Origin: Nocardiopsis mwathae
GTDB taxonomy: Bacteria; Actinomycetota; Actinomycetes; Streptosporangiales; Streptosporangiaceae
Assembly (NCBI RefSeq): GCF_014201195.1
Contig: NZ_JACHDS010000001.1
Span: 620,001-684,000 of the forward strand
DNA: 64,000 bases
Reading direction: 5' to 3'
Of the stretch, positions 1-64,000 are shown piece after piece. The notes beneath the pieces were generated by a model. The model made no database searches. It had not been told where the DNA came from and saw nothing but the letters and a program-made list of their open reading frames with translations. A program made the position numbers and the translations under genes. The stretch's first letter is position 1, and each line of letters opens with the position of its first letter.

Positions 1-1
1 C

Positions 2-1030
2 TTGAGCGTCGTGACGCACGCGAGATTTCCCTGGCCCGAGGCGAGTTCCACCGGTGTCGGCTCCTACCCCGGCGACGACCCCGACGAGGCCGTCCGCACC
101 ATCCTGGGCGAGCTGCCCGACCTGCCCCACCTTCCCGAGCTTCCCGCGCGCGGAGCCGGGGCCGACATCATCGGCCGCACCGCCGCGCTGCTGGTCGACC
201 TCCCGGTCGAGGTGCAGCCCTCGGGGTGGCGGGTGGTGCAGCGCCCCGGCCGCGACCTGGCCCGCGCCACCGACTTCCTCCGCTACGACGTCGACGCCCT
301 GGAGGAGCACGCGCATTCTTACCACGGCCCGCTGAAGATCCAGGTCGCCGGGCCGTGGACGCTGGCGGCCGGGATCGAGCTGCGCACCGGTGAGAAGCTG
401 CTCGCCGACCACGGGGCCGTCGCCGACCTCTGCGCGTCGCTCGTCGAGGGGGTGGTGGCGCACATCGCGGACGTCCGCTCCCGCGTGCCCGGCGCCGAGT
501 TGCTGGTCCAGGTCGACGAGCCGTCCCTGCCGTCCGTGCTGACCGGTGCCGTGCGCACCGCCAGCGGGTACGGTCGGCTGCCCGCGGCCGACCGGGCGGC
601 GGTCGAGGCCCGGCTGCGCGCGCTGTTCGGCGCGATCACCGAGGCCGACGGGCTGCCGGTCGGCCACTGCTGCGCCGCCGCGGCGCCCGTCGACCTGCTG
701 CGCCGGTCGGGGGCGCGGGCACTGAGTCTGGACGCGACCCTGCTGACGCGGGCGCACGACGAGCACATCGGCGTGGCCGTGGAGGCGGGAGCCGGGCTTT
801 TTCTCGGTGTCGTGGCGAGTACGGACTCGGTTTCGTCCGACCCGGCCGCTACCGTCGATCCTGTACGTGAGCTGTGGAATCGGATCGGCTTCGCCCCTGA
901 GGAGCTCGCGGCGACGGTGGTCACCACCCCGACGTGCGGGCTGGCCGCGGCTTCGCCCGGCCACGCGCGCGCTGCGATGGCGGCGTGCCGGGACGCCGCG
1001 CGGGTGCTGCGCGAGGAACCACGGCGGTAG
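2..1030 (+). CDS. Cobalamin-independent methionine synthase-like protein (MetE/UROD fold)
   Basis: The 342-residue protein resembles the C-terminal catalytic barrel of cobalamin-independent methionine synthase. It has an N-terminal TGVGSYPG loop and a central VQVDEPSLPS segment of the kind that sits at the active site in this fold, followed by VGHCCAAAAP. It is about half the length of full MetE, so it may be a stand-alone methyltransferase paralogue rather than the housekeeping enzyme. In actinobacteria a gene of this type commonly precedes ligA, as here (24 bp apart). The TTG at position 2 is the earliest visible start. GTG at 11 is an alternative, and the true start may lie upstream of the window. 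The substrate is not inferable. Confidence 0.75.
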   Translation: MSVVTHARFPWPEASSTGVGSYPGDDPDEAVRTILGELPDLPHLPELPARGAGADIIGRTAALLVDLPVEVQPSGWRVVQRPGRDLARATDFLRYDVDALEEHAHSYHGPLKIQVAGPWTLAAGIELRTGEKLLADHGAVADLCASLVEGVVAHIADVRSRVPGAELLVQVDEPSLPSVLTGAVRTASGYGRLPAADRAAVEARLRALFGAITEADGLPVGHCCAAAAPVDLLRRSGARALSLDATLLTRAHDEHIGVAVEAGAGLFLGVVASTDSVSSDPAATVDPVRELWNRIGFAPEELAATVVTTPTCGLAAASPGHARAAMAACRDAARVLREEPRR

Positions 1031-3250
<2,220 letters not shown>

Positions 3251-3603
3251 TCGGTGCGGCCGTGCGCTGACCAGGATCGGGACCGGTCGAACGTCGGCGC
3301 GCGGCCGGTTTATGCCACTGGCTCTCTACTATGGGCGACCACTAGGCTACCTGTCGCAGTATTGTGGAGTGAATCGGGCGATTTCGCCAGGTCCGGCCTG
3401 CCTTACTAAAAGTCCTCATCTGGCGACACCTGGTCACAGGTCATCGTAGGGTGAGCATGATGACCGGGGTTGACCCGCAGATTGCAGACGTGGCTGTAAC
3501 GGTCATGGGGGTGACCGGAACGGTTGAGACGGATTTCGTGAGGAGTACCTGCGCCGCGATGGATCCGCCGACTCGGCGCAGCGCTCCGTGAAGCACCCCG
3601 AGG
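3251..3603. other. Intergenic region between ligA and the GGDEF-EAL gene
   Basis: There is no recognisable gene in these 353 bases. Base composition is somewhat less GC-rich than the flanks. A 46-codon reading frame (3451-3591, GTG start) has no convincing ribosome site and no recognisable content, so I do not call it. The region presumably carries the promoter for the downstream signalling gene. Confidence 0.5.
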
Positions 3604-5667
3604 ATGTCTATGTTGGATCCCAACAACACCCGGGATGTCGGCCCCCGGGTCGGGACACCGCTGTGGCTCTACCTCGCCGGCACCACGGTGTCCGGTTGTG
3701 CTCTCCTCGGCCTGTCGCTGTACTGGCTCGGCCTGGACCGGCTGCAGGTGCTCGCCGGGCAGCCGCTCATCTGGGTGGTGCTGTGCATGGTGGTCCTGGG
3801 CGAGCTGCGCCCCATCGCCACGCCGCGCACCGGGGCCGACAACGGGGCGCCGACCTCCCTGCCCTTCTCGTTCGCGCTGCTCATCTTCTACGGCCTGGCC
3901 GTGGCCGGACTGGTCCAGGCCATCGCCTCGATCATCGCGGGGGTGGCCCGCGGCCACGCACCGCACCGAACCGCGTTCAACGTGGCCCAGTACGTCCTCA
4001 GCTTCGGGGTGGCCGACGCCGTCATCCGGATGATCGTCCCGCACGCGCAGGCGATCCCCTGGGTGCCCGGCGGCGCCGAGCTGCTCGTGGTGGCCCTGGC
4101 CGGCATCTGCTACTTCGTCACCAACCTGGTGCTGGTGGAGTGCGCGGTGGCGATGCACGAGCGCGCTCCGCTGCACGGCACCCTCACCCGCGACCTCGGC
4201 CAGCGCCTGTTCGTCAACGGCGTTCTGCTCAGCCTCGCGCCACTCGTCGTCGTCGCGATGACCCACGAGATCTGGCTGGTGCCCCTGTTCTCGCTGCCGC
4301 TGGTCGCCCTCTACACCAGCGCCACCCTGTCGGTGAAGCGGGAGCACCAGGCCAACCACGACGAGCTCACCGGGCTGGCCAACCGCAAGCTGCTGATCCT
4401 GCGCACCCAGGAGGCGCTGAGCGAGGCCCAGCAGCGCGACCACCGCGTCGGCCTGCTGCTGCTCGACCTCGACCGGTTCAAGGAGGTCAACGACACCCTC
4501 GGCCACCCCACCGGCGACCGCCTGCTGCAGACCGTCGCGCGGCGCCTCACCCACAGCGTCCGCCCCGGCGACCTGGTGGCCCGCCTCGGCGGCGACGAGT
4601 TCGCGGTCCTGCTGCCGCAGGTGCGCGACGCCGCCTCCGCCCGCGAGGTGGCGGCGCGGCTTCGGGTGTCGCTCGCCGAGCCGATGCGCCTCGACGGCGT
4701 CGAGTTCGACCTGGAGGCCAGCGTCGGCATCGCCCTTTACCCCAACCACGCCCCTGACTTCGAACTGCTGATGCAGCGGGCCGACGTCGCCATGTACGTC
4801 GCCAAGGAGCACCGTACCGGCGTCGAGCTGTACGCCCCCTACAAGGACCGCAACTCCACCGCCCGGCTGAGCCTGTTCGGCGAGCTGCGGCGCGCGCTGG
4901 TCGAGGACGAGCTGGAGATGTTCTACCAGCCCAAGGTGCACCTGGGTGAGCGCCGCGCGGTCGGGATGGAGGCGCTGGTCCGCTGGCGGCACCCGCAGCG
5001 GGGCATCCTGCCGCCCGAGGAGTTCGTGCCGCTGGTGGAGCAGTCCTACCTCATGCGCAGCTTCACCCACGAGGTGTTGGAGAAGACCCTGCCGCAGGTG
5101 GCCCGCTGGCAGGCCGAGGGGGTGCGACTGCCGGTCGCCGTCAACCTCTCGGCGCGCGAACTGCTCGACCCCACCCTGCCCGACATCGTGGGCGCGGCCC
5201 TGCGCCGCCACGGCGTCCGGCCGGAGGCGCTGCGCCTGGAGATCAGTGAGCGGGTGATGGTGTCGGAGGCGGAGGCCGTCACACCGACCATCCTCGCCTT
5301 GGCCGACCTCGGCGTCTCGCTCTCCCTCGACGACTTCGGCACCGGCTACTTCACCCTGGCCCGGCTCAACCGGCTCCCGGTGGAGGAGATCAAGATCGAC
5401 GAGTCGTTCATCCGCCGGATCGTCGACGACGCCGACGGGCACGTCATCGTCAGCTCCGCCGTCGACCTCGTCGGCTCGCTCGGCATGCGGGCCGTGGCCG
5501 AGGGGGTGGAGAGTGAGGCGATCGCCAAGGCGGCCGCGGCCATGGGCTGCTACGCCGCGCAGGGCCGGTACTTCGCCCCGCCGATGGAGGCCGTCGCGGC
5601 CACCGAGTGGCTGCTGCGCGAGGGCGGGCTGGAGCCCGCCGCGGAGAAACCCACCCACTTCGCCTGA
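3604..5667 (+). CDS. Membrane GGDEF-EAL cyclic-di-GMP signalling protein
   Basis: This 687-residue protein has an N-terminal block of about six or seven hydrophobic helices (residues about 15-235), then a GGDEF diguanylate cyclase domain and an EAL phosphodiesterase domain. The cyclase signature GGDEF is intact at residues 329-333, preceded by the DLDRFKEVNDTLGH metal/substrate loop. The phosphodiesterase domain has EAL at 456-458, the NLSAREL strand, LEISERV, DDFGTGY and AEGVES, so both activities may be present. It probably makes or degrades cyclic di-GMP at the membrane in response to an unidentified signal. A second protein of this class is at 14432. ATG 3610 is an alternative start. Confidence 0.92.
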   Translation: MSMLDPNNTRDVGPRVGTPLWLYLAGTTVSGCALLGLSLYWLGLDRLQVLAGQPLIWVVLCMVVLGELRPIATPRTGADNGAPTSLPFSFALLIFYGLAVAGLVQAIASIIAGVARGHAPHRTAFNVAQYVLSFGVADAVIRMIVPHAQAIPWVPGGAELLVVALAGICYFVTNLVLVECAVAMHERAPLHGTLTRDLGQRLFVNGVLLSLAPLVVVAMTHEIWLVPLFSLPLVALYTSATLSVKREHQANHDELTGLANRKLLILRTQEALSEAQQRDHRVGLLLLDLDRFKEVNDTLGHPTGDRLLQTVARRLTHSVRPGDLVARLGGDEFAVLLPQVRDAASAREVAARLRVSLAEPMRLDGVEFDLEASVGIALYPNHAPDFELLMQRADVAMYVAKEHRTGVELYAPYKDRNSTARLSLFGELRRALVEDELEMFYQPKVHLGERRAVGMEALVRWRHPQRGILPPEEFVPLVEQSYLMRSFTHEVLEKTLPQVARWQAEGVRLPVAVNLSARELLDPTLPDIVGAALRRHGVRPEALRLEISERVMVSEAEAVTPTILALADLGVSLSLDDFGTGYFTLARLNRLPVEEIKIDESFIRRIVDDADGHVIVSSAVDLVGSLGMRAVAEGVESEAIAKAAAAMGCYAAQGRYFAPPMEAVAATEWLLREGGLEPAAEKPTHFA

Positions 5668-5786
5668 GAACGGGTGGGCGCGGTGGCCGGGGTCTCCCGG
5701 CCGCGGGTCCGCTTCGACACCCGCGCCTCCGCGACGGTCATAGGATTGACCTGTCCCGATCCGCCGAAGAAACGGTATGAGAATTC

Positions 5787-6086
5787 ATGTCCGCCATCAC
5801 CCGCGATGAGGTCGCTCACCTCGCCCGGTTGTCGCGGCTCGCGCTGCAGGAGGACGAGCTCGACCAGCTCGCCGCCCAGCTGGATGTCATCATCTCGGCT
5901 GTGGCCAAGGTGCAGGAGGTCGCCACCGGCGACATCCCGCCGACCTCCCACGCCCTGCCGCTGACCAACGTGTACCGCCCCGACGAGGTCCACCAGGGGC
6001 TCAGCCCCGAGGAGGCGCTCGCGGGTGCGCCCGCGGTGGAGGACCAGCGCTTCCGCGTTCCGCAGATCCTGGGGGAGGAAGAGTGA
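5787..6086 (+). CDS. gatC: Aspartyl/glutamyl-tRNA amidotransferase subunit C
   Basis: GatC is the small clamp subunit of the GatCAB amidotransferase, which converts Glu-tRNA(Gln) to Gln-tRNA(Gln) (and Asp-tRNA(Asn) in some bacteria). The 99-residue protein starts [20 protein letters not shown], the typical GatC N-terminus, and ends in the usual VPQIL segment. Its stop overlaps the gatA start in a GTGA junction, which implies translational coupling. A TAGGAT hexamer at 5741-5746 is a plausible -10 box for the operon. gatB is separated from gatCA by about 4.8 kb here. Confidence 0.96.
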
Positions 6087-7597
6087 GCAGCGCAGAGGAG
6101 CGCGCCGGGATCATCCGGCTGAGCGCGGCCGAGATCGGGGCCGCCGTGAAGGCCGGCACCTACTCCGCCGTCCAGGTCACCGAGGCCTTCCTGGACCGGG
6201 CGGCCGAGGTCGACGGCGACATCTCCGCCTTCCTGCACATCGACCGCGAGACCGCACTGGCCCAGGCCCGCTCGGTCGACACGCGGCTGGCCGCGGGCGC
6301 GGAGCTCGGCCCGCTGGCCGGTGTGCCCGTCGCGCACAAGGACGTGTTCACCACGGTCGACATGCCGACGACCGCCGCGTCCAAGATCCTTGAGGGGTGG
6401 CGCCCGCCCTACGACGCCACCGTCACCGCGCGGCTGCGCGAAGCCGGGATGGTCATCCTCGGCAAGACCAACATGGACGAGTTCGCCATGGGGTCCTCCA
6501 CGGAGAACTCCGCCTACGGCGTGACCCGCAACCCGTGGGACCTGTCCCGGATCCCCGGCGGTTCCTCCGGCGGTTCCTCGGCGGCCGTGGCCGCGTTCGA
6601 GGCGCCGCTGGCCACCGGTACCGACACCGGCGGATCGATCCGCCAGCCGGCCGCGGTCTGCGGTCTGGTCGGGGCCAAGCCGACCTACGGCGGCTCCTCC
6701 CGCTACGGGTTGATCGCGTTCGCCTCCTCGCTGGACACTCCCGGCCCGTTCGCGCGCAACGTGCTGGACGCGGCCCTGCTGCACGAGGCGTTCTCCGGGC
6801 ACGACCCGCACGACTCCACCTCCATCGACGCCCCGGTGCCGGCGGTCGTCGAGGCGGCCAGGCGGGCCGACGTGGAGGGCATGCGCATCGGCGTCGTCAA
6901 GGAGTTCGCGGGCGACGGCTACCAGCCGGGCGTGCTGCAGCGCTTCCAGGAGGCCGTGGAGCTGCTGGAGTCCCTGGGCGCCAAGGTCGTCGAGGTCTCC
7001 TGCCCGAGCTTCGACACCGCGCTGGCCGCCTACTACCTGATCGCGCCGAGCGAGTGCTCCTCGAACCTGGCGCGCTTCGACGCCATGCGCTACGGCCTGC
7101 GGGTCGACGACGACGGCACGCGCAGCGCCGAGGACGTCATGTCGCTGACCCGGGCGCAGGGCTTCGGCCCGGAGGTCAAGCGCCGTATCATCCTGGGCAC
7201 CTACGCGCTGTCCAGCGGGTACTACGACGCCTACTACGGCTCGGCACAGCAGGTGCGCACGCTCATCAAGCGCGACTTCGACGCGGCGTTCCAGGACGTC
7301 GACGTGCTGGTCTCGCCGACGGCGCCGACCACGGCGTTCCCGCTGGGCGAGCGCGCCGACGACCCCATGGCGATGTACCTGGCCGACCTGTGCACGATCC
7401 CGACCAACCTGGCGGGCAACGCCGCGCTGTCGGTGCCGTGCGGGCTGGCCCCCGAGGACGGCCTGCCGGTCGGCCTGCAGATCATGGCGCCGGCGCTGGC
7501 CGACGACCGCACCTACAGGGTGGGTGCGGCGTTCGAGGCCGCGCTGCGGAGCAAGAACGGTGCCGACCTGCTCGACTCCAGCCCGTATGCGCCCTAG
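6083..7597 (+). CDS. gatA: Aspartyl/glutamyl-tRNA amidotransferase subunit A
   Basis: GatA is the glutaminase subunit that liberates ammonia for GatB. The 504-residue sequence carries the amidase-signature triad: Lys86 (in VAHKDVF), cis-Ser165 (in [10 protein letters not shown]) and nucleophile Ser185 (in [10 protein letters not shown]). Length is normal for the family. The GTG start overlaps the gatC stop. The TAG stop lies inside the CTAG repeat that flanks a small palindromic element (7598-7755), so the insertion there did not change the protein. The next backbone gene, gatB, lies beyond an IS and two surface-protein genes. Confidence 0.97.
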
Positions 7598-7755
7598 AGC
7601 GTGTTTGACGGATCATTCCCGGCTCGCGGCCACCGGAACGACGCTCGCTGCGCCGCTCCACTCGTGAAGCCGACCTGGATTGACTTCGTGAAGCGGCTTG
7701 CGAGCGCCGCCCCGGACGGCCGCTCGCTCACCGGAAAGCATCCGCCAAACACGCC
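7598..7755. mobile_element. MITE-like palindromic element, CTAG-flanked
   Basis: The 158-bp stretch has terminal inverted repeats of 16 bases with two mismatches (7598-7613 against 7740-7755; core GCGTGTTTG). The interior is also an imperfect palindrome, so most of it can fold into one long hairpin. It contains no gene. It is flanked by CTAG at 7594-7597 and, once the IS630 copy is removed, by a rebuilt CTAG (bases 7756-7758 plus 8897). A 4-bp YTAR-type duplication is characteristic of the IS5 group, so this is most likely a non-autonomous relative of such an element. That assignment is an inference. Confidence 0.6.
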
Positions 7756-7756
7756 C

Positions 7757-7782
7757 TAGTGTCCTGATTGGTTAGTTCGTTT
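7757..7782 (+). repeat. Left terminal inverted repeat of the IS630 element
   Basis: The repeat begins TAGTGTCCTGATTGG and is the exact reverse complement of 8871-8896, including the target TA. Confidence 0.95.
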
Positions 7783-7793
7783 ATGGTTGTGGG

Positions 7794-8897
7794 ATGAGTC
7801 TTCCCGGACCGAAACCGCCACCGCTGGACCTGTCCGAGGACGAGCGCACCGAGCTCCAGCGGTGGGTCAGACGCCGCAAGACCGCCCAGGACCTGGCCCT
7901 GCGGGCGCGGATCGTGCTCGCCTGCGCCCAGGGCATGTCCAACGCCCAAGTGCGGCGCGAGCTGGGGGTGTCGGCGCCCACGGTGACCAAGTGGCGGCAG
8001 CGCTTCGCCGAGCACCGCTTGGAGGGCCTGACCGACGAACCACGGCCGGGCCGGCCGCGCACCGTCACCGACGCCCAGGTCGAGGCGGTCGTGGCCGCGA
8101 CCCTGGAGACCAGGCCCGCCCACGGCACCCACTGGTCCACACGCTCCATGGCCAAGCACACCGGCCTCACCCAGAACGCGGTCTGGCGGATCTGGAACGC
8201 CTTCGGCCTGCAACCCCACCGCACCGAGTCGTTCAAGCTCTCCACCGACCCGTTCTTCATCGACAAGGTCCGCGACGTGGTCGGCCTGTACCTGGACCCT
8301 CCCGAACGGGCGGTCGCGCTGTGCGTGGACGAGAAATCCCAGATCCAGGCCCTCAACCGCACCCAGCCGGTCCTGCCGATGATGCCCGGCACACCCGAGC
8401 GCGCGACCCATGACTATGTGCGCGCGGGAGTGACCAGCCTGTTCGCAGCCCTGGACACCGCCACCGGCCGGGTGATCACCTCCATCCACCGCCGGCACCG
8501 CGCCACGGAGTTCAAGAAGTTCCTGGCCAAGATCGACCGCGAGGTCCCTGCCGAGCTGCAGGTACACCTGGTCCTGGACAACTACGCAACGCACAAGACA
8601 CCCGAGATCCGCAGGTGGCTGCTGCGCCACCCCCGGTTCCACCTCCACTTCATCCCGACCGGCTCGTCCTGGCTGAACCTGGTCGAACGCTGGTTCGCCG
8701 AGATCACCGAGCGGCTGATCCGCCGCGGCACCCACCGCAGCGTCCAAGCCCTGGAAAAGGACATCCGCGCCTGGGCCGCGTCCTGGAACGAGGACCCCCG
8801 CCCATATGTGTGGACCAAGACCGCCGAGGAGATCCTCGACAGCCTTGCCTTCTACTGCCAACAAATCAACAAACGAACTAACCAATCAGGACACTAG
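7794..8897 (+). CDS. IS630 family transposase
   Basis: The 367-residue transposase has an N-terminal helix-turn-helix (residues about 15-75, [15 protein letters not shown]), a second winged-helix-like region ([10 protein letters not shown]), and a DDE catalytic core. The acidic triad is visible as Asp179 (CVDEKSQ), Asp262 (VLDNYATHK) and Glu298 (WLNLVERWF), with 35 residues between the last two, close to the family's D-34-E pattern. The start ATG at 7794 is 12 bases inside the left repeat. The last residues and the stop codon lie in the right inverted repeat, so gene and terminus overlap. No frameshift or stop is seen. Confidence 0.95.
8871..8896 (+). repeat. Right terminal inverted repeat of the IS630 element
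   Basis: Exact reverse complement of 7757-7782. The last sense codons of the transposase and the first two bases of its stop codon lie within it. Confidence 0.95.
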
Positions 8898-8927
8898 GAG
8901 CCGGAACCGCGGCGTCTGACACCACAC

Positions 8928-8955
8928 GGGCCGGGACCCCTCGGGGGCCCGGCCC
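8928..8955. terminator. Stem-loop terminator, probably the original gatCA terminator
   Basis: GGGCCGGG pairs with CCCGGCCC and CCCC with GGGG around a three-base loop. There is no strong T-run. Before the IS and the small palindrome arrived, this hairpin lay about 30 bases after the gatA stop. Confidence 0.6.
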
Positions 8956-9012
8956 GCCGGCTTCTCCGCGTAGATCTCGGGGGAAGCGGCGCCACGGCGG
9001 GTGGAACGGCGA

Positions 9013-9049
9013 ACGCCCGCCGCCGTGGGGATGCCACGGCGGCGGGCGT
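9013..9049 (-). terminator. Terminator hairpin for the 9094 surface-protein gene
   Basis: A perfect 16-bp stem (ACGCCCGCCGCCGTGG and its complement) with a 5-base loop lies 45 bases past the stop of the minus-strand gene. GC-rich stems without a long T-run are common terminators in actinomycetes. Confidence 0.7.
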
Positions 9050-9093
9050 CAGGTGCTCTCAGCGGAGCAGCTCTGCGGCGGAATCCGCGCCTC

Positions 9094-10326
9094 TTACTCG
9101 GCGGACTCGTCGGCGGCGCTGCGGCGCTTGCGGCTCAGGTACATCGCGCCACCACCGGCACCGAGGGCGGCGACACCGGCGGCGACCAGACCGGCCAGCG
9201 CGGCGCCGGTCACCGGCAGCGAGGGCTTGCTGTCATCCGGCTTGGGCGCGGGGGTCTCCTTGTCCTCCGGCTTCGGAGCGGGGCTCTCCTTGTCGCCCGG
9301 CTCGGTGGGCTTGTCCGGGGTCGGCGACGGCTTCTCGTCCGGCTCCTCGCTCGGCTCCGGGCTGGGCTTCGGCTGGTCGGCCTTGGCCCACTTCACGTCG
9401 ACCTCGTCGGAGACGGAGATCTTGCTGGACTTGGCGGTGATGAGGGTCTGCGTGGCCTTCTGGCCCTCGATGCCCTTGAACAGGCGACCGGCCTTCATCT
9501 CGGTCGTGGTGGACGCGGAGACCTTGGCCTCGCCCGGGTCGGCGTCCTCGGGCACCTTGACGCCGAAGGAGCCGCCGTTGCCGACGCTGTCGACCTTCTT
9601 GCCGGTCTCCAGGTCGACCAGCTCGACGCCCTCCGGGGCGGTGAGGTCGAGCGCCACCGACTCGGCGCTGGTCTCCAGCTTGAACTCGCCGATGGTCTCG
9701 CCGGCCTTGCCCTCGGCGGACTTCGGGGTGATGGTCAGCGACGGCTGGGGCTGCTCGATGGCCGCGGCGTTCTCCACGAGGTACTCGTAGAGCGCGATGG
9801 CCTTGGCGTCGTTCCTGCGGTTGTTCTTGTCGAGCTTGGTGTCGTTGCTGAAGTGCCAGATGGCGGCCTGGGTACCGGCGACCGCCTGCGCCTGGGTCAG
9901 CCCGGCGACACCGCTCTTCTCGGCGACGGCCTGGACGTCGACGGTCGGGAACGAGTTCTGCAGGATCCAGTGGACCTTGGCCGGGTCGGCGAAGTCGCCC
10001 TTGCCCGGGTAGTTGGCCCAGTCGTCCTCTTCGTACTTGGCCCCGCCGATGATCTGCGTCTCGTAGTCGATGCAGTAGGTCTGCAGCGTCTCGCCGCCGT
10101 CGAGCTTCAGGTTGAACAGGCTCGGGCGGATGCTCTGGTGGGAACCCTCGAAGTAGAGGTTCGGGCCGTTGACCGCGTTGCCGACGTAGGTGCCGCGCGC
10201 GGCGTTGGCCAGCGCGGGAGAGGCGGCGACGCCGAACGCGAGGAGCGCGGCGGTGGCGGTCGCGGCGACCGTGGTCAGGGCACGACCGCGGCGGTGGGGG
10301 CTGTGGGGAGTAATCGTGTCGATCAA
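9094..10326 (-). CDS. LPXTG-anchored thioester (TQXA) surface protein
   Basis: The 410-residue protein has a signal peptide (cleavage near residue 40, ALA), a TQXA/thioester domain, an immunoglobulin-like middle, a Pro/Lys/Glu-rich wall-spanning stretch, and a sortase signal LPVTG (370-374) followed by a hydrophobic helix and a basic tail. Cys85 (TYCIDYET) and Gln153 (GTQAAIW) are the residues expected to form the internal Cys-Gln thioester. Such domains attach bacteria covalently to surfaces in the Gram-positive adhesins studied. The start is TTG 10326. A paralogue lies just upstream on the same strand (10822-12021). Confidence 0.88.
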   Translation of the reverse strand: MIDTITPHSPHRRGRALTTVAATATAALLAFGVAASPALANAARGTYVGNAVNGPNLYFEGSHQSIRPSLFNLKLDGGETLQTYCIDYETQIIGGAKYEEDDWANYPGKGDFADPAKVHWILQNSFPTVDVQAVAEKSGVAGLTQAQAVAGTQAAIWHFSNDTKLDKNNRRNDAKAIALYEYLVENAAAIEQPQPSLTITPKSAEGKAGETIGEFKLETSAESVALDLTAPEGVELVDLETGKKVDSVGNGGSFGVKVPEDADPGEAKVSASTTTEMKAGRLFKGIEGQKATQTLITAKSSKISVSDEVDVKWAKADQPKPSPEPSEEPDEKPSPTPDKPTEPGDKESPAPKPEDKETPAPKPDDSKPSLPVTGAALAGLVAAGVAALGAGGGAMYLSRKRRSAADESAE

Positions 10327-10821
10327 GTTGTGTCCCGGTGAGAACTAGGGGAACCGGATGGGGTCATCCGGCACTGTCTGACGCGGATGACAATGTGTGG
10401 CCGTCGGGACCGGGTTGCGCGTGCCGTCGAACGGCGGTGCGGGCCCGGTGCGTCAGGTGCGGTGTTCCGGCCACTCGATGGATGTACGTCGGACGCCCTG
10501 GGGGCGCGTTCTGACTTCGCCGCTGGCACGGTGAGGGTCGCGGGACCGCGGCGGCGAGCTTTCAAGACCGCACCGCCTGATACTAGCGACCCGTTTCCGG
10601 CCTTCCAACAGTCAGCGGAAAAAAGACGCGAATCCAGGGCGATCCGCCCTTATTTGTAGCACCTTGGGCGGTACATCTTGGGGATCTCCCAGGTCGGAAG
10701 GGGGCAGACTTCTCATTCCGGACAGGGGTCGTCTCGGTCGACCTGGAAACGGTCAGGACTATTTCGGTCCTGTGGTGTCCGTAATGACCTGCGGAAACAC
10801 CGGGGATCCGTCCCGCCCCGC
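10327..10821. other. Region between the two thioester-protein genes
   Basis: No gene is visible in about 495 bases. A small inverted repeat (CCGGATG/CATCCGG, 10354-10371) lies just upstream of the TTG start of the 9094-10326 gene and could be an operator or a 5'-leader hairpin. The half near 10640-10800 has weak hairpins (AGGAC/GTCCT near 10756) that may end the upstream minus-strand gene. Confidence 0.45.
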
Positions 10822-12021
10822 CTATCTCCGGCGCCGGTGGCGAGCCAGATACATCACAACCGCTCCGGCGGCCAGCAGCACCAGCCCGCCCAGGACCAGC
10901 GACTCGGCCCAGTTGCCGGTCAGGCCCAGGTCCTCGGTGGGGCGGCGGTCGTCGGCGACGACGACGGTGCCGGGCGAGCCCGTGGGCGATCGGGCGGCCG
11001 ACGGTGAGGGCGCGGGGGGAACGCCGTCCGCCGAACCCGGTGCGGCGGACGGCGTTCCGCCGGTCGCCGGCGGGGTCTCGGCCGCTTCGTCGACGTCGTC
11101 GGCGCGCCGCCAGTGCACCTTGGCCGAGACGCTTCGGGTGGATCTGCCGGAACCCGCCGTGACCAGGGGCTGGGTCCGCACTCCGTCCTTTCCGGTGAAC
11201 AGCCCGCCCGGCGCCAGCAGGGCGTTCTCGGCGCGCGCGTAGACGGTCGCGATGCCCTCCGGCGCCGCCGGGTCGACCTCGACGAAGAACTCCCCGCCGT
11301 CGGGCACCTCGCTGAGCCGGGTCCCCGCCCCGTCGGTGAGGGCCGCCGAGCGTGCCCCCTTCACCGCGACCGCCACCGGCGACTCTCCGGAGGTCCGCAC
11401 CCGCAGCGGGCCGAGCGGGACGGCAGGGTCGGCGCCGTCGATCCGGTCGGGCGTCATCGCCAGCGACGGGGCGATCGGCGCTGCGTCGCCGTCCTCCGCC
11501 CGCTCGACCAGGTAGTCGTAGAGCGCGCGCACCGCCGCCGATCTCTGGTCGCCCAGCGTCAGCGCGGTCCCCAGTTCGATGTCGTTGGTATAGCGCCAGA
11601 TCGCGGCCTGGGTTCCGGCGATCGCCTGGCGTCGGCTCAGCCGCGCGATCCCGCTGTCCGCCCGCAGCCGCTCCAGGTCCACCTCCGGGTAGGAGTTCTG
11701 CGCGATCCAGGCGACCGGTCCGGCGTCGATGCCGCGCCCGGCGGGGTCCGTCGCCCAGGAGGACTCGGTGTAGGCCGCGGTGCGGTCCACGCTGCTGCTG
11801 ATATCGGCGCAGTAGGCGGGCAGCGAGGTGGTGCCGTCCACCCGCAGGTGGTACAGGAAGGTCTCGACGTCGGTTCCGTCGGACAGCCGGATCGTCTCCC
11901 CGGCGACGGGTTCGCGGTCGACCCTGGCGATGCCGTCGGCGGCGGCGGTCGGGGCGGCGCCGAGGGACAGGGCGAGTACGGCGCTCAGCACCGCGACGCA
12001 GCACCGCAGGATTTCGCGCAT
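10822..12021 (-). CDS. Second sortase-anchored thioester (TQXA) surface protein
   Basis: The 399-residue product starts at ATG 12021 with a clear signal peptide (MREILRCCVAVLSAVLALSL, cleavage after about residue 28). It has the same architecture as the neighbouring 410-residue protein: thioester Cys71 (AYCADIS) and Gln138 (GTQAAIW), an Ig-like region, a Ser/Pro-rich spacer, and a C-terminal signal LGLTG (365-369) plus hydrophobic helix and Arg-rich tail. LGLTG departs from LPXTG and may suit a class E-type sortase. The frame is open much further upstream, but that extension is only the antisense shadow of gatB. Confidence 0.87.
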   Translation of the reverse strand: MREILRCCVAVLSAVLALSLGAAPTAAADGIARVDREPVAGETIRLSDGTDVETFLYHLRVDGTTSLPAYCADISSSVDRTAAYTESSWATDPAGRGIDAGPVAWIAQNSYPEVDLERLRADSGIARLSRRQAIAGTQAAIWRYTNDIELGTALTLGDQRSAAVRALYDYLVERAEDGDAAPIAPSLAMTPDRIDGADPAVPLGPLRVRTSGESPVAVAVKGARSAALTDGAGTRLSEVPDGGEFFVEVDPAAPEGIATVYARAENALLAPGGLFTGKDGVRTQPLVTAGSGRSTRSVSAKVHWRRADDVDEAAETPPATGGTPSAAPGSADGVPPAPSPSAARSPTGSPGTVVVADDRRPTEDLGLTGNWAESLVLGGLVLLAAGAVVMYLARHRRRR

Positions 12022-12438
12022 GCGTGACTGGCTCCCTGACGGGCGGGCTCCTGGGGCCGTGGCAGGCAGGAACGAGGCGGGCAGGAGGGCGGGAGATCGT
12101 TGTGCGGTCCAAAGATAGCCGCCGGGCTCCTCCCGATTCCCCGGAAAGCGCTGATGAGTCGCCGAATCGTGCGCGGGCCGTGACCCGGGCCGACGGAAGG
12201 CCGCCGACCAGGCATGGCGCAGCTCACGGCGGGGATCGGGCCGAGTTCGTGCCTGGCGCGGCCCGGAGCATCGGTAGGCTTCGTGGTGTCCCCGTCGGCG
12301 GCCGGTGTAACGGGGGTGGGGCCGGGCCCCTGGCACGAGACTCGGACTCGGACACGGACATTGTCGGCAGAGTCCCTCCACCGGCGGGGGACGGCGCGCA
12401 GCGGGGCGCTTGGAAAGACGGAAACGGGTAGTGCGGCG
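12022..12438. other. Divergent promoter region between the thioester gene and gatB
   Basis: These 417 bases must hold the promoters of gatB (plus strand) and the surface protein (minus strand). The gatB frame is open further upstream to 12214, but the composition there is Arg/Thr-rich and unlike GatB. No confident promoter box is seen. Confidence 0.45.
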
Positions 12439-13986
12439 ATGGTTGGCGCGGTAACGAGCGGCCTTGGCACCAACGGCGGTCCTGCGCCGGTGGCCTACGA
12501 CGACGCCTTGCGCTCCTACGAGCCGGTACTCGGCCTGGAGACGCACATCGAGCTGGGGACCGCCTCGAAGATGTTCTGCTCGTGCTCCACCACCTTCGGG
12601 GCCGAGCCCAACACCCAGGTGTGCCCGGTCTGCCTGGCGCTGCCCGGTTCGCTTCCGGTGGTCAACGCCAAGGCCGTGGAGAGCGCGATCCGCCTCGGTC
12701 TCGCGCTGAACTGCTCGATCGCCCCGTGGGGCCGGTTCGCCCGGAAGAACTACTTCTACCCGGACATGCCGAAGAACTACCAGATCTCCCAGTACGACGA
12801 GCCGATCTGCGTCGACGGGCACCTCGACGTCACGGTCGACACGCCCGACGGGCCCAAGGAGATCCGGGTCGAGATCGAGCGCGTGCACATGGAGGAGGAC
12901 ACCGGCAAGACGTCGCACGTCGGTGGCGCCACCGGCCGCATCCACGGCGCCGACTACTCCATCGTCGACTACAACCGCGCCGGCATCCCGCTGCTGGAGA
13001 TCGTCACCAAGCCGATCGAGCACACCGGCGAGCTGGCCCCGCTGGTGGCCCGCGCCTACGTCAGCGAGCTGCGCGACCTCGCCCGCGCGCTGGGCATCTC
13101 CGACGTGCGGATGGAGGAGGGGTCGCTGCGCTGTGACGTCAACGTCTCGCTGATGCCGCGCGGCGGCACCGAGTGGGGCATCCGCAGTGAGACCAAGAAC
13201 GTCAACTCGCTGCGCTCCGTCGAGCGCGCCGTCCGCTACGAGATCGAGCGCCAGGCCGGGGTGCTGGAGGCCGGGCAGCGCGTCGTGCAGGAGACCCGGC
13301 ACTTTCAGGAGCACAGCGGCACGACCGTCTCAGGCCGCAGCAAGGAAGAGGCCCAGGACTACCGCTACTTCCCCGACCCCGACCTGGTGCCGGTCGCGCC
13401 GAGCGCCGAGTGGATCGAGGAGCTGCGCACCACCCTGCCCGAGCTTCCGGCGGCCAAGCGCGCCCGCATCAAGGCCGAGTGGAGCCTGTCCGACGAGGAG
13501 CTGCGCGACCTCGTCAACGCCGACGCCATCGACCTCGTCGCGGCGACCGTGGACGCCGGTGCGTCGTCCGCCGACGCTCGCAAGTGGTGGCTGAACGAGC
13601 TCTCCCGCCGCGCCACCGAGACCGAGGTCGAGCTGTCCGCGCTGCCCATCACCCCGGCGCAGGTCGCCCGGGTCGTCGAGCTGGTCGCAGAGGGAACGCT
13701 CACCAACAAGCTGGCCCGCCAGGTCATCGAGGGTGTCCTGAAGGGCGAGGGCGAGCCGGACGCCGTCGTCGAGGCCCGCGGACTTAAGGTCGTCAGCGAC
13801 GACTCCGCGCTGGGCGCCGCCGTCGACCAGGCGATCGCCGACAACCCCGACGTCGCCGAGAAGATCCGCGGTGGCAAGGTCGCGGCGGCCGGCGCGCTGG
13901 TCGGCGCGGTGATGAAGGCGACGCGCGGACAGGCCGACGCCGGCCGCGCCCGCCAGCTCATCCTGGAGAAGCTCGGCGCCGCGTGA
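12439..13986 (+). CDS. gatB: Aspartyl/glutamyl-tRNA amidotransferase subunit B
   Basis: GatB binds the mischarged tRNA, phosphorylates the glutamyl group and amidates it with ammonia from GatA. The 515-residue product shows the conserved GLETHIEL start of the catalytic cradle, a Cys cluster (FCSCSTTFG ... CPVCLALPG), the hallmark [17 protein letters not shown], and the C-terminal helical YqeY-like domain ending ILEKLG. ATG 12439 is the first start that leaves only a short non-conserved N-terminus. It is detached from gatCA, with an IS and two surface genes between, so it must have its own promoter. Confidence 0.96.
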
Positions 13987-14431
13987 CCGGCGCCGCGGCG
14001 GCAGGTCGCTCCCATCACACACAGTGAGCGACTTGTCGCCGTGTCTGTGGCTCACTCTCTATCTCCGCGTGACATTGGCTGATTAGCCTGGTCGCGGCAG
14101 AGCACGGACGGATGGAACGGATAATCCGCGGGAGCGGGTCACCGGCCGAGGCGGCCGAGCGGGCGTGTGATCGCGGACGCAAGATCGTCGCACAGGAGAC
14201 TCCTCCCCGGCAGCAGCGCCTCCGGGTCCGCCGGACCGCCCGATGGGGGCGCCAGGCCACACGGACCTTGGGAGCCGGCGAGGGGGTGCCTTCGCCGACA
14301 CCGCAAGCTTTTCCTGCAGGGCCCGCCCTCGTCGACTCCCATGATCGGAAGGTGCCCATGATCACGGCCGTCGCGGTGGGACGCGCCGCCTTCTGCGCCC
14401 GCTCTGTGTCCGCGCCCGCCCAGGTACCGCG
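13987..14431. other. Intergenic region upstream of the second GGDEF-EAL gene
   Basis: I see no convincing gene in these 445 bases. A loose GTGAGC/GCTCAC stem (about 14022-14056) follows gatB and may be its terminator. A 107-codon frame ending at 14435 overlaps the next start by four bases but has no recognisable content or ribosome site, so I leave it out. Confidence 0.45.
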
Positions 14432-17140
14432 ATGAAGAGCGACACACGCCTCTGGCTCGGGGGCATCCTGGCGCTGTCCCTTCTCTACGCGCTCGGCACG
14501 CTCGTCGACGTCGGCGGCGGGGTCTCGCTGACCACGTGGCTCGGCACCTGGCCGACCGCCGTCACCGCGGGACTGGCCGCCGCCTCGCTGCTGTACGCGG
14601 CGCGCACGCGCGCGCGCGGCGCGGCGGACTCCGAGGCCAACGCCGACGGCGCCGACGGCGTCGGGGCGCTGCGCTTCCTCGGGTTCTCCGCGCTCGCCTG
14701 GTGTGCCGGGGCCGTCACCTATGCGGTGACCGGACTGATCACTCCCAGCCTGGCGTTCTCGCTGACGTTCGGCGACCTGTTCGCGCTGTTCGCGCTGCCG
14801 CTGTTCGTCATCGGTTTCACCCGCTTCGCCCCGCTGCCGCGCGGTATCCGCCCTTCGATGCGGCACTTCACCGACAGCTATGTGTGCGCCGCCGCCCTGT
14901 TCTCGGTGGTGTGGCTGCTGCTGTTCGCCCCGCTCTACCACGAGCTCGGCCAGGGCGCCGGGTTCCTGGCGTTCGCCCTCGTCTATCCGATCGCCGACAT
15001 CGCGGTGCTGTGCCTGCTGGCGCCGCTGGTGTTCACCTCGCCGCACAGCACACGGCGGGCCGTGCTGATCGCGATCGGCGCGTTCGTCATCATCTGCGGC
15101 GCCGACCTCATCGGCACGATCACCCGGCTGACCGGCGAGCCGCTGGCCGGGGGGATCGAGTACCCGGTGCGGCTGCTGGGCTTCGCGCTGCTGGGCGGCC
15201 TGCCGTGGCTGATCCGGGAGCGGGCCGGGGCGACACCGCGCAGGATCACCGGCCGCGGCCTCTACCGGTTCGCACCGGAGATCGCCGCGGGGCTCGCGGT
15301 CTTCGTCGCCACGCTCGTGCTCACCGCGGGCGCGCTGCGGCTGGAGGGTGTGGCGCCGGTGCTCCCGCTGGCGGCGGGGTCGGCCGTGCTGGTGCTGCTG
15401 GTGCGGGCGAGCGGTCTGCTGGAGGAGAACGTCACGCTCACCCGTATCGTGCACACGCGCGAGCGGCACTTCCACGAGCTGGCCCGCAACAGCGGCGACG
15501 TCATCCTCATCCTGGAGTACGACGCCCGGATCTTCTACGTCAGCCCGGGGGCCGCCGAGGCGTTCGGCTACCGGCTGGACGACATCCTCACCGAGCCGGT
15601 CACCCGCCTCATCCACCCTGAGGACCTGCCCCGGGTGGGAGCGGCGATGTCGGCGTTCAAGCGCGGTGCCAACGAGGGCATCCACCTGCGGGCCCGGGTG
15701 CTGGCGGGCGACGGCACCTGGCGGCACACCGAGTCCACGGCGTCGCTGTACGAGCAGCCCGGCGAGCCCGACCGCCTGCTGGTGACCACGCGCGACATCA
15801 GCGCCCAGGTGGCGCTGGAGGATCAGGTCAACCACCTGACCTTCCACGACGGCATCACCGGTCTGCCCAACCGCGCCTACTTGGAGGAGCGGGCCCGCGA
15901 GGTGTTCACGCGGCGCGACCTGGCCTTCGGGGCGACCGACGAGGTCGCCGCGATCTTCCTCGACCTCGACGGGTTCACGGCGGTCAACGATTCGGCGGGG
16001 CACACCTTCGGCGACTACCTGCTCGCCCAGGCGGCGCGGCGGCTGCGCGCGACCACGCGGGCCGGGGTGACACTGGCGCGCTGGGGCGGCGACGAGTTCT
16101 CCGTGCTCATCGAGGAGGGGGCGCACGCCCAGCAGGTGGTCGACCTGGCCGAGCGGCTGGTGCGGGTCATCAGCGCCGAGCCGTTCCAGGTGGCCGACCA
16201 GGAGGTCGTGCTGACGGCGAGCGCCGGGGTGGCGTTCGCCGCGCAGGGGATGGACAGCGGGGAACTGCTGCGCAACGCCGACATGGCCATGGCCCGTGCC
16301 AAGGAGCAGGGCGGCGGCGGGCGCCTGGAGATCTACGCGGCGCACATGCACGCCAAGGTGGTGGGTCGGCTGGAGCTGCAGACCGAGCTGCGCCAGGCGC
16401 TGGCCGACCGGTCGTTCGCCCTGGAGTTCCAGCCGGTCGTGGACCTGGACACATCCCAGGTCACCGCGGTGGAGGCGCTGGTGCGGTGGCGGCGCGGCGA
16501 GGAGCTGGTGCAACCGGAGGAGTTCATCGGCCCGGCGGAGGAGTCGGGGCTGATCGTCCCGCTGGGGGAGTGGATCCTGCGCGAGGCCTGCGACCGGGTC
16601 GCCATGTGGCGTGCCTCGGACTGGGACATCGGGCTGTCGGTGAACCTGTCGGTGAAGCAGATCCTGTCGCCGCGCTTCGTGGAGACGGTGGCCGGTGTGC
16701 TGGAGGAGAGCGGCCTGCCGGGCCGCGTGCTGACCCTGGAGGTCGACGAGGAGGTTCTGCTGGAGAACCCGGGCGAGGCGGTGGAGCGCCTCTCCGAGCT
16801 GCGGCGCCTCGGGGTCCGGCTGGCCATCGACGACTTCGGGATGGGCTACGCGTCCCTGGCGCACCTGCGCGAGCTGCGGGTCGACGCCATCAAGATCGAT
16901 CCGTCGTTCATTCGCGATCTGGGTGAGGACGGTACGGTCACGCTGCTGACCCACACCATCATCCGGCTGGGGCAGGACTTGGGCATGCAGGTCGTCGCCG
17001 AGGGCATCGAACGCCCTGATCAGCTGGAACAGCTCCGCTCCATGGGCTGCGGCCACGGCCAGGGCTTCCTCGTGGCCCGTCCCATGGTGGCCGACGGCGT
17101 CGAGGCCCTGGTGGGCGGCGGGGCCGGGGTGGCTCTTTGA
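14432..17140 (+). CDS. Multi-TM PAS-GGDEF-EAL cyclic-di-GMP signalling protein
   Basis: The 902-residue protein has about nine hydrophobic helices in residues 5-330, a PAS domain (about 345-460, HFHELARNSGDVILIL), a GGDEF domain with intact GGDEF at 552-556, and an EAL domain with EAL at 681-683. EAL catalytic signatures are mostly present (NLSVKQI, DDFGMGY, KIDPSFI, AEGIE), but the usual LEITE-type strand reads LEVDEEV. Degradation or synthesis of c-di-GMP is therefore likely but not assured. The N-terminal membrane block and PAS suggest sensing at the membrane. It lies alone between gatB and ilvB. Confidence 0.92.
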   Translation: MKSDTRLWLGGILALSLLYALGTLVDVGGGVSLTTWLGTWPTAVTAGLAAASLLYAARTRARGAADSEANADGADGVGALRFLGFSALAWCAGAVTYAVTGLITPSLAFSLTFGDLFALFALPLFVIGFTRFAPLPRGIRPSMRHFTDSYVCAAALFSVVWLLLFAPLYHELGQGAGFLAFALVYPIADIAVLCLLAPLVFTSPHSTRRAVLIAIGAFVIICGADLIGTITRLTGEPLAGGIEYPVRLLGFALLGGLPWLIRERAGATPRRITGRGLYRFAPEIAAGLAVFVATLVLTAGALRLEGVAPVLPLAAGSAVLVLLVRASGLLEENVTLTRIVHTRERHFHELARNSGDVILILEYDARIFYVSPGAAEAFGYRLDDILTEPVTRLIHPEDLPRVGAAMSAFKRGANEGIHLRARVLAGDGTWRHTESTASLYEQPGEPDRLLVTTRDISAQVALEDQVNHLTFHDGITGLPNRAYLEERAREVFTRRDLAFGATDEVAAIFLDLDGFTAVNDSAGHTFGDYLLAQAARRLRATTRAGVTLARWGGDEFSVLIEEGAHAQQVVDLAERLVRVISAEPFQVADQEVVLTASAGVAFAAQGMDSGELLRNADMAMARAKEQGGGGRLEIYAAHMHAKVVGRLELQTELRQALADRSFALEFQPVVDLDTSQVTAVEALVRWRRGEELVQPEEFIGPAEESGLIVPLGEWILREACDRVAMWRASDWDIGLSVNLSVKQILSPRFVETVAGVLEESGLPGRVLTLEVDEEVLLENPGEAVERLSELRRLGVRLAIDDFGMGYASLAHLRELRVDAIKIDPSFIRDLGEDGTVTLLTHTIIRLGQDLGMQVVAEGIERPDQLEQLRSMGCGHGQGFLVARPMVADGVEALVGGGAGVAL

Positions 17141-17286
17141 ACGGGGTCGCTCTTCGCCGATCTCCCGCGATGGGCGTTCGTCGGGACCGACCCGTCGGTG
17201 CAGTGGAACGCCCCGCCGACCGATGCGCCAGGCACGGGATGGCCGAGGACCGTGACCGGTGTTCCGGTGTGTCCACTACGCAGTCG

Positions 17287-17292
17287 TATGGT
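17287..17292 (+). promoter_or_regulatory. Candidate -10 box of ilvB
   Basis: TATGGT lies nine bases before the palindromic operator at 17302, about 80 bases before the leader peptide. Confidence 0.4.
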
Positions 17293-17301
17293 GAGCATCA
17301 C

Positions 17302-17318
17302 ATCCCACATGATGAGAC
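17302..17318 (+). promoter_or_regulatory. Operator-like palindrome upstream of ilvB
   Basis: The 17-base site ATCCCACATGATGAGAC matches sites before leuB (26018-26034, on the opposite strand) and cimA (28628-28644). The right half TGAGACA is exact and the left half is degenerate. Its place just after a possible -10 box fits repression. Confidence 0.6.
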
Positions 17319-17370
17319 AAAAACGTGTTTCGGTTGACGGAGCTGTGTGTCCTCGGCCATCGTTGACAGC

Positions 17371-17421
17371 GTGCAAAGCAACTTCCTCATTCTCGTACTT
17401 GGTCGGCGCGCAGCCAGCTGA
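17371..17421 (+). CDS. ilvB leader peptide (attenuation)
   Basis: A 16-residue peptide, MQSNFLILVLGRRAAS, starts at GTG 17371. Five consecutive branched-chain codons (Leu-Ile-Leu-Val-Leu, codons 6-10) precede a pause-type hairpin and a terminator. This is the arrangement of ribosome-mediated attenuators, which are known for ilvBNC in actinobacteria. Shortage of Leu, Ile or Val would stall the ribosome here. The C-terminal RRA segment is shared with the cimA leader peptide at 28697. Confidence 0.8.
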   Translation: MQSNFLILVLGRRAAS

Positions 17422-17441
17422 CCAGGTCATTCGCTGCGCGC
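17406..17441 (+). promoter_or_regulatory. Pause hairpin of the ilvB attenuator
   Basis: GCGCGCAGC (17406-17414) pairs perfectly with GCTGCGCGC (17433-17441). The stem overlaps the end of the leader peptide and directly precedes the terminator stem. Confidence 0.65.
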
Positions 17442-17442
17442 T

Positions 17443-17477
17443 CCCCTCAACCGCATCTCGGCGGTGAGGGGTTTTTT
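17443..17477 (+). terminator. ilvB attenuator terminator
   Basis: CCCCTCA plus CCGC pair with GCGG plus TGAGGGG (one bulged A), followed by six T residues (17472-17477), 50 bases before ilvB. This is an intrinsic terminator inside the leader, not after a gene. Confidence 0.85.
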
Positions 17478-17527
17478 GTTGCCAGGCACATTCGACCACC
17501 CACCCGCCCTCTCCAAAGGATCTTGTG

Positions 17528-19294
17528 ATGACCGAGCAGATGACCGGAGCCCGATCGCTCATCAGGTCGCTGGAACACGTCGGCGTGGACGTGGTCTTCG
17601 GGATCCCCGGCGGGGCCATCCTCCCCGCCTATGACCCCCTCTACGACTCCACCAAGGTCCGGCACATCCTCATGCGGCACGAGCAGGGAGCCGGTCACGC
17701 CGCGGAGGGCTACGCCTACGCCACCGGCCGCCCCGGCGTCTGCATGGCGACCAGCGGACCCGGCGCGACCAACCTGGTCACCCCCCTCGCCGACGCCCAC
17801 ATGGACTCGGTGCCGATGGTCGCCATCACCGGCCAGGTCCCCGGCCAGGCGATCGGCACCGACGCCTTCCAGGAAGCCGACATCTGCGGCATCACCATGC
17901 CGATCACCAAGCACAACTTCCTGGTGCGCGAGGCCGCCGACATCCCCCGCACCATCGCCGAGGCCTTCCACATCGCCAACACCGGCCGCCCCGGGCCGGT
18001 CCTGGTGGACATCGCCAAGGACGCCCTGCAGTCCGCGACCGCCTTCTCCTGGCCGCAGCGCCTGGACCTGCCCGGGTACCGCCCGGTCACCAAGCCGCAC
18101 GGCAAGCAGGTCCGCGAGGCCGCGCGGATGATCGCCGAGGCGCGCCGCCCGGTCCTGTACGTCGGCGGCGGCGTCGTGCGCGCCGGGGCCGCCCAGGAAC
18201 TGCGGGTGCTGGCCGAGCTGACCGGCCTGCCGGTCGTCACCACGCTCATGGCCCGCGGGGTCTTCCCCGACACCCACCCGCAGCACGTGGGCATGCCCGG
18301 AATGCACGGCACGGTCGCCGCGGTCGGCGCCCTGCAGAAGTCGGACCTGATCATCGCGCTGGGTGCCCGCTTCGACGACCGCGTCACCGGCAAGCTGGAC
18401 ACCTTCGCCCCGGACGCCAAGATCGTGCACGCCGACATCGACCCGGCGGAGATCTCCAAGAACCGGCACGCCGACGTCCCGATCGTCGGCGACTGCCGCG
18501 AGGTCATCGCCGACCTGGTGGTCGCGGTCCGCAACAACCAGACCAACGGCAAGCACGGCGACTACACCGCCTGGTGGGACCAGCTGGGTCGGCTGCGCTC
18601 GGCCTACCCGCTGGGCTTCGAGGAGCCCGACGACGGCAGCCTGGCCCCGCAGAAGGTCATCCGGCGTCTGGGCGAGATCGTCGGCCCCGAGGCCGCCTAC
18701 GTCGCCGGGGTCGGCCAGCACCAGATGTGGGCCGCGCAGTTCATCCATTACGAGCACTCGGGGTCGTTCATGAACTCCGGCGGTCTCGGCACGATGGGCT
18801 TCTCCGTCCCGGCGGCGCTGGGCGCCAAGGCCGGTGACCCGGACCGGACGGTCTGGGCGATCGACGGCGACGGCTGCTTCCAGATGACCAACCAGGAGCT
18901 CGCCACCTGCGCGATCGAGGGCATCCCGATCAAGGTGGCGGTCATCAACAACGGCAACCTGGGCATGGTCCGCCAGTGGCAGACGCTGTTCTACGACGGG
19001 CGCTACTCCAACACTGACCTGAGCACCTCGCCCAAGGAGCGGGAGAAGGTCCGGGTTCCCGACTTCGTCAAGCTCGCGGACGCGTACGGTTGTGTCGGAC
19101 TCCGCTGCGAGCGCGCCGAGGACATCGACGCCACCATCGAGAAGGCGATGTCCGTCGACGACGCCCCGGTCGTCATCGACTTCATCGTCAACCACGACGC
19201 GATGGTCTGGCCGATGGTCGGCCCGGGTGTCAGCAACGACAAGATCCAGTACGCGCGCGACATCGCGCCGGACTGGGAAGCCGACGAGGAATAG
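17528..19294 (+). CDS. ilvB: Acetolactate synthase large (catalytic) subunit
   Basis: IlvB condenses pyruvate with pyruvate or 2-oxobutyrate to form acetolactate or acetohydroxybutyrate, the first common step of Val/Leu/Ile synthesis, using thiamine diphosphate and FAD. The 588-residue protein has the TPP-activating Glu in [13 protein letters not shown], the middle FAD/Rossmann-like domain ([11 protein letters not shown]), and the C-terminal TPP/Mg motif GDGCF...[14 protein letters not shown] 17528 lies 7 bases after AAAGGA; GTG 17525 is an alternative. It is first of an ilvB-ilvN-ilvC group and is controlled by a leader-peptide attenuator and an operator-like palindrome. Confidence 0.97.
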
Positions 19295-19317
19295 GAAAGG
19301 GCAGAAGGACACCTCCC

Positions 19318-19842
19318 ATGAGCCAGCACACGCTCTCCGTCCTCGTGGAAGACACGCCGGGTATCCTCACCCGCGCCTCGGCGCTGTTCTCCCGCCGCGG
19401 GTTCAACATCCACTCCCTCAGTGTCAGTACCACCGAATACGAGGGAATGTCCCGGATGACGATCGTGGTCAACTGCGACCGCCACCCCTTGGAGCAGGTG
19501 ACCAAGCAGCTCAACAAGCTGGTCAACGTCATCAAGATCGTCGAGATGGACAACGACGCCTCCGTGCGCAGGGAACTCCTGCTGGCGAAGGTCAAGGCCG
19601 ACGCCGCCAGCCGTGCGCAGGTCATCCAGACGGCCGAGATGTTCCGCGCCTCCATCGTCGATGTGAGCCCGGACGTGGTCGTCATCGAGGCCACCGGAAA
19701 GCCCGAGAAGCTCGAAGCGCTGATCCGCAATCTAGAGCCGTTCGGCATCAAGGAACTGGTCAAGTCCGGACTGGTCGCCCTCGGGCGCGGGCCGCGGTCG
19801 ATCACCGACCGGTCCCTGCGTCCCGTCGAGCGCAGCGCGTGA
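19318..19842 (+). CDS. ilvN: Acetolactate synthase small (regulatory) subunit
   Basis: IlvN binds and stimulates IlvB and confers feedback inhibition, usually by valine. The 174-residue product opens with an ACT domain (TLSVLVEDTPGILTRASALF, with the GFNIHSLSV strand) and has the C-terminal ACT-like domain RNLEPFGIKELVKSG typical of long-form small subunits. It lies 23 bases after ilvB. ATG 19318 gives the canonical MSQHTLSVLV start. The gene is often called ilvH in other genomes. Confidence 0.96.
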   Translation: MSQHTLSVLVEDTPGILTRASALFSRRGFNIHSLSVSTTEYEGMSRMTIVVNCDRHPLEQVTKQLNKLVNVIKIVEMDNDASVRRELLLAKVKADAASRAQVIQTAEMFRASIVDVSPDVVVIEATGKPEKLEALIRNLEPFGIKELVKSGLVALGRGPRSITDRSLRPVERSA

Positions 19843-20949
<1,107 letters not shown>

Positions 20950-20977
20950 CGGCCTGCGGCACGCCCCCGACGAGTGG

Positions 20978-21007
20978 GCCCCGGGAGCGATTCGTCGCTC
21001 CCGGGGC
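20978..21007 (+). terminator. Terminator hairpin after ilvC
   Basis: A perfect 12-bp stem GCCCCGGGAGCG/CGCTCCCGGGGC with a 6-base loop lies 28 bases after the ilvC stop. There is no T-run. Confidence 0.75.
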
Positions 21008-21101
21008 TTCAGGCGTGCCGAAACGGATTCACATGCCGGTTCGACACAACGGATCCGTGCCGTAGGGCCACCCGTGCATGCCGGGTTCCCCACCAGCGGA
21101 C

Positions 21102-21107
21102 TAGACT
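21102..21107 (+). promoter_or_regulatory. Candidate -10 box of serA
   Basis: TAGACT lies about 95 bases before the serA start, after the ilvC terminator. No clear -35 box is seen. Confidence 0.35.
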
Positions 21108-21202
21108 TTTTCCCGGCCATGCGGCCCGCCTCGCCAAGGCGCGGAGTTCGCCCAAGGCCGCGACCGTGCGGCCCCGTCGCAACCCACTAAAAGGATCAAG
21201 CT

Positions 21203-22789
21203 GTGCCCAAGCCCTCCGTTCTCGTCGCGGAAGAACTCTCACCCGCTGGAATCGCTCTGTTGGAGGGGGATTTCGAGGTCCGCCACACCAACGGCGCCGA
21301 CCGGTCCGAGCTCCTGCCCGCCCTCGCCGACGTCGACGCCCTGATCGTGCGCAGCGCGACCCGGGTGGACGCCGAGGCGCTGGCCGCCGCCCCCAAGCTC
21401 AAGGTGGTGGCGCGCGCCGGCGTCGGCCTGGACAACGTCGACGTCGACGCCGCCACGAAGGCCGGTGTGCTCGTCGTCAACGCGCCGACCTCCAACATCG
21501 TCAGCGCGGCCGAGCAGGCGGTGAACCTGCTGCTGGCCTGCTCCCGCAACACCGCCCCGGCGCACAGCGCCCTGGTCAAGGGCGAGTGGAAGCGATCCAA
21601 GTACACGGGTGTCGAGCTCTACGACAAGACCCTGGGCATCGTCGGCCTGGGCCGCATCGGGACGCTCGTCGCCCAGCGGCTCTCCGCCTTCGGAATGAAG
21701 CTGATCGCCTACGACCCCTTCGTGCAGCCGTCCCGTGCCGCTCAGATCGGCGTGGAGATGATGAGCCTGGACGAGGTGCTGGCGCAGAGCGACTTCCTCA
21801 CCATCCACCTGCCCAAGAACAAGGACACCCTCGGCCTGATCGGCGACGAGGCGCTGCACAAGGTCAAGCCGAGCGTGCGGATCATCAACGCGGCGCGCGG
21901 CGGGATCCTGGACGAGGGCGCGCTGTACCGCGCCCTGAAGGAGGGCAGGGTCGCCGGAGCCGGCATCGACGTGTTCGCCAAGGAGCCCTGCACCGACAGC
22001 CCGCTGTTCGAGTTCGAGAACGTGGTGGTCGCCCCGCACCTCGGCGCCAGCACCGCCGAGGCCCAGGAGAAGGCCGGAACCCAGGTTGCGCGCTCGGTGA
22101 AGCTCGCACTGTCCGGCGACTTCGTTCCGGACGCCGTCAACGTGCAGGGCGGCGCGGTGGCCGAGGAGCTCAAGCCGGGGCTGCCGCTGACCGAGAAGCT
22201 CGGCCGCATCTTCACCTCCATCGCCGGCGGAATCCCCGAGCGCATCGACGTCGAGGTACGCGGCGAGATCGCGGCGCACGACGTCAAGGTGATCGAGCTC
22301 GCCGCCCTCAAGGGCGTCTTCGGTGACGTCGTGGAGGACCCGGTCACCTTCGTCAACGCCCCGCTCTTGGCCAAGGAACGCGGCGTCGAGGTCAACCTGG
22401 TGACCAGCGACGACCACTCCGACTGGCGGAACCTGATCCGCGTGTGCGGGATCATGTCCGACGGGCAGCGCATCAATGTGGGCGGAACCCTGACCGGCCC
22501 CCGGCAGACCGAGAAGCTCGTCGAGATCGACGAGTACACCATGGAGATCCCGCTCAGCGCGCACATGGCGTTCTTCGCCTACGACGACCGCCCCGGCATC
22601 GTCGGCACGGTCGGCGCGCTGCTCGGCGACGCCCAGGTGAACATCGCGGGCATGCAGGTCAGCCGGGACGAGGAGGGCGGGAAGGCGCTCATCACGCTGA
22701 CCGTCGACTCGGCGATCCCCGACGCCACCCTCGACGCGATCTCCACCGAGATCCAGGCGGAGACCACCCGCCAGGTGGACCTGGACTAG
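21203..22789 (+). CDS. serA: D-3-phosphoglycerate dehydrogenase
   Basis: SerA oxidises 3-phosphoglycerate to 3-phosphohydroxypyruvate, the first step of serine synthesis. The 528-residue protein is the long actinobacterial form: a catalytic/NAD domain (GLGRIGTLVAQRL, NAARGGILDEGAL, HLGASTAEAQEKAG), an intervening allosteric substrate-binding domain, and a C-terminal ACT domain (DDRPGIVGTVGALLGDAQVNIAGM) for serine feedback. GTG 21203 follows AAAAGGATCAAGCT. The stop is 11 bases before the first copy of the 64-bp palindrome. Confidence 0.97.
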   Translation: MPKPSVLVAEELSPAGIALLEGDFEVRHTNGADRSELLPALADVDALIVRSATRVDAEALAAAPKLKVVARAGVGLDNVDVDAATKAGVLVVNAPTSNIVSAAEQAVNLLLACSRNTAPAHSALVKGEWKRSKYTGVELYDKTLGIVGLGRIGTLVAQRLSAFGMKLIAYDPFVQPSRAAQIGVEMMSLDEVLAQSDFLTIHLPKNKDTLGLIGDEALHKVKPSVRIINAARGGILDEGALYRALKEGRVAGAGIDVFAKEPCTDSPLFEFENVVVAPHLGASTAEAQEKAGTQVARSVKLALSGDFVPDAVNVQGGAVAEELKPGLPLTEKLGRIFTSIAGGIPERIDVEVRGEIAAHDVKVIELAALKGVFGDVVEDPVTFVNAPLLAKERGVEVNLVTSDDHSDWRNLIRVCGIMSDGQRINVGGTLTGPRQTEKLVEIDEYTMEIPLSAHMAFFAYDDRPGIVGTVGALLGDAQVNIAGMQVSRDEEGGKALITLTVDSAIPDATLDAISTEIQAETTRQVDLD

Positions 22790-22800
22790 CCCCCCGCTTT

Positions 22801-22864
22801 CGTTGATCTCGGGGATATCGGGGTGAAAATCGCCCCTGAGACCCCGATATCTCCGAGATCAACG
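22801..22864. repeat. 64-bp palindromic repeat, copy 1
   Basis: Outer 24-base arms (CGTTGATCTCGGGGATATCG... and complement) pair with one mismatch; the inner five bases of each arm have diverged. It lies between convergent serA and the 23066 gene, where it may serve as a terminator. See copies 23008, 35618 and 59564. Confidence 0.85.
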
Positions 22865-23007
22865 CAGAATGAAGTGGGATTGCGTTCTCCCGCGTGGTGG
22901 GTCCGGGTACGTGCGGGTTGGGGCGCCCGGATCGGGGGCTGCGGTGCGACCGGAACCGCTGGCCGGGGCCGAAAGGTGTCCGGAAGGCGGCTTCCCGTCC
23001 CCTCCTC

Positions 23008-23071
23008 CGTTGATCTCGGGGGTATCGACCTAATTCTCGCCGGAATTAGGTCGATACCCCCGAGATCAACG
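23008..23071. repeat. 64-bp palindromic repeat, copy 2 (perfect)
   Basis: 29-base arms are perfectly complementary around the 6-base spacer TCGCCG. The right arm contains the stop codon of the minus-strand gene 23066-23845. The inner arm sequence differs from the other copies, but both arms changed together. Confidence 0.9.
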
Positions 23072-23845
23072 GGTTGCGGAGAAGAGTGCGGGGTCGTGGT
23101 CGGCGTCGAGGTCGAGGGCGGTGACCTCGTGGGTGGCCGACGGCGAGCCGTCGGCGCGCAGGTTGCGGAACGCCGTGAGGATGCCGCTGTCGGCGACGTC
23201 GAGCAGGCAGTGCCGGGCGTCCGGGGCGGCCAGGGCCGAGGCGACGATGTCCAGCGAGTGCGGGGCGGCGGTGAGCCGCAGGGCGGCATCGGCCCGCTCG
23301 GCCGTGTCCATCCGCAGCGCCAGGGCGGCCAGGGCCAGCGGCGGGTCGAGGACTTCGCGCAGCGCGCGGTTGGGGATCTGCCGCCAGTCGGTTCCGTCCA
23401 GTTCGGTCACCGCAGCACGGGGCGACGGCCGCCAGGTGCGGAGCTCACCGTCGATGAGCGACCACCGGCCGGTGCCGTCGCAGCCGTGGGTCAGCCACGG
23501 CACCCCGCCCCCGTCGATCTCCTCGTAGCGCCACCGGTCGGGTTTGCGCAGACGAAGACGGGCGGTGAGGATCGCGCGGCCGCCGCCGTCGGCGGGCGGG
23601 TGCGGCTCGCGCCGGGGCGGCGCCGTGCCGAGGATGCGGTCCAGGAGCGGGTGGAGCGGGCGGCGGACACGGGGCCCGCGCCCCGCGCCCTCGGCGGCGA
23701 GCGGCCGCTGCGCGGGTGGGCCGTCGAGTCCGGGCGGCAGTTCGCTGCGCAGGACCACGGTGAGGTTGCGATGGCGCTGGTCGGCCGCTGCCATGGCGAG
23801 CAGTGCGGCGGCGATGCCGTCCCGGCCGTCCCCCGGAGCGGTCAT
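23066..23845 (-). CDS. Hypothetical actinobacterial protein
   Basis: I do not recognise this 259-residue protein. It has no signal peptide or membrane helix. The middle (ARLRLRKPDRWRYEEIDG, then GRWSLIDGELRTWRPSP) loosely resembles the beta-strand pattern of LolA/RseB-like proteins that begins with a phrase about reading a value for a parameter, but this is weak. The second half is Ala/Leu/Asp-rich. It overlaps no other gene and lies 6 bases from the lipoprotein gene 23852-24538 on the same strand, so the two are probably co-transcribed. Its stop codon is inside palindrome copy 2. Confidence 0.6.
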   Translation of the reverse strand: MTAPGDGRDGIAAALLAMAAADQRHRNLTVVLRSELPPGLDGPPAQRPLAAEGAGRGPRVRRPLHPLLDRILGTAPPRREPHPPADGGGRAILTARLRLRKPDRWRYEEIDGGGVPWLTHGCDGTGRWSLIDGELRTWRPSPRAAVTELDGTDWRQIPNRALREVLDPPLALAALALRMDTAERADAALRLTAAPHSLDIVASALAAPDARHCLLDVADSGILTAFRNLRADGSPSATHEVTALDLDADHDPALFSATR

Positions 23846-23851
23846 GTCCCC

Positions 23852-24538
23852 CTACCCCTCCTCCACGACGAACGCCCACGACGCCGACACCTCGGGCGAG
23901 GGGTCCCCGCCGGCCTCCCGCTCCTCGCTGGGGACGTACCACCCGGCGTTGACGATGACGACGCGCGTCTCCGGCGGCAGGTCGGCGGAGACCGCGACGC
24001 TGTCCCCGGAGCGGTAGGAGCAGTCCGATCCGGTTCCCTTACCGCGTTCCCTGTCGCCCTCCTTGCTCCCGTCCGGGCCGGGGCCGGCCGCCGGCGGCCG
24101 GCCGTCGTCAGGGTCGGCCGTCGCCGGGGCGCACGTGTACTCGGCGACCACCCCGGTGGGCGTACCGTCCGCGCCGAGCGTGTCGTAGAGGAACAGGTCG
24201 ACCCGGATCGGCGCGACCGGAGTGGCCAGTTCGATCTCGACCCGGTCTGCGGCCGGGGCCTCGACATCGTCCGCGACGCCGTCGGCGGCCGCCTCCCGGA
24301 GTTCGCCGTCGACGAACCAGGAGGAGTAGACCCGCTCACCCGGCACGCGTTCCCCGCCGGATCCGCCCTCCCACCAGGCGCGGGGGATGTCCTCCGGGGG
24401 CGGGACGGCCTCGATGCGGGCGTCCTCCTCGCCGCTACCGGGTTCTTCCGTCGACGGGGGGACCGCGGGTCCGGTGTCGCATGCGGTGAGCAGAGCGGCG
24501 GCCGTGGCCGCCGCCGCGATCGGGCGGAGCAGGCTCAT
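23852..24538 (-). CDS. Predicted lipoprotein of unknown function
   Basis: The 228-residue product starts MSLLRPIAAAATAAALLTAC, a lipoprotein signal with lipobox LTAC (Cys20), so it should be anchored to the outer face of the membrane. The rest is acidic and Pro/Gly-rich, with a predicted beta-rich core (ADRVEIELATPVAPIRVDLF, VVIVNAGWYVPSEE). No known domain is recognised. It precedes the 23066 gene by 6 bases. Confidence 0.72.
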   Translation of the reverse strand: MSLLRPIAAAATAAALLTACDTGPAVPPSTEEPGSGEEDARIEAVPPPEDIPRAWWEGGSGGERVPGERVYSSWFVDGELREAAADGVADDVEAPAADRVEIELATPVAPIRVDLFLYDTLGADGTPTGVVAEYTCAPATADPDDGRPPAAGPGPDGSKEGDRERGKGTGSDCSYRSGDSVAVSADLPPETRVVIVNAGWYVPSEEREAGGDPSPEVSASWAFVVEEG

Positions 24539-24595
24539 GGCGTCTTCCTTCCCGATCGGCGGCGGCGGATCACTCTCTCCCGATGCGGTTCGGGA

Positions 24596-25129
24596 TCAGC
24601 AGGTGATGTTGTTGCGGCGCTTGGAGGTCCGGCCCACATACGTCGTCCCGTCCTCCACGCTCTCGTGATAGGAGGAGCCGAGCCAGTCGTGGGTATCGCC
24701 GACGCACCGCGGGGACCCTGCGTTCGCCTCGACGGATCTGCTGGAGCGCTCGGTCTTCAGCCCGCTCTCGCCGCGCTTCTGCCAGCCGTACCAGCGCGAG
24801 CGGTGGAGCACGGTCGACACACCCACCGAGGGGACCGAGGAGCGGCAGCGGGTGTCGGCGACGACGTTGACGGTTCCCCGGACATGGGAGGACCGATGCG
24901 GGTCGTGGGTCTTGCCCACGCACCCGGCGGGGCTGATGCCGGTGGGCGCGCGGGTGTCCGCCGGACCCAGTGAGGTCGTCGGCGGGGCGTGGGGGAGGCC
25001 GTCGTCGGCGGCCGCGGCCTGGGCGGGGACGGCGACGAGTCCGGCGGTGAGGGCGGTGGCGGTCGCCGCGACCGCGGCGGCCGTCCACCTCGGTCTTCTG
25101 GGGGGACGGGGGATCGGAATCGAGGTCAC
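24596..25129 (-). CDS. Small secreted Cys-containing protein of unknown function
   Basis: The 177-residue protein has an N-terminal Arg/Pro segment and a signal peptide (cleavage near AQA, about residue 38). The mature part has two similar halves, each opening CVGxTHD: CVGKTHDPHRSSHVRGTVN and CVGDTHDWLGSSYHESVED, each closed by a later Cys. This CxGxT...H pattern occurs in small secreted proteins of streptomycetes; its function is unknown to me. GTG 25129 is chosen because AAGGAG lies 5-7 bases upstream; GTG 25135 would overlap that site. Confidence 0.65.
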   Translation of the reverse strand: MTSIPIPRPPRRPRWTAAAVAATATALTAGLVAVPAQAAAADDGLPHAPPTTSLGPADTRAPTGISPAGCVGKTHDPHRSSHVRGTVNVVADTRCRSSVPSVGVSTVLHRSRWYGWQKRGESGLKTERSSRSVEANAGSPRCVGDTHDWLGSSYHESVEDGTTYVGRTSKRRNNITC

Positions 25130-25818
25130 GGTCACTCCTTGTGTGCGTACCTGGGGGTCGGTGAACCCGGGCCCATGCTGCCTCCTGGGGATTCCCGGTC
25201 GGTCGCGCACGGGAAACGCCCGTGTACAGGCGGTGTGGATTCGTTGGTGCGGCCGCGGCGTGAAAGCGGGGCGAAAGGCCCGCAACCGGGCGGTGGAATC
25301 GCGGCGCGCGGCGTGGGTCGGCCCTGATCGGGTCGGCCGAAACCGCGCATTCGGGTGCTGGCGTTGCTCGGGAAGTGGTCGGGGCGCACGGTGTCGGCGG
25401 GGGAGGGGCTGCGCAGGGTGACCGCCGGAGCAGCCGGGGATGCCGATTCGCTGGCCGATTAGTCGGGCATCCGATAGTCTGTCGTCCTAAGAGTTGCGGG
25501 CCCGGCGGCGACGACGCCGCAGCGGCCCCGCGCGGCAGGCCGCCGTGTACGTAGCGACCACTTCGGGCGGCGGCCGGACCGGTAAGGCGATCCCACCGGT
25601 GCGCGCGCGATCTTTTCTCCCGAGCCCATGGCAGCCCCGGCGGACCCGGGGCCCTCAGCGTCGATGGCCGGGCCGGGTGCGGTGCCCGCACCGTCGGCCC
25701 ACCGCTGTCTCGGCGGACCGTGCGGTGGGCCGGGTGCCCGTCTTCTTCTTTTCCTTTTCCAGCTCACCGTGTTCGAGCAGGGGGAGCTCCCCTGCCCGCG
25801 TCCAGCGAGAGGATCGCC
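25130..25818. other. Region between the secreted-protein gene and a small ORF
   Basis: No gene is convincing in about 690 bases. A GATAGT hexamer near 25474 could be a -10 box for transcription to the right. A pyrimidine-rich tract (25740-25762) is followed by a short hairpin (GCAGGGG/CCCCTGC region, about 25778-25796) in front of the 32-residue ORF. Confidence 0.4.
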
Positions 25819-25917
25819 ATGTACGACACCACCGAAGTTCCGGCCGAGGACGAGGCGACGCAGGCCGTCCAGACGGCCCTGGACCGCCGCGACAACGGCG
25901 GCCCCGCGGGCCACTGA
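25819..25917 (+). CDS. Small 32-residue ORF upstream of leuB
   Basis: MYDTTEVPAEDEATQAVQTA is followed by LDRRDNGGPAGH. A good ribosome site (GAGAGG) lies 6 bases before ATG 25819. The peptide is acidic at the N-terminus and predicted helical in the middle, with no branched-chain run, so it does not look like an attenuation leader. It ends about 80 bases before the leuB operator sites. Function is unknown; it could be a regulatory or ribosomally made peptide. Confidence 0.4.
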   Translation: MYDTTEVPAEDEATQAVQTALDRRDNGGPAGH

Positions 25918-25988
25918 GTCGGCCGGCCGGTGCGAACGCGCCGGTCACGCAATCGGGGGGAGTGGGCGCACACGCATCGGGCGCTCGC

Positions 25989-25994
25989 TACCCT
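25989..25994 (+). promoter_or_regulatory. Candidate -10 box of leuB
   Basis: TACCCT lies directly before an operator half-site (TGTCTCA, 25995-26001). Confidence 0.4.
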
Positions 25995-26034
25995 TGTCTC
26001 ATCAGCTGACTGCGCGCGTCTCACGATGTGGGAC
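25995..26034. promoter_or_regulatory. Two operator-like sites upstream of leuB
   Basis: Site A begins TGTCTCA (25995-26001) with a weak second half. Site B is GTCTCACGATGTGGGAC (26018-26034), one base from a perfect GTCTCA-N5-TGAGAC palindrome. Read on the other strand, site B aligns with the ilvB site in 15 of 17 positions, allowing A/G at the first base. The sites overlap the presumed transcription start. Confidence 0.6.
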
Positions 26035-26043
26035 GTTCGTGGT

Positions 26044-26073
26044 GGGTGGCGGGTGTGCGCACACCCGCCACCC
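26044..26073. promoter_or_regulatory. Perfect 30-base palindrome in the leuB leader
   Basis: GGGTGGCGGGTGTGC is followed at once by its exact reverse complement, 42 bases before the leuB start. It has no T-run. It could terminate the small upstream transcript, act as a protein-binding site, or form a leader hairpin. Confidence 0.55.
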
Positions 26074-26115
26074 GCATGAGACCGACCACCGCCGAAGTAG
26101 AAGCTGGCTCTCCCT

Positions 26116-27180
26116 ATGGCTGCTCGCACCGTCAAGCTCGCCGTCATCCCCGGTGACGGCATCGGCCCCGAGGTCGTCGCCGAGGGGCTGAAGGTCCTCT
26201 CCGCCGTCGCGCCCCGACACGACCTCGCCTTCGACACCACCACCTACGAGCTCGGCGCCAAGCGCTGGCACGCCACGGGTGAGACCCTCCCCGACGCGGT
26301 GGAGGAGGAGCTCCGCGGGCACGAGGCCATCTTCCTCGGTGCGGTCGGCGACCCATCGGTGCCCAGCGGCGTCCTCGAACGCGGACTGCTGCTGCGGCTG
26401 CGCTTCGCCTTCGCGCACTACGTCAACCTGCGCCCGGTGCGGCTCTACCCGGGTGTCACCTGCCCTCTGGCCGACACCGCCCCCGAGGACGTCGACATGC
26501 TCGTCGTCCGCGAGGGCACCGAAGGCCCGTACGCCGGGATGGGCGGGGTGCTGCGCAAGGGGACGCCCGGCGAGATCGCCACCCAGGACAGCGTCAACAC
26601 CCGCTTCGGGGTGGAGAGGGTGGTCCGCTACGCCTTCGAGAAGGCCGCCGCGCGCCCCCGCAGGAAGCTCACCCTCGTGCACAAGGACAACGTCCTCACC
26701 TTCGCCGGCGAGCTGTGGCAGCGCGTCGTCCGCGAGGTCGGCGCCGAGTACCCGCAGGTCTCCGTGGACTACTGCCATGTGGACGCGGCCACCATGTTCT
26801 TCGTGACCCGACCGCAGCGCTTCGACGTCGTCGTCACCGACAACCTCTTCGGCGACATCATCACCGACCTCGGCGCGGCCGTCGCCGGCGGTATCGGCCT
26901 GGCGGCCAGCGGCAACATCAACCCCGAGAACGCCTTCCCGAGCATGTTCGAGCCGGTCCACGGCTCCGCGCCGGACATCGCGGGCCAGGCCAAGGCCGAC
27001 CCCACCGCCACCGTGCTCTCGGCGGCGATCATGCTCGACCACCTCGGGCTCGGCGCGGCCGCGCGCGAGATCGAGAACGCCGTCGCCGATGACCTGCAGG
27101 CTCGGGCCAAGGACGGCTGGGAGCGGTCCACTCCCCAGATCGGCGACGACCTGGCCCGGCGAGTAGCCGAGCAGGGCTGA
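26116..27180 (+). CDS. leuB: 3-isopropylmalate dehydrogenase
   Basis: LeuB oxidatively decarboxylates 3-isopropylmalate to 2-oxoisocaproate using NAD. The 354-residue protein starts with [19 protein letters not shown] and has the substrate Arg-rich loop ([20 protein letters not shown]), the metal-binding [20 protein letters not shown], and the NAD-binding [18 protein letters not shown]. Length is slightly shorter than the E. coli enzyme but typical of actinobacteria. It is alone in its transcription unit and has operator-like sites shared with ilvB and cimA. Confidence 0.96.
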
Positions 27181-27252
27181 GCCCACCGGTCTCGGCCCTG
27201 CTGATCCCACCCATCGGCGCGGCCGGGGCCGAAATCCCGCACCGTCTTGTCC

Positions 27253-27286
27253 GCAAGCGGGCGCGCCTGTCGGCGCGCCCGCTTGC
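27253..27286 (+). terminator. Terminator hairpin after leuB
   Basis: A perfect 15-bp stem GCAAGCGGGCGCGCC with its complement and a TGTC loop lies 72 bases after the leuB stop. Confidence 0.75.
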
Positions 27287-27383
27287 TGTTGCGTGGCTTG
27301 TCCGGGTCGGCCCCGGGTGAGCGACTGGCGCGGATAAGCGGGGTTATGGCCCCGGACACGTCGTTTCCGTCACACTAGATCTT

Positions 27384-27405
27384 GGACCGGCACCGCTGCC
27401 GGTCC
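27384..27405 (+). promoter_or_regulatory. Hairpin in the ilvE 5' leader
   Basis: GGACCGGCA pairs with TGCCGGTCC around CCGC, 27 bases before the ilvE start. The role is unknown; it has no T-run. Confidence 0.4.
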
Positions 27406-27432
27406 GATGTACCCGAGAGGACCACACCACCG

Positions 27433-28551
27433 ATGAACAGCAGCACCACCACAAGCGGGTTGACGTTCGAGATCCAGCCCTCGACCCAGCGGAAGACCCC
27501 GCAGGAGAGAGCGGCGCTTCTGGAAAATCCCGGGTTCGGCAACGTGTTCACCGACCACATGGTCACCATCCGCTACACCGAGGGCAAGGGCTGGTACGAC
27601 GCCCGGCTGGAGCCGTACGGCCCCCTGACCATGGATCCGGCGACCGCCGCGCTGCACTACGCGCAGGAGATCTTCGAGGGGCTGAAGGCCTACCGGCACC
27701 CCGACGGCACGGTCGTCGGCTTCCGTCCCGAGGCCAACGCCGCGCGGTTCAACCGCAGCGCCGCCCGGATGGCCATGCCGGAACTGCCCGAGGAGCTCTT
27801 CCTCGGCGCCATCGAGACGTTGCTGGAGCACGACTCCGAGTGGATCCCCACCCAGGAGGACAGCAGCCTGTACCTGCGTCCGTTCATGTTCGCGACCGAC
27901 GTCGGCCTGGGGGTGAACAACCCGTCCCGCAGCTACATGTTCGTGCTCATCGCCTCGCCGTCGGGCCCCTACTTCTCCGGCGGCATCAAGCCGGTGACGG
28001 TGTGGTTCTGCGAGGACTACACGCGCGCGGCTCCCGGCGGAACCGGCTTCGCCAAGTTCGCCGGCAACTATGCGGCCAGCTTCCTGGCGCAGGCGCAGGC
28101 CGTGGAGAAGGGCTGCGACCAGTGCGTCTGGCTCGATGCGGTGGAGCACCGCTGGGTCGAGGAGATGGGCGGGATGAACCTGTTCTTCGTCTTCGGCTCG
28201 GGCGACGACGCCCGGGTCATGACCCCCGCCCTCACCGGGACGCTCCTGCCGGGCATCACCCGCGACTCGCTGCTCAGGCTCGCCCCCGAGGTCGGCATCC
28301 CGGCCGAGGAGGGCCGGATCTCCACCGACGAGTGGCGCGAGGCGGCGACCAGCGGTGAGCTGACCGAGGTCTTCGCCTGCGGCACGGCCGCCGTCATCAC
28401 CCCGGTCGGCGCGGTCAAGAGCAACCAGGGTGAGTTCACCATCGGCGACGGCACCCCCGGCCCGGTCACCATGCGCCTGCGTGAGGAGCTGGTCGCGCTG
28501 CAGTTCGGCACGCGTGAGGACACCCACGGGTGGATCCGCACGTTCGGCTGA
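27433..28551 (+). CDS. ilvE: Branched-chain amino acid aminotransferase
   Basis: IlvE is the PLP-dependent transaminase for the last step of Leu, Ile and Val synthesis. The 372-residue product is the long actinobacterial type. It has the substrate loop EIFEGLKAYRHPDG, RPFMFATD, the PLP Lys context (FAKFAGNYAAS with QCVWLDAVEHRWVEEMGGMN), and the phosphate-binding CGTAAVITPVG. ATG 27433 follows GAGAGGA by about 14 bases in the leader, which is a long spacing, but no better start is seen. Confidence 0.95.
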   Translation: MNSSTTTSGLTFEIQPSTQRKTPQERAALLENPGFGNVFTDHMVTIRYTEGKGWYDARLEPYGPLTMDPATAALHYAQEIFEGLKAYRHPDGTVVGFRPEANAARFNRSAARMAMPELPEELFLGAIETLLEHDSEWIPTQEDSSLYLRPFMFATDVGLGVNNPSRSYMFVLIASPSGPYFSGGIKPVTVWFCEDYTRAAPGGTGFAKFAGNYAASFLAQAQAVEKGCDQCVWLDAVEHRWVEEMGGMNLFFVFGSGDDARVMTPALTGTLLPGITRDSLLRLAPEVGIPAEEGRISTDEWREAATSGELTEVFACGTAAVITPVGAVKSNQGEFTIGDGTPGPVTMRLREELVALQFGTREDTHGWIRTFG

Positions 28552-28570
28552 GCCTCGCGGGCCGCGGTCC

Positions 28571-28603
28571 GAGGGCCGGTCGGGGGTTTCCCGACCGGCC
28601 CTC
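28571..28603 (+). terminator. Terminator hairpin after ilvE
   Basis: A perfect 14-bp stem GAGGGCCGGTCGGG with its complement and loop GGTTT lies 19 bases after the ilvE stop, just before the cimA promoter region. Confidence 0.8.
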
Positions 28604-28626
28604 ATTCGTCCGGATTGAGAAAATTG

Positions 28627-28645
28627 TGTCTCACGTGATGAGACA
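28627..28645. promoter_or_regulatory. Operator-like palindrome upstream of cimA
   Basis: TGTCTCA-CGTGA-TGAGACA is a perfect 7-5-7 inverted repeat. Related sites lie before ilvB (17302) and leuB (26018). This is the best copy and defines the motif. Confidence 0.65.
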
Positions 28646-28696
28646 AATGGCCGGTGAGCTCGTGTTCCGTCGCGGGACTATGGCAGACTCGGTCCC

Positions 28697-28738
28697 ATGC
28701 CGTCTCAGGTGATCATTATTTCGAGGCGCGCTGGCTGA
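28697..28738 (+). CDS. cimA leader peptide (attenuation)
   Basis: A 13-residue peptide, MPSQVIIISRRAG, starts at ATG 28697. It has Val-Ile-Ile-Ile in codons 5-8 and is followed by a pause-type hairpin and a terminator. The Ile run fits the product of the citramalate route. Size, layout and the Arg-Arg-Ala end resemble the ilvB leader peptide at 17371. Confidence 0.75.
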   Translation: MPSQVIIISRRAG

Positions 28739-28758
28739 AAGCGGACCCGCCAGCGCGC
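28726..28758 (+). promoter_or_regulatory. Pause hairpin of the cimA attenuator
   Basis: GCGCGCTGGC (28726-28735) pairs perfectly with GCCAGCGCGC (28749-28758). It overlaps the end of the leader peptide, exactly as at ilvB. Confidence 0.65.
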
Positions 28759-28759
28759 T

Positions 28760-28789
28760 GACCTCTCGTGTCCACGGGGGGTCTTTTTT
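28760..28789 (+). terminator. cimA attenuator terminator
   Basis: GACCTCTCGT pairs with ACGGGGGGTC (two G-U pairs) around GTCC, followed by six T residues (28784-28789), 58 bases before cimA. Confidence 0.8.
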
Positions 28790-28847
28790 GTTGGCGCGGC
28801 CGCCGCGACGACCGGGACTTCTCAACCCACCCGCGGGAGTTCGACCC

Positions 28848-30422
28848 ATGCCTGACGACAGTTTCCACGTGTTCGACACGACGCTGCGCGACGGCGCCCA
28901 GCGCGAAGGCGTCAACCTCACCGTCGCCGACAAGCTGGCCATCGCGAAGCTGCTCGACGAGTTCGGCGTGGGATTCATCGAGGGCGGATGGCCCGGGGCG
29001 AACCCCAAGGACACCGAGTTCTTTCAGCGGGCTTCACAAGAGCTCACGCTGAAGCACGCGCAACTCACCGCGTTCGGCGCGACCCGCCGACCCGGTGTGC
29101 GGGCGGACGACGACCCCCAGGTCGCCGCATTGCGCGAATCCGGTGCGCCGGTCGTCACCCTTGTCGCCAAGAGTGACGACCGGCACGTCGAACGGGCCCT
29201 GCGCACCAGTCTGGACGAGAACCTGGCGATGATCGCCGACACCGTCGCCCACCTGTGCGAGCACGGGCGCCGGGTGTTCGTGGACTGCGAGCACTTCTTC
29301 GACGGCTACACCCACGACCCCGAGTACGCGACCGGTGTCGTGCGCACCGCCGCCGACTCCGGCGCCGACGTGGTCGTCCTCTGCGACACCAACGGCGGGA
29401 TGCTGCCCGCCGACATCACCCGCATCGTCAGCGAGGTGGCCCGACGCACCGGTGCCCGGCTCGGTATCCACGCCCAGGACGACAGCGGGTGCGCCGTCGC
29501 CAACACGCTGGCCGCCGTCGACGCGGGCGCCACACACGTGCAGTGCACCGCCAACGGGTACGGCGAGCGGGTGGGCAACGCCAACCTGTTCAGCGTCGTC
29601 CCGGCGCTGGAGCTGAAGCACGGCCGCGCGGTACTGCCCGGGGGGTGCCTCGCGGAGACGACCCGGGTCGCGACCGCCATCGCCGAGATCGTCAACATCG
29701 CCCCGGCCACCCACCAGCCCTACGTCGGGGTCTCGGCGTTCGCGCACAAGGCGGGGCTGCACGCCTCGGCGATCAAGGTCGACCCCGACCTCTATCAGCA
29801 CATCGACCCCGAGCTCGTCGGCAACGACATGCGGATGCTGGTCTCCGACATGGCCGGGCGCGCGTCCATCGAACTCAAGGCCAGGGAGCTGGGGGTGGAC
29901 CTGGGCGGCGACCGCGCGGTGCCGGGGCGCGTGGTCGAGCGGGTCAAGGAGCTGGAGCGGTCCGGGTACAGCTTCGAGGCCGCCGACGCCTCCCTGGAGC
30001 TGCTGCTGCGGGAGGAGGTCGGTCGGCCCGCCCGCTTCTTCGAGGTGGAGTCCTGGCGGACCATCAGCGAGCGGCGGCCCGACGGCGGGAGCGTCAGCGA
30101 GGCCACGGTCAAGCTGCACGTCAAGGGCGAGCGGGTGATCGCCACGGGCGAGGGGAACGGCCCGGTCAACGCGCTGGACCGCGCGCTGCGCTCAGCGCTG
30201 GAGGGGGTGTATCCGGCGCTGGGCTCCCTCGAACTCATCGACTACAAGGTCCGCATCCTGGAAGGCGCCACCGGTACGCACGCCGTCACCCGGGTGCTCA
30301 TCGAGTCGAGCGACGGCCGCGGCGAGTGGACCACCGTCGGGGTCGGCGAGAACGTCATCGACGCCTCCTGGACGGCGCTGGAGGACGCCGTCACCTATGG
30401 CCTGCTGCGGCAGGGCCACTGA
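28848..30422 (+). CDS. cimA: Citramalate synthase
   Basis: CimA condenses acetyl-CoA with pyruvate to (R)-citramalate, feeding isoleucine synthesis through 2-oxobutyrate without threonine. The 524-residue protein has the HMGL-like barrel motif FDTTLRDGAQREGVNLTV, the family-specific GFIEGGWPGANPKD, the metal site LGIHAQDDSGCAVANTLAAV, and a C-terminal LeuA-type allosteric dimer domain (VNALDRALRSAL). The GGWPG segment separates CimA from 2-isopropylmalate synthase. ATG 28848 has GGGAG upstream. The gene is preceded by an operator-like palindrome and a leader-peptide attenuator rich in Ile codons. Confidence 0.92.
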   Translation: MPDDSFHVFDTTLRDGAQREGVNLTVADKLAIAKLLDEFGVGFIEGGWPGANPKDTEFFQRASQELTLKHAQLTAFGATRRPGVRADDDPQVAALRESGAPVVTLVAKSDDRHVERALRTSLDENLAMIADTVAHLCEHGRRVFVDCEHFFDGYTHDPEYATGVVRTAADSGADVVVLCDTNGGMLPADITRIVSEVARRTGARLGIHAQDDSGCAVANTLAAVDAGATHVQCTANGYGERVGNANLFSVVPALELKHGRAVLPGGCLAETTRVATAIAEIVNIAPATHQPYVGVSAFAHKAGLHASAIKVDPDLYQHIDPELVGNDMRMLVSDMAGRASIELKARELGVDLGGDRAVPGRVVERVKELERSGYSFEAADASLELLLREEVGRPARFFEVESWRTISERRPDGGSVSEATVKLHVKGERVIATGEGNGPVNALDRALRSALEGVYPALGSLELIDYKVRILEGATGTHAVTRVLIESSDGRGEWTTVGVGENVIDASWTALEDAVTYGLLRQGH

Positions 30423-30486
30423 CCCGTTCCCCTTTTCCGCCGAGATCGACGTCAGGATCCGGCGGCCGGAGCGGTCCGGAAGAGTG

Positions 30487-30524
30487 GCGCCGGCCGTGCC
30501 GGGTCCCGACGGCACGGCCGGCGC
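30487..30524 (+). terminator. Terminator hairpin after cimA
   Basis: A perfect 15-bp stem (GCGCCGGCCGTGCCG and complement) with an 8-base loop lies 64 bases after the cimA stop. Confidence 0.75.
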
Positions 30525-30924
30525 GGGGCCCTGGGGCTGCCGGCCGCTCCCGGCGCCGTCCTATCGGGCCCTTCCGGAGGGGAGGGTGACGACTCGACTT
30601 CGTAGAGTAAAGCACCGGTAACAAGATCAGAAAATGCGTTGGAGTGGCCGAAAGCGGCCACGGAATTCGTTCTGAGATATTGCGCTCGCTGCAATTCGAT
30701 GTTATCTGCGGATGGGTGGACGCCGATCAGCTGGGACATTGACGCGCAGCTCAGCGCGGTTTCCCGGGTTCGGCGGCGGGGGCGGGTGCCCCCGGGCCGC
30801 GGCGCCGGGCATTCCGGATGAAGGTGGCTCTGATCGAATTCAATGATCCCGGATTCAATGGTCGAGAATTCGCGCGCCCCCGGGATTCACCCGACCCTCG
30901 GAGAAATCGGCGAACGGCGCGGGA
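30525..30924. other. AT-richer intergenic region after cimA
   Basis: No gene is recognised in 400 bases. The stretch 30600-30740 is less GC-rich than its surroundings, which may mark a decayed insertion. Short frames on both strands have no ribosome sites or known content. Confidence 0.4.
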
Positions 30925-31737
30925 TCAGGGGTGCGGCCAGCCGCTGGCCGCGCACCCGTCCAGCCCCAGGGTCTGCTGCTGCATCACGGGAGCGGGCTCC
31001 CCGGAGCCGGGGCAGGACACGTGGCCGTGGCCGAGGGCGTGGCCCACCTCGTGGTTGATCACATAGATCCGGTAGGTCTCCAGGTCGTCGTCGAAGTGGT
31101 CCACCCCGCTGACCCAGCGGTTCTGGTTGATGACCGAGCGACCGCCCTGGTGGCACGACACATAGCCCATGGTCTGCAGGGGCGCGCACAACGCGTCGGT
31201 GGTATCCGGTGCCGCGAGCGTCACGCGGAAGTCGACCGGCCCGGAGTCCACCCGCTGCATCGACAGGTCCCCGCCCCCGATCCAGCTGCGCTCGTCGCCG
31301 AGGATCTCCTCCACGGCGGCCGCGAAGTCCTCGGGCTTTCCGGGAAGCCCCTCCTCGACCTCGACCATGTAGCGCTTGAGCGGCCCCTCGCCCACGACCG
31401 CGCTCTCGCCGGGGACCACCGTCAGGTCACCGCTGCCGTCCTTGACCTCGTCCTCCACCGAGCGCAGCAGCACCGGACGCGAGCCGTCGTCCTCGGCGTC
31501 CTCCTCGGCGGCCCGGCGCTCGCCGGGGTCGGCGTCCCTACCCGGTGAAGCGGACGGCTCGGCCGGGGACGACGCCGTCGTCGCGGCGCGGTCGTCCGCG
31601 CCGCGCCCGTCGAGCACGACCAGGCCGACCCCCGCCACGACCACGGCGAGACCGAGGAGGAGTTCGAGGCGGTAGCGGTCACGGCGGTGCCGTCCCACCG
31701 GTCTCCCGCGTTTTTCATCCGTTTCGGGCCTGGACAA
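30925..31737 (-). CDS. DUF3152 membrane-anchored predicted zinc protease
   Basis: The 270-residue protein has a basic N-terminus, one hydrophobic helix (about residues 22-42), an acidic low-complexity linker, and a C-terminal zincin-like domain with NHEVGHALGHGH, an extended HExxHxxGxxH zinc site. This matches the DUF3152 family of actinobacteria, predicted extracytoplasmic metalloproteases. Cys residues near the end (SCPGSGEPAP...LDGC) may form a disulfide. The TTG start at 31737 follows AGGAAGG. The frame is open to GTG 31791, but that extension lacks a ribosome site. Confidence 0.8.
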   Translation of the reverse strand: MSRPETDEKRGRPVGRHRRDRYRLELLLGLAVVVAGVGLVVLDGRGADDRAATTASSPAEPSASPGRDADPGERRAAEEDAEDDGSRPVLLRSVEDEVKDGSGDLTVVPGESAVVGEGPLKRYMVEVEEGLPGKPEDFAAAVEEILGDERSWIGGGDLSMQRVDSGPVDFRVTLAAPDTTDALCAPLQTMGYVSCHQGGRSVINQNRWVSGVDHFDDDLETYRIYVINHEVGHALGHGHVSCPGSGEPAPVMQQQTLGLDGCAASGWPHP

Positions 31738-31868
31738 GAGGCGGACCTTCCTGCGGAGGAGGTGAATGTCCCCCCAGGATCCCAGAAACACCGTCCAGGA
31801 CGGGCATCACGACGGTCAGGCGCGGGTCAGGAGAACGTCGAGACTCGCCCGCGCCGACCGCCGCCGCG

Positions 31869-32219
31869 TCACGGCCCGGCCGTGACGTGCTGCACGACCT
31901 CGAATCCCCACAGCTCGCTGCCGGTCGCGGCCGGACCGCCCTGGCCGTGGCCGTGGCCCGCCTGCCCGGACTCCGCCGCGGCCTGCGCGTGCCCGTGCTG
32001 GAAGGAGCGGCTCTGCAGCCAGTTCTGGAACGACTCCTCGTCCTTCCAGCGCGTGTAGACGATGTAGCGGTCGGTGCCCTCGGCAGGGCGCAGCAGCATG
32101 AACTCCTCGAACCCGGGCTGCCCCTCCACCAGCCCCGCCCGCTTGGCGAACCGCTCCTCCAGCGTCGCCCCGGCGCCCTCGGGGACGGTCAGTACGTTGA
32201 ACTTCACGACAGAAGCCAC
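31869..32219 (-). CDS. Antibiotic biosynthesis monooxygenase-fold protein (heme-degrading type)
   Basis: The 116-residue protein is a ferredoxin-like ABM-fold dimer subunit: VVKFNVLTVPEGAGATLEER, FMLLRPAEGTDRYIVYTRW, FQNWLQSRSFQHGHA. The RYIVYTRWKDEESFQNWLQS pattern and the following His are typical of MhuD/IsdG/HmoA-like heme oxygenases, but ABM proteins also act on quinones, so the substrate is unproven. The start is GTG 32219 with GAGAGG upstream. The gene stands alone. Confidence 0.82.
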   Translation of the reverse strand: MASVVKFNVLTVPEGAGATLEERFAKRAGLVEGQPGFEEFMLLRPAEGTDRYIVYTRWKDEESFQNWLQSRSFQHGHAQAAAESGQAGHGHGQGGPAATGSELWGFEVVQHVTAGP

Positions 32220-32347
32220 TGGTCACCTCTCCTCGCAGCGCGGCTCCGTGACATGCGGGGTTGCCGAGAGTCTTGATTCCCCACGGAAGGCGGAGCAGAG
32301 TTGCCTCCGCACCACACTCGGTCACCCAGCGACTCCCGGAGCCGTGA

Positions 32348-35300
32348 ATGGATCGTCTCCCATCATCCCCCCTCGCCCACGCCGACCCCACACCCCTCCC
32401 ACCCCACGCCCGATCAGCGCACCCCGCCCTTCCGCCCTCCCTCCGCTACTCTCTCGACCGGCGCGAACTCCTCGCGGTGACCGGGCGCGCCGCGCTGGTC
32501 GGCGGCACGGTGTGGCTGCTCGGCCCCGACCTGGCCACCGCGCCCGCCGCCCGCGCCGCCCCGCGCGGAGACAGACCCGAGGCGACCGTCACCGAGGGCA
32601 CCAACATCTCGGCCACCGCCTCCCCCGACGGCGAATGGATCGCCTTCGACCTCTACAGCGCCATCTGGCTCGCCCCCGCGGGCGGCGGAACCGCGCGCCG
32701 CCTCACCGGCCCCCTCCAGGACGCCACCCGCCCGCACTTCGCCCCCGACTCCCGGCGCCTCGCCTTCCAGGCCTACGCCGAGGGCAACTTCCACATCCAC
32801 GTCCTCGACCTGGACGGCGGCGAGCCGCGGCGCCTCACCGACGGCCCGCACGACCACCGCGAACCCCGATTCTCCCCGGACGGGCGCACCATCGCCCTGG
32901 CCGCCGACCGCGGCGACGGCTACGGCATCTGGCTCTACGACCTCGAAGCCGAGAAGCTGACGGCGCTCACCGACAGCGACGTGGACGAGGCCGAGCCGAG
33001 CTGGTCGGCCGACGGCCGGAGCATCGTCTACGTCCAGGGCCGGGAGAGCATCCACGCGACCACCCTCGACGGGCGGAGCAGGGAGCTCGTCCCGGCCGCC
33101 CCCGCCACCACCGTCCACGCCCCCGCGCTGGCCGAGGACGGCGAGACGCTCGCCTACGTCCGCGCCCACGCCGACACGGTCCGCCTGGTCGTCGGCGGAG
33201 AACCGGTCAGCGGCACCGGCGAGGACGTGTTCCTCGGCGCCCTCACCTGGCTGGCCGCCGACCGCATCCTCTACACCGCCGACGGGCGCATCCGCACCCG
33301 CCACCCGGGCGGAGGGGCCGCCGACATCGACTTCCGCGCCACCGTTCCCTACCGCGACCACCGGCCCCGCCCACCGCGCCGCGACCCCGACGACACCGGC
33401 CGCCACCCCGTGCGCGGGATCGCCGGGCCGGTGCTGTCCCCCGACGGCACACAGGTGGCGTTCCGCGCCCTGGGGGCGCTGTGGGTGATGCCGGTCGGCG
33501 GTCGGCCGCGCGCCGTCGCCGACGACGGCGCCTTCAACTCCGACCCCGACTGGCACCCCGACGGGCGCTCGCTCGTCTACTCCAGCGACCGCGAGGGTGC
33601 CCCGGCGCTGTGGCGGCACCACCTCGACGACGGCACCGACGAGCGGCTGACCCGGCTGGAGGGGGCGCAGCTCACCCCCAGATGGGCGCCGGACGGGCGG
33701 CGGATCGCCTACCAGGACGAAGACGGCGCCACGTGGATCCTGGACCTGGACGACGGCTCCACCCGGCAGGTGCTGCCCGCGCTGTTCCAACCCGGGCGCC
33801 CCACGTGGTCGGCCGACGGCGCCACGCTCGCCCTCGCGGCGGTGCGGCCCCGCTCCACGCGCTTCCGGGAGGGGACCAGCCAGATCCTCACCGTCGACCT
33901 GGAGACGGGGCGCACCCGCTACACCGAACCGGCCCCCTACCGCTCGCTGTCCACCCGGGGCGACGACGGTCCGGTCTGGTCGCCCGACGGCACGCGTATG
34001 GCCTTCGTCATGGAGAGCGTGCTGTGGATCGCCGACGTCGACGGCGACGGAACGTTCACAGGGGAGGCGCGGCAGCTCACCGACGAAGTCACCGACGCAC
34101 CCAGCTGGAGCGGCGACTCCCGCACACTCCTCTACCTGAACAACGGGCGGCTGCGGCGGATCGCTGCCTCGGGCGGGCGGGCCCGGACCGTGCCGCTGCG
34201 GCTGTCCTGGAAGAGATCCAGACCCGGCGGCCGCACCGTCATCCGCGCGGGGGCCCTGTGGGACGGCACCTCACAGCGGCTGCGCCGCGACGTCGACATC
34301 GTCATCGACGGCAACCGCATCACCGAGGTCCGCGCCCGTGGGGCGGGCGGGGACGGCGGGCGCGACGGCGACGCCAGGATCGTCGACGCCACCGCGCACA
34401 CCGTCATGCCCGGCCTCGTCGACGCGCACGTCCACTGGCACCTGCGGGGGCGGGCGTGGGGTGCGCGGCAGGGGCCGCTGTTCCTGGCCTACGGCATCAC
34501 CACCGTCCGCTCCCCCGGCGACCCCGTCTACCAGATGCTGGAGACCCGGGAGGCGCTGGACGCCGGGAAGCAGGTCGGACCGCGCTACTTCGCGACCGGC
34601 GAGGCGGTCGACGGGAGCCGCGTCTACTACGACTTCATGCGGCCGACCCTGGACGCCGACCAGCTCGACCTGGAGATGGAGCGGGCCTTCGCGCTCGACT
34701 ACGACCTCATCAAGACCTACGTGCGGCTGCCGGTCGCGATGCAGCGGCACGCGGTCGAGAAGGCGCACGCCCAAGGCGTCCCGCTGACCTCCCACTACCT
34801 CTACCCCGCCGTCGAGCTGGGCATGGACGGGATGGAGCACACCGGGGCCACCAACCGCCTGGGCTACTCGCACACCGTCAGCACGCTCGGCCGCTCCTAC
34901 GCCGACGCCACCACGCTGTTCGCCGCCTCCGGGATGCCCATCACCCCGACCCTGTTCACCTCCGCGGCGATGTACGCCGAGGACCGCTCACTCGTCGAGG
35001 ACGAGCGAACGCGTGCCCTGTTCCCGCCGTGGGAGTACGAGGCGCTGGTACGCAAGGCGGACGCGGCCGGAGGCGACGGTGCGGCGGCCCGCCGCAGCCG
35101 AGCGGCGCTGCCGGGCCACGTGGCCATGCTGCTGAAGATCCACCGCGACGGCGGCACCGTGATCGGCGGGACCGACGCGCCCCTGGACAACGTCGCGGTG
35201 AGCCTGCACCAGAACATGCGGGCCATGGTGCGCTATGGATTCACCCCGTATGAGGCGCTGACGGTGTCGACCCGGACGGCCGCCGAATGGCTCGGCGTCG

Positions 35301-35596
35301 GCGACGACCTCGGCACGGTCGAGGCGGGAAAGCTCGCCGACCTCGCGATCGTCGACGGTGATCCGCTGGCCGACATCGCCGACGCGGCGGCGGTGCGGTG
35401 GACGGTGCGCAACGGCGAGGTGCACGCGGTCGACGACCTCGTCGCATCGGTTCCCGCCGCCTCCGCCACGGCCGACCGCCTCGTACCGGCGGCGGCCGCG
35501 CCCTCGACGCCGCGACGTGCCCCGCTCACCTCGGTCACGTCGCCGACCGAGTGGTGGCATGGCGAGTCCGAGCGGGGCTCCCCGCACCGCTGCTGA
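32348..35596 (+). CDS. Tat-exported amidohydrolase with TolB-like beta-propeller
   Basis: The 1082-residue protein has a twin-arginine signal (LDRRELLAVTGRAALVG), an N-terminal WD40/TolB-like propeller made of repeated SPDG/SADG motifs (residues about 75-620), and a C-terminal amidohydrolase barrel. Metal-site signatures are visible: DAHVHWH, TSHYLYPAVELGMDGMEH and GGTDAP. This layout occurs in secreted periplasmic-type amidohydrolases and imidazolonepropionase-like enzymes. The substrate is not inferable, although peptides, peptide-like or cyclic amides are possible. ATG 32348 leaves 37 residues before the twin Arg; a later start is possible. Confidence 0.85.
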   Translation: MDRLPSSPLAHADPTPLPPHARSAHPALPPSLRYSLDRRELLAVTGRAALVGGTVWLLGPDLATAPAARAAPRGDRPEATVTEGTNISATASPDGEWIAFDLYSAIWLAPAGGGTARRLTGPLQDATRPHFAPDSRRLAFQAYAEGNFHIHVLDLDGGEPRRLTDGPHDHREPRFSPDGRTIALAADRGDGYGIWLYDLEAEKLTALTDSDVDEAEPSWSADGRSIVYVQGRESIHATTLDGRSRELVPAAPATTVHAPALAEDGETLAYVRAHADTVRLVVGGEPVSGTGEDVFLGALTWLAADRILYTADGRIRTRHPGGGAADIDFRATVPYRDHRPRPPRRDPDDTGRHPVRGIAGPVLSPDGTQVAFRALGALWVMPVGGRPRAVADDGAFNSDPDWHPDGRSLVYSSDREGAPALWRHHLDDGTDERLTRLEGAQLTPRWAPDGRRIAYQDEDGATWILDLDDGSTRQVLPALFQPGRPTWSADGATLALAAVRPRSTRFREGTSQILTVDLETGRTRYTEPAPYRSLSTRGDDGPVWSPDGTRMAFVMESVLWIADVDGDGTFTGEARQLTDEVTDAPSWSGDSRTLLYLNNGRLRRIAASGGRARTVPLRLSWKRSRPGGRTVIRAGALWDGTSQRLRRDVDIVIDGNRITEVRARGAGGDGGRDGDARIVDATAHTVMPGLVDAHVHWHLRGRAWGARQGPLFLAYGITTVRSPGDPVYQMLETREALDAGKQVGPRYFATGEAVDGSRVYYDFMRPTLDADQLDLEMERAFALDYDLIKTYVRLPVAMQRHAVEKAHAQGVPLTSHYLYPAVELGMDGMEHTGATNRLGYSHTVSTLGRSYADATTLFAASGMPITPTLFTSAAMYAEDRSLVEDERTRALFPPWEYEALVRKADAAGGDGAAARRSRAALPGHVAMLLKIHRDGGTVIGGTDAPLDNVAVSLHQNMRAMVRYGFTPYEALTVSTRTAAEWLGVGDDLGTVEAGKLADLAIVDGDPLADIADAAAVRWTVRNGEVHAVDDLVASVPAASATADRLVPAAAAPSTPRRAPLTSVTSPTEWWHGESERGSPHRC

Positions 35597-35610
35597 CCGC
35601 ACGGCACCGC

Positions 35611-35688
35611 CCCTTGCCGTTGACCTCGGGGATATCGACGTCATTTCCGCCGCTATTCGGTCGGTACACCCGAGATCAACGGCAAGGG
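35611..35688. repeat. 64-bp palindromic repeat, copy 3 (degenerate, extended arms)
   Basis: The 64-base core is 35618-35681. The arms are partly mismatched inside, but outer pairing extends by seven bases on each side (CCCTTGC/GCAAGGG). It lies between the amidohydrolase stop and the FAH gene on the same strand, 96 bases before the GTG start. Confidence 0.75.
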
Positions 35689-35784
35689 AAGGGTGCTGTC
35701 GGGCTCGTGTCCGCGCGCACGCGGAACCTCTGGGCGCGGATAGCCTGGACGCCGGAAAAGTGCAGGACAACAGATAGGGCAACC

Positions 35785-36585
35785 GTGCGCATCGCGAGGT
35801 ACTCGGTCGAGGACGAGGTCGGGTTCGGTCTGATCGATACCGACCAGGACTCCGGGGAGCAGTTCATCTCCCGGCTCAAGGGCCACCCCCTGCTGGGGAA
35901 CGTCCAGCTCACCGGCGAGCGCGCGAAGCTGGAGGACGTGCGGCTGCTGTCCCCGGTCCTGCCCAGCAAGGTGGTCTGCATCGGCAAGAACTACGCCGAC
36001 CACATCGCCGAGATGAAGGACGTCACCGGCGAGGCCACCGACGAGCCCGTGGTCTTCCTCAAGCCGTCCACCGCCGTGACCGGCCCCAACGAGCCGATCT
36101 TCTACCCGGCCGCCTCCCAGCGCGTCGACTACGAGGGCGAGCTGGCCATCGTCATCTCCCGCGTCTGCCGCGAGGTCCCGCGCGAGCGCGCAAAGGACGT
36201 CATCTTCGGCTACACCTGCGCCAACGACGTCACCGCCCGCGACCTGCAGAAGACCGACAAGCAGTGGACCCGCGCCAAGGGCTTCGACTCCTTCGCCCCG
36301 ATCGGCCCGTGGATCGAGACCGGCCTGTCGTTGGAGGAGGCCTCCGACCTGCGGGTCACCACCACGGTCGACGGCGAGACCAGGCAGGACGGCCGTACCT
36401 CGCAGTTCATCCACGACATCCCGGCGCTGATCTCCTACGTGACGTCCTTCATGACCCTGCTGCCGGGCGACGTCCTGCTCACCGGCACCCCGGCCGGCGT
36501 CGGCCCCCTCGACGTGGGCTCCCAGGTCACGGTGGCCATCGAAAAGATCGGCGCCCTCACCAACCGCGTCACCACCCGCGACTGA
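35785..36585 (+). CDS. Fumarylacetoacetate hydrolase family protein
   Basis: The 266-residue protein has the FAH-family core: VVCIGKNYADHIAEMK, the metal-binding VDYEGELAIVIS, GYTCANDVTARDLQ, KGFDSFAPIGPWI, and LLTGTPAGVGPLDVGSQV. Members hydrolyse or decarboxylate acylpyruvates and related beta-diketo acids (for example 2-hydroxyhepta-2,4-diene-1,7-dioate isomerase or oxaloacetate decarboxylase), and the exact substrate cannot be told. In M. tuberculosis a homologue lies next to gltX. Here a 6-kb island separates the two. The start is GTG 35785. Confidence 0.9.
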   Translation: MRIARYSVEDEVGFGLIDTDQDSGEQFISRLKGHPLLGNVQLTGERAKLEDVRLLSPVLPSKVVCIGKNYADHIAEMKDVTGEATDEPVVFLKPSTAVTGPNEPIFYPAASQRVDYEGELAIVISRVCREVPRERAKDVIFGYTCANDVTARDLQKTDKQWTRAKGFDSFAPIGPWIETGLSLEEASDLRVTTTVDGETRQDGRTSQFIHDIPALISYVTSFMTLLPGDVLLTGTPAGVGPLDVGSQVTVAIEKIGALTNRVTTRD

Positions 36586-36604
36586 CCAGAGCGCGGCGGT
36601 CTGC

Positions 36605-36787
36605 TCACACCGCGATGAGATCGACTCCCTGACCGCACAGTCCGGACATGTCGTCAGGGTCTGATGTGACCATCGCAACGGGCTTCGGCTGACGCAGGGC
36701 TGCCTCCGCGACCATCGCATCGATGGCGCACCGATGACCGTGGAGGCAGGCCTCTTCGAGGAGGGCGGCGGCGGCCCGAGCCCTCTC
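36605..36787 (-). pseudogene. C-terminal fragment of a PIN-domain (VapC-type) toxin
   Basis: The reading frame ends with CAIDAMVAEAALRQPKPVAM, VTSDPDDMSGL and DLIAV. AxDAMVA...VVTSDPDD is the C-terminal acidic part of VapC-like PIN nucleases. The first two thirds, including the N-terminal catalytic Asp, are missing. The frame runs into sequence that is RHS on the other strand from about 36800. No antitoxin is seen. This is probably a remnant broken by arrival of the RHS module. Confidence 0.6.
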
Positions 36788-36788
36788 C

Positions 36789-38120
36789 TTGGTCACTGCC
36801 GGCGAAGGGGCCAAGCAGTCCCTCGGCTACCAAAACGAATGGACCGACCCGGCCACCGGCGACGTCAACATGCACGCCCGCTGGTACCAGCCGGAAACCG
36901 GCAGGTTCGCATCCCGCGACACCCTGACCCTGGAACCGGACCCGTCCGTCCAGCTCAACAGGTATACCTATGGCAACGCGGACCCGGTCAACAGGATCGA
37001 CCCGACGGGCCACTTCGTCCCCCTCGTCTTGGTCCCGGCCATCCCGGCTGCCAAGGCTGCGGGTGGCGCAGCTCTCGCCGCGATAGGGGCATCGCTGGTC
37101 GGCGCGGCGGCCTACGACCGCTACCGTTCCCGACCCAATAGCGGAAGGCCGTCGCGCCCCAGCGGCAGGGGCCCGAACACCAAGCGGCCGCCGAACCGCA
37201 AGCCGGCCAGCCAGAGCGTTCGCGGCAGCGTCCGACCGCACACGACCTACCGCCCGCGCCCGAGCTACCGCCCGCAGTACCGTCCCTACTACCGGCCGAG
37301 CTATCGCCCCACGTACCGACCGAGCCACCGTCCCTCGTGGCGGCCCCGCCCCTGGCGCGGCGGGTCCGCGAACCAGCGTCCCTCCCGCCCGGCACCGCCC
37401 CCCGCACCGAGGATCGATCCACGCAAGCCGATCCTGGACAAGATCCTCAGAACCCCGCAGCCCCGGCCGCCGCTCAGCAACCCCTTTGCTGATCAGGAGC
37501 GGATCGACGACGAGCGTGCGTCTTACGAGGAGAGGGTGGTGGTTCGGGAGGTAACCTTCGATCTTGGCGACTACGCCGAGTATGAGGATGCTGTGGAGGC
37601 GCTTGACCTGGAATTTTCCGGTAGCGCCCCCACTACGGATGACACACGACAGGACACGTGCATCAGCTCCATTGCGCTCTCTCCTATTCGAGAAAGCGGC
37701 CAGCGGGGGACCGCAGTCGGTCGATTCTGTGGAAAGGGAGACTTCAATCCCGGGAGATTCGATGCGAAGATCAAGCCGCCGGGATATGTCAAATTCCAGG
37801 ACCACAGTTCGCACCTGATCGCTAGCAATTTTTACGGTCCAGGAACAGCAGAGAACCTGGTTGCTATGTATGAAAAGGCGAATCTCTCTGGAATGAGAAC
37901 CATTGAGAACCGTACGACTAATCTCCTGAGGAAAGACGAGGAGGTCGTCTATGTTGTCACTCCGGTCTATGAAGGGGGATCTGAGCGCCCTTGGGCAGTT
38001 CATATGCAAGGGCGCAGTAGCGGAGGGGCATCATGGGACGCCTGTGTTCTGAACAAGGACCAGAAAGGGTACGTAGACGGAAGCGTGTGTCGGGGTCCTC
38101 GGCCAGCCGACGTTTACTAA
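36789..38120 (+). CDS. Orphan RHS C-terminal tip with nonspecific-endonuclease toxin domain
   Basis: The frame starts in the RHS-associated core domain (LGYQNEWTDPATGDVNMHAR, WYQPETGRFASRD, NRYTYGNADPVNRIDPTG) with no upstream RHS repeats and only a TTG start, so the gene is a truncated tip. Next come a short hydrophobic stretch, a Pro/Arg/Tyr-rich linker with many xYRP repeats (37248-37350), and a C-terminal domain with DHSSHLIASNFYGPGTAENL (Asp338, His342), MRTIEN and TPVYEGGSERP. That pattern matches the endonuclease NS_2 type of polymorphic toxins, where DRGHxIA carries the catalytic His. From about 37540 the DNA is clearly less GC-rich than the backbone. Immunity-type genes follow. It may be silent or serve as a donor for recombination into a full RHS gene. 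Confidence 0.78.
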   Translation: MVTAGEGAKQSLGYQNEWTDPATGDVNMHARWYQPETGRFASRDTLTLEPDPSVQLNRYTYGNADPVNRIDPTGHFVPLVLVPAIPAAKAAGGAALAAIGASLVGAAAYDRYRSRPNSGRPSRPSGRGPNTKRPPNRKPASQSVRGSVRPHTTYRPRPSYRPQYRPYYRPSYRPTYRPSHRPSWRPRPWRGGSANQRPSRPAPPPAPRIDPRKPILDKILRTPQPRPPLSNPFADQERIDDERASYEERVVVREVTFDLGDYAEYEDAVEALDLEFSGSAPTTDDTRQDTCISSIALSPIRESGQRGTAVGRFCGKGDFNPGRFDAKIKPPGYVKFQDHSSHLIASNFYGPGTAENLVAMYEKANLSGMRTIENRTTNLLRKDEEVVYVVTPVYEGGSERPWAVHMQGRSSGGASWDACVLNKDQKGYVDGSVCRGPRPADVY

Positions 38121-38140
38121 GCTGAGATGAGGTGAAAGCT

Positions 38141-38716
38141 ATGTGGGCTGAGCGACTGGTAGCGAAGCTTGGAGATTCGAGATTTACGGGGCTGGCTCCC
38201 GTTGATTGGGATTCTGTCGAACGGAAGTACGAGACCCGACTTCCATCGGACTATAAGTATGTGTGCGACCGTTACTCGGGTTTCAGTCTTAATGGCCTGT
38301 GCATCCTTTCGCCAAGACTAAATGTCAAAGGGAAAAATGATCTAGTCGAGGCCACGCGCGAGGCGGAAGAGCTATTCCTAGAGACTCACGATGAGGATGA
38401 TGATGCTCTAGAATTCATTCCCGAACATAACTTCGCAGCTCTGGGGGGTCGAGCGGAAATGTTCAAGTTTTACCCTCATCGTCCAGGGTTGCTGAAGTGG
38501 GGGCAAGATGATGGAGGCGGCAATTACTATTGGTATGTTGATGGCAATCCGGAGGACTGGATAATCATTACTGAGCATCGGGATTGGATCTGGGATCAGC
38601 ATCGCATGCCGATGAGCGAATACCTGGTCCGAGGACTGGAAGGACGGGTTCAATGTAGGGTGCTGGGTTCATCCTTCGCACGTGGCGTGGATCTTGAGGA
38701 GCTCCCTCCCCAGTGA
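38141..38716 (+). CDS. SMI1/KNR4 (SUKH) immunity-type protein 1
   Basis: The 191-residue protein has the SUKH fold signature: WDSVERKYETRLPSDYKYVC, FSLNGLCILSP, and the C-terminal MFKFYPHRPGLLKWGQDDGG, NYYWYVDGNPEDWIII. SUKH proteins are the commonest immunity proteins of polymorphic toxins, especially nucleases. It starts 21 bases after the RHS-toxin stop, so it is the best candidate immunity partner. ATG 38141 follows GAGGTGAAAG; GTG 38132 is less likely. A paralogue lies at 39862. The composition is AT-richer than the backbone. Confidence 0.82.
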   Translation: MWAERLVAKLGDSRFTGLAPVDWDSVERKYETRLPSDYKYVCDRYSGFSLNGLCILSPRLNVKGKNDLVEATREAEELFLETHDEDDDALEFIPEHNFAALGGRAEMFKFYPHRPGLLKWGQDDGGGNYYWYVDGNPEDWIIITEHRDWIWDQHRMPMSEYLVRGLEGRVQCRVLGSSFARGVDLEELPPQ

Positions 38717-39098
38717 TCGGGCTGCTCCCTTGGGATGATATTGCAGCTCAGGCCGATCGGCTCGTCGACCGAGCCATTTGTGCTAATTCGGCTAACTGGC
38801 GCTACTCCCGTATTCTCCCGTTTCCTTACGCGGCAAGTCCCCACGTACTGCTCTTTTCAGACGACTGTTCACAGGCCGTCGTCGGTTGACCTCCATTGCA
38901 CGCGATGCCAATGCGCTTGCTCCACAAAGGGTCGCCTAGACCTCATGCCTCCTGAACTGAAAAGTTGTCGTCCTCTCGACCTATAGTGGGAGGAGCTTGG
39001 GCGGCAGGGGTGGAATTGAGCAGTTCCCATTGGAAGCCTGATGGGGGCTAGAAGGAATCTGAGGGAGATCGACTGAAGAAGGCCTGGAAGAAAAGTCA
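38717..39098. other. Spacer between immunity-type genes
   Basis: No gene is recognised in 382 bases. Short frames on both strands lack ribosome sites. The composition is mixed and may include scars of earlier toxin tips. A GGAAG motif lies 8 bases before the next gene. Confidence 0.4.
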
Positions 39099-39605
39099 AT
39101 GTTGGCGGGTGTGATAAAGTATTTCATTTTCTCGCGCCTCGTTTCGGATTTTACAATTGGAGCGGTCGTGGCTGTGGGTGACGTTGACTCTCTTGATTCG
39201 AAGTGGATCGACGTGTTCAGATTCTATGATCCTGTCCAGTCTGTGGCCGCGCGTATGTATGAAGATCCTGATTATGAGGTGCGTGGGCGGCTCGTCTACC
39301 CTGGCGAGATCATCGTGGAATCTTCATTCGTTGAAGGGCGTGTACGGCTCTGTTTGTCCGTGCGTGATCTGAAGGAATGGAGTAGCTGTCTGCAGGAATT
39401 GGAAAATGAGGAGCCTGTGGCATGGCCTACTGAGGAGCGTACTGCGCGGGTTGAAGTCGTCCCCGACGACCCGCTGGTGGTTACAGTGGTCGATTCCCCC
39501 TCAAGCCAGGTTTCTGTGCGTGTCCCCGTGGATGTGGATCTTGATGAATGTCTCGTGGAGAACAGAGAACTTCTGAAAGGCGCTTTCGCTCGCCTGCGAA
39601 GGTAG
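39099..39605 (+). CDS. DUF5959-like small protein, possible immunity protein
   Basis: The 168-residue product has no signal peptide. The central RLVYPGEIIVESSFVEGRVR, then LKEWSSCLQELENEEPVAWP, and the beta-rich end (VTVVDSPSSQVSVRVPVDVD) look like the DUF5959 family, which is frequent near toxin loci in actinomycetes. The assignment is from pattern memory and is moderate. It lies in the AT-richer island between two SUKH paralogues. Confidence 0.55.
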   Translation: MLAGVIKYFIFSRLVSDFTIGAVVAVGDVDSLDSKWIDVFRFYDPVQSVAARMYEDPDYEVRGRLVYPGEIIVESSFVEGRVRLCLSVRDLKEWSSCLQELENEEPVAWPTEERTARVEVVPDDPLVVTVVDSPSSQVSVRVPVDVDLDECLVENRELLKGAFARLRR

Positions 39606-39861
39606 CGCCCCGGGCGAGTTAGATCGAGTCACGCTACGTAACTTCCCCTTTCGGTGGTGGTGGGCTCGCATCGTTGATGGGGGCGTATCGTCCCGGCAAG
39701 CGACAGTTTGGCGCGCCCACGCTCGCGTCTCATCAGTGCAGGTCCCGTGCTCGACAGTACCCACGCCCCCGCTTTTCGCCTCGAAAACTGTCGGTGCCTG
39801 GTCCGATGCTGGGCGCAGTATCAAGGCGGGTGGCACTGCCGTGTTCGGGGATCCCCTGTGG
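39606..39861. other. Spacer before SUKH protein 2
   Basis: No gene is supported in these 256 bases. The frame of the following SUKH gene is open from 39736, but the extra residues do not align with its paralogue. Confidence 0.4.
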
Positions 39862-40455
39862 ATGACTGAGATGGATATGACGTGGGTGGAGAGACTGTGC
39901 TCCAAATTGGGCAGGCCCAAGATCGCTGACTTGCCCCCGATCGACTGGGACGAAATCGAGGGCAATTTCGGCACGAGGCTGCCGTCCGACTACAAGTACC
40001 TGTGTAATAGGTATACAGCGTTCAGTTTGAGTTGTTTGCTCTTGCTCAATCCGAGAGTAAAGATATTCGGTCATCGCAATCTTGTCGAGGCAACCCGGGA
40101 GACGGAGGAAATTTTCCGTTACGTCTTTGACGGGGATGATGAGGAGCTGAAGTATATTCCAGATCATAACTCGTCGGTAATGGGTGGGCGACTGGACATG
40201 TTCCAGTTCTATCCGAATCATCCGGGGTTGCTGTTGTGGGGTAAGGACAATCATCGGGGAGGATACTACTGGTACGTCGACGGGGAAGCTGACGAGTGGA
40301 GGGTCGTTGCTCAGGCTGACTGGGTCCTGTGGGATCAGCATCCGATGTCGATGAGTGAGTATCTTGTCAGGAACTGGGAGGGGTCACTCCGCTGTCGGGT
40401 GCTTGGGTGCTGTTTTGCTGATGGCGTGCGCGTTGAACACTACCCATTTCAGTAA
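39862..40455 (+). CDS. SMI1/KNR4 (SUKH) immunity-type protein 2
   Basis: The 197-residue protein is clearly paralogous to the one at 38141: LPSDYKYLCNRYTAFSLSCL against LPSDYKYVCDRYSGFSLNGL, NLVEATRETEEIF against DLVEATREAEELF, and the shared YYWYVDG and SEYLVR motifs. Two diverged copies are typical of immunity arrays that protect against variant toxins. ATG 39862, 39871 and 39877 are all possible; alignment to the paralogue fits the last one best. Confidence 0.82.
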   Translation: MTEMDMTWVERLCSKLGRPKIADLPPIDWDEIEGNFGTRLPSDYKYLCNRYTAFSLSCLLLLNPRVKIFGHRNLVEATRETEEIFRYVFDGDDEELKYIPDHNSSVMGGRLDMFQFYPNHPGLLLWGKDNHRGGYYWYVDGEADEWRVVAQADWVLWDQHPMSMSEYLVRNWEGSLRCRVLGCCFADGVRVEHYPFQ

Positions 40456-40479
40456 TTCGTCTTATGATTGGAATCTTGT

Positions 40480-41100
40480 ATGGGAATGCAGGGCGTGGTA
40501 AGCGAGTGGCTATCTTCAAGAAATGTGAGGTTTTCGGACCTTGAGTGGCGCCGGTTGGAGGCTGAGTTTAATTTGACGTTTCCGGAAGACGTCATCTACA
40601 TGGCGAACCGTGTCGACTCCTTCCGCGTTGAGGTTCGAGTGGAGGCATACGACACCCCTGGGTTTCAGCGAGGGCGGGTTGAGCGTTTGGTTGTAATGCT
40701 GCCTAATCCATCTATGGAAATATCTGGTATTCTCGATGCTGTGGCTCATGCTAATGAGGCGGTGAGTCCGCTGTTCGAGGACGGCGGTACGACGATTGTC
40801 CATTCGGACGACTCTGGTGATCAGGCTGTTCGAATTCCCTTCTCCTTTTATCCGGAGAGCCCTGGATTGATTCCATGGGGCGAGGACTCTTCAGGGTGTC
40901 CTCAGTTTTGGGTTGCCAGCGGCGAGTCGCGCGAGTGGCCGGTCATGGTGACTGATGAAATGCGATTCAAGAAGCATGACATGTCCTTGACGGGCCTGTT
41001 GGAGGCACTGATGTCGGGTCGCCTCGAATGTCCTATCAGTGCAGACATGTGGACGGACCCGATCTTGCTGGAAGACGAGAGAAGGCTAGAGGACTTCTGA
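40480..41100 (+). CDS. Diverged SUKH-like immunity-type protein 3
   Basis: The 206-residue protein has a weaker SUKH pattern: EWRRLEAEFNLTFPEDVIYM, FSFYPESPGLIPWGEDSSGC, and QFWVASGESREWPVMVTDE correspond to the YxFYPxxPGLLxWG and WYVDGxxxxW parts of the two neighbours. Function as immunity protein is inferred from context. It lies 24 bases after SUKH 2 and 2 bases before the next gene, suggesting an operon. Confidence 0.68.
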   Translation: MGMQGVVSEWLSSRNVRFSDLEWRRLEAEFNLTFPEDVIYMANRVDSFRVEVRVEAYDTPGFQRGRVERLVVMLPNPSMEISGILDAVAHANEAVSPLFEDGGTTIVHSDDSGDQAVRIPFSFYPESPGLIPWGEDSSGCPQFWVASGESREWPVMVTDEMRFKKHDMSLTGLLEALMSGRLECPISADMWTDPILLEDERRLEDF

Positions 41101-41102
41101 TC

Positions 41103-41747
41103 GTGCTGTCGTTGAGGAGGCCGTCGTCGTGGGTAGCGGTGGCCGGGGTGGCGGGTGTCGTGGTGGCGGTCGGTTTGGTGATTCTCGGGCCTTTGGGCGG
41201 CGGGAGGATGGATTTTTGGGCTGCTGCTGACGCCGGTGAGGAGATGATTTCGGAGGGCCCCGAGGTTCCGGCGTCGTGGCGGGTGGTTGAGGTCGAAGGG
41301 GTTGGTTTCTCGGTTCCGGAGTATTGGGCCGAGTTTCCTGAAGGACCTGGTCAGGAGGAGTCGCTGGCCGGGGTCTACTACCGGCCTGACGCCGGGTTGT
41401 TTTCGAGTGCGAATATCGAGGTGCTGAACGGCTTCGATGCGACGGCCTCGGCCAAGGAGGTGCTGGACTCTCTGCCGCACGAGTTCAAGGGAGGGCAGGT
41501 CATTCCGCTGGGATCCGAAGGGTGGGTCCGAGTGGAAGGGCTTCCCGGGATCGAGGAGGCGGCGCGGTATGAGTTCAAGCTTCGCGTGGTGCACCCTGGG
41601 GCGGACGATGTCGCCTGGATGCGGGGGCTGTACCAGAGTGTGAGGATCGACGGGGCCGCTCCGCTCGTCTTCAGGGTGTACTGGCACGAGGAGGCCGTGG
41701 AGCGGGGCGAGATCGACACCGTTCTCGGCTCCATTCGCGCTGTCTGA
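41103..41747 (+). CDS. Single-pass membrane protein with DcrB/LpqN-like domain
   Basis: The 214-residue protein has one N-terminal membrane helix (about residues 10-30, VAVAGVAGVVVAVGLVIL) and an extracytoplasmic domain with VPASWRVVEVEGVGFSVPEY, YYRPDAGLFSSANIEV and VHPGADDVAWMRGLYQSV. The opening GVGFSVPEYWAEFP resembles PsbP/DcrB/LpqN-like domains. It begins 2 bases after SUKH 3 (GTG 41103), so it may belong to the toxin-immunity unit, perhaps protecting at the membrane. No better function can be given. Confidence 0.6.
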   Translation: MLSLRRPSSWVAVAGVAGVVVAVGLVILGPLGGGRMDFWAAADAGEEMISEGPEVPASWRVVEVEGVGFSVPEYWAEFPEGPGQEESLAGVYYRPDAGLFSSANIEVLNGFDATASAKEVLDSLPHEFKGGQVIPLGSEGWVRVEGLPGIEEAARYEFKLRVVHPGADDVAWMRGLYQSVRIDGAAPLVFRVYWHEEAVERGEIDTVLGSIRAV

Positions 41748-41830
41748 TCGCGGCGGCGGGTATTGCCCTCACCACGTCGGCGGGTGAGACTGGGTGCGCT
41801 CTGTCGGCGGTCGTTCACCGGAGGTCGCTC

Positions 41831-42511
41831 GTGGGTCGTGGGCATGCGTATCCGTTCGTCTCCTATCGCCCCGAGCGGTATCCCGAGGGTGAGATGGTGC
41901 GGCGCGGGCGGGAGTTCGTCGAACTGCTGGACAAGCGGCGGAGCGTGCGGTTCTTCAGTGAGGAGCCGGTTCCCCGGGAGTGCGTCGAGTTGGCGGTCCG
42001 GGCGGCCAACACCGCACCGTCCGGGGCGCATCAGCAGCCGTGGAAGTTCGTGGCGATCGGCGACGCCGAGACCAAGAAGCGGGTGCGCGAGGCCGCTGAG
42101 GTGGAGGAGCGGGAGAACTACGAGGGCGGGCGGCTGCCGCCGGACTGGCGGGAGGCGCTGGCGCCGCTGGAGACCACCTCGGACAAGGCCTATCTGGAGA
42201 CCGTTCCCTGGCTGGTGGTGTGCTTCGCGGAGAAGTACGGGCTGCGCCCCGACGGGTCCAGGCGCAAGCACTACTACGTCAACGAGAGCGTCGGCATCGC
42301 CTGCGGGATGTTCATCGCCGCCCTGCACACCATGGGCCTGTCCACTCTCACCCACACCCCCAATCCGATGGCGTTCCTCACCGAGATCTGCGAACGACCG
42401 CCCAACGAGCGCCCCTACATCCTCTTCCCGGTGGGCTACGCGGCGGACGACGCCGAGGTGCCCGACCTGAGGCGCAAGCCCCTGTCGGAGGTGCTGGTGG
42501 AACGCCCTTGA
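41831..42511 (+). CDS. Nitroreductase-family flavoprotein, iodotyrosine deiodinase-like
   Basis: The 226-residue protein binds FMN: KRRSVRFFSEEP and NTAPSGAHQQPWKF are the phosphate and isoalloxazine loops. It follows iodotyrosine deiodinase closely: a lid with Glu93 and Tyr97 (EERENY), Lys119 (SDKAYLETVPWL), then HYYVNESVGIACGMFIAAL and LFPVGYAADDAEVPDLRRKP. Those three residues correspond to the substrate-binding Glu/Tyr/Lys of the vertebrate enzyme, from memory. Bacterial homologues can dehalogenate halotyrosines in vitro, but their physiological role is unknown. The start is GTG 41831, 6 bases after GGAGG. Confidence 0.82.
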   Translation: MGRGHAYPFVSYRPERYPEGEMVRRGREFVELLDKRRSVRFFSEEPVPRECVELAVRAANTAPSGAHQQPWKFVAIGDAETKKRVREAAEVEERENYEGGRLPPDWREALAPLETTSDKAYLETVPWLVVCFAEKYGLRPDGSRRKHYYVNESVGIACGMFIAALHTMGLSTLTHTPNPMAFLTEICERPPNERPYILFPVGYAADDAEVPDLRRKPLSEVLVERP

Positions 42512-42583
42512 CGGGGCCGCGCTCCACCGTGCTGAGCTGCTGATCCACCGGTCCCCGCCGGTGTCCCCAGTAGGCTGGGGGCC

Positions 42584-44050
42584 GTGACTGAGACTTCGAT
42601 TCGTGTGCGCTTCGCGCCGTCCCCCACAGGTATGTTCCACGTTGGCGGCGCGCGGTCCGCGCTCTTCAACTGGGCTCTGGCCCGCCAGCAAGCCGACGGC
42701 AAGTTCGTGCTGCGCATCGAGGACACCGACGCCGCGCGCAACAAGCCCGAGTGGACCGAGGGCATCATCCGCGCCCTGGAGTGGCTGGGCATCGGCAAGG
42801 ACGACCCGCACTTCGAGGGCCCCTACTTCCAGTCGGACTACGCCCAGGCGCACCGCGACACCGCCCAGCGCCTGTTCAAGGAGGGGCGCGCCTACTACTG
42901 CGACTGCACCCGCGACCAGGTCGCCGAGCGCCGGGACAACCCGTACCTGGGCTACGACGGTTTCTGCCGCGACCGCGGCCTGGAGCCCGGGCCGGGCCGG
43001 GCGATGCGCTTCCGCGTCCCTGAGGGCGGCCCCACGGTCGTCGACGACCGGATCCGCGGCCGGGTGGAGTTCGAGCACAGCTCGATCGAGGACTTCGTGA
43101 TCGCCCGCGCGGACGGCTCGCCGCTGTTCGTCCTGGCCAACGTGGTCGACGACGTCGAGATGGGCATCAACGAGGTGATCCGCGGTGAGGAGCACCTGTC
43201 CAACACCCCCAAGCAGCAGCTGCTGTGGGAGGCGCTCGGCCACACCCCGCCGGTGTGGGCGCACCTGCCGGTGATCGTCAACGAGAAGCGGCAGAAGCTG
43301 TCCAAGCGCCGGGACAAGGTGGCCCTGGAGTCCTACCAGGAGGAGGGCTACCTGCCCGAGGCGATGGTCAACTACCTGATGCTGCTGGGCTGGGCGCCGG
43401 GCGACGACCGCGAGATCATGCCGTGGTCGCAGATGGAGCCGCTGTTCAGGATCTCGGATGTGAACAGCTCCAGTGCGTTCTTCGACGAGAAGAAGCTGCG
43501 GGCGTTCAACGGCGAGTACATCCGCGCGCTGGACGTGGAGGAGTTCGTCGGGCGGTGCCGCCCCTACCTGGCCCCGGAGCGGGCGCCGTGGCCGGCCGAG
43601 AACTACGACGAGGAGGTGTTCCGGGCGATCGCGCCGCTGGCGCAGTCCCGGGTGGCGGTGCTCAGCGAGATCGTGCCCAACGTCGACTTCCTGTTCCTGG
43701 ACGAGCCGGTGGAGGACGCCAAGAGCTGGAGCAAGGCGATGAAGCCGGGGGTGGGCGCCGAGATGCTCACCGCCGCGCTGGAGCGCTTCGCCGATGAGGG
43801 CCTGGCGTGGGAGGCCGAGGCGCTGAAGGCGGCGCTGGAGGAGACCGGGGCCGGGCTGGGGCTCAAGCTCGGCAAGGCCCAGGCGCCGGTGCGTGTGGCG
43901 GTCACCGGCCGCACCGTGGGCCTGCCGCTGTTCGAGTCCCTGGAGCTCCTCGGCCGCGAGCGCGTCCAGGAGCGGCTGCGAGCCGCCCTGGCGAAGCTGG
44001 AGGCGGCCGACGCCGCCGCGGGGGCCGCGACGGATGGCGCGGAGTCGTAG
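42584..44050 (+). CDS. gltX: Glutamyl-tRNA synthetase
   Basis: GltX charges tRNA-Glu and, where GatCAB supplies Gln-tRNA, also mischarges tRNA-Gln. The 488-residue protein has the class I HIGH-like motif ([15 protein letters not shown], residues 10-24), the KMSKS-like KLSKR (238-242), the GluRS-specific EDTDAARN, and the alpha-helical anticodon-binding C-terminus. The start is GTG 42584. tRNA-Gln(CTG) and two tRNA-Glu(CTC) genes follow within 550 bases, which puts enzyme and substrates together. Confidence 0.96.
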
Positions 44051-44108
44051 GCGATCGCGCCGCCGGAGGGGGTGGCCGGGCGCACACCCGGGCGCCCCCT
44101 CTCTCAGT

Positions 44109-44137
44109 TCGCGAGCACTCCAGATGTCCGCTAATGT
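44109..44137 (+). promoter_or_regulatory. Candidate promoter of the tRNA-Gln gene
   Basis: TTCGCG (44109-44114) and TAATGT (44132-44137) are spaced 17 bases apart, about 57 bases before tRNA-Gln. Confidence 0.45.
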
Positions 44138-44193
44138 AGTTCCTGCGCCGAGGGGAGCAGGGCCCGGAAGGGACCGGCCCCCGACGAAAGCAC

Positions 44194-44265
44194 TGGGGTA
44201 TGGTGTAATCGGCAGCACGACTGATTCTGGTTCAGTTAGTCTAGGTTCGAGTCCTGGTACCCCAG
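44194..44265 (+). tRNA. tRNA-Gln (anticodon CTG)
   Basis: The 72-base cloverleaf has a perfect 7-bp acceptor stem (TGGGGTA/TACCCCA), a T-loop GGTTCGAGTCC, and an anticodon arm ACTGA-TTCTGGT-TCAGT with anticodon CTG. CCA is not encoded. Confidence 0.95.
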
Positions 44266-44319
44266 CGAGCGGCCTCCGGAGTTCCGGAGGCGCAGCGGGC
44301 CGGGTCTCCGGTCCGGTAG

Positions 44320-44392
44320 GCCCCCGTCGTCTAGTGGCCTAGGACGCCGCCCTCTCAAGGCGGTAACGGCGGTTCGAATCCGCTCGGGGGTA
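44320..44392 (+). tRNA. tRNA-Glu (anticodon CTC), copy 1
   Basis: The 73-base cloverleaf has acceptor GCCCCCG/CGGGGGT (G-U at the first pair), T-loop GGTTCGAATCC, and an anticodon arm with loop CTCTCAA. It is identical to the copy at 44519. CCA is not encoded. Confidence 0.95.
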
Positions 44393-44405
44393 CGCAACAG
44401 GGAGA

Positions 44406-44433
44406 AGCTCCCACCCATGTGGGGGCTTTTTTT
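44406..44433 (+). terminator. Terminator after tRNA-Glu copy 1
   Basis: AGCTCCCAC/GTGGGGGCT around CCAT, followed by a T-run to 44433. Confidence 0.85.
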
Positions 44434-44518
44434 CTGGGGTCGGTCGCTTCGGCGATCGGCCGAATCGGGACGATTCACCCTTCGGACTCCGATAGGGTAA
44501 GTCCCACGCGCTTCACAG

Positions 44519-44591
44519 GCCCCCGTCGTCTAGTGGCCTAGGACGCCGCCCTCTCAAGGCGGTAACGGCGGTTCGAATCCGCTCGGGGGTA
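44519..44591 (+). tRNA. tRNA-Glu (anticodon CTC), copy 2
   Basis: Exact duplicate of 44320-44392. It lies after a terminator and so needs its own promoter or read-through. Confidence 0.95.
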
Positions 44592-44594
44592 CCG

Positions 44595-44629
44595 AAGGCC
44601 CCCACCCGTTCGCGGGTGGGGGCCTTTTT
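44595..44629 (+). terminator. Terminator after tRNA-Glu copy 2
   Basis: AAGGCCCCCACCC pairs with GGGTGGGGGCCTT around a 5-base loop, ending in a T-run: a classical intrinsic terminator. Confidence 0.88.
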
Positions 44630-44772
44630 CCATTTTCCATGTCCGCCTGCCGACCGCGCTTCCCCGGCACACCCCGGCCCCGCCCTCCCGGCGGACCGCC
44701 GAGCGGAAAAGGCGGCGGGGCCGCCCGTTGCCACGGACGGCCCCGCGGACCGCAGGGGATCGGTCGGACGCG

Positions 44773-45318
44773 TCAGCAGCCGGTGCTGCTCTTGATCGTG
44801 GTCGACCCGTAGTACTTCACGGACACACCGTTGAGCACGACCCGCTGCACGGCGCCGTTCCGGCGCTGCTCGTAGTGCAGGTGCGGCCCGGTGCTCCCGC
44901 CGGTGCTGCCGACCTTGCCGATGACGGTCCCGGTGCCGACCCTGGCGCCCTTCTTCACGCTCTGCGAGTTGAGGTGGGCGTACAGCGTGGTCACACCGCC
45001 GCCGTGATCGATCACGATGTACTTGCCGTAACTCCTGTTCCCGAGGTCGGCCACCGTGGTCACCGTCCCGGGCGCACTGGAGCGGACGTTCTGGTTGAGC
45101 GCGTTGGAGCGCTGGAAGTCCACCGCGTTCTGCGGGTTGTGTCCGCTGTAGGTCTTGGCGGTCCACGTCTGCCCGCAGTCGAAGGGCGTGCGCAGGTTGA
45201 TCGACGCCATCGCCATGTCGTCGGCCGAGGTGGCGGCGATCACGGTGGTGGAGGCGATGGCCGTGGCCGCGACCACGGCGCCGAGGCGTCGAACGATTCG
45301 GCCCGTTGCCGTTCTCAT
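44773..45318 (-). CDS. Secreted M23-family peptidase (LysM-less endopeptidase)
   Basis: The 181-residue protein has a signal peptide (MRTATGRIVRRLGAVVAATA..., cleavage near residue 32-36) and a complete M23 domain with HNPQNAVDF (first zinc His and Asp), LYAHLN and GPHLHYEQ (HxH). It should cleave peptidoglycan cross-links or, in the alpha-lytic-type subgroup, peptides. ATG 45318 follows GGAAAGAGATACCT. The frame is open to 45522 but the extra part is GC-rich noise. Two SapA-like genes follow upstream on the same strand. Confidence 0.88.
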   Translation of the reverse strand: MRTATGRIVRRLGAVVAATAIASTTVIAATSADDMAMASINLRTPFDCGQTWTAKTYSGHNPQNAVDFQRSNALNQNVRSSAPGTVTTVADLGNRSYGKYIVIDHGGGVTTLYAHLNSQSVKKGARVGTGTVIGKVGSTGGSTGPHLHYEQRRNGAVQRVVLNGVSVKYYGSTTIKSSTGC

Positions 45319-45464
45319 AGGTATCTCTTTCCGTTGTTGATGAGGAAAAGGAGCAGGTAACCCGGGCTGTGCCCGGGAGATCCGGTGCGGCGCCGCGGAA
45401 TACGCCTCGGCCCCGTGGAGGCGCCCCGCCGCACCGCACCGGATCGGCTGCGCACTGCGCCTTG

Positions 45465-45890
45465 TCAGCCGCAGTGCTGCCAGCCGGTCCAGAAGTTGTC
45501 GTCGTGCGTGCCGCCGCCCCACCGCACACAGGTTCCGGCGGCCTTGAGCTTCACCGGGCCGGCGTAGTACCGGTAGGTGCTCCGCCCGTCCTCGACGGCG
45601 TCGAAGGGCTGCTGCCGAGCGAGGGCCGCATAGACGTACGACGGCGTCCCGACCTTCGTGGTCTTGAGCGTCACCACGCAGTTCTCACCGGTGCGGCCGC
45701 TGTACATCAGGTGCGTGACGTACCCCTTGCCGGACCGCTTGTTGATCTCGGTGAACCCTGAGCCGCAGACACCCGAGGCGGTGTAGGGGTTGGTGGTCGA
45801 CGCCGCCGCGGCCGGGGCCGTGAGGGGTGCGAACGCGAGCCCGGCGCAGGCGACCGCTCCGGCCAGGAATGTTCGAAGTGTGGTGTGCAC
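45465..45890 (-). CDS. Spore-associated protein A (SapA)-like secreted protein 1
   Basis: The 141-residue protein has a signal peptide and a mature domain NPYTASGVCGSGFTEI, ENCVVTLKTTKVGTP, YRYYAGPVKLKAAGTCVRWG and a C-terminal WQHCG. This matches the spore-associated protein A family of streptomycetes, a spore-coat-associated protein of unknown action. Four Cys could form two disulfides. GTG 45890 has AGGA upstream. It is about 35-50 percent similar by eye to the next gene. Confidence 0.85.
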   Translation of the reverse strand: MHTTLRTFLAGAVACAGLAFAPLTAPAAAASTTNPYTASGVCGSGFTEINKRSGKGYVTHLMYSGRTGENCVVTLKTTKVGTPSYVYAALARQQPFDAVEDGRSTYRYYAGPVKLKAAGTCVRWGGGTHDDNFWTGWQHCG

Positions 45891-46015
45891 AGGTCCGTCC
45901 TCTCCCGCCCGCGCGGTGCCGGGCACCGGGCGGATGGGCATGTCGGGGGATGCGCCGTTCACGGCGGCGCGGCGATGGGGAAAAGGGGAGGGGAAGGGGG
46001 CGCGCAAGCCGCGCG

Positions 46016-46420
46016 TCAGCCGCAGTGGCTCCAGCCGCTGACCCAGTAGGTGCCCTGGCCGCCGCCCCACCGGACGCACTTGCCCTTGGCCGGGGCCTTC
46101 AGCGGTCCCGCGTAGTACTTGTAGCCCGGCTTCTTGTTGTCGTGCTGGGTCGATTCGCCTTGGACGTCCAGCCGCGCCCAGGTCTCGGTGACCTTGCCGA
46201 TGTTCGTGGTCTTGATCGTGACCACGCAGTTGGAGCTGCCGTTGTACATGAGGTACACGATCGACCCGCGGTCCACGTGCCGGTTGATCTCCCTGTAGCC
46301 CGAACCGCACACACCCTGCGGCGTGTAGGGGTTGGTGGCGGCTTCGGCGGGGGTGGCGAAGGCCAGCGAGCCGGCGAGTAGGACGCCGGTGGCTCCGAGC
46401 CTGCTGAGGAGCTTGTTCAT
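46016..46420 (-). CDS. Spore-associated protein A (SapA)-like secreted protein 2
   Basis: The 134-residue paralogue has signal peptide MNKLLSRLGATGVLLAG... (cleavage AEA), then NPYTPQGVCGSGYREI, SNCVVTIKTTNIGKVTETWA, YKYYAGPLKAPAKGKCVRWG and WSHCG. Cys positions match the neighbour. It lies 125 bases from SapA-like 1 on the same strand. ATG 46420 has AAGAAG upstream. Confidence 0.86.
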   Translation of the reverse strand: MNKLLSRLGATGVLLAGSLAFATPAEAATNPYTPQGVCGSGYREINRHVDRGSIVYLMYNGSSNCVVTIKTTNIGKVTETWARLDVQGESTQHDNKKPGYKYYAGPLKAPAKGKCVRWGGGQGTYWVSGWSHCG

Positions 46421-46816
46421 CGTGCTTCTTACGTGTCCGGGGGCCGCGCGGTGTGGGGATGCGCGGGCGGGGCGTCGCCCTGCGGAACCCCACACTCCAC
46501 GGTGCCGCTGACTCGGCCGTGAACGGGCGCTGACGTGCCCGCCGATCCGCGCCGGAAGCCCACGGAAGGATCTTCCCGCCGAGCGCGCCGCACGGGGGTC
46601 GGCCCCGCGAGGCCGCGGCGCCCGCGAACCGGCTCCATCGCCGCTGAACAGGGACTTCGTCGGGATCGACGCGCGGCTAGCAGGCCCCGCTGACTCTTCG
46701 CTGACTCACCGCCTGTGCCGTCAGGTAAGGACTCGGTTAGAGTTCTTGCGCCCAGTGGCCATGTGCTCGGGGCCGATGGAGGAGTGTCGGTAGACGCGAG
46801 GAGCGTGACCACGACG
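46421..46816. other. Divergent region between SapA-like 2 and the AfsR-type regulator
   Basis: About 396 bases with no gene. It must contain promoters for both directions. A GAGGAG at 46798-46803 precedes the regulator start. No binding-site repeat is obvious. Confidence 0.4.
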
Positions 46817-49800
46817 ATGGGCGTCGACCGCCGGTGGGAGTTCCGTCTGCTGGGTCCGCTGTGGGTCGGCCACGACGGCAGACCGCTCGCCCTGCGCTCC
46901 GGAAAGCAGCAGGTGCTGTTGGCGGCTCTTCTGCTGAGCCCCGGCGACGTCGTAGCGGCGGACGAGCTGATCGACACCCTGTGGGGGGAGCGACCGCCGG
47001 GCGGGGCACGGGGGACCTTGCAGGCACACGTGATGCGGCTGCGGCGCGCCCTGCGCGCGGGCGGCGACGACTCACTCATCGACACCGCCTCGGGCGGGTA
47101 CCGGATCCGCGTCGCCGGTGACCAGGTGGACGTCGCCCGCTTCCACCGGCTGCGGTCGCGTGTGGCGGAGGCGGCCGCGCGGGGCGCCCGGGATGAGGAG
47201 TCCGGGCTGCTGGCGGAGGCACTGGGCCTGTGGCGCGGCCCCGCGCTCGCCGGCCTGGAGTCCGACCGCCTGCGGGCGGTCGCCGCCGGCCTGGACGAGC
47301 TGCGCTGGGCCGCGGTCGAGCGGCGCAACGAGGTGGAGCTGGAGCTGGGGCGGCACGACTCCCTCATCGACGAGCTCGGCCTGCTGGTCGTCGAGCAGCC
47401 GCTGCGCGAGGGCTTCTGGGCGCAACTCATGCGTGCCCTGCACCGCAGTGGGCGCCAGGCCCAGGCCTTGGACGCCTACCGCAGGGCCAGGGAGGTCCTC
47501 GCCGACGAGCTCGGCGTCGACCCCAACGTGGAGCTGCGCGAGCTGCACATGGAGGTCCTCGCCGCCTCGACCGACCCGAGAGAACCGGATGGCCCGACCG
47601 CCCCGAGCGGCCCGGTCGAGTCGGCGCAGGCGCTCGCGGACCCCGAGCGGCCCCCGGTCGGGGAGGCGACGCCGCGGTCGGGCGGGAGCTGCCACCTGCC
47701 GCCCGACGTGGCGGACTTCACCGGCCGCGAGAGCGAGGTCGAGCTGCTGCGCGCGGGTCTGGACGCGGAGCGGTCCTGCGCCGTGCAGTGGACGATCACC
47801 GGCCCCGGCGGCGCGGGAAAGACCAGCCTGGCGGTGCACGCGGCGCACCTGGTCCGCGACCGGTACCCCGACGGCCAGCTCTACCTGGACCTGCGGGGCA
47901 CCGGTTCGCACCCGGTGCGGCCCGAGGACGCACTGGACCGGTTGCTGCGCGGACTCGGCACCCCCGGAGCCGCGATTCCGCCCTCCCTGGACCACCGCAC
48001 CGACCTGTACCGGGAGCGGCTGGCCGACCGCCGGGTGCTGGTCATCCTGGACAACGCGGCCGACGAGGCGCAGGTCAGGCCGCTCCTTCCGGGCACTCCC
48101 GCCTCCGCGGTGCTGGTGACGAGCCGCGGCGCCCTCGCCGGCCTCGGCGCGGCGCGGGTGGTGCGTCTCGGCGTCCTGTCGCCCGCCGGAGCCGTGCGCC
48201 TGCTGCGTTCGGCGGTCGGCGAGGCCCGGGTGGCCGCCGAGCCGGAGGCGGCCGCGGAGATCGCCGACTACTGCGGTCGGCTCCCCCTGGCGCTGCGGGT
48301 GGCGGCGGCACGGATGGTGGCGCGCCCGCACTGGCGGCTGTCCCAGCTGGCGGCCCGCCTCTCCGACGAGCGGCGCCGCTTCGACGAGCTTCGGGTGGGC
48401 GACCTCGACGTGCGCACCAGCCTGGCCTCCAGCTACGAGGGGCTGGAGACGGCCGAGCAGCGCGCGTTCCGGCTGCTGTCGCTGCAGGACGCCGCGGACT
48501 TCCCGGCATGGGTCGCCGCCCCCCTGCTCGACATGGCACCGGACCGCGCGGAGGACCTGGTGGAGGCGCTGGTCGACGCCCGCCTGGTCGAGTACGTGGG
48601 CCGTGACGCCCTGGGCCAGGCCCGGTACCGGCTGCACGACCTGCTGCGGGTCTTCGGTCGGGAGGCTGCGGCGGGGGAGCGGCCCGAGGAGCGGATCGGT
48701 GCCCTGGCCGACGTGTGGCGGGAACTGGCGGAGCGCGCCAACGTGGCCATGTCGCAGCACGGGCCGCGCATGCACGACGCCCCGCCGGCCGTCGGAGCGA
48801 CCGCGCGGACGGTGGGGGAGCGCGTGGTGGACGGCGACGCGGCCGCGTGGTTCGACGCGGAGTGGCACAGCCTGCGCTCGGTGCTGGAGCAGTGCGCGGA
48901 CTTCGGGCTGCACACCCAGGCGGTGCGGATCTCCGCCGCGTCGGCCGCCTTCTGCGACCTGCGCGCCCGGTTCTCCGAGTGGGACCGGGCCAACGGCATC
49001 GGGGCGGCCGCGCTGCGCCGGGGCACGGCGGCCGACCCGCATGCCGAGGCGGTGCTGACCCTGCAGCGGGGGCTGCTGCGCGTCCGCCAGCACCGGTTCA
49101 TCGAGGCCGCCCAGGAGTTCGAACGGGCCCGCGACGGCTTCGCGGGCGCGGGCGATACCGCCGGTTGCGGGCACGCCTGGCACGGCATCGGGTGGATGCA
49201 CGAGTGGCAGGGGCGGCAGGACGCGGCGCGGCGGTGCCACCAGCAGGCGTTGGCACACTTGGCGGAGGCCGGCGACGCGCGGGGCGAGCTCGATGTGCTG
49301 TGCTCCCTGGGTGCGATCGAGCGGCGCGCGGGCGCGTTCGACGCGGCCGTCACCGTCCTCGACCGGGCGTGTGCCCTGGCCCGTGCCGGGGCCGATGAGC
49401 GGTCCCGGCTCGCCGCCGTCCTGCAGCGGGGCCGTCTGCACCAGGCCATGGGGGAGCTGTCCGCGGCGCACGCGTCGATCGCGGAGAGCCTGGAGCTGGC
49501 CCAGGGGCTCGGCGACCCCGACATGACCGCCCACCTGCGCCTCTTCCTCGCCGAGGTACTGCTGAGGTCGGGGCGGCCGGATGCGGCCCGGGAGCAGGTC
49601 GACCGGGCGCTCGCCTTCTTCACCGAGCTGGGGGATCTCGCCGGTCGGGCGTGGTCGTGGCGGCTGCTCTCCGAGGTCGCGTCGGGCGCCGGGGACGCGG
49701 CGGCGGGTCTGGAGCTGGCGGACCGGGCGGTGGCGGCGGCGTCCGGCCTGGGGCTGCCGCACGAGTACGCGCGGGCGCTCCGCCAGCAGGGCAGGGCCCG

Positions 49801-49933
49801 GGCGGGCGCCGGACGGTTCGCGGAGGCCGAGCGGAGCCGCCGGGCGGCCGTGGCGGTGTTCGAGGAGGCGGGGTTCCCCGCCGAGGCCGCGGAGGTCCGG
49901 GACGAAGCGGAGCGGCTCGCGGCCGACCGGTGA
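46817..49933 (+). CDS. AfsR/SARP-family transcriptional regulator with NB-ARC and TPR domains
   Basis: The 1038-residue protein starts with a winged-helix DNA-binding domain (WEFRLLGPLWVGHDGRPLAL, about 5-95), a bacterial transcriptional activation domain (VDVARFHRLRSRVAEAA..., 105-245), an NB-ARC ATPase with P-loop GPGGAGKT (329-336) and VILDNA Walker B, and C-terminal TPR-like helices (about 650-1030). AfsR-type proteins activate secondary-metabolite or developmental genes through sigma-70 direct-repeat promoters. No biosynthetic cluster is visible here, so the target is unknown; SapA-like genes are the nearest. GTG 46805 is an alternative start. Confidence 0.9.
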   Translation: MGVDRRWEFRLLGPLWVGHDGRPLALRSGKQQVLLAALLLSPGDVVAADELIDTLWGERPPGGARGTLQAHVMRLRRALRAGGDDSLIDTASGGYRIRVAGDQVDVARFHRLRSRVAEAAARGARDEESGLLAEALGLWRGPALAGLESDRLRAVAAGLDELRWAAVERRNEVELELGRHDSLIDELGLLVVEQPLREGFWAQLMRALHRSGRQAQALDAYRRAREVLADELGVDPNVELRELHMEVLAASTDPREPDGPTAPSGPVESAQALADPERPPVGEATPRSGGSCHLPPDVADFTGRESEVELLRAGLDAERSCAVQWTITGPGGAGKTSLAVHAAHLVRDRYPDGQLYLDLRGTGSHPVRPEDALDRLLRGLGTPGAAIPPSLDHRTDLYRERLADRRVLVILDNAADEAQVRPLLPGTPASAVLVTSRGALAGLGAARVVRLGVLSPAGAVRLLRSAVGEARVAAEPEAAAEIADYCGRLPLALRVAAARMVARPHWRLSQLAARLSDERRRFDELRVGDLDVRTSLASSYEGLETAEQRAFRLLSLQDAADFPAWVAAPLLDMAPDRAEDLVEALVDARLVEYVGRDALGQARYRLHDLLRVFGREAAAGERPEERIGALADVWRELAERANVAMSQHGPRMHDAPPAVGATARTVGERVVDGDAAAWFDAEWHSLRSVLEQCADFGLHTQAVRISAASAAFCDLRARFSEWDRANGIGAAALRRGTAADPHAEAVLTLQRGLLRVRQHRFIEAAQEFERARDGFAGAGDTAGCGHAWHGIGWMHEWQGRQDAARRCHQQALAHLAEAGDARGELDVLCSLGAIERRAGAFDAAVTVLDRACALARAGADERSRLAAVLQRGRLHQAMGELSAAHASIAESLELAQGLGDPDMTAHLRLFLAEVLLRSGRPDAAREQVDRALAFFTELGDLAGRAWSWRLLSEVASGAGDAAAGLELADRAVAAASGLGLPHEYARALRQQGRARAGAGRFAEAERSRRAAVAVFEEAGFPAEAAEVRDEAERLAADR

Positions 49934-50065
49934 CGCCGCACCGGCCGACCGGGGCGTGGGTCACGTCACACCGCCGCGCTGTCACGGATCGGTCGTGCGC
50001 GGGGTCCCTGTGGTCGAGTCCCGGAGAACCGGGCGAGCCGACCACGACCCAGGGAGCGTACTTCC

Positions 50066-50524
50066 ATGTCCCCGACCGCAGCGCCCGCACGCGTCAACGC
50101 CCTGCACGAACTGCCCGACGTCCTCAAGAGCCTGCTCGACATCCACGGTGTGCTGGGTGAGACGATCGACCACACCACCCTGGAGTTGATCAAGCTCCGC
50201 GCGTCCTACCTGAACGAGTGCTCGTACTGCCTCGACATGCACGCGGTCGAGGCGGTGAAGGCGGGCGAGTCCCAGCAGCGCGTCCTCCTGGTGGCCGCTT
50301 GGCGGGAGGCGCGCGACCACTTCACCGCCGCCGAGCAGGCGGCGCTGGCGCTGACCGACGCGGTGACCGAGCTGGGTGGTGGCGTCTCCGACGCGGTGTA
50401 CGCGGCCGTCGCCGAGCACTACTCCGACCGCGAGATCGCCGCGCTCGTCGCGGCGACCGGCCTGATCAACTTCTTCAACCGTGCCGCCATCGCGAGCGGG
50501 GCGCAGCCGGCCGCGCGCGGCTGA
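50066..50524 (+). CDS. Carboxymuconolactone decarboxylase / AhpD-like peroxidase
   Basis: The 152-residue all-helical protein has the ECSYCLDMH motif (Cys52, Cys55, His59), the proton-relay and peroxidatic site of AhpD-like proteins. This fold reduces peroxides or acts as a thiol-based disulfide reductase. ATG 50066 follows AGGGAG. It is transcribed towards the MerR gene (50529), which ends 5 bases from its stop on the other strand. Confidence 0.88.
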   Translation: MSPTAAPARVNALHELPDVLKSLLDIHGVLGETIDHTTLELIKLRASYLNECSYCLDMHAVEAVKAGESQQRVLLVAAWREARDHFTAAEQAALALTDAVTELGGGVSDAVYAAVAEHYSDREIAALVAATGLINFFNRAAIASGAQPAARG

Positions 50525-50528
50525 CCGG

Positions 50529-51200
50529 TCATTCCCGCGTGCCCGGGGGCCGCTTCTCCGGGCAGCGGCCCCGGTCGAAGAGCCGCGCGGACGCGTCCTC
50601 CTGGGCGAGCAGGCGCAGTGCGGTCAGCGCCCGCTCCATCACGGCGCTGACCACCACGGCGTATTCGACCATGTCCTCGCGGGACCCCGCGGGGTCGAGG
50701 GCGCGCACGTCCTGTTCGGCGACCGTACGGGCGGCCGCCGCGTAGGTCCGCAGCATCTCGTCGGTGACGGGGCGCCCCAGCCGCCCCATGGCCGCGATGG
50801 CGCGGGTCAGTTCGCTCTTGAAGGGGGAGTGGGGGATCAGCCGCCAGCCGAGCTCGGCCAGGAGCGCGTCGGTGCGCTCCTCGGCATCCCGGACACCGGG
50901 GTCGTCGGTGCCGGGTTCCGGGACGTCGGGGTGGAACGTGTGCTGGGCGGAGCCGAGCAGGGTGTGCACGTCCGTGTCGGGGTCGTCGATCGCCTCCAGC
51001 GCGGCCCGGACCTTGGCCAGCGGAGCGTCGGCCACCTCCACCAGCGCCCGCACCAGCCGGAGCCGCCGCAGGTGGGTCTCGCCGTAGACGGCCTGCGTGG
51101 ACGAGGTCGCCTCCCCCTTCGGCAGCAGCCCTTCGCGCAGGTAGTACTTGATCGTCGCCACCGGAACACCGCTGCGCCGGCTCAGTTCGGAGATCCGCAT
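50529..51200 (-). CDS. MerR-family transcriptional regulator
   Basis: The 223-residue protein has an N-terminal MerR HTH (MRISELSRRSGVPVATIKYYLREGLLP) and a long C-terminal effector region without a Cys cluster, so it is not a metal sensor of the classical type. It is divergent from the DUF4188 gene across an operator with nested palindromes (51226-51273), which it probably binds. ATG 51200 has GGGAGG upstream. Confidence 0.9.
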   Translation of the reverse strand: MRISELSRRSGVPVATIKYYLREGLLPKGEATSSTQAVYGETHLRRLRLVRALVEVADAPLAKVRAALEAIDDPDTDVHTLLGSAQHTFHPDVPEPGTDDPGVRDAEERTDALLAELGWRLIPHSPFKSELTRAIAAMGRLGRPVTDEMLRTYAAAARTVAEQDVRALDPAGSREDMVEYAVVVSAVMERALTALRLLAQEDASARLFDRGRCPEKRPPGTRE

Positions 51201-51225
51201 GTGCCTCCCGCCTCTTGCATGCGTC

Positions 51226-51273
51226 GATTGGATAGTACTACTCTCCAATATTGGAGAGTGAAACTATCCAATC
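51226..51273. promoter_or_regulatory. Nested palindromic operator between merR-type gene and DUF4188 gene
   Basis: GATTGGATAGT (51226-51236) pairs with ACTATCCAATC (51263-51273), and between them CTCTCCAAT/ATTGGAGAG (51241-51258) is a perfect 18-base palindrome. Everything is symmetric about 51249.5 except the two 4-base spacers. It is the likely MerR binding site. Confidence 0.75.
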
Positions 51274-51322
51274 TGGCGGTGGGCCCGTGCGGCCGCCCGT
51301 GCCCATGAAGAGAGGCCTGACC

Positions 51323-51874
51323 GTGAACGACACACACGACACCGCAGCCCCGCAGCCGACGAACGGCCGGACCACCAACCGCCCCCGCGAGAGCTTCACC
51401 GTCTTCTTGCTCGGCCTGCACGTCAACGCCTGGTACAAGCCGCACCGCTGGCTGCGCACGGTCCGGGACTTCCGCAGGATGCAGGTCGAGCTGGAGGCCG
51501 ACCCGGCGCTGGGGCTGCTGCACTCCCGGACCCTGCTGAGCCCGCGCGGCACCACCGTCGTCCAGTACTGGGAGAGCACCGAGGCGCTGATGCGCTACGC
51601 GCGGGCGAGCACGCACAGCGGCATCTGGCGGGACTTCCACCGCGACCGCGACGGCTCGGTCGGCATCTGGCACGAGACCTACGAGATCGGCACCCCGCAG
51701 GCCGAGGCGAGCGGCCGGGGATACGAGGCCCTGTACGTCGACGTCCCCACCCAGGGCCTCGGCGCCGCTCTCGGCACCGAGCCCGTCACCCGGGCCACCC
51801 ACGCCGCCCGCACCCGCCTGGCTCGTCCGTCCCGCGAGCACTCGCGACGCGCCCGCGGCGGTGCCGCGGCGTGA
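51323..51874 (+). CDS. DUF4188-family protein (monooxygenase-like)
   Basis: The 183-residue protein matches DUF4188: FTVFLLGLHVNAWYKPHRWL, FRRMQVELEADPALGLL, TTVVQYWESTEALMRYARAS, HSGIWRDFHR, VGIWHETYEI. Members have an ABM-like ferredoxin fold and are often induced with a divergent regulator of the MerR or TetR type. GTG 51323 is chosen for GAGAGG 7-8 bases upstream; ATG 51305 is an alternative. Confidence 0.85.
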   Translation: MNDTHDTAAPQPTNGRTTNRPRESFTVFLLGLHVNAWYKPHRWLRTVRDFRRMQVELEADPALGLLHSRTLLSPRGTTVVQYWESTEALMRYARASTHSGIWRDFHRDRDGSVGIWHETYEIGTPQAEASGRGYEALYVDVPTQGLGAALGTEPVTRATHAARTRLARPSREHSRRARGGAAA

Positions 51875-51955
51875 GTCGGCCCTCATCCGTGGTGCCATCC
51901 CCGCCGATCTCCCGTCCACCGGATATGGGGAGAGTATCGCGGCTACGCCGAGAAC

Positions 51956-52207
51956 ATGGGTGAGCTGCCGATCGAAGAGGTTTCCCGGCAACTACCCGAG
52001 CCGGTCCAGGAACCCGAAGTCGTCGACACCGCCCACGCCGATGGTCGCCGTCCGGCCGCGATCGTGCCGCCGGATGTCGCTGCAGCGGGTGCATCCGTGA
52101 TCGAGGCGCTGGAGGACTCGGCCGATATCGCAGCGGCCGAGGCGGCTCGCGAGGAGCCTGGGGAACGGATTCCCGCAGAGCGACTGTGGGAGGAACTCGG
52201 CGTATGA
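51956..52207 (+). CDS. Phd/YefM-type antitoxin (degenerate N-terminus)
   Basis: The 83-residue protein has the antitoxin pattern in its second half: GRRPAAIVPPDV (from VxKxGRPxAVLVP), then EALEDSADIAAAEAAREEPG and a C-terminal ERLWEELGV. The N-terminal DNA-binding part (MGELPIEEVSRQLPEPVQEP) is Pro-rich and looks eroded. Its stop overlaps the ATG of a RelE-type frame (ATGA), as in functional toxin-antitoxin pairs. That toxin has a stop codon. Confidence 0.65.
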   Translation: MGELPIEEVSRQLPEPVQEPEVVDTAHADGRRPAAIVPPDVAAAGASVIEALEDSADIAAAEAAREEPGERIPAERLWEELGV

Positions 52208-52470
52208 CGCGGAGTGCGTAGTTCAGTCCGGCCGCGGCGCGGGCCCTACGCGAACTCCCTCGGGAAACCGTTGTCCGAATTCGGAAAGCCATCGATGCCC
52301 TGACGCATGACCCACGGCCGCCGGGTGTAAGGAAGCTCGTGGGCGGGCGCGGTGAGTACCGGATTCGGGTCGGTCACGACCGGATCATCTACGAGCTGCA
52401 TGACGACGTGTTGATCATCGAGGCCATCAGCCTCGGCCACCGGCGAGAGATCTACAGGCGCGATCGTTGA
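52204..52470 (+). pseudogene. RelE-type toxin interrupted by an in-frame amber codon
   Basis: The frame from ATG 52204 reads Met-Thr-Arg-Ser-Ala-stop, then continues open with FSPAAARALRELPRETVVRI, IDALTHDPRPPGVRKL, GEYRIRVGHDRIIYEL, IIEAISLGHRREIYRRDR and a TGA at 52468-52470. This is a complete RelE/ParE fold except for TAG at codon 6, where family members have a residue such as Gln. ATGA overlap with the antitoxin is preserved. No alternative start upstream of the conserved part exists, so the toxin is probably dead unless the stop is suppressed. Confidence 0.8.
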
Positions 52471-52481
52471 AGGACCCACAG

Positions 52482-53153
52482 TTAGCTGTCCGTTGAACCC
52501 ATGGTCGCGGTCAGCGCCTGCAATTCGACGTCCCCGGCGCCCGAGGCGCCGAGCATGGCGAGGAGTTGGTCGAGGAGCCAGTCGGCCAGTTCCTCGTCCG
52601 ACATCGGGCGTTCGGTCAGCCAGATGAGCAGGGCGGATTCCACCGAGGAGATCCAGCAGCGCATCGCCAGCAGCACGCGGGGCGAGGGGCGATCGATGCC
52701 GGAGCGCTGCAGCAGGAGGTGCAGCACCTGGTCGCGGACCTCGTCGATGGCCGACTCGGTGCGGTCGCTGGCGACCTTCGATCCGCCGCGCAGCAGGGCC
52801 ACATACGCGGGCGCGTACCGGTCGGCGAAGTCGATGAAGGCCCGGAGCGCGGTGCGGAGCTGTTCCAGCAGCGGCAGGTCGGTCGGCGGGACCAGCAGCG
52901 GGGCAAGCTCGTCCATCGCGCTGCGCAGCGCGGCCGTGCGCAGCTCCGCCATGTTCGGGAAGTAGCGGTAGACGAGGGTGCGCGAGACGTCGGCGGCCTC
53001 GGCGATGTCCTCCGGGGTCACGCTGTCCGGGGAGCGCTCCGCGAACACGCGCAGGGCCGTCGCGATGAGGTCCGCCCGGCGCTCGTGGGGGGACATGCGG
53101 CGGGGGCGGCGTCCCGCTGCTGCGCCGCCCTCGGTTGCCTCGTGCCTCACCAT
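52482..53153 (-). CDS. TetR-family transcriptional regulator
   Basis: The 223-residue protein has a TetR N-terminal HTH (ADLIATALRVFAERSPDSVT, PEDIAEAADVSRTLVYRYFP) and a helical ligand-binding domain. It is the last gene of a minus-strand cluster (reductase, di-iron-like protein, EphD-like, M24) and probably regulates it. ATG 53153. Confidence 0.9.
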   Translation of the reverse strand: MVRHEATEGGAAAGRRPRRMSPHERRADLIATALRVFAERSPDSVTPEDIAEAADVSRTLVYRYFPNMAELRTAALRSAMDELAPLLVPPTDLPLLEQLRTALRAFIDFADRYAPAYVALLRGGSKVASDRTESAIDEVRDQVLHLLLQRSGIDRPSPRVLLAMRCWISSVESALLIWLTERPMSDEELADWLLDQLLAMLGASGAGDVELQALTATMGSTDS

Positions 53154-53276
53154 CTCGCTGCCACGACCTCTGCCCTGTCCGGTGACCCGGACGCATGTTC
53201 CGCGTCCGCGCCACTGCGCCGTCCTCCTGCACCTGGCACGGTATCCGCTTGTGGCGGAATCTCGGGCCGGGCTCTC

Positions 53277-54371
53277 TCACATGTCGAGGCGCAGCCGCCC
53301 TCCCCCGCTACGCGACACGCAGATCGCGATCTCCTCCCGCCGCGACGAACCCCCGGTCGGCCGGTCGCGGTGGTCGGCCTCCCCCGACAGCAGCCGCACC
53401 CGGCAGGTGCCGCAGAACCCCTGGCGGCAGGAGTAGGGGGTCTCCGGCCGCACCTCGGCGATGACGTCCAGCGCGGTGCGGTCGGCGGGGACCCGCAGCA
53501 CCTGCCCCGAGCGCGCCAGCTCGACCTCGAAGGCGGCGCCGTCGGTGATCGGCGGCGGCGAGAAGCGCTCCCAGAACAGAGGGAGCCCGGGCAGGTCGGG
53601 CAGGGCGCCGCGCACCCCCTCGATGAGCGGCGGCGGTCCGCACACGTACACCGCCGTCCCCGGTGCGATCCCCGCCACCAGGTCCTCGGCGGCCGGAGGG
53701 CCGAACTCGTCGTCGGGCCGGATCTCGATCCGCGGCCCGGGGCCGCCCCCGGCCGCCGGTACCGCCGCCACCTCGTCGAGGAACGGCATGCTCGCGCGGG
53801 AGCGCCCCGTGTAGACGAGGCGGAAGTCCGCGCCGAGGCGCCCGGCCGCCCGCACCATCGGCAGGATCGGGGTGATGCCGATGCCTCCGGCGACGAACAG
53901 GTACCGCTCGAAGCGGGGGAACGGAAAGGCGTTGCGTGGCCCGCGCAGGGTCAGCCGCGCGCCCTCGGCCAGCCCGTGCACCTCGCCCGAGCCGCGGCCG
54001 CCCGGGATGCGCCGCACCGCGATCCGGTACCGGGCGCGGTCGCCGGGGTCGCCGCACAGCGAGTACTGCCGGACGAGTCCTGAGGGCAGGACGACGTCGA
54101 CGTGGCACCCCGGCTGCCAGGTCGGCAGCGGCGTGCCGCCGGCCGCCTCCAGCGTCAGTGCGGCGACCCCGTCGGCGGGCCGGTCGATCCGGGAGACGCG
54201 CACCGCCAGGTCGCGGTCGACCGGGGTCGGGTCGGATGCCGGACCGATCATCGCGGACAGCCGCTCCAGGGCGGGGACGAGCCGGTCGAGGGTCCGGTAG
54301 AACCGGTCCGGACGCCCCCGGCGGTCGCGCGGGTAGGGCGGGTCGGCGTACTTCTCTTCGCTGTGTTTCAC
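53277..54371 (-). CDS. Flavin reductase with C-terminal plant-type [2Fe-2S] domain
   Basis: The 364-residue protein has a ferredoxin-reductase-like FAD/FMN domain (VRQYSLCGDPGD), an NAD-binding domain (FVAGGIGITPILPM, YVCGPPPLIEGV), and a C-terminal plant-type ferredoxin with CRQGFCGTCRVRLLSGEADH plus a later Cys (IAICVS). This is the phthalate dioxygenase reductase/VanB order. Such proteins pass electrons from NAD(P)H to an oxygenase; the neighbouring di-iron-like protein (54522) is the natural candidate partner. The GTG start at 54371 is preferred over the longer open frame. Confidence 0.88.
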   Translation of the reverse strand: MKHSEEKYADPPYPRDRRGRPDRFYRTLDRLVPALERLSAMIGPASDPTPVDRDLAVRVSRIDRPADGVAALTLEAAGGTPLPTWQPGCHVDVVLPSGLVRQYSLCGDPGDRARYRIAVRRIPGGRGSGEVHGLAEGARLTLRGPRNAFPFPRFERYLFVAGGIGITPILPMVRAAGRLGADFRLVYTGRSRASMPFLDEVAAVPAAGGGPGPRIEIRPDDEFGPPAAEDLVAGIAPGTAVYVCGPPPLIEGVRGALPDLPGLPLFWERFSPPPITDGAAFEVELARSGQVLRVPADRTALDVIAEVRPETPYSCRQGFCGTCRVRLLSGEADHRDRPTGGSSRREEIAICVSRSGGGRLRLDM

Positions 54372-54521
54372 GTCGGAGGTCTTCTCTTCTTCGTGTCCCG
54401 GTGCGTGGCGATGCCGCCCGTCCGAGTGCGTCGGTCCCAGCGGAGTGCACCGCATGATCGCCGGTGTCCCGCGCACACCGCGCCGAGATCGGCGGGGATG
54501 CGGCGGCATCATGGGGCGGGG

Positions 54522-55487
54522 TCAGGAGTGTCCGGCGGCGCGGGCAGCGGGGGAGCTCGCCAGGTAGGCCACGGCCTGGCCGGTGGACCCGTGCTGGGAG
54601 GGGTGGTATCCGGGTCGCAGGTAGCTCGGGATCGAGCGGGCGAGCTGCCACAGGCTGGGGGTGAGCCCCATCCGCCCGGTGCGCAGCATGTCCCGCACCC
54701 GGGGCTTGACGGTCCTGCGCAGCACGGGGTCGTTGGCCATGAGGAAGCGCACGCCGCGCACCCACAGGGCACCCATCGCCGCCGTCGCGACGACCATGGC
54801 GATGGCGCGCTTGCCGTACCGGCCGTCGAGGTGCATGAACAGGTCGTAGGCGACGGCGCGGTGCTCGACCTCCTCGGCGCCGTGCCAGCGCAGCAGGTCG
54901 AGCATGGTGGGGTCGGCGTCGGCCCGGTCGAGGCCCTCGGCGTCGAGCACCCACTGGCCCAGGACGGCGGTCATGTGCTCGATCCCGGCGATGAGCGCCA
55001 GGCGGGAGCGCAGCCACGCAGACGCGCGGGGCCCGGTGAGCCCCCGGTCGCCGAGCAGCCGGCGGAACATCCAGGCGACCTGGCCGACGTAGGGCTCGGG
55101 GTCGAGCCCGTGGGCGTCCATGTGGTCGAGCACCCCGGCGTGCGCCTCGGCGTGCACGGCTTCCTGGCCGATGAAGCCGAGCACCTCCTCGCGCAGCTTC
55201 TCGTCGCGGATGAGCGGCACGGCTTCCTTGAACACTTCGACGAACCAGCGCTCGCCCTCGGGCAGGAGCAGGTGCAGCACGTTGATGACGTGGGTGGCGA
55301 ACGGCTCGCCGGGGATCCAGTGCAGGTCCAGCTCGGACCAGTCGAAGTGGACGTCGCGCGGTTGCAGGACGAGGTGGTCGGGCTCGTCGGCGGAGACGGG
55401 GGAGGAGGGTGTGGGGGGCGGCGCGGTGCCGGGGCCGCCGAGCGAACCGGCCGCTTCAGGCCGGTCTCCGGTGGATTCGATCGTCAT
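54522..55487 (-). CDS. PF10118-type predicted di-iron protein (annotated as metal-dependent hydrolase)
   Basis: The 321-residue protein has a low-complexity N-terminus, then a helical domain with Glu84 (ERWFVEV), QEAVHAEAH (E109-xx-H112), Glu170 (AGIEH) and EEVEH (E206-xx-H209). This is the E...ExxH...E...ExxH order of ferritin-like carboxylate-bridged di-iron enzymes, although the family is usually named a metal-dependent hydrolase. A desaturase or hydroxylase role with the adjacent [2Fe-2S] reductase is an inference. ATG 55487 has AAAGG 8 bases upstream. Confidence 0.82.
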   Translation of the reverse strand: MTIESTGDRPEAAGSLGGPGTAPPPTPSSPVSADEPDHLVLQPRDVHFDWSELDLHWIPGEPFATHVINVLHLLLPEGERWFVEVFKEAVPLIRDEKLREEVLGFIGQEAVHAEAHAGVLDHMDAHGLDPEPYVGQVAWMFRRLLGDRGLTGPRASAWLRSRLALIAGIEHMTAVLGQWVLDAEGLDRADADPTMLDLLRWHGAEEVEHRAVAYDLFMHLDGRYGKRAIAMVVATAAMGALWVRGVRFLMANDPVLRRTVKPRVRDMLRTGRMGLTPSLWQLARSIPSYLRPGYHPSQHGSTGQAVAYLASSPAARAAGHS

Positions 55488-55576
55488 GGCGGAGCCTTTC
55501 GATGCGGCTCGGAGGGTCGGATGGTCGGGGGCGCAGGGCCGGCGCCGTCGGCCTTCGGGCGGAGAGCGGTCGTGCC

Positions 55577-57367
55577 TCAGGCCGTGCGGCCCTGCGGTCC
55601 CGTGGTCGCCGTATCCAGGGGCGGCGCCAGCCGCGCGGTGGCGCGCAGCACCGCCGGGGCCAGGCGGGACAGGAGGAGGCCGCCGTGGGCCTCGCCGGTG
55701 ATCGGCAGCAGCTCCGGGCCGCGGCCGATCGCGTGCACGATGCGCCGGGCCGCCCGCTCCGGGGTGTAGCCGCGCATCCGGTACAGCCGCTCCAGGCGTT
55801 CGCGCGCGGCCGTGGCGACACGGTCGTCGGCCCCGGCGAAGCGGGTGGCGGCGATGATCCCGGTGTGGATCACGCCAGGGCACACGGCGGTCACCCGGAT
55901 GCCGTGCTCGGCGAGCTCGCCGCGCAGGCAGCGGCTGAGCATCAGTACCGCCGCCTTGGTGGTGGCGTAGGCCGGGAAGGCGCGCGAGGGCAGGTAGGCG
56001 GCGCACGATGCGGTGTTGACGATCCGGCCGCCCCCGCCGCTCTCCACCATCATCGGGGCGAACGCGCGGCACCCGTGGATGACGCCCCACAGGTTGACGT
56101 CGATGGCGCGCTCCCAGTCGGCCGGCGTGGTGCCGAGGAAGGGGCCGCCGATGCCGATCCCGGCGTTGTTGATGACGATGTCGGGCACCCCGTGCTCGGC
56201 CCGCACCCACTTGGCGAAGCGGTCCATCGCCGCGCCGTCGGCAACGTCCAGCCGGTAGGAGTCGGCAGCGGGGCCGAGCAGGGACGCGAGGTCGGCGGTA
56301 CGGGCGGCCGTCTGCTCGTCGATGTCGACGGCGATGATCCGCGCACCCTGCTCTGCCAGCTCGAAGGCGGTGGCACGGCCGATGCCGCCGCCTGCCCCGG
56401 TCACCACCGCCAGCTGCCCGGCGAACCGGCGCGGGCCGGGGGAGGCGCCCGGCCCTGCGGTGGCGCGCGGGGCGGGGGCGCGCCCGGCATCGACCTCCTC
56501 GACGAGGTCGGTCACCCGGCGCGCGATGACGCCGGGCCGGGTGCGCGGCGCCCAGTGGCCGCCGTCGAGCCGGTGGAACCGGAAGTCCGGGACCCACTCG
56601 GCGGCGGCGGTCTGCGCGCCCTCGGGCATGAACGCCTCCCGGGTGGGCGCCAGCACCTGCACCGGGATCGAGGTGCTGCGTCGGCCGGGGCGCCGCAGGT
56701 GGTCGCGGATGTTGGCGCGGTACAGCTCCAGGCCGTTGAGGAAGTCGCGCATGTGGCGACGTGCCCGCACGCGCGGCCGCCCGGACTCCCCGACCCGCTC
56801 TGCCGCGCCGAGCACCAGCCCGCCGACACCGGTGAGCCAGGACAGTTCGGGGAGCGCGGGCAGGTGGAAGAAGCCGATGTAGGTGGAGTGCGCGCTCTGG
56901 CTGAGCAGCCGCCCGGGGTTCCCGGCGCGCAGGCCGGAGCGGATCCAGTGCGCGACGTGGTCCAGACAGGGGCCGGAGATGGAGGTGAAGGAGGCGAAGC
57001 GGGCGGAGAGCCGCTCGTCGGTGACGGCGTGCCAGGCCTGCAGCGACCCCCAGTCGTGGGCCAGCAGGTGCACGGGGCGGCCGGGGCTGACGGCGTCGGC
57101 CACCCGGGCCAGGTCGTCGGCCAGGTGCTCCATCCGGTACCCGGACCGCTGCCGGGGCGCGGTGGAGGCGCCCGCACCGCGTACGTCGTAGGTGACGACG
57201 TGGTAGCGGTCGGCCAGGTGCTCGGCGACGCCGTCCCACACGGACGCGTTGTCGGGGTAGCCGTGCACGCACAGCACCGTGGGCGCGGCCGGGTCGCCGC
57301 GGTGGTAGACGGCGAGCCGCAGGCCGTCGGCGGTCCACACGTGCCGGGGGTGGGGGGTTTCGCTCAT
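55577..57367 (-). CDS. EphD-like alpha/beta-hydrolase fused to short-chain dehydrogenase
   Basis: The 596-residue fusion has an alpha/beta-hydrolase domain (VLCVHGYPDNASVWDGV, nucleophile Asp105 in LAHDWGS, His271) and an SDR domain (TGAGGGIG 323-330, NNAG 400-403, Ser454, Tyr467, Lys471). This is the layout of mycobacterial EphD, an epoxide-hydrolase/dehydrogenase linked to mycolic-acid processing. Here the substrate is presumably a lipid, not mycolate. The Asp nucleophile fits epoxide hydrolases. It overlaps the M24 gene by 4 bases (ATGA), so they are translationally coupled. Confidence 0.9.
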   Translation of the reverse strand: MSETPHPRHVWTADGLRLAVYHRGDPAAPTVLCVHGYPDNASVWDGVAEHLADRYHVVTYDVRGAGASTAPRQRSGYRMEHLADDLARVADAVSPGRPVHLLAHDWGSLQAWHAVTDERLSARFASFTSISGPCLDHVAHWIRSGLRAGNPGRLLSQSAHSTYIGFFHLPALPELSWLTGVGGLVLGAAERVGESGRPRVRARRHMRDFLNGLELYRANIRDHLRRPGRRSTSIPVQVLAPTREAFMPEGAQTAAAEWVPDFRFHRLDGGHWAPRTRPGVIARRVTDLVEEVDAGRAPAPRATAGPGASPGPRRFAGQLAVVTGAGGGIGRATAFELAEQGARIIAVDIDEQTAARTADLASLLGPAADSYRLDVADGAAMDRFAKWVRAEHGVPDIVINNAGIGIGGPFLGTTPADWERAIDVNLWGVIHGCRAFAPMMVESGGGGRIVNTASCAAYLPSRAFPAYATTKAAVLMLSRCLRGELAEHGIRVTAVCPGVIHTGIIAATRFAGADDRVATAARERLERLYRMRGYTPERAARRIVHAIGRGPELLPITGEAHGGLLLSRLAPAVLRATARLAPPLDTATTGPQGRTA

Positions 57368-58275
57368 GGGGTGGCATCCCTCTTCTCGATCGTGCTCGGG
57401 GGCGCGGCGGCGTCCGTCGCCGCGGCGCCGTCGGCCGGTTCGCCGTCGCCCCGGCCCGCGGCCGCCCAGCGCCGGACGTGCGGCAGGTCGTCGTCCAGCC
57501 AGTAGGCGTCGTCCTCGGTGACCACGAGGATCTCCTCGAACTTGACGCCGACGCCGCGGAAGCCGATGTGCGGTTCGACGGCCCACAGCCCGGGGGTGGC
57601 GGGGTGCTGGGAGATCTTTCCATCGGCCCACAGCGGGGATCGGTGGTGCAGGCGCTCGACGATGAGGTCGCCGAACAGCGTCTGCAGGGACCGGACGCCG
57701 AATCCGGCGACGATCGCCTTGGGCAGGCGCGAGTGCACCCGCGTCACCTGGTGGGCGATGACCCGGCCGGGGTAGACCTGGTGCCGGTTGTCGTAGCCCT
57801 GCCGGGTGATCAGGGCGTCGACCTCCCGGTAGATCTCGCGCAGCGGGCGCCCGGCGCGCACCTCGGCGACGATCAGTCCGCGGTAGGCGGCGAGGTCGTC
57901 CATCAGCCGGTCGTGCACGGGGTTGTCGCCGAGGCATCCGGCGTAGCCGATGTCGGCGACGTAACCGTCGCGTACCGGCGCGCAGTCGAGGATGAAGGGC
58001 ATGCCCTCCTCCAGGCGGCGGCCGGTCGGGAAGAACTGGAGGGGGACGCGGAAGTTCCGGAAGGCGGTGCGGTCGCCGAACCAGGCGAAGGGCGTGTGGA
58101 ACCAGTCCTGCACGCCGCGCTCTTCGAGCCAGGTGCGGATACGGCGGGCGGCCTGGCGTTCGGTGACCCCCGGTTCGAGGGTCGCCGCGACCGACTGCGC
58201 GGCCGCGTAGGCGAGCTGCTGGAGCTCGCGGAAGCGCGCCACGTCGGTGGCGTTGGTCACAGTCGTATGAGACAT
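57364..58275 (-). CDS. M24-family metallopeptidase/creatinase-like protein
   Basis: The 303-residue protein has the pita-bread fold core: MPFILDCAPVRDGYVADIGY (first Asp ligands), HQVTRVHSRLPKAIVAGFGV, WAVEPHIGFRGVGVKFEEIL (last Glu ligands). This is the M24 fold without an N-terminal creatinase domain. Whether it is a proline peptidase or a non-peptidase is uncertain, since not all metal ligands are aligned. It is first in the minus-strand cluster and overlaps the EphD-like gene by four bases. Confidence 0.82.
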   Translation of the reverse strand: MSHTTVTNATDVARFRELQQLAYAAAQSVAATLEPGVTERQAARRIRTWLEERGVQDWFHTPFAWFGDRTAFRNFRVPLQFFPTGRRLEEGMPFILDCAPVRDGYVADIGYAGCLGDNPVHDRLMDDLAAYRGLIVAEVRAGRPLREIYREVDALITRQGYDNRHQVYPGRVIAHQVTRVHSRLPKAIVAGFGVRSLQTLFGDLIVERLHHRSPLWADGKISQHPATPGLWAVEPHIGFRGVGVKFEEILVVTEDDAYWLDDDLPHVRRWAAAGRGDGEPADGAAATDAAAPPSTIEKRDATP

Positions 58276-58408
58276 GGCGTCATGTTAAACAAGGTGTCAA
58301 TAAGGATCCAGGGGTGGAGAGGGTTTATCACCCTGGGTCACCGTGGCCGGGGCGGCCGCGCTGGGGAGCCCGGGTGAGGATCATGTGCCCCCGGGGCACA
58401 ACAGGATC
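58276..58408. promoter_or_regulatory. Divergent promoter region of the M24 cluster and the sugar dehydrogenase
   Basis: A TTGACA box on the minus strand (58294-58299) lies before an AT-rich stretch 58278-58310 (TTAAACAAGG...). A candidate operator for the TetR protein could lie here but has no clear symmetry. Confidence 0.4.
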
Positions 58409-59539
58409 ATGCGCCGCGTCCCCGACAACGCCCGATCCCGCGCCGCGCAGGCGGCCGTCGCCCTCATGCTGGCCGCGGCGTGCGCGACCGAAGCGCCCGA
58501 ACGCCCCGACGATACGCCACGACCGGCAGAAACACCGGACAGGGGTGACCCGCCCGCTGTCCTGGAGGAGCCGGTGGACGTCGCCACCGACCTGGAGGTG
58601 CCGTGGGGCATCGACTTCCTGCCCGACGGATCGGCGCTGGTCACCGAGCGTGACTCCACTCGGGTCGTCCGGGTCGGGCCCGGCGGTGAGGTGACCGAGG
58701 TCGGCACGGTCGACGCGGCGGTGCCGCGCGGCGAGGGCGGGCTGCTCGGGCTGGCGGTCCACCCCGATTTCCCGGACGAGCCCGCCGTCTACGTGTACGC
58801 CACCGCCGCCGACGACAACCGGATCCTGCGCATGCCCTATGCCGAGGACACCGGGCTCGGCGATCCCGAGGTCGTCCTCGACGGCATCCCCAAGGCGGTC
58901 GTCCACAACGGCGGGCGCATCGCGTTCGGCCCCGACGGGCTACTGTACGCGGCCACCGGCGACGCCGCCGAGCCGCGGACGGCGCAGGACACCGACTCAC
59001 TGGCCGGCAAGATCCTTCGGATGACCCCCGAGGGGCGGGTTCCCGACGGCAACCCCTTCGACAACCTCGTCTACAGCTACGGCCACCGCAACGTGCAGGG
59101 CCTGGCCTGGGACGGCGAGGGGCGGATGTTCGCCACCGAGTTCGGCGCGGACGCCTACGACGAGGTCAACGTCATCGAACCCGGCGGCAACTACGGCTGG
59201 CCGGAGGTCGAGGGCATCGGCGGGGACGACCGCTTCATCGAACCGGTCGTGGTGTGGACGCCCGCCGAGGCGTCGCCGAGCGGGGCCGCGATCGCCGGGG
59301 ACGCGCTGTGGGTGGCCGCCCTGCGCGGCGAGCGGCTGTGGCGGGTCCCGCTGACCGGCGACGCCGAGGACCCCGTCGGCGAACCGGAGGCGCTCTACGT
59401 GGAGCGGTACGGTCGCCTGCGCTCGGTGGCGGCGCACCCTGACGGCGAGGAGCTGTGGGTCGGAACCAGCGACCGCGACGGCCGCGGCTCGCCCGCCCCC
59501 GGCGACGACCGCATCCTGCGGGTGCCCGCACCCGGCTGA
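58409..59539 (+). CDS. PQQ-dependent sugar dehydrogenase-like lipoprotein
   Basis: The 376-residue protein has a lipoprotein signal (ALMLAAACATEA) and a six-bladed propeller of the soluble glucose/sorbosone dehydrogenase family: VPWGIDFLPDGSALVTERD, GEGGLLGLAVHPDFP, HNGGRIAFGPDGLLYAATGD, SYGHRNVQGLAW, EFGADAYDEVNVIEPGGNYG. It oxidises aldoses or related sugars outside the membrane; whether PQQ is used in vivo is unknown. ATG 58409 and GTG 58385 are both possible starts. The stop lies 25 bases before palindrome copy 4. Confidence 0.87.
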   Translation: MRRVPDNARSRAAQAAVALMLAAACATEAPERPDDTPRPAETPDRGDPPAVLEEPVDVATDLEVPWGIDFLPDGSALVTERDSTRVVRVGPGGEVTEVGTVDAAVPRGEGGLLGLAVHPDFPDEPAVYVYATAADDNRILRMPYAEDTGLGDPEVVLDGIPKAVVHNGGRIAFGPDGLLYAATGDAAEPRTAQDTDSLAGKILRMTPEGRVPDGNPFDNLVYSYGHRNVQGLAWDGEGRMFATEFGADAYDEVNVIEPGGNYGWPEVEGIGGDDRFIEPVVVWTPAEASPSGAAIAGDALWVAALRGERLWRVPLTGDAEDPVGEPEALYVERYGRLRSVAAHPDGEELWVGTSDRDGRGSPAPGDDRILRVPAPG

Positions 59540-59563
59540 CCACGCGCCCCCACCTCCATTCCT

Positions 59564-59627
59564 CGTTGATCTCGGAGATATCGGGGTGATACCGGCGAGT
59601 ATCACCCCGATATCTCCGAGATCAACG
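59564..59627. repeat. 64-bp palindromic repeat, copy 4 (perfect)
   Basis: 29-base arms are perfectly complementary around CGGCGA. It lies between convergent genes (sugar dehydrogenase and IclR-type regulator). Same length and outer sequence as copies 1-3. Confidence 0.9.
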
Positions 59628-59644
59628 GATGGGGGGCGTGGGGG

Positions 59645-60382
59645 CTACTGGGTGTGCGTCTCGTTGGTGTGCAGGGCCTCGTTGATCTTCTCCGCGGCCG
59701 AGGTCACGGCCTGGGCGTGCAGGCGGCCGGGGGAGCGGCCCAGGCGCTCGATCGGTCCGGATATCGAGACGGCCGCGATCACCCGGCCGCCGGGGCCGGT
59801 GATCGGGGCGGACACCGAGGCGACGCCCTGCTCGCGCTCGGCGACGCTCTGGGCCCAGCGGCGCCGCCGGACCTGGGACAGCGTGGCCGAGGTGAACCGC
59901 GCGCCGCGCAGGTGGCGGCGGATGCGCTCGCCGTCCTCCCAGGCCAGCAGGATCTGCGCGGCCGAGCCCGCGTTCATCGGGAGTTCGCTGCCGACCGGGA
60001 CGGTGTCGCGCAGCCCGCTGGTGCGCTCCGACGCGGCCACGCACACCCGCACGTCGCCCTGGCGGCGGTAGAGCTGGGCGCTCTCACCGGTCAGGTCGCG
60101 CAGCCGCGTCAGCACCGGGGTGGCCACGGCCAGCAGCCGGTCCTCGCCGGTGGAGATGGACAGCTCGCCCAGGCGCGGGCCGAGGATGAACCGCCCCTGG
60201 CTGTCGCGGGTGACCATGCGGTGGCGCTCCAGCGCGACCGCCAGGCGGTGCGCGGTGGGCCGGGCCAGCCCGGTGATCTGCACGAGCTGGGCGAGCGAAG
60301 CCGGGCCGGACTCCAGCGCGTCGAGTACGGACATCGTCTTGTCCAGGACACCGACACCACTGGATGAGCTAGAGTTGTCCAT
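59645..60382 (-). CDS. ndgR: IclR-family regulator divergent from leuCD (NdgR/LtbR type)
   Basis: The 245-residue protein has an IclR winged-helix N-terminus (LDKTMSVLDALESGPASLAQ, LARPTAHRLAVALERH) and a GAF-like effector domain (AQLYRRQGDVRVCVAASER, LPMNAGSAAQILLAWEDGE). IclR proteins divergent from leuCD, NdgR in Streptomyces and LtbR in Corynebacterium, control leuCD and other amino-acid genes. The start ATG 60382 lacks a clear ribosome site, so the transcript may be leaderless. It may bind the weak site at 60397 and the palindromes before ilvB, leuB and cimA. Confidence 0.85.
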   Translation of the reverse strand: MDNSSSSSGVGVLDKTMSVLDALESGPASLAQLVQITGLARPTAHRLAVALERHRMVTRDSQGRFILGPRLGELSISTGEDRLLAVATPVLTRLRDLTGESAQLYRRQGDVRVCVAASERTSGLRDTVPVGSELPMNAGSAAQILLAWEDGERIRRHLRGARFTSATLSQVRRRRWAQSVAEREQGVASVSAPITGPGGRVIAAVSISGPIERLGRSPGRLHAQAVTSAAEKINEALHTNETHTQ

Positions 60383-60396
60383 GGCTTGATATTGCC

Positions 60397-60413
60397 GTCT
60401 CGCTATTTGGAAT
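60397..60413. promoter_or_regulatory. Possible operator between the IclR gene and leuC
   Basis: GTCTCGCTATTTGGAAT resembles the GTCTCA-N5-TGAGAC motif only in its first half. TTGGAATGCAAG here is reminiscent of NdgR targets in streptomycetes, from memory. Confidence 0.4.
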
Positions 60414-60556
60414 GCAAGTCGGCTCGGGCCCGCAGCGCGAACGCCGGACGCGGACGAACGGAGAGGCGCGTCGGCGCCGCGGCCGCCCCTCCGGCGGAAA
60501 GCGCGGGACCGGGCATCGGGACAAGGGAACGTTCGAGACGCTAGGAGGCGTCGCAC

Positions 60557-61954
60557 ATGGCTCGCACGATGGCCGAGAAGGTCTGGGAGGAGCACGTCGT
60601 CCGACGTGCCGAGGGTGAACCCGATCTGCTCTACATCGACCTGCACCTCGTGCACGAGGTCACCAGCCCGCAGGCCTTCGAGGGGCTCCGGCTGGCCGGC
60701 CGCCGCGTGCGCCGCCCGGACCTCACCATCGCCACGGAGGACCACAACGTCCCCACCGAGAACATCCTCGGCCCGATCGCCGACAAGGTCTCGCGCACCC
60801 AGATCGAGACGCTGCGCCGCAACGCCGCGGAGTTCGGCGTGCGCCTGTTCCCCATGGGCGACATCGACCAGGGCATCGTGCACGTCGTGGGCCCGCAGCT
60901 GGGCCTGACCCAGCCGGGCATGACCGTCGTCTGCGGCGACAGCCACACCAGCACACACGGGGCGTTCGGCGCGCTGGCGTTCGGCATCGGCACCAGTCAG
61001 GTCGAGCACGTGCTCGCGACCCAGACGCTGCCGATGACCCCGTTCAAGACCATGGCGGTCACGGTCGACGGCACACTGAAGCCGGGGGTCACCGCCAAGG
61101 ACATCATCCTCGCCGTCATCGCCAAGATCGGCACCGGCGGCGGCCAGGGCTACGTCATCGAGTACCGGGGCGAGGCCATCCGCGCCCTGTCGATGGAGGC
61201 CCGGATGACCGTCTGCAACATGTCGATCGAGGCGGGCGCCCGCGCCGGGATGATCGCACCGGACGAGACCACGTTCGACTACATCAAGGGCCGCCCGCAC
61301 GCCCCGCAGGGCGCGCGGTGGGACGCCGCAGTCGAGCACTGGAAGAGCCTGCGCACCGATGAGGACGCCGTGTTCGACCATGAGGTGGTGCTCGACGCCG
61401 ACGAGCTCAGTCCCTTCGTGACGTGGGGGACCAACCCGGGCCAGGGCGCGCCGCTGGACGCGGCCGTCCCGGTCCCCGCGGAGATCGCGGATCCCACCGA
61501 GCGCGCCGCCGCCGAGAAGGCGCTGGCCTACATGGACCTCGCCCCCGGCACCCCGCTGCGCGAGGTCGCCGTGGACACCGTCTTCCTCGGCTCCTGCACC
61601 AACGGCCGCATCGAGGACCTGCGCGCCGCGGCAGAGGTCATCAAGGGCCGCAAGGTCGCCGACGGCGTCCGGATGCTGGTGGTGCCCGGCTCCATGCGGG
61701 TCAAGGAGCAGGCCAACGCCGAGGGCTTGGGAGAGGTCTTCACCGGGGCCGGGGCCGAGTGGCGCGAGGCCGGCTGCTCGATGTGCCTGGGCATGAACCC
61801 CGACCAGCTCAAGCCGGGTGAACGCAGCGCGTCGACGTCCAACCGGAACTTCGAGGGCCGCCAGGGCAAGGGCGGGCGCACCCACCTGGTGTCGCCGCTG
61901 GTCGCCGCGGCGACCGCGGTGCGCGGCACCCTGTCCTCCCCGGCCGACCTGTAG
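60557..61954 (+). CDS. leuC: 3-isopropylmalate dehydratase large subunit
   Basis: LeuC with LeuD isomerises 2- to 3-isopropylmalate through a [4Fe-4S] cluster. The 465-residue protein has the aconitase motifs [38 protein letters not shown], and [14 protein letters not shown], supplying the three cluster Cys. Start ATG 60557 has GGAGG 10 bases upstream. leuD follows 37 bases downstream. Confidence 0.97.
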
Positions 61955-61991
61955 CCGGCGACCGCGACGAGACACGAGGGATCACACCGAC

Positions 61992-62582
61992 ATGGAGAAG
62001 TTCACCGTCCACACCGGCCGCGCCGTGCCGCTGCGTGCCAGCAACGTGGACACCGACCAGATCATCCCGGCCGTCTACCTCAAGCGGGTCAGCCGGACCG
62101 GTTTCGAGGACGGCCTGTTCGCCGCCTGGCGGGCGAACGACCCCGAGTTCGTGCTGAACAAGCCGGAGTACGCCCAGGGCACCGTGCTGATCGCCGGCCC
62201 CGACTTCGGCACCGGGTCCTCGCGCGAGCACGCGGTGTGGGCGCTGCAGGACCACGGCTTCAAGGCCGTGCTTGCGCCGCGCTTCGCCGACATCTTCCGC
62301 GGCAACTCGCTCAAGGGCGGGCTGCTCACCGTCGTGCTGGACCAGGAGGTCATCGAGCGGCTGTGGGAGCTGGTCGAGGCCGACCCCGCCACCGCGGTCA
62401 CGGTCGACCTGGTGGAGCGGGAGGTGCGCGCGCCGGGCATCACCGTGCCGTTCGAGATCGACGACTACACCCGCTGGCGGCTGCTGGAGGGGCTGGACGA
62501 CATCGCGCTGACCCTGCGGCGGACCGACGCGATCGACGACTACGAGAAGCGGCGCAAGCCATGGCTGCCGGTGACGGTCTAG
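61992..62582 (+). CDS. leuD: 3-isopropylmalate dehydratase small subunit
   Basis: LeuD is the swivel-domain partner of LeuC. The 196-residue protein has [39 protein letters not shown] and [18 protein letters not shown], with normal length. It is co-transcribed with leuC. A 93-codon small ORF starts within its last codons (62561). Confidence 0.97.
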
Positions 62583-62842
62583 GGCCCGCGAGCCCCGGAG
62601 GCGAGGCCGGATCCGACGCGGATCCGGCCCTGTCGCCGGAATTTTACCTTGATTTGGCGGAGCGCCTCCGCGAGGCCCACCGCCGTGCCCACGCTCTCCC
62701 CGACGGCGTCCGGATTCCGGTAATTCGCAGGCTTTTGACGGTCACGGAGGCCGTCAAAAGGGACCCTCTGCGGGCCTCCAGGCGGCTCGATCGGATGCTC
62801 CAGGAGCTTCCCCCGCAGGTCGACGACCCCCCGACACGCTGA
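62561..62842 (+). CDS. Small helical protein of unknown function after leuD
   Basis: The 93-residue frame from ATG 62561 overlaps the leuD end by 22 bases. Its second part ([50 protein letters not shown]) is strongly helical and amphipathic, with codon use like the neighbours. The Gly/Ala/Ser-rich N-terminus may mean a later start. No family is recognised. It lies between leuD and hup. Confidence 0.5.
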
Positions 62843-62920
62843 TTTTCCCGGCTCAGGTGTTTGTGCTGGGGGCCGTGCGTCCCCTAATTTCGTGCGGGCA
62901 AGGGGGAACCGGAGGAAACA

Positions 62921-63202
62921 ATGAACAAGCGTGACCTGATCGACGCCGTCTCCAAGGAGATGGGGGGAGACAAGAAGACCGCCGGCGAGGCCGTGAACGC
63001 CGTGCTGGAGACCATCCAGAAGACCGTCGCCAAGGGTGACAAGGTCGCCATCACCGGGTTCGGTGTGTTCGAGAAGGCCGACCGAGCGGCCCGCACCGCC
63101 CGCAACCCCGCGACCGGGGCGACCATCAACGTCCCCGCGAGCAAGGTTCCGAAGTTCCGCGCCGGACAGGACTTCAAGGACCGGGTCAACAAGGGCAAGT
63201 GA
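62921..63202 (+). CDS. hup: DNA-binding protein HU
   Basis: The 93-residue HU starts MNKRDLIDAVSKEMGGDKKT and has the DNA-binding beta arm FGVFEKADRAARTARNPATG, ending VPKFRAGQDFKDRVNKGK. There is no long Lys/Ala tail, so it is the short form, unlike mycobacterial HupB. GGAGG lies 6-10 bases before ATG 62921; TAATTT near 62886 may be the -10 box. It binds DNA non-specifically and compacts the nucleoid. Confidence 0.97.
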   Translation: MNKRDLIDAVSKEMGGDKKTAGEAVNAVLETIQKTVAKGDKVAITGFGVFEKADRAARTARNPATGATINVPASKVPKFRAGQDFKDRVNKGK

Positions 63203-63233
63203 GGCACGCCGCCAGGCCTGTCCACTCGCGATA

Positions 63234-63265
63234 CTGCCCGGGTCCCCTGCGGGGGACCCGGGCAG
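63234..63265. terminator. Terminator hairpin between hup and cofC
   Basis: CTGCCCGGGTCCCC and its complement form a perfect 14-bp stem with a TGCG loop, 31 bases past hup and about 30 past the cofC stop. It can serve both convergent genes. Confidence 0.8.
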
Positions 63266-63295
63266 CGTCGTGTCCGGCGAGCACCCGCGGAGGAG

Positions 63296-63961
63296 CTAGG
63301 GCACGTCCGGCAGGCCCAGCAGACCCAGCAGCTTCGCGGTGTGCGGGCCCACCCCCAGTGCCACGGCGCCGTGCAGGTCCTCGGGGGTGTCGACGTCCCG
63401 GCGCACGCTGGGCACGTCGGCGCGCACCAGCTCGGCGGCGCCGCCGTCGTGGTGGCGGCGCCGTGACGCGCCCTCGAAGGCGGGTGTGAAGGCGGCACCG
63501 GGCGCCGCCGTGTAGAGCGTGGTGCCGACGCCGGGTGCGTCGGCGAGGAACGCGCGCTCGTGGGCGGCCGCGTCGCCCAGCACCAGGTCGAGCTCGGCCG
63601 GGCGCAGCGCCGGAAGGTCCGCCGACAGCGCGCACAGACCCCGCCCCGGCCGCCGCCGTAGGGCCTCCGCGGCGCCGTGCACCAGCGCCGGGTTCAGCCC
63701 GGTGCCGGGTTCACCCGCGACGACGTGCGCGCCCAGGCCGCCCAGGGCGTCGGCGGCGCGGGGGTCGTCGGTCACGGCGAACACCGACGCGACCGCGGGG
63801 CAGTCGACGGCCGCCATGACGGTGTCGCATGCGATCGCGAGCGCGAGGTCGCTCCGGTGCGCACCGGCGAACCGGGCGAGCCGCGTCTTCGCGCCCGCCA
63901 GGTGCTTCACCGGGACGAGGAGGGACCAGCGGTGCCGCGCCCCGCCTCTGCTCGTGCTCAA
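63296..63961 (-). CDS. cofC: Phosphoenolpyruvate/2-phospho-L-lactate guanylyltransferase (F420 synthesis)
   Basis: The 221-residue CofC/FbiD protein activates 2-phospholactate or phosphoenolpyruvate with GTP in coenzyme F420 synthesis. It shows the nucleotidyltransferase opening WSLLVPVKHLAGAKTRLARF, VFAVTDDPRAADAL, GLNPALVHGAAEAL, and LSADLPALRPAELD. Start ATG 63961 is 40 bases from the window end. A homologue (Rv2983, fbiD) is in the same neighbourhood in M. tuberculosis. Confidence 0.9.
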   Translation of the reverse strand: MSTSRGGARHRWSLLVPVKHLAGAKTRLARFAGAHRSDLALAIACDTVMAAVDCPAVASVFAVTDDPRAADALGGLGAHVVAGEPGTGLNPALVHGAAEALRRRPGRGLCALSADLPALRPAELDLVLGDAAAHERAFLADAPGVGTTLYTAAPGAAFTPAFEGASRRRHHDGGAAELVRADVPSVRRDVDTPEDLHGAVALGVGPHTAKLLGLLGLPDVP

Positions 63962-64000
63962 CGCTCGACCTCTCGACTCCGATGGCGGCCAGGACGTAGA

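Follow-up and report, generated by a model that had tools for sequence, protein, structure and literature searches.

Palindromes of the window and their neighbouring genes

The stretch of DNA analysed in this work (64,000 nucleotides, G000:C1:620001-684000, hereafter the window) is part of a 5.94 Mb genome (G000) and contains four palindromes that each span 64 bases. An earlier note had claimed four such spans, and all of them were found where it had placed them. The palindromes and the genes adjoining them are as follows:

21203..22789, + strand: 3-phosphoglycerate dehydrogenase-type (serA-type) gene, upstream of copy 1
22801..22864, unstranded: copy 1, subfamily S1, core of the AGATATCGGGG type; 24-bp stem and 16-nt loop
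23008..23071, unstranded: copy 2, subfamily S2, GATATCGACC type; perfect 29-6-29 stem
23066..23845, - strand: ORF without a Pfam match, whose end falls inside copy 2
32348..35596, + strand: PD40/amidohydrolase gene, upstream of copy 3
35618..35681, unstranded: copy 3, S2-like, decayed; tandem genes on either side, 21 bp past a stop codon
35785..36585, + strand: FAA-hydrolase-type gene, downstream of copy 3
58385..59539, + strand: glucose/sorbosone dehydrogenase-type (GSDH) gene, upstream of copy 4
59546..59645, unstranded: copy 4 with extended outer arms; imperfect 47-nt arms, 83% complementary
59564..59627, unstranded: copy 4, S1 stem, perfect 29-6-29; convergent genes on either side
59645..60382, - strand: IclR-type regulator, convergent to the GSDH gene at copy 4

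The gene context described in the earlier note is borne out, with copies 1, 2, and 4 located between convergent genes and copy 3 between co-directional genes. The stop codon of the serA-type gene lies 11 bp ahead of copy 1, the right arm of copy 2 provides the TGA that terminates the minus-strand ORF 23066-23845, and the extended form of copy 4 occupies nearly all of the gap between two stop codons. The layout of 29-base arms and a 6-base spacer, which had been ascribed to all four palindromes, holds for copies 2 and 4 (the arms of copy 2 could pair up to 30) but not for copy 1, with its shorter stem and longer loop, or for copy 3, which contains several mismatches. The flanks of copy 3 lengthen its palindrome by 7 bp (CCCTTGC / GCAAGGG). 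The folding energy of copy 3 is -28.8 kcal/mol, in comparison to -44.6 to -56.2 kcal/mol for the other three, and each copy folds better than its own dinucleotide shuffles (z -4.0 to -13.4; 0 of 200 shuffles equal).

The window also contains an AT-rich inverted repeat of 48 bp (51226-51273; 24-nt arms, 88% complementary) that is unlike the 64-bp family, and a row of three tRNA genes (44194-44591), two of which score equal. A search of the window with Rfam covariance models at the gathering score matched only 3 tRNAs, and membership of a known RNA family was rejected on this basis.

Architecture, copy number and distribution of the family

The pattern CGTTGATCTCGG-N30..50-CCGAGATCAACG (exact-arm pattern) is found 84 times in the whole of G000, while a reversed-pattern control is found 0 times. 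The palindromes are thus not due to chance, in agreement with the earlier note, and the concern that the genome might hold few or no other copies does not apply. In a set of 60 genomes that included G000, exact-arm copies were identified in G000 (84), in the same-genus relative G001 (131), and in G009 (38), and the pattern was absent from the remaining 57. When shorter arms were used, 9 of 200 genomes of the family were positive, again including G000, with high counts for G181 (196), G001 (141), G000 (88), G146 (60), and G009 (51), and low counts for G124 (4), G079 (2), G165 (2), and G096 (1). The shorter-arm pattern is also present in all 6 of 6 genomes from the genus of G181, which is a Nocardiopsis, and the carriers among the matches listed include Nocardiopsis endophytica, suaedae, halophila, and chromatogenes. 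High copy number is seen in one clade. A viral or plasmid origin was rejected, as 0 stretches of the viral contigs match the palindrome and the plasmids contain no match for copy 2.

Each unit consists of a 12-bp constant arm, an 11-bp variable complementary arm, a centre of ~18 nt, and both arms again, which gives 64 bp. The outer arms are near-constant, and the next 11 bp vary between subfamilies while mostly remaining complementary. The length is 64 in 159 of 168 listed matches (a list that includes two overlapping 55-base duplicates) and in 172 of 176 copies from G000 and G001, the others being 63, 66, 73, and 74 bp. The counting rule (at most 2 arm mismatches on the left and at most 4 in all; at least 17 of 26 positions paired) took 180 palindromes, of which 4, all from G001 and 62-63 bp long, are members of a sister family and 4 are of other lengths; these 8 were left out of the arm tests and the gene-context counts for 64-bp copies, leaving 172 (83 from G000, 89 from G001). 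Five core subfamilies, assigned by distance to core patterns that we set, cover these 172 copies (viz. S1, 99; S2, 51; S3, 9; S4, 9; and S5, 4). Of the 172 copies, 145 have two exact 12-bp arms, 79 a perfect 23-bp stem, and 14 a perfect 29-bp stem. An S1 arm joined to an S2 arm occurs in 0 of these 172 sampled copies, and the sole mixed pair of named arms is S3/S4, which are one base apart in the arm.

Palindromes of the sister family measure 61-63 bp; their cores vary, and their 12-bp ends are, for example, CGATGATCATGG or CGATGATCACGG. The G001 stretches contain 11 of these, of which one has a variant end, and a further 4 (for example G001:C1:2026377, 1905536, 5029791 and others), and none are listed in the G000 stretches. 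Palindromes of the two families also meet in a composite repeat of ~600-700 bp with long outer inverted repeats (G001:C1:1905250-1906000, 3037573-3038191, 2026079-2026688 and others), where at 6 places one palindrome of each family is present, 131-199 bp apart; several ORFs of at least 80 aa overlap one copy of this repeat, and G000:C2:18682-18749, on a small second contig, matches its palindrome part. The composite repeat was rejected as the explanation of the family, since it leaves the solo copies unexplained. Seven loci of Nocardiopsis endophytica (L036, L042, L061, L068, L092, L107, and L127) contain pairs of 64-bp palindromes 90-93 bp apart, and also copies that have their flanks in common with other copies, as if they were parts of larger repeats.

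Positions relative to genes and mobility

Genes were called with a home-made program based on codon usage, which gave a coding fraction of 0.80 for 800 kb of G001. The stretches taken from G000 were picked for the copies they contain, as were roughly half of those from G001, and one 800-kb stretch of G001 is unbiased. Among the 89 64-bp copies of G001, 44 lie between convergent genes, 37 between tandem genes, 3 between divergent genes, and 5 inside genes, in comparison to 195 convergent, 665 tandem, and 200 divergent gaps overall; the convergent enrichment (Fisher p 1.5e-13) and the divergent depletion (p 3e-5) were calculated with a gap that holds two copies counted twice. The 83 copies of G000 are divided into 43 convergent, 33 tandem, 1 divergent, 2 inside genes, and 4 at block edges. 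Nocardiopsis loci contributed 154 copies, of which 68 lie between convergent genes, 65 between tandem genes, 9 between divergent genes, and 12 at edges. The unbiased 800-kb stretch contains 32 palindromes, 2 of them of the sister family, with 11 convergent, 16 tandem, 1 divergent, and 4 inside genes. The copies lie close behind stop codons: the median distance is 36 bp in G000 and 26 bp in G001, with 63 of 119 and 89 of 125, respectively, at most 40 bp away. In 6 of 119 cases in G000 and 7 of 125 in G001, copy 2 being one example, the TGA stop is supplied by the arm itself.

A comparison of orthologous places in G000 and G001 reveals both presence and absence of the palindromes. Both flanks of 29 G000 copies could be placed in the G001 stretches compared, and a copy occupies the same spot for 10 of them (8 of the 27 intergenic copies and both of the 2 inside genes), while at 19 of the 27 intergenic sites the copy is absent, by the arm rule, from the matching G001 place. 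Window copies 3 and 4 are among these 19; copies 1 and 2 failed the two-sided flank rule, and a search of 800 bases around the corresponding place in G001 found no copy. The G001 slot matching copy 4 holds a palindrome of the sister family. In the reverse direction, 12 of 18 G001 copies are matched in G000, with repeated modules of polyketide synthase (PKS) genes counted. An exact empty-site search was rejected, as the intergenic DNA of the two genomes is too diverged; in this diverged DNA no target-site duplication was seen, and the adjacent flanks lean to inverted repeats.

The family has also entered coding sequences. Two G000 copies are located in frame in acyltransferase domains of PKS genes (one Pfam-confirmed, PF00698), and the conserved-motif span is 40 aa in the interrupted domains (45 in one G001 module) versus 19 aa in two uninterrupted G001 domains. 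The copies in modular PKS genes, which are kept in several modules and, in the cases checked, interrupt the acyltransferase domain in frame, are the following:

G000:C1:429602, 435249
G001:C1:5310320, 5315934, 5326985, 5332457

Elsewhere in G001, near-identical copies in the same orientation (G001:C1:5294458 and 5295649; L186:14458-15712) surround a gene with a weak AbiEi-type match. The suggestion of a REP-like mobile unit, which had been offered as one of two readings of the window, is supported by the dispersed copies, their 3'-end location, the presence and absence at orthologous sites, and the in-frame PKS insertions.

Chance co-occupancy is expected at ~2.05 sites, and hence not every shared pair need be a single old insertion. 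The 8 shared intergenic sites include 5 with different subfamilies, 1 symmetric variant (3156806/2361962, in which 3 pairs have changed on both sides and 1 pair on a single side), and 2 with the same subfamily; the last two differ at 6 and 9 one-sided pairs versus 1 and 1 two-sided pairs, which indicates that arm correction is not constant. At one shared site (G000:4310351 / G001:1154630) the junction is identical, the left flank is identical at 19 of 20 positions, and the right flank at 11 of 20 ungapped and better when gapped; the sole change in the left flank (position 4) is mirrored in the right flank. One species has an S1 core at this site and the other an S2 core, so that different cores occupy one clearly conserved position. 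In the other intergenic shared pairs that were compared, the flanks are alike at 5-15 of 20 positions, and only this pair is clearly conserved to the junction. It is possible, although we do not favour it, that the units inserted independently at preferred targets (palindromic, like CCTC/GAGG, and behind genes) without any exchange of cores. The flank consensus GAGGARGGGG (pooled over both ends of 161 copies), the roughly two co-occupied sites that chance would provide, and the diverged flanks of most shared pairs are in accordance with such insertions, whereas the excess of shared sites (8 versus 2.05; P(>=8) 0.0013) and the junction of 4310351/1154630, identical to the base beside a conserved flank, argue against them.

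In a number of respects the family resembles previously described repeats. GTAG and CGTC REPs are 20-40 bp long and carry, on one of their ends, the unpaired tag (GTAG or CGTC) after which they are named. They are located between convergent and co-directional genes, and those between convergent genes mostly lie less than 20 bp away from the 3' ends; the ends of GTAG REPs often provide the stop codons of ORFs, some REPs are found inside ORFs, and the CGTC type seems to be without a dedicated transposase (PMC3733652). The family described here shares their high copy number, placement at gene 3' ends, provision of stop codons, and occasional location in ORFs; it differs in its 64-bp length, its symmetric ends, and its arms, which are constant on the outside and variable yet complementary on the inside. 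The unpaired GTAG tag does not appear in the flank logo for both ends of 161 copies, nor does CGTC, and the ends consist of CGTT paired with AACG. Thus, by their defining tags, these palindromes, whose carriers are Nocardiopsis and relatives, are neither GTAG nor CGTC REPs, and although they are high-copy palindromes near gene 3' ends, as REPs in general are, they exceed the 20-40 bp length. The main text of the above article contains no mention of actinobacter, Streptomyces, Nocardiopsis, or Frankia (PMC3733652). REPINs with RAYTs form populations of miniature mobile palindromic DNA within genomes (PMC3116915), to which the present family is similar as a population of palindromes and from which it differs in that neither a repeat-flanked cognate Y1 gene nor a RAYT was found. 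Rickettsia palindromic elements (~150 bp), described from genes, likewise make in-frame insertions (PMC10969869, PMC3733652); the units studied here are of 64 bp and mostly intergenic. The literature searched, which mostly left out subscription journals and preprints, yielded no description of the 64-bp family. The REP-like kind is already known; what is new is the layout of 64 bp, a core that varies and yet stays symmetric, and the probable replacement of one core by another where the position is conserved.

Arm symmetry, core exchange and their possible causes

In 19 aligned G000 copies both-sided changes occur at 13 of 29 pairs, and the covariation is 0.209 versus 0.121 in shuffled data (0 of 500), which makes symmetric change both real and general. 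The compensatory change noticed among the window copies is thus confirmed, and the two arms of one copy agree beyond permuted arms. When arms were shuffled within subfamily and genome (1000 permutations), own-arm mismatches were fewer than permuted ones in S1 (0.88 vs. 1.13), S2 (0.69 vs. 1.40), and S3 (0.56 vs. 2.0), each with 0 of 1000; the 9 copies of S4 gave a non-significant result (p 0.325), and the 4 of S5 were outside the test. Matched two-sided changes exceed the product expectation in S1 (50 vs. 28.6) and S2 (35 vs. 5.1), alongside 103 and 40 one-sided changes, respectively, and the changes that occur once are 11 two-sided and 17 one-sided. Two-sided changes can also be due to descent from symmetric parents.

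The symmetry continues into the DNA next to the units. In the flank tests, which used 161 of 172 copies and left out those at block edges or inside genes, palindromes extend into their own flanks by 3.48 vs. 2.50 in G000 (p 0.001) and 3.01 vs. 2.09 in G001 (0 of 1000), and earlier arm-extension tests gave p 0.023 for 20 G000 copies and 0 of 300 for 61 copies. For 138 copies from the Nocardiopsis loci, no outward extension was observed (1.34 vs. 2.15 with crossed flanks; permutation p 1.0), and flank symmetrisation is accordingly shown for only two genomes, G000 and G001; many of the 138 copies have flanks in common, as if within larger repeats. The flanks of 61 copies are biased in composition (left, C 517 and G 179; right, G 502 and C 190), and no such C-left/G-right bias is present in 68 convergent gap centres. 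Gene tails without a copy contain hairpins in 207 of 593 cases, in comparison to 94 of 593 when shuffled and 70 of 521 upstream regions. As these hairpins lack the C-left/G-right bias, terminator arms alone do not account for the biased flanks, and insertion into pre-existing terminators was rejected.

Template switching between the arms of inverted repeats makes the arms alike (PMC8604942), and quasipalindromes that are hotspots of such switching provide a mechanism for equalising arms (PMC8604942, PMC7202029). These hotspots represent a mutational process and not a repeat family; here the process would act on a dispersed family. Template switching could yield the agreement of arms, the two-sided changes, and the flank extension, although it gives no prediction of C-rich left and G-rich right flanks.

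The other reading of the window copies was that of functional RNA hairpins, acting as two-way intrinsic terminators or as stabilisers of mRNA 3' ends, in which selection for pairing would fix compensatory changes. Their location close behind stops, their enrichment between convergent genes and rarity between divergent ones, and the very stable RNA folds that they form with their flanks (median -61.6 kcal/mol) are consistent with such a role, as is the presence, judged by eye, of other, unrelated inverted repeats in two copy-free orthologous slots (279129 and 605310). If pairing in the transcript were under selection, G-U pairs should exceed A-C mismatches on the transcribed strand. The tandem copies contain 47 GU, 60 AC, and 129 other mismatches on that strand, and the GU:AC ratios of the two-genome set are 20:22 in stems and 79:84 in flanks; a ratio of 114:75 in the flanks of convergent copies, whose orientation is arbitrary, is unexplained and was taken as noise. 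Selection on the RNA strand was rejected, as GU shows no excess over AC. The U-tract of intrinsic terminators is also lacking behind the hairpins, with a T fraction of 0.08 in 244 downstream stretches and T runs of at least 3 in 2 of 244. In the absence of both a G-U preference and a U-tract, RNA pairing fails to account for the symmetry, and the claim that a functional RNA hairpin is its cause is not upheld. Furthermore, a copy is missing in the relative at 19 of 27 sites, and termination needs neither a constant arm sequence nor a constant length. We therefore consider this explanation doubtful. The copies may act as terminators, yet such a role would offer no account of the symmetry, and RNA function may be a by-product. 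DNA-level processes (viz. template switching between arms and replacement of whole cores) fit the symmetry better than RNA pairing does.

The combination of S1 and S2 cores at 4310351/1154630 and the lack of S1/S2 arm mixtures in the 172 copies leads us to infer that cores are exchanged whole. The 12-bp arms might even serve as recognition sites, either for an enzyme or for a hairpin intermediate of single-stranded DNA, by which the 40-bp core would be passed as a sealed cassette from one resident copy to another. We regard this mechanism as unlikely; if true, dispersed palindromes would evolve in concert within each genome while their positions stay fixed.

A search for a mobilising enzyme identified a single Y1_Tnp match in G000 (gene 2600061-2600420, adjoining a TnpB-type ORF), and no 64-bp copy is present in this locus (3360 bp) or in any of 13 Y1 loci (2.3-3.4 kb each). 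The Y1 genes of 14 relatives show no link with copy number, and in G009, despite 38 exact-arm copies, Y1 is represented only by a 30-position match. The RAYT or IS200 link that had been suggested was thus looked for and not found, and a partner of this kind was rejected. No exact unpaired arm is present in the stretches scanned (464 kb from G000, 800 kb from G001), so that no longer element with these exact ends is seen in them; an IS with the palindrome arms as its ends was rejected for them, and the idea that the copies might be explained by a known IS end found no support there. A MITE moved by a DDE-type IS, with the 12-bp arms as terminal repeats, would agree with the constant terminal arms, dispersed copies, and near-fixed length, but it appears very unlikely in view of the lack of exact unpaired arms in the stretches scanned, the lean of the flanks to inverted and not direct repeats, and the complementary inner parts, which a MITE would not need.

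Taken as a whole, our results are on balance probably best explained by a new REP-like family of non-coding palindromes that spreads in trans, maintains its symmetry at the DNA level, and replaces its cores as whole units, although neither an enzyme nor a target-site duplication was found. In this REP-like family, an enzyme would spread the units in trans, and they would settle behind genes either because they are tolerated there or because they are useful as a two-way 3' end. Symmetry would be kept chiefly by arm-to-arm template switching at replication, by which a mutation in either arm would be transferred to its partner and the immediate flanks, too, would become symmetric. Cores would be replaced from other copies via the constant arms, and each genome would thereby tend to acquire core types of its own.

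Gene clusters of actinomycetes can be harder to assemble, clone, and express where long hairpins follow the genes. The location of some copies inside PKS genes makes a practical relevance of the family possible. The 84 and 131 exact-arm copies of two sister genomes constitute a natural data set for template switching between arms and for core exchange. The family would extend REP-like repeats to the actinomycetes, and in its units a constant end is set apart from a variable, self-complementary middle.
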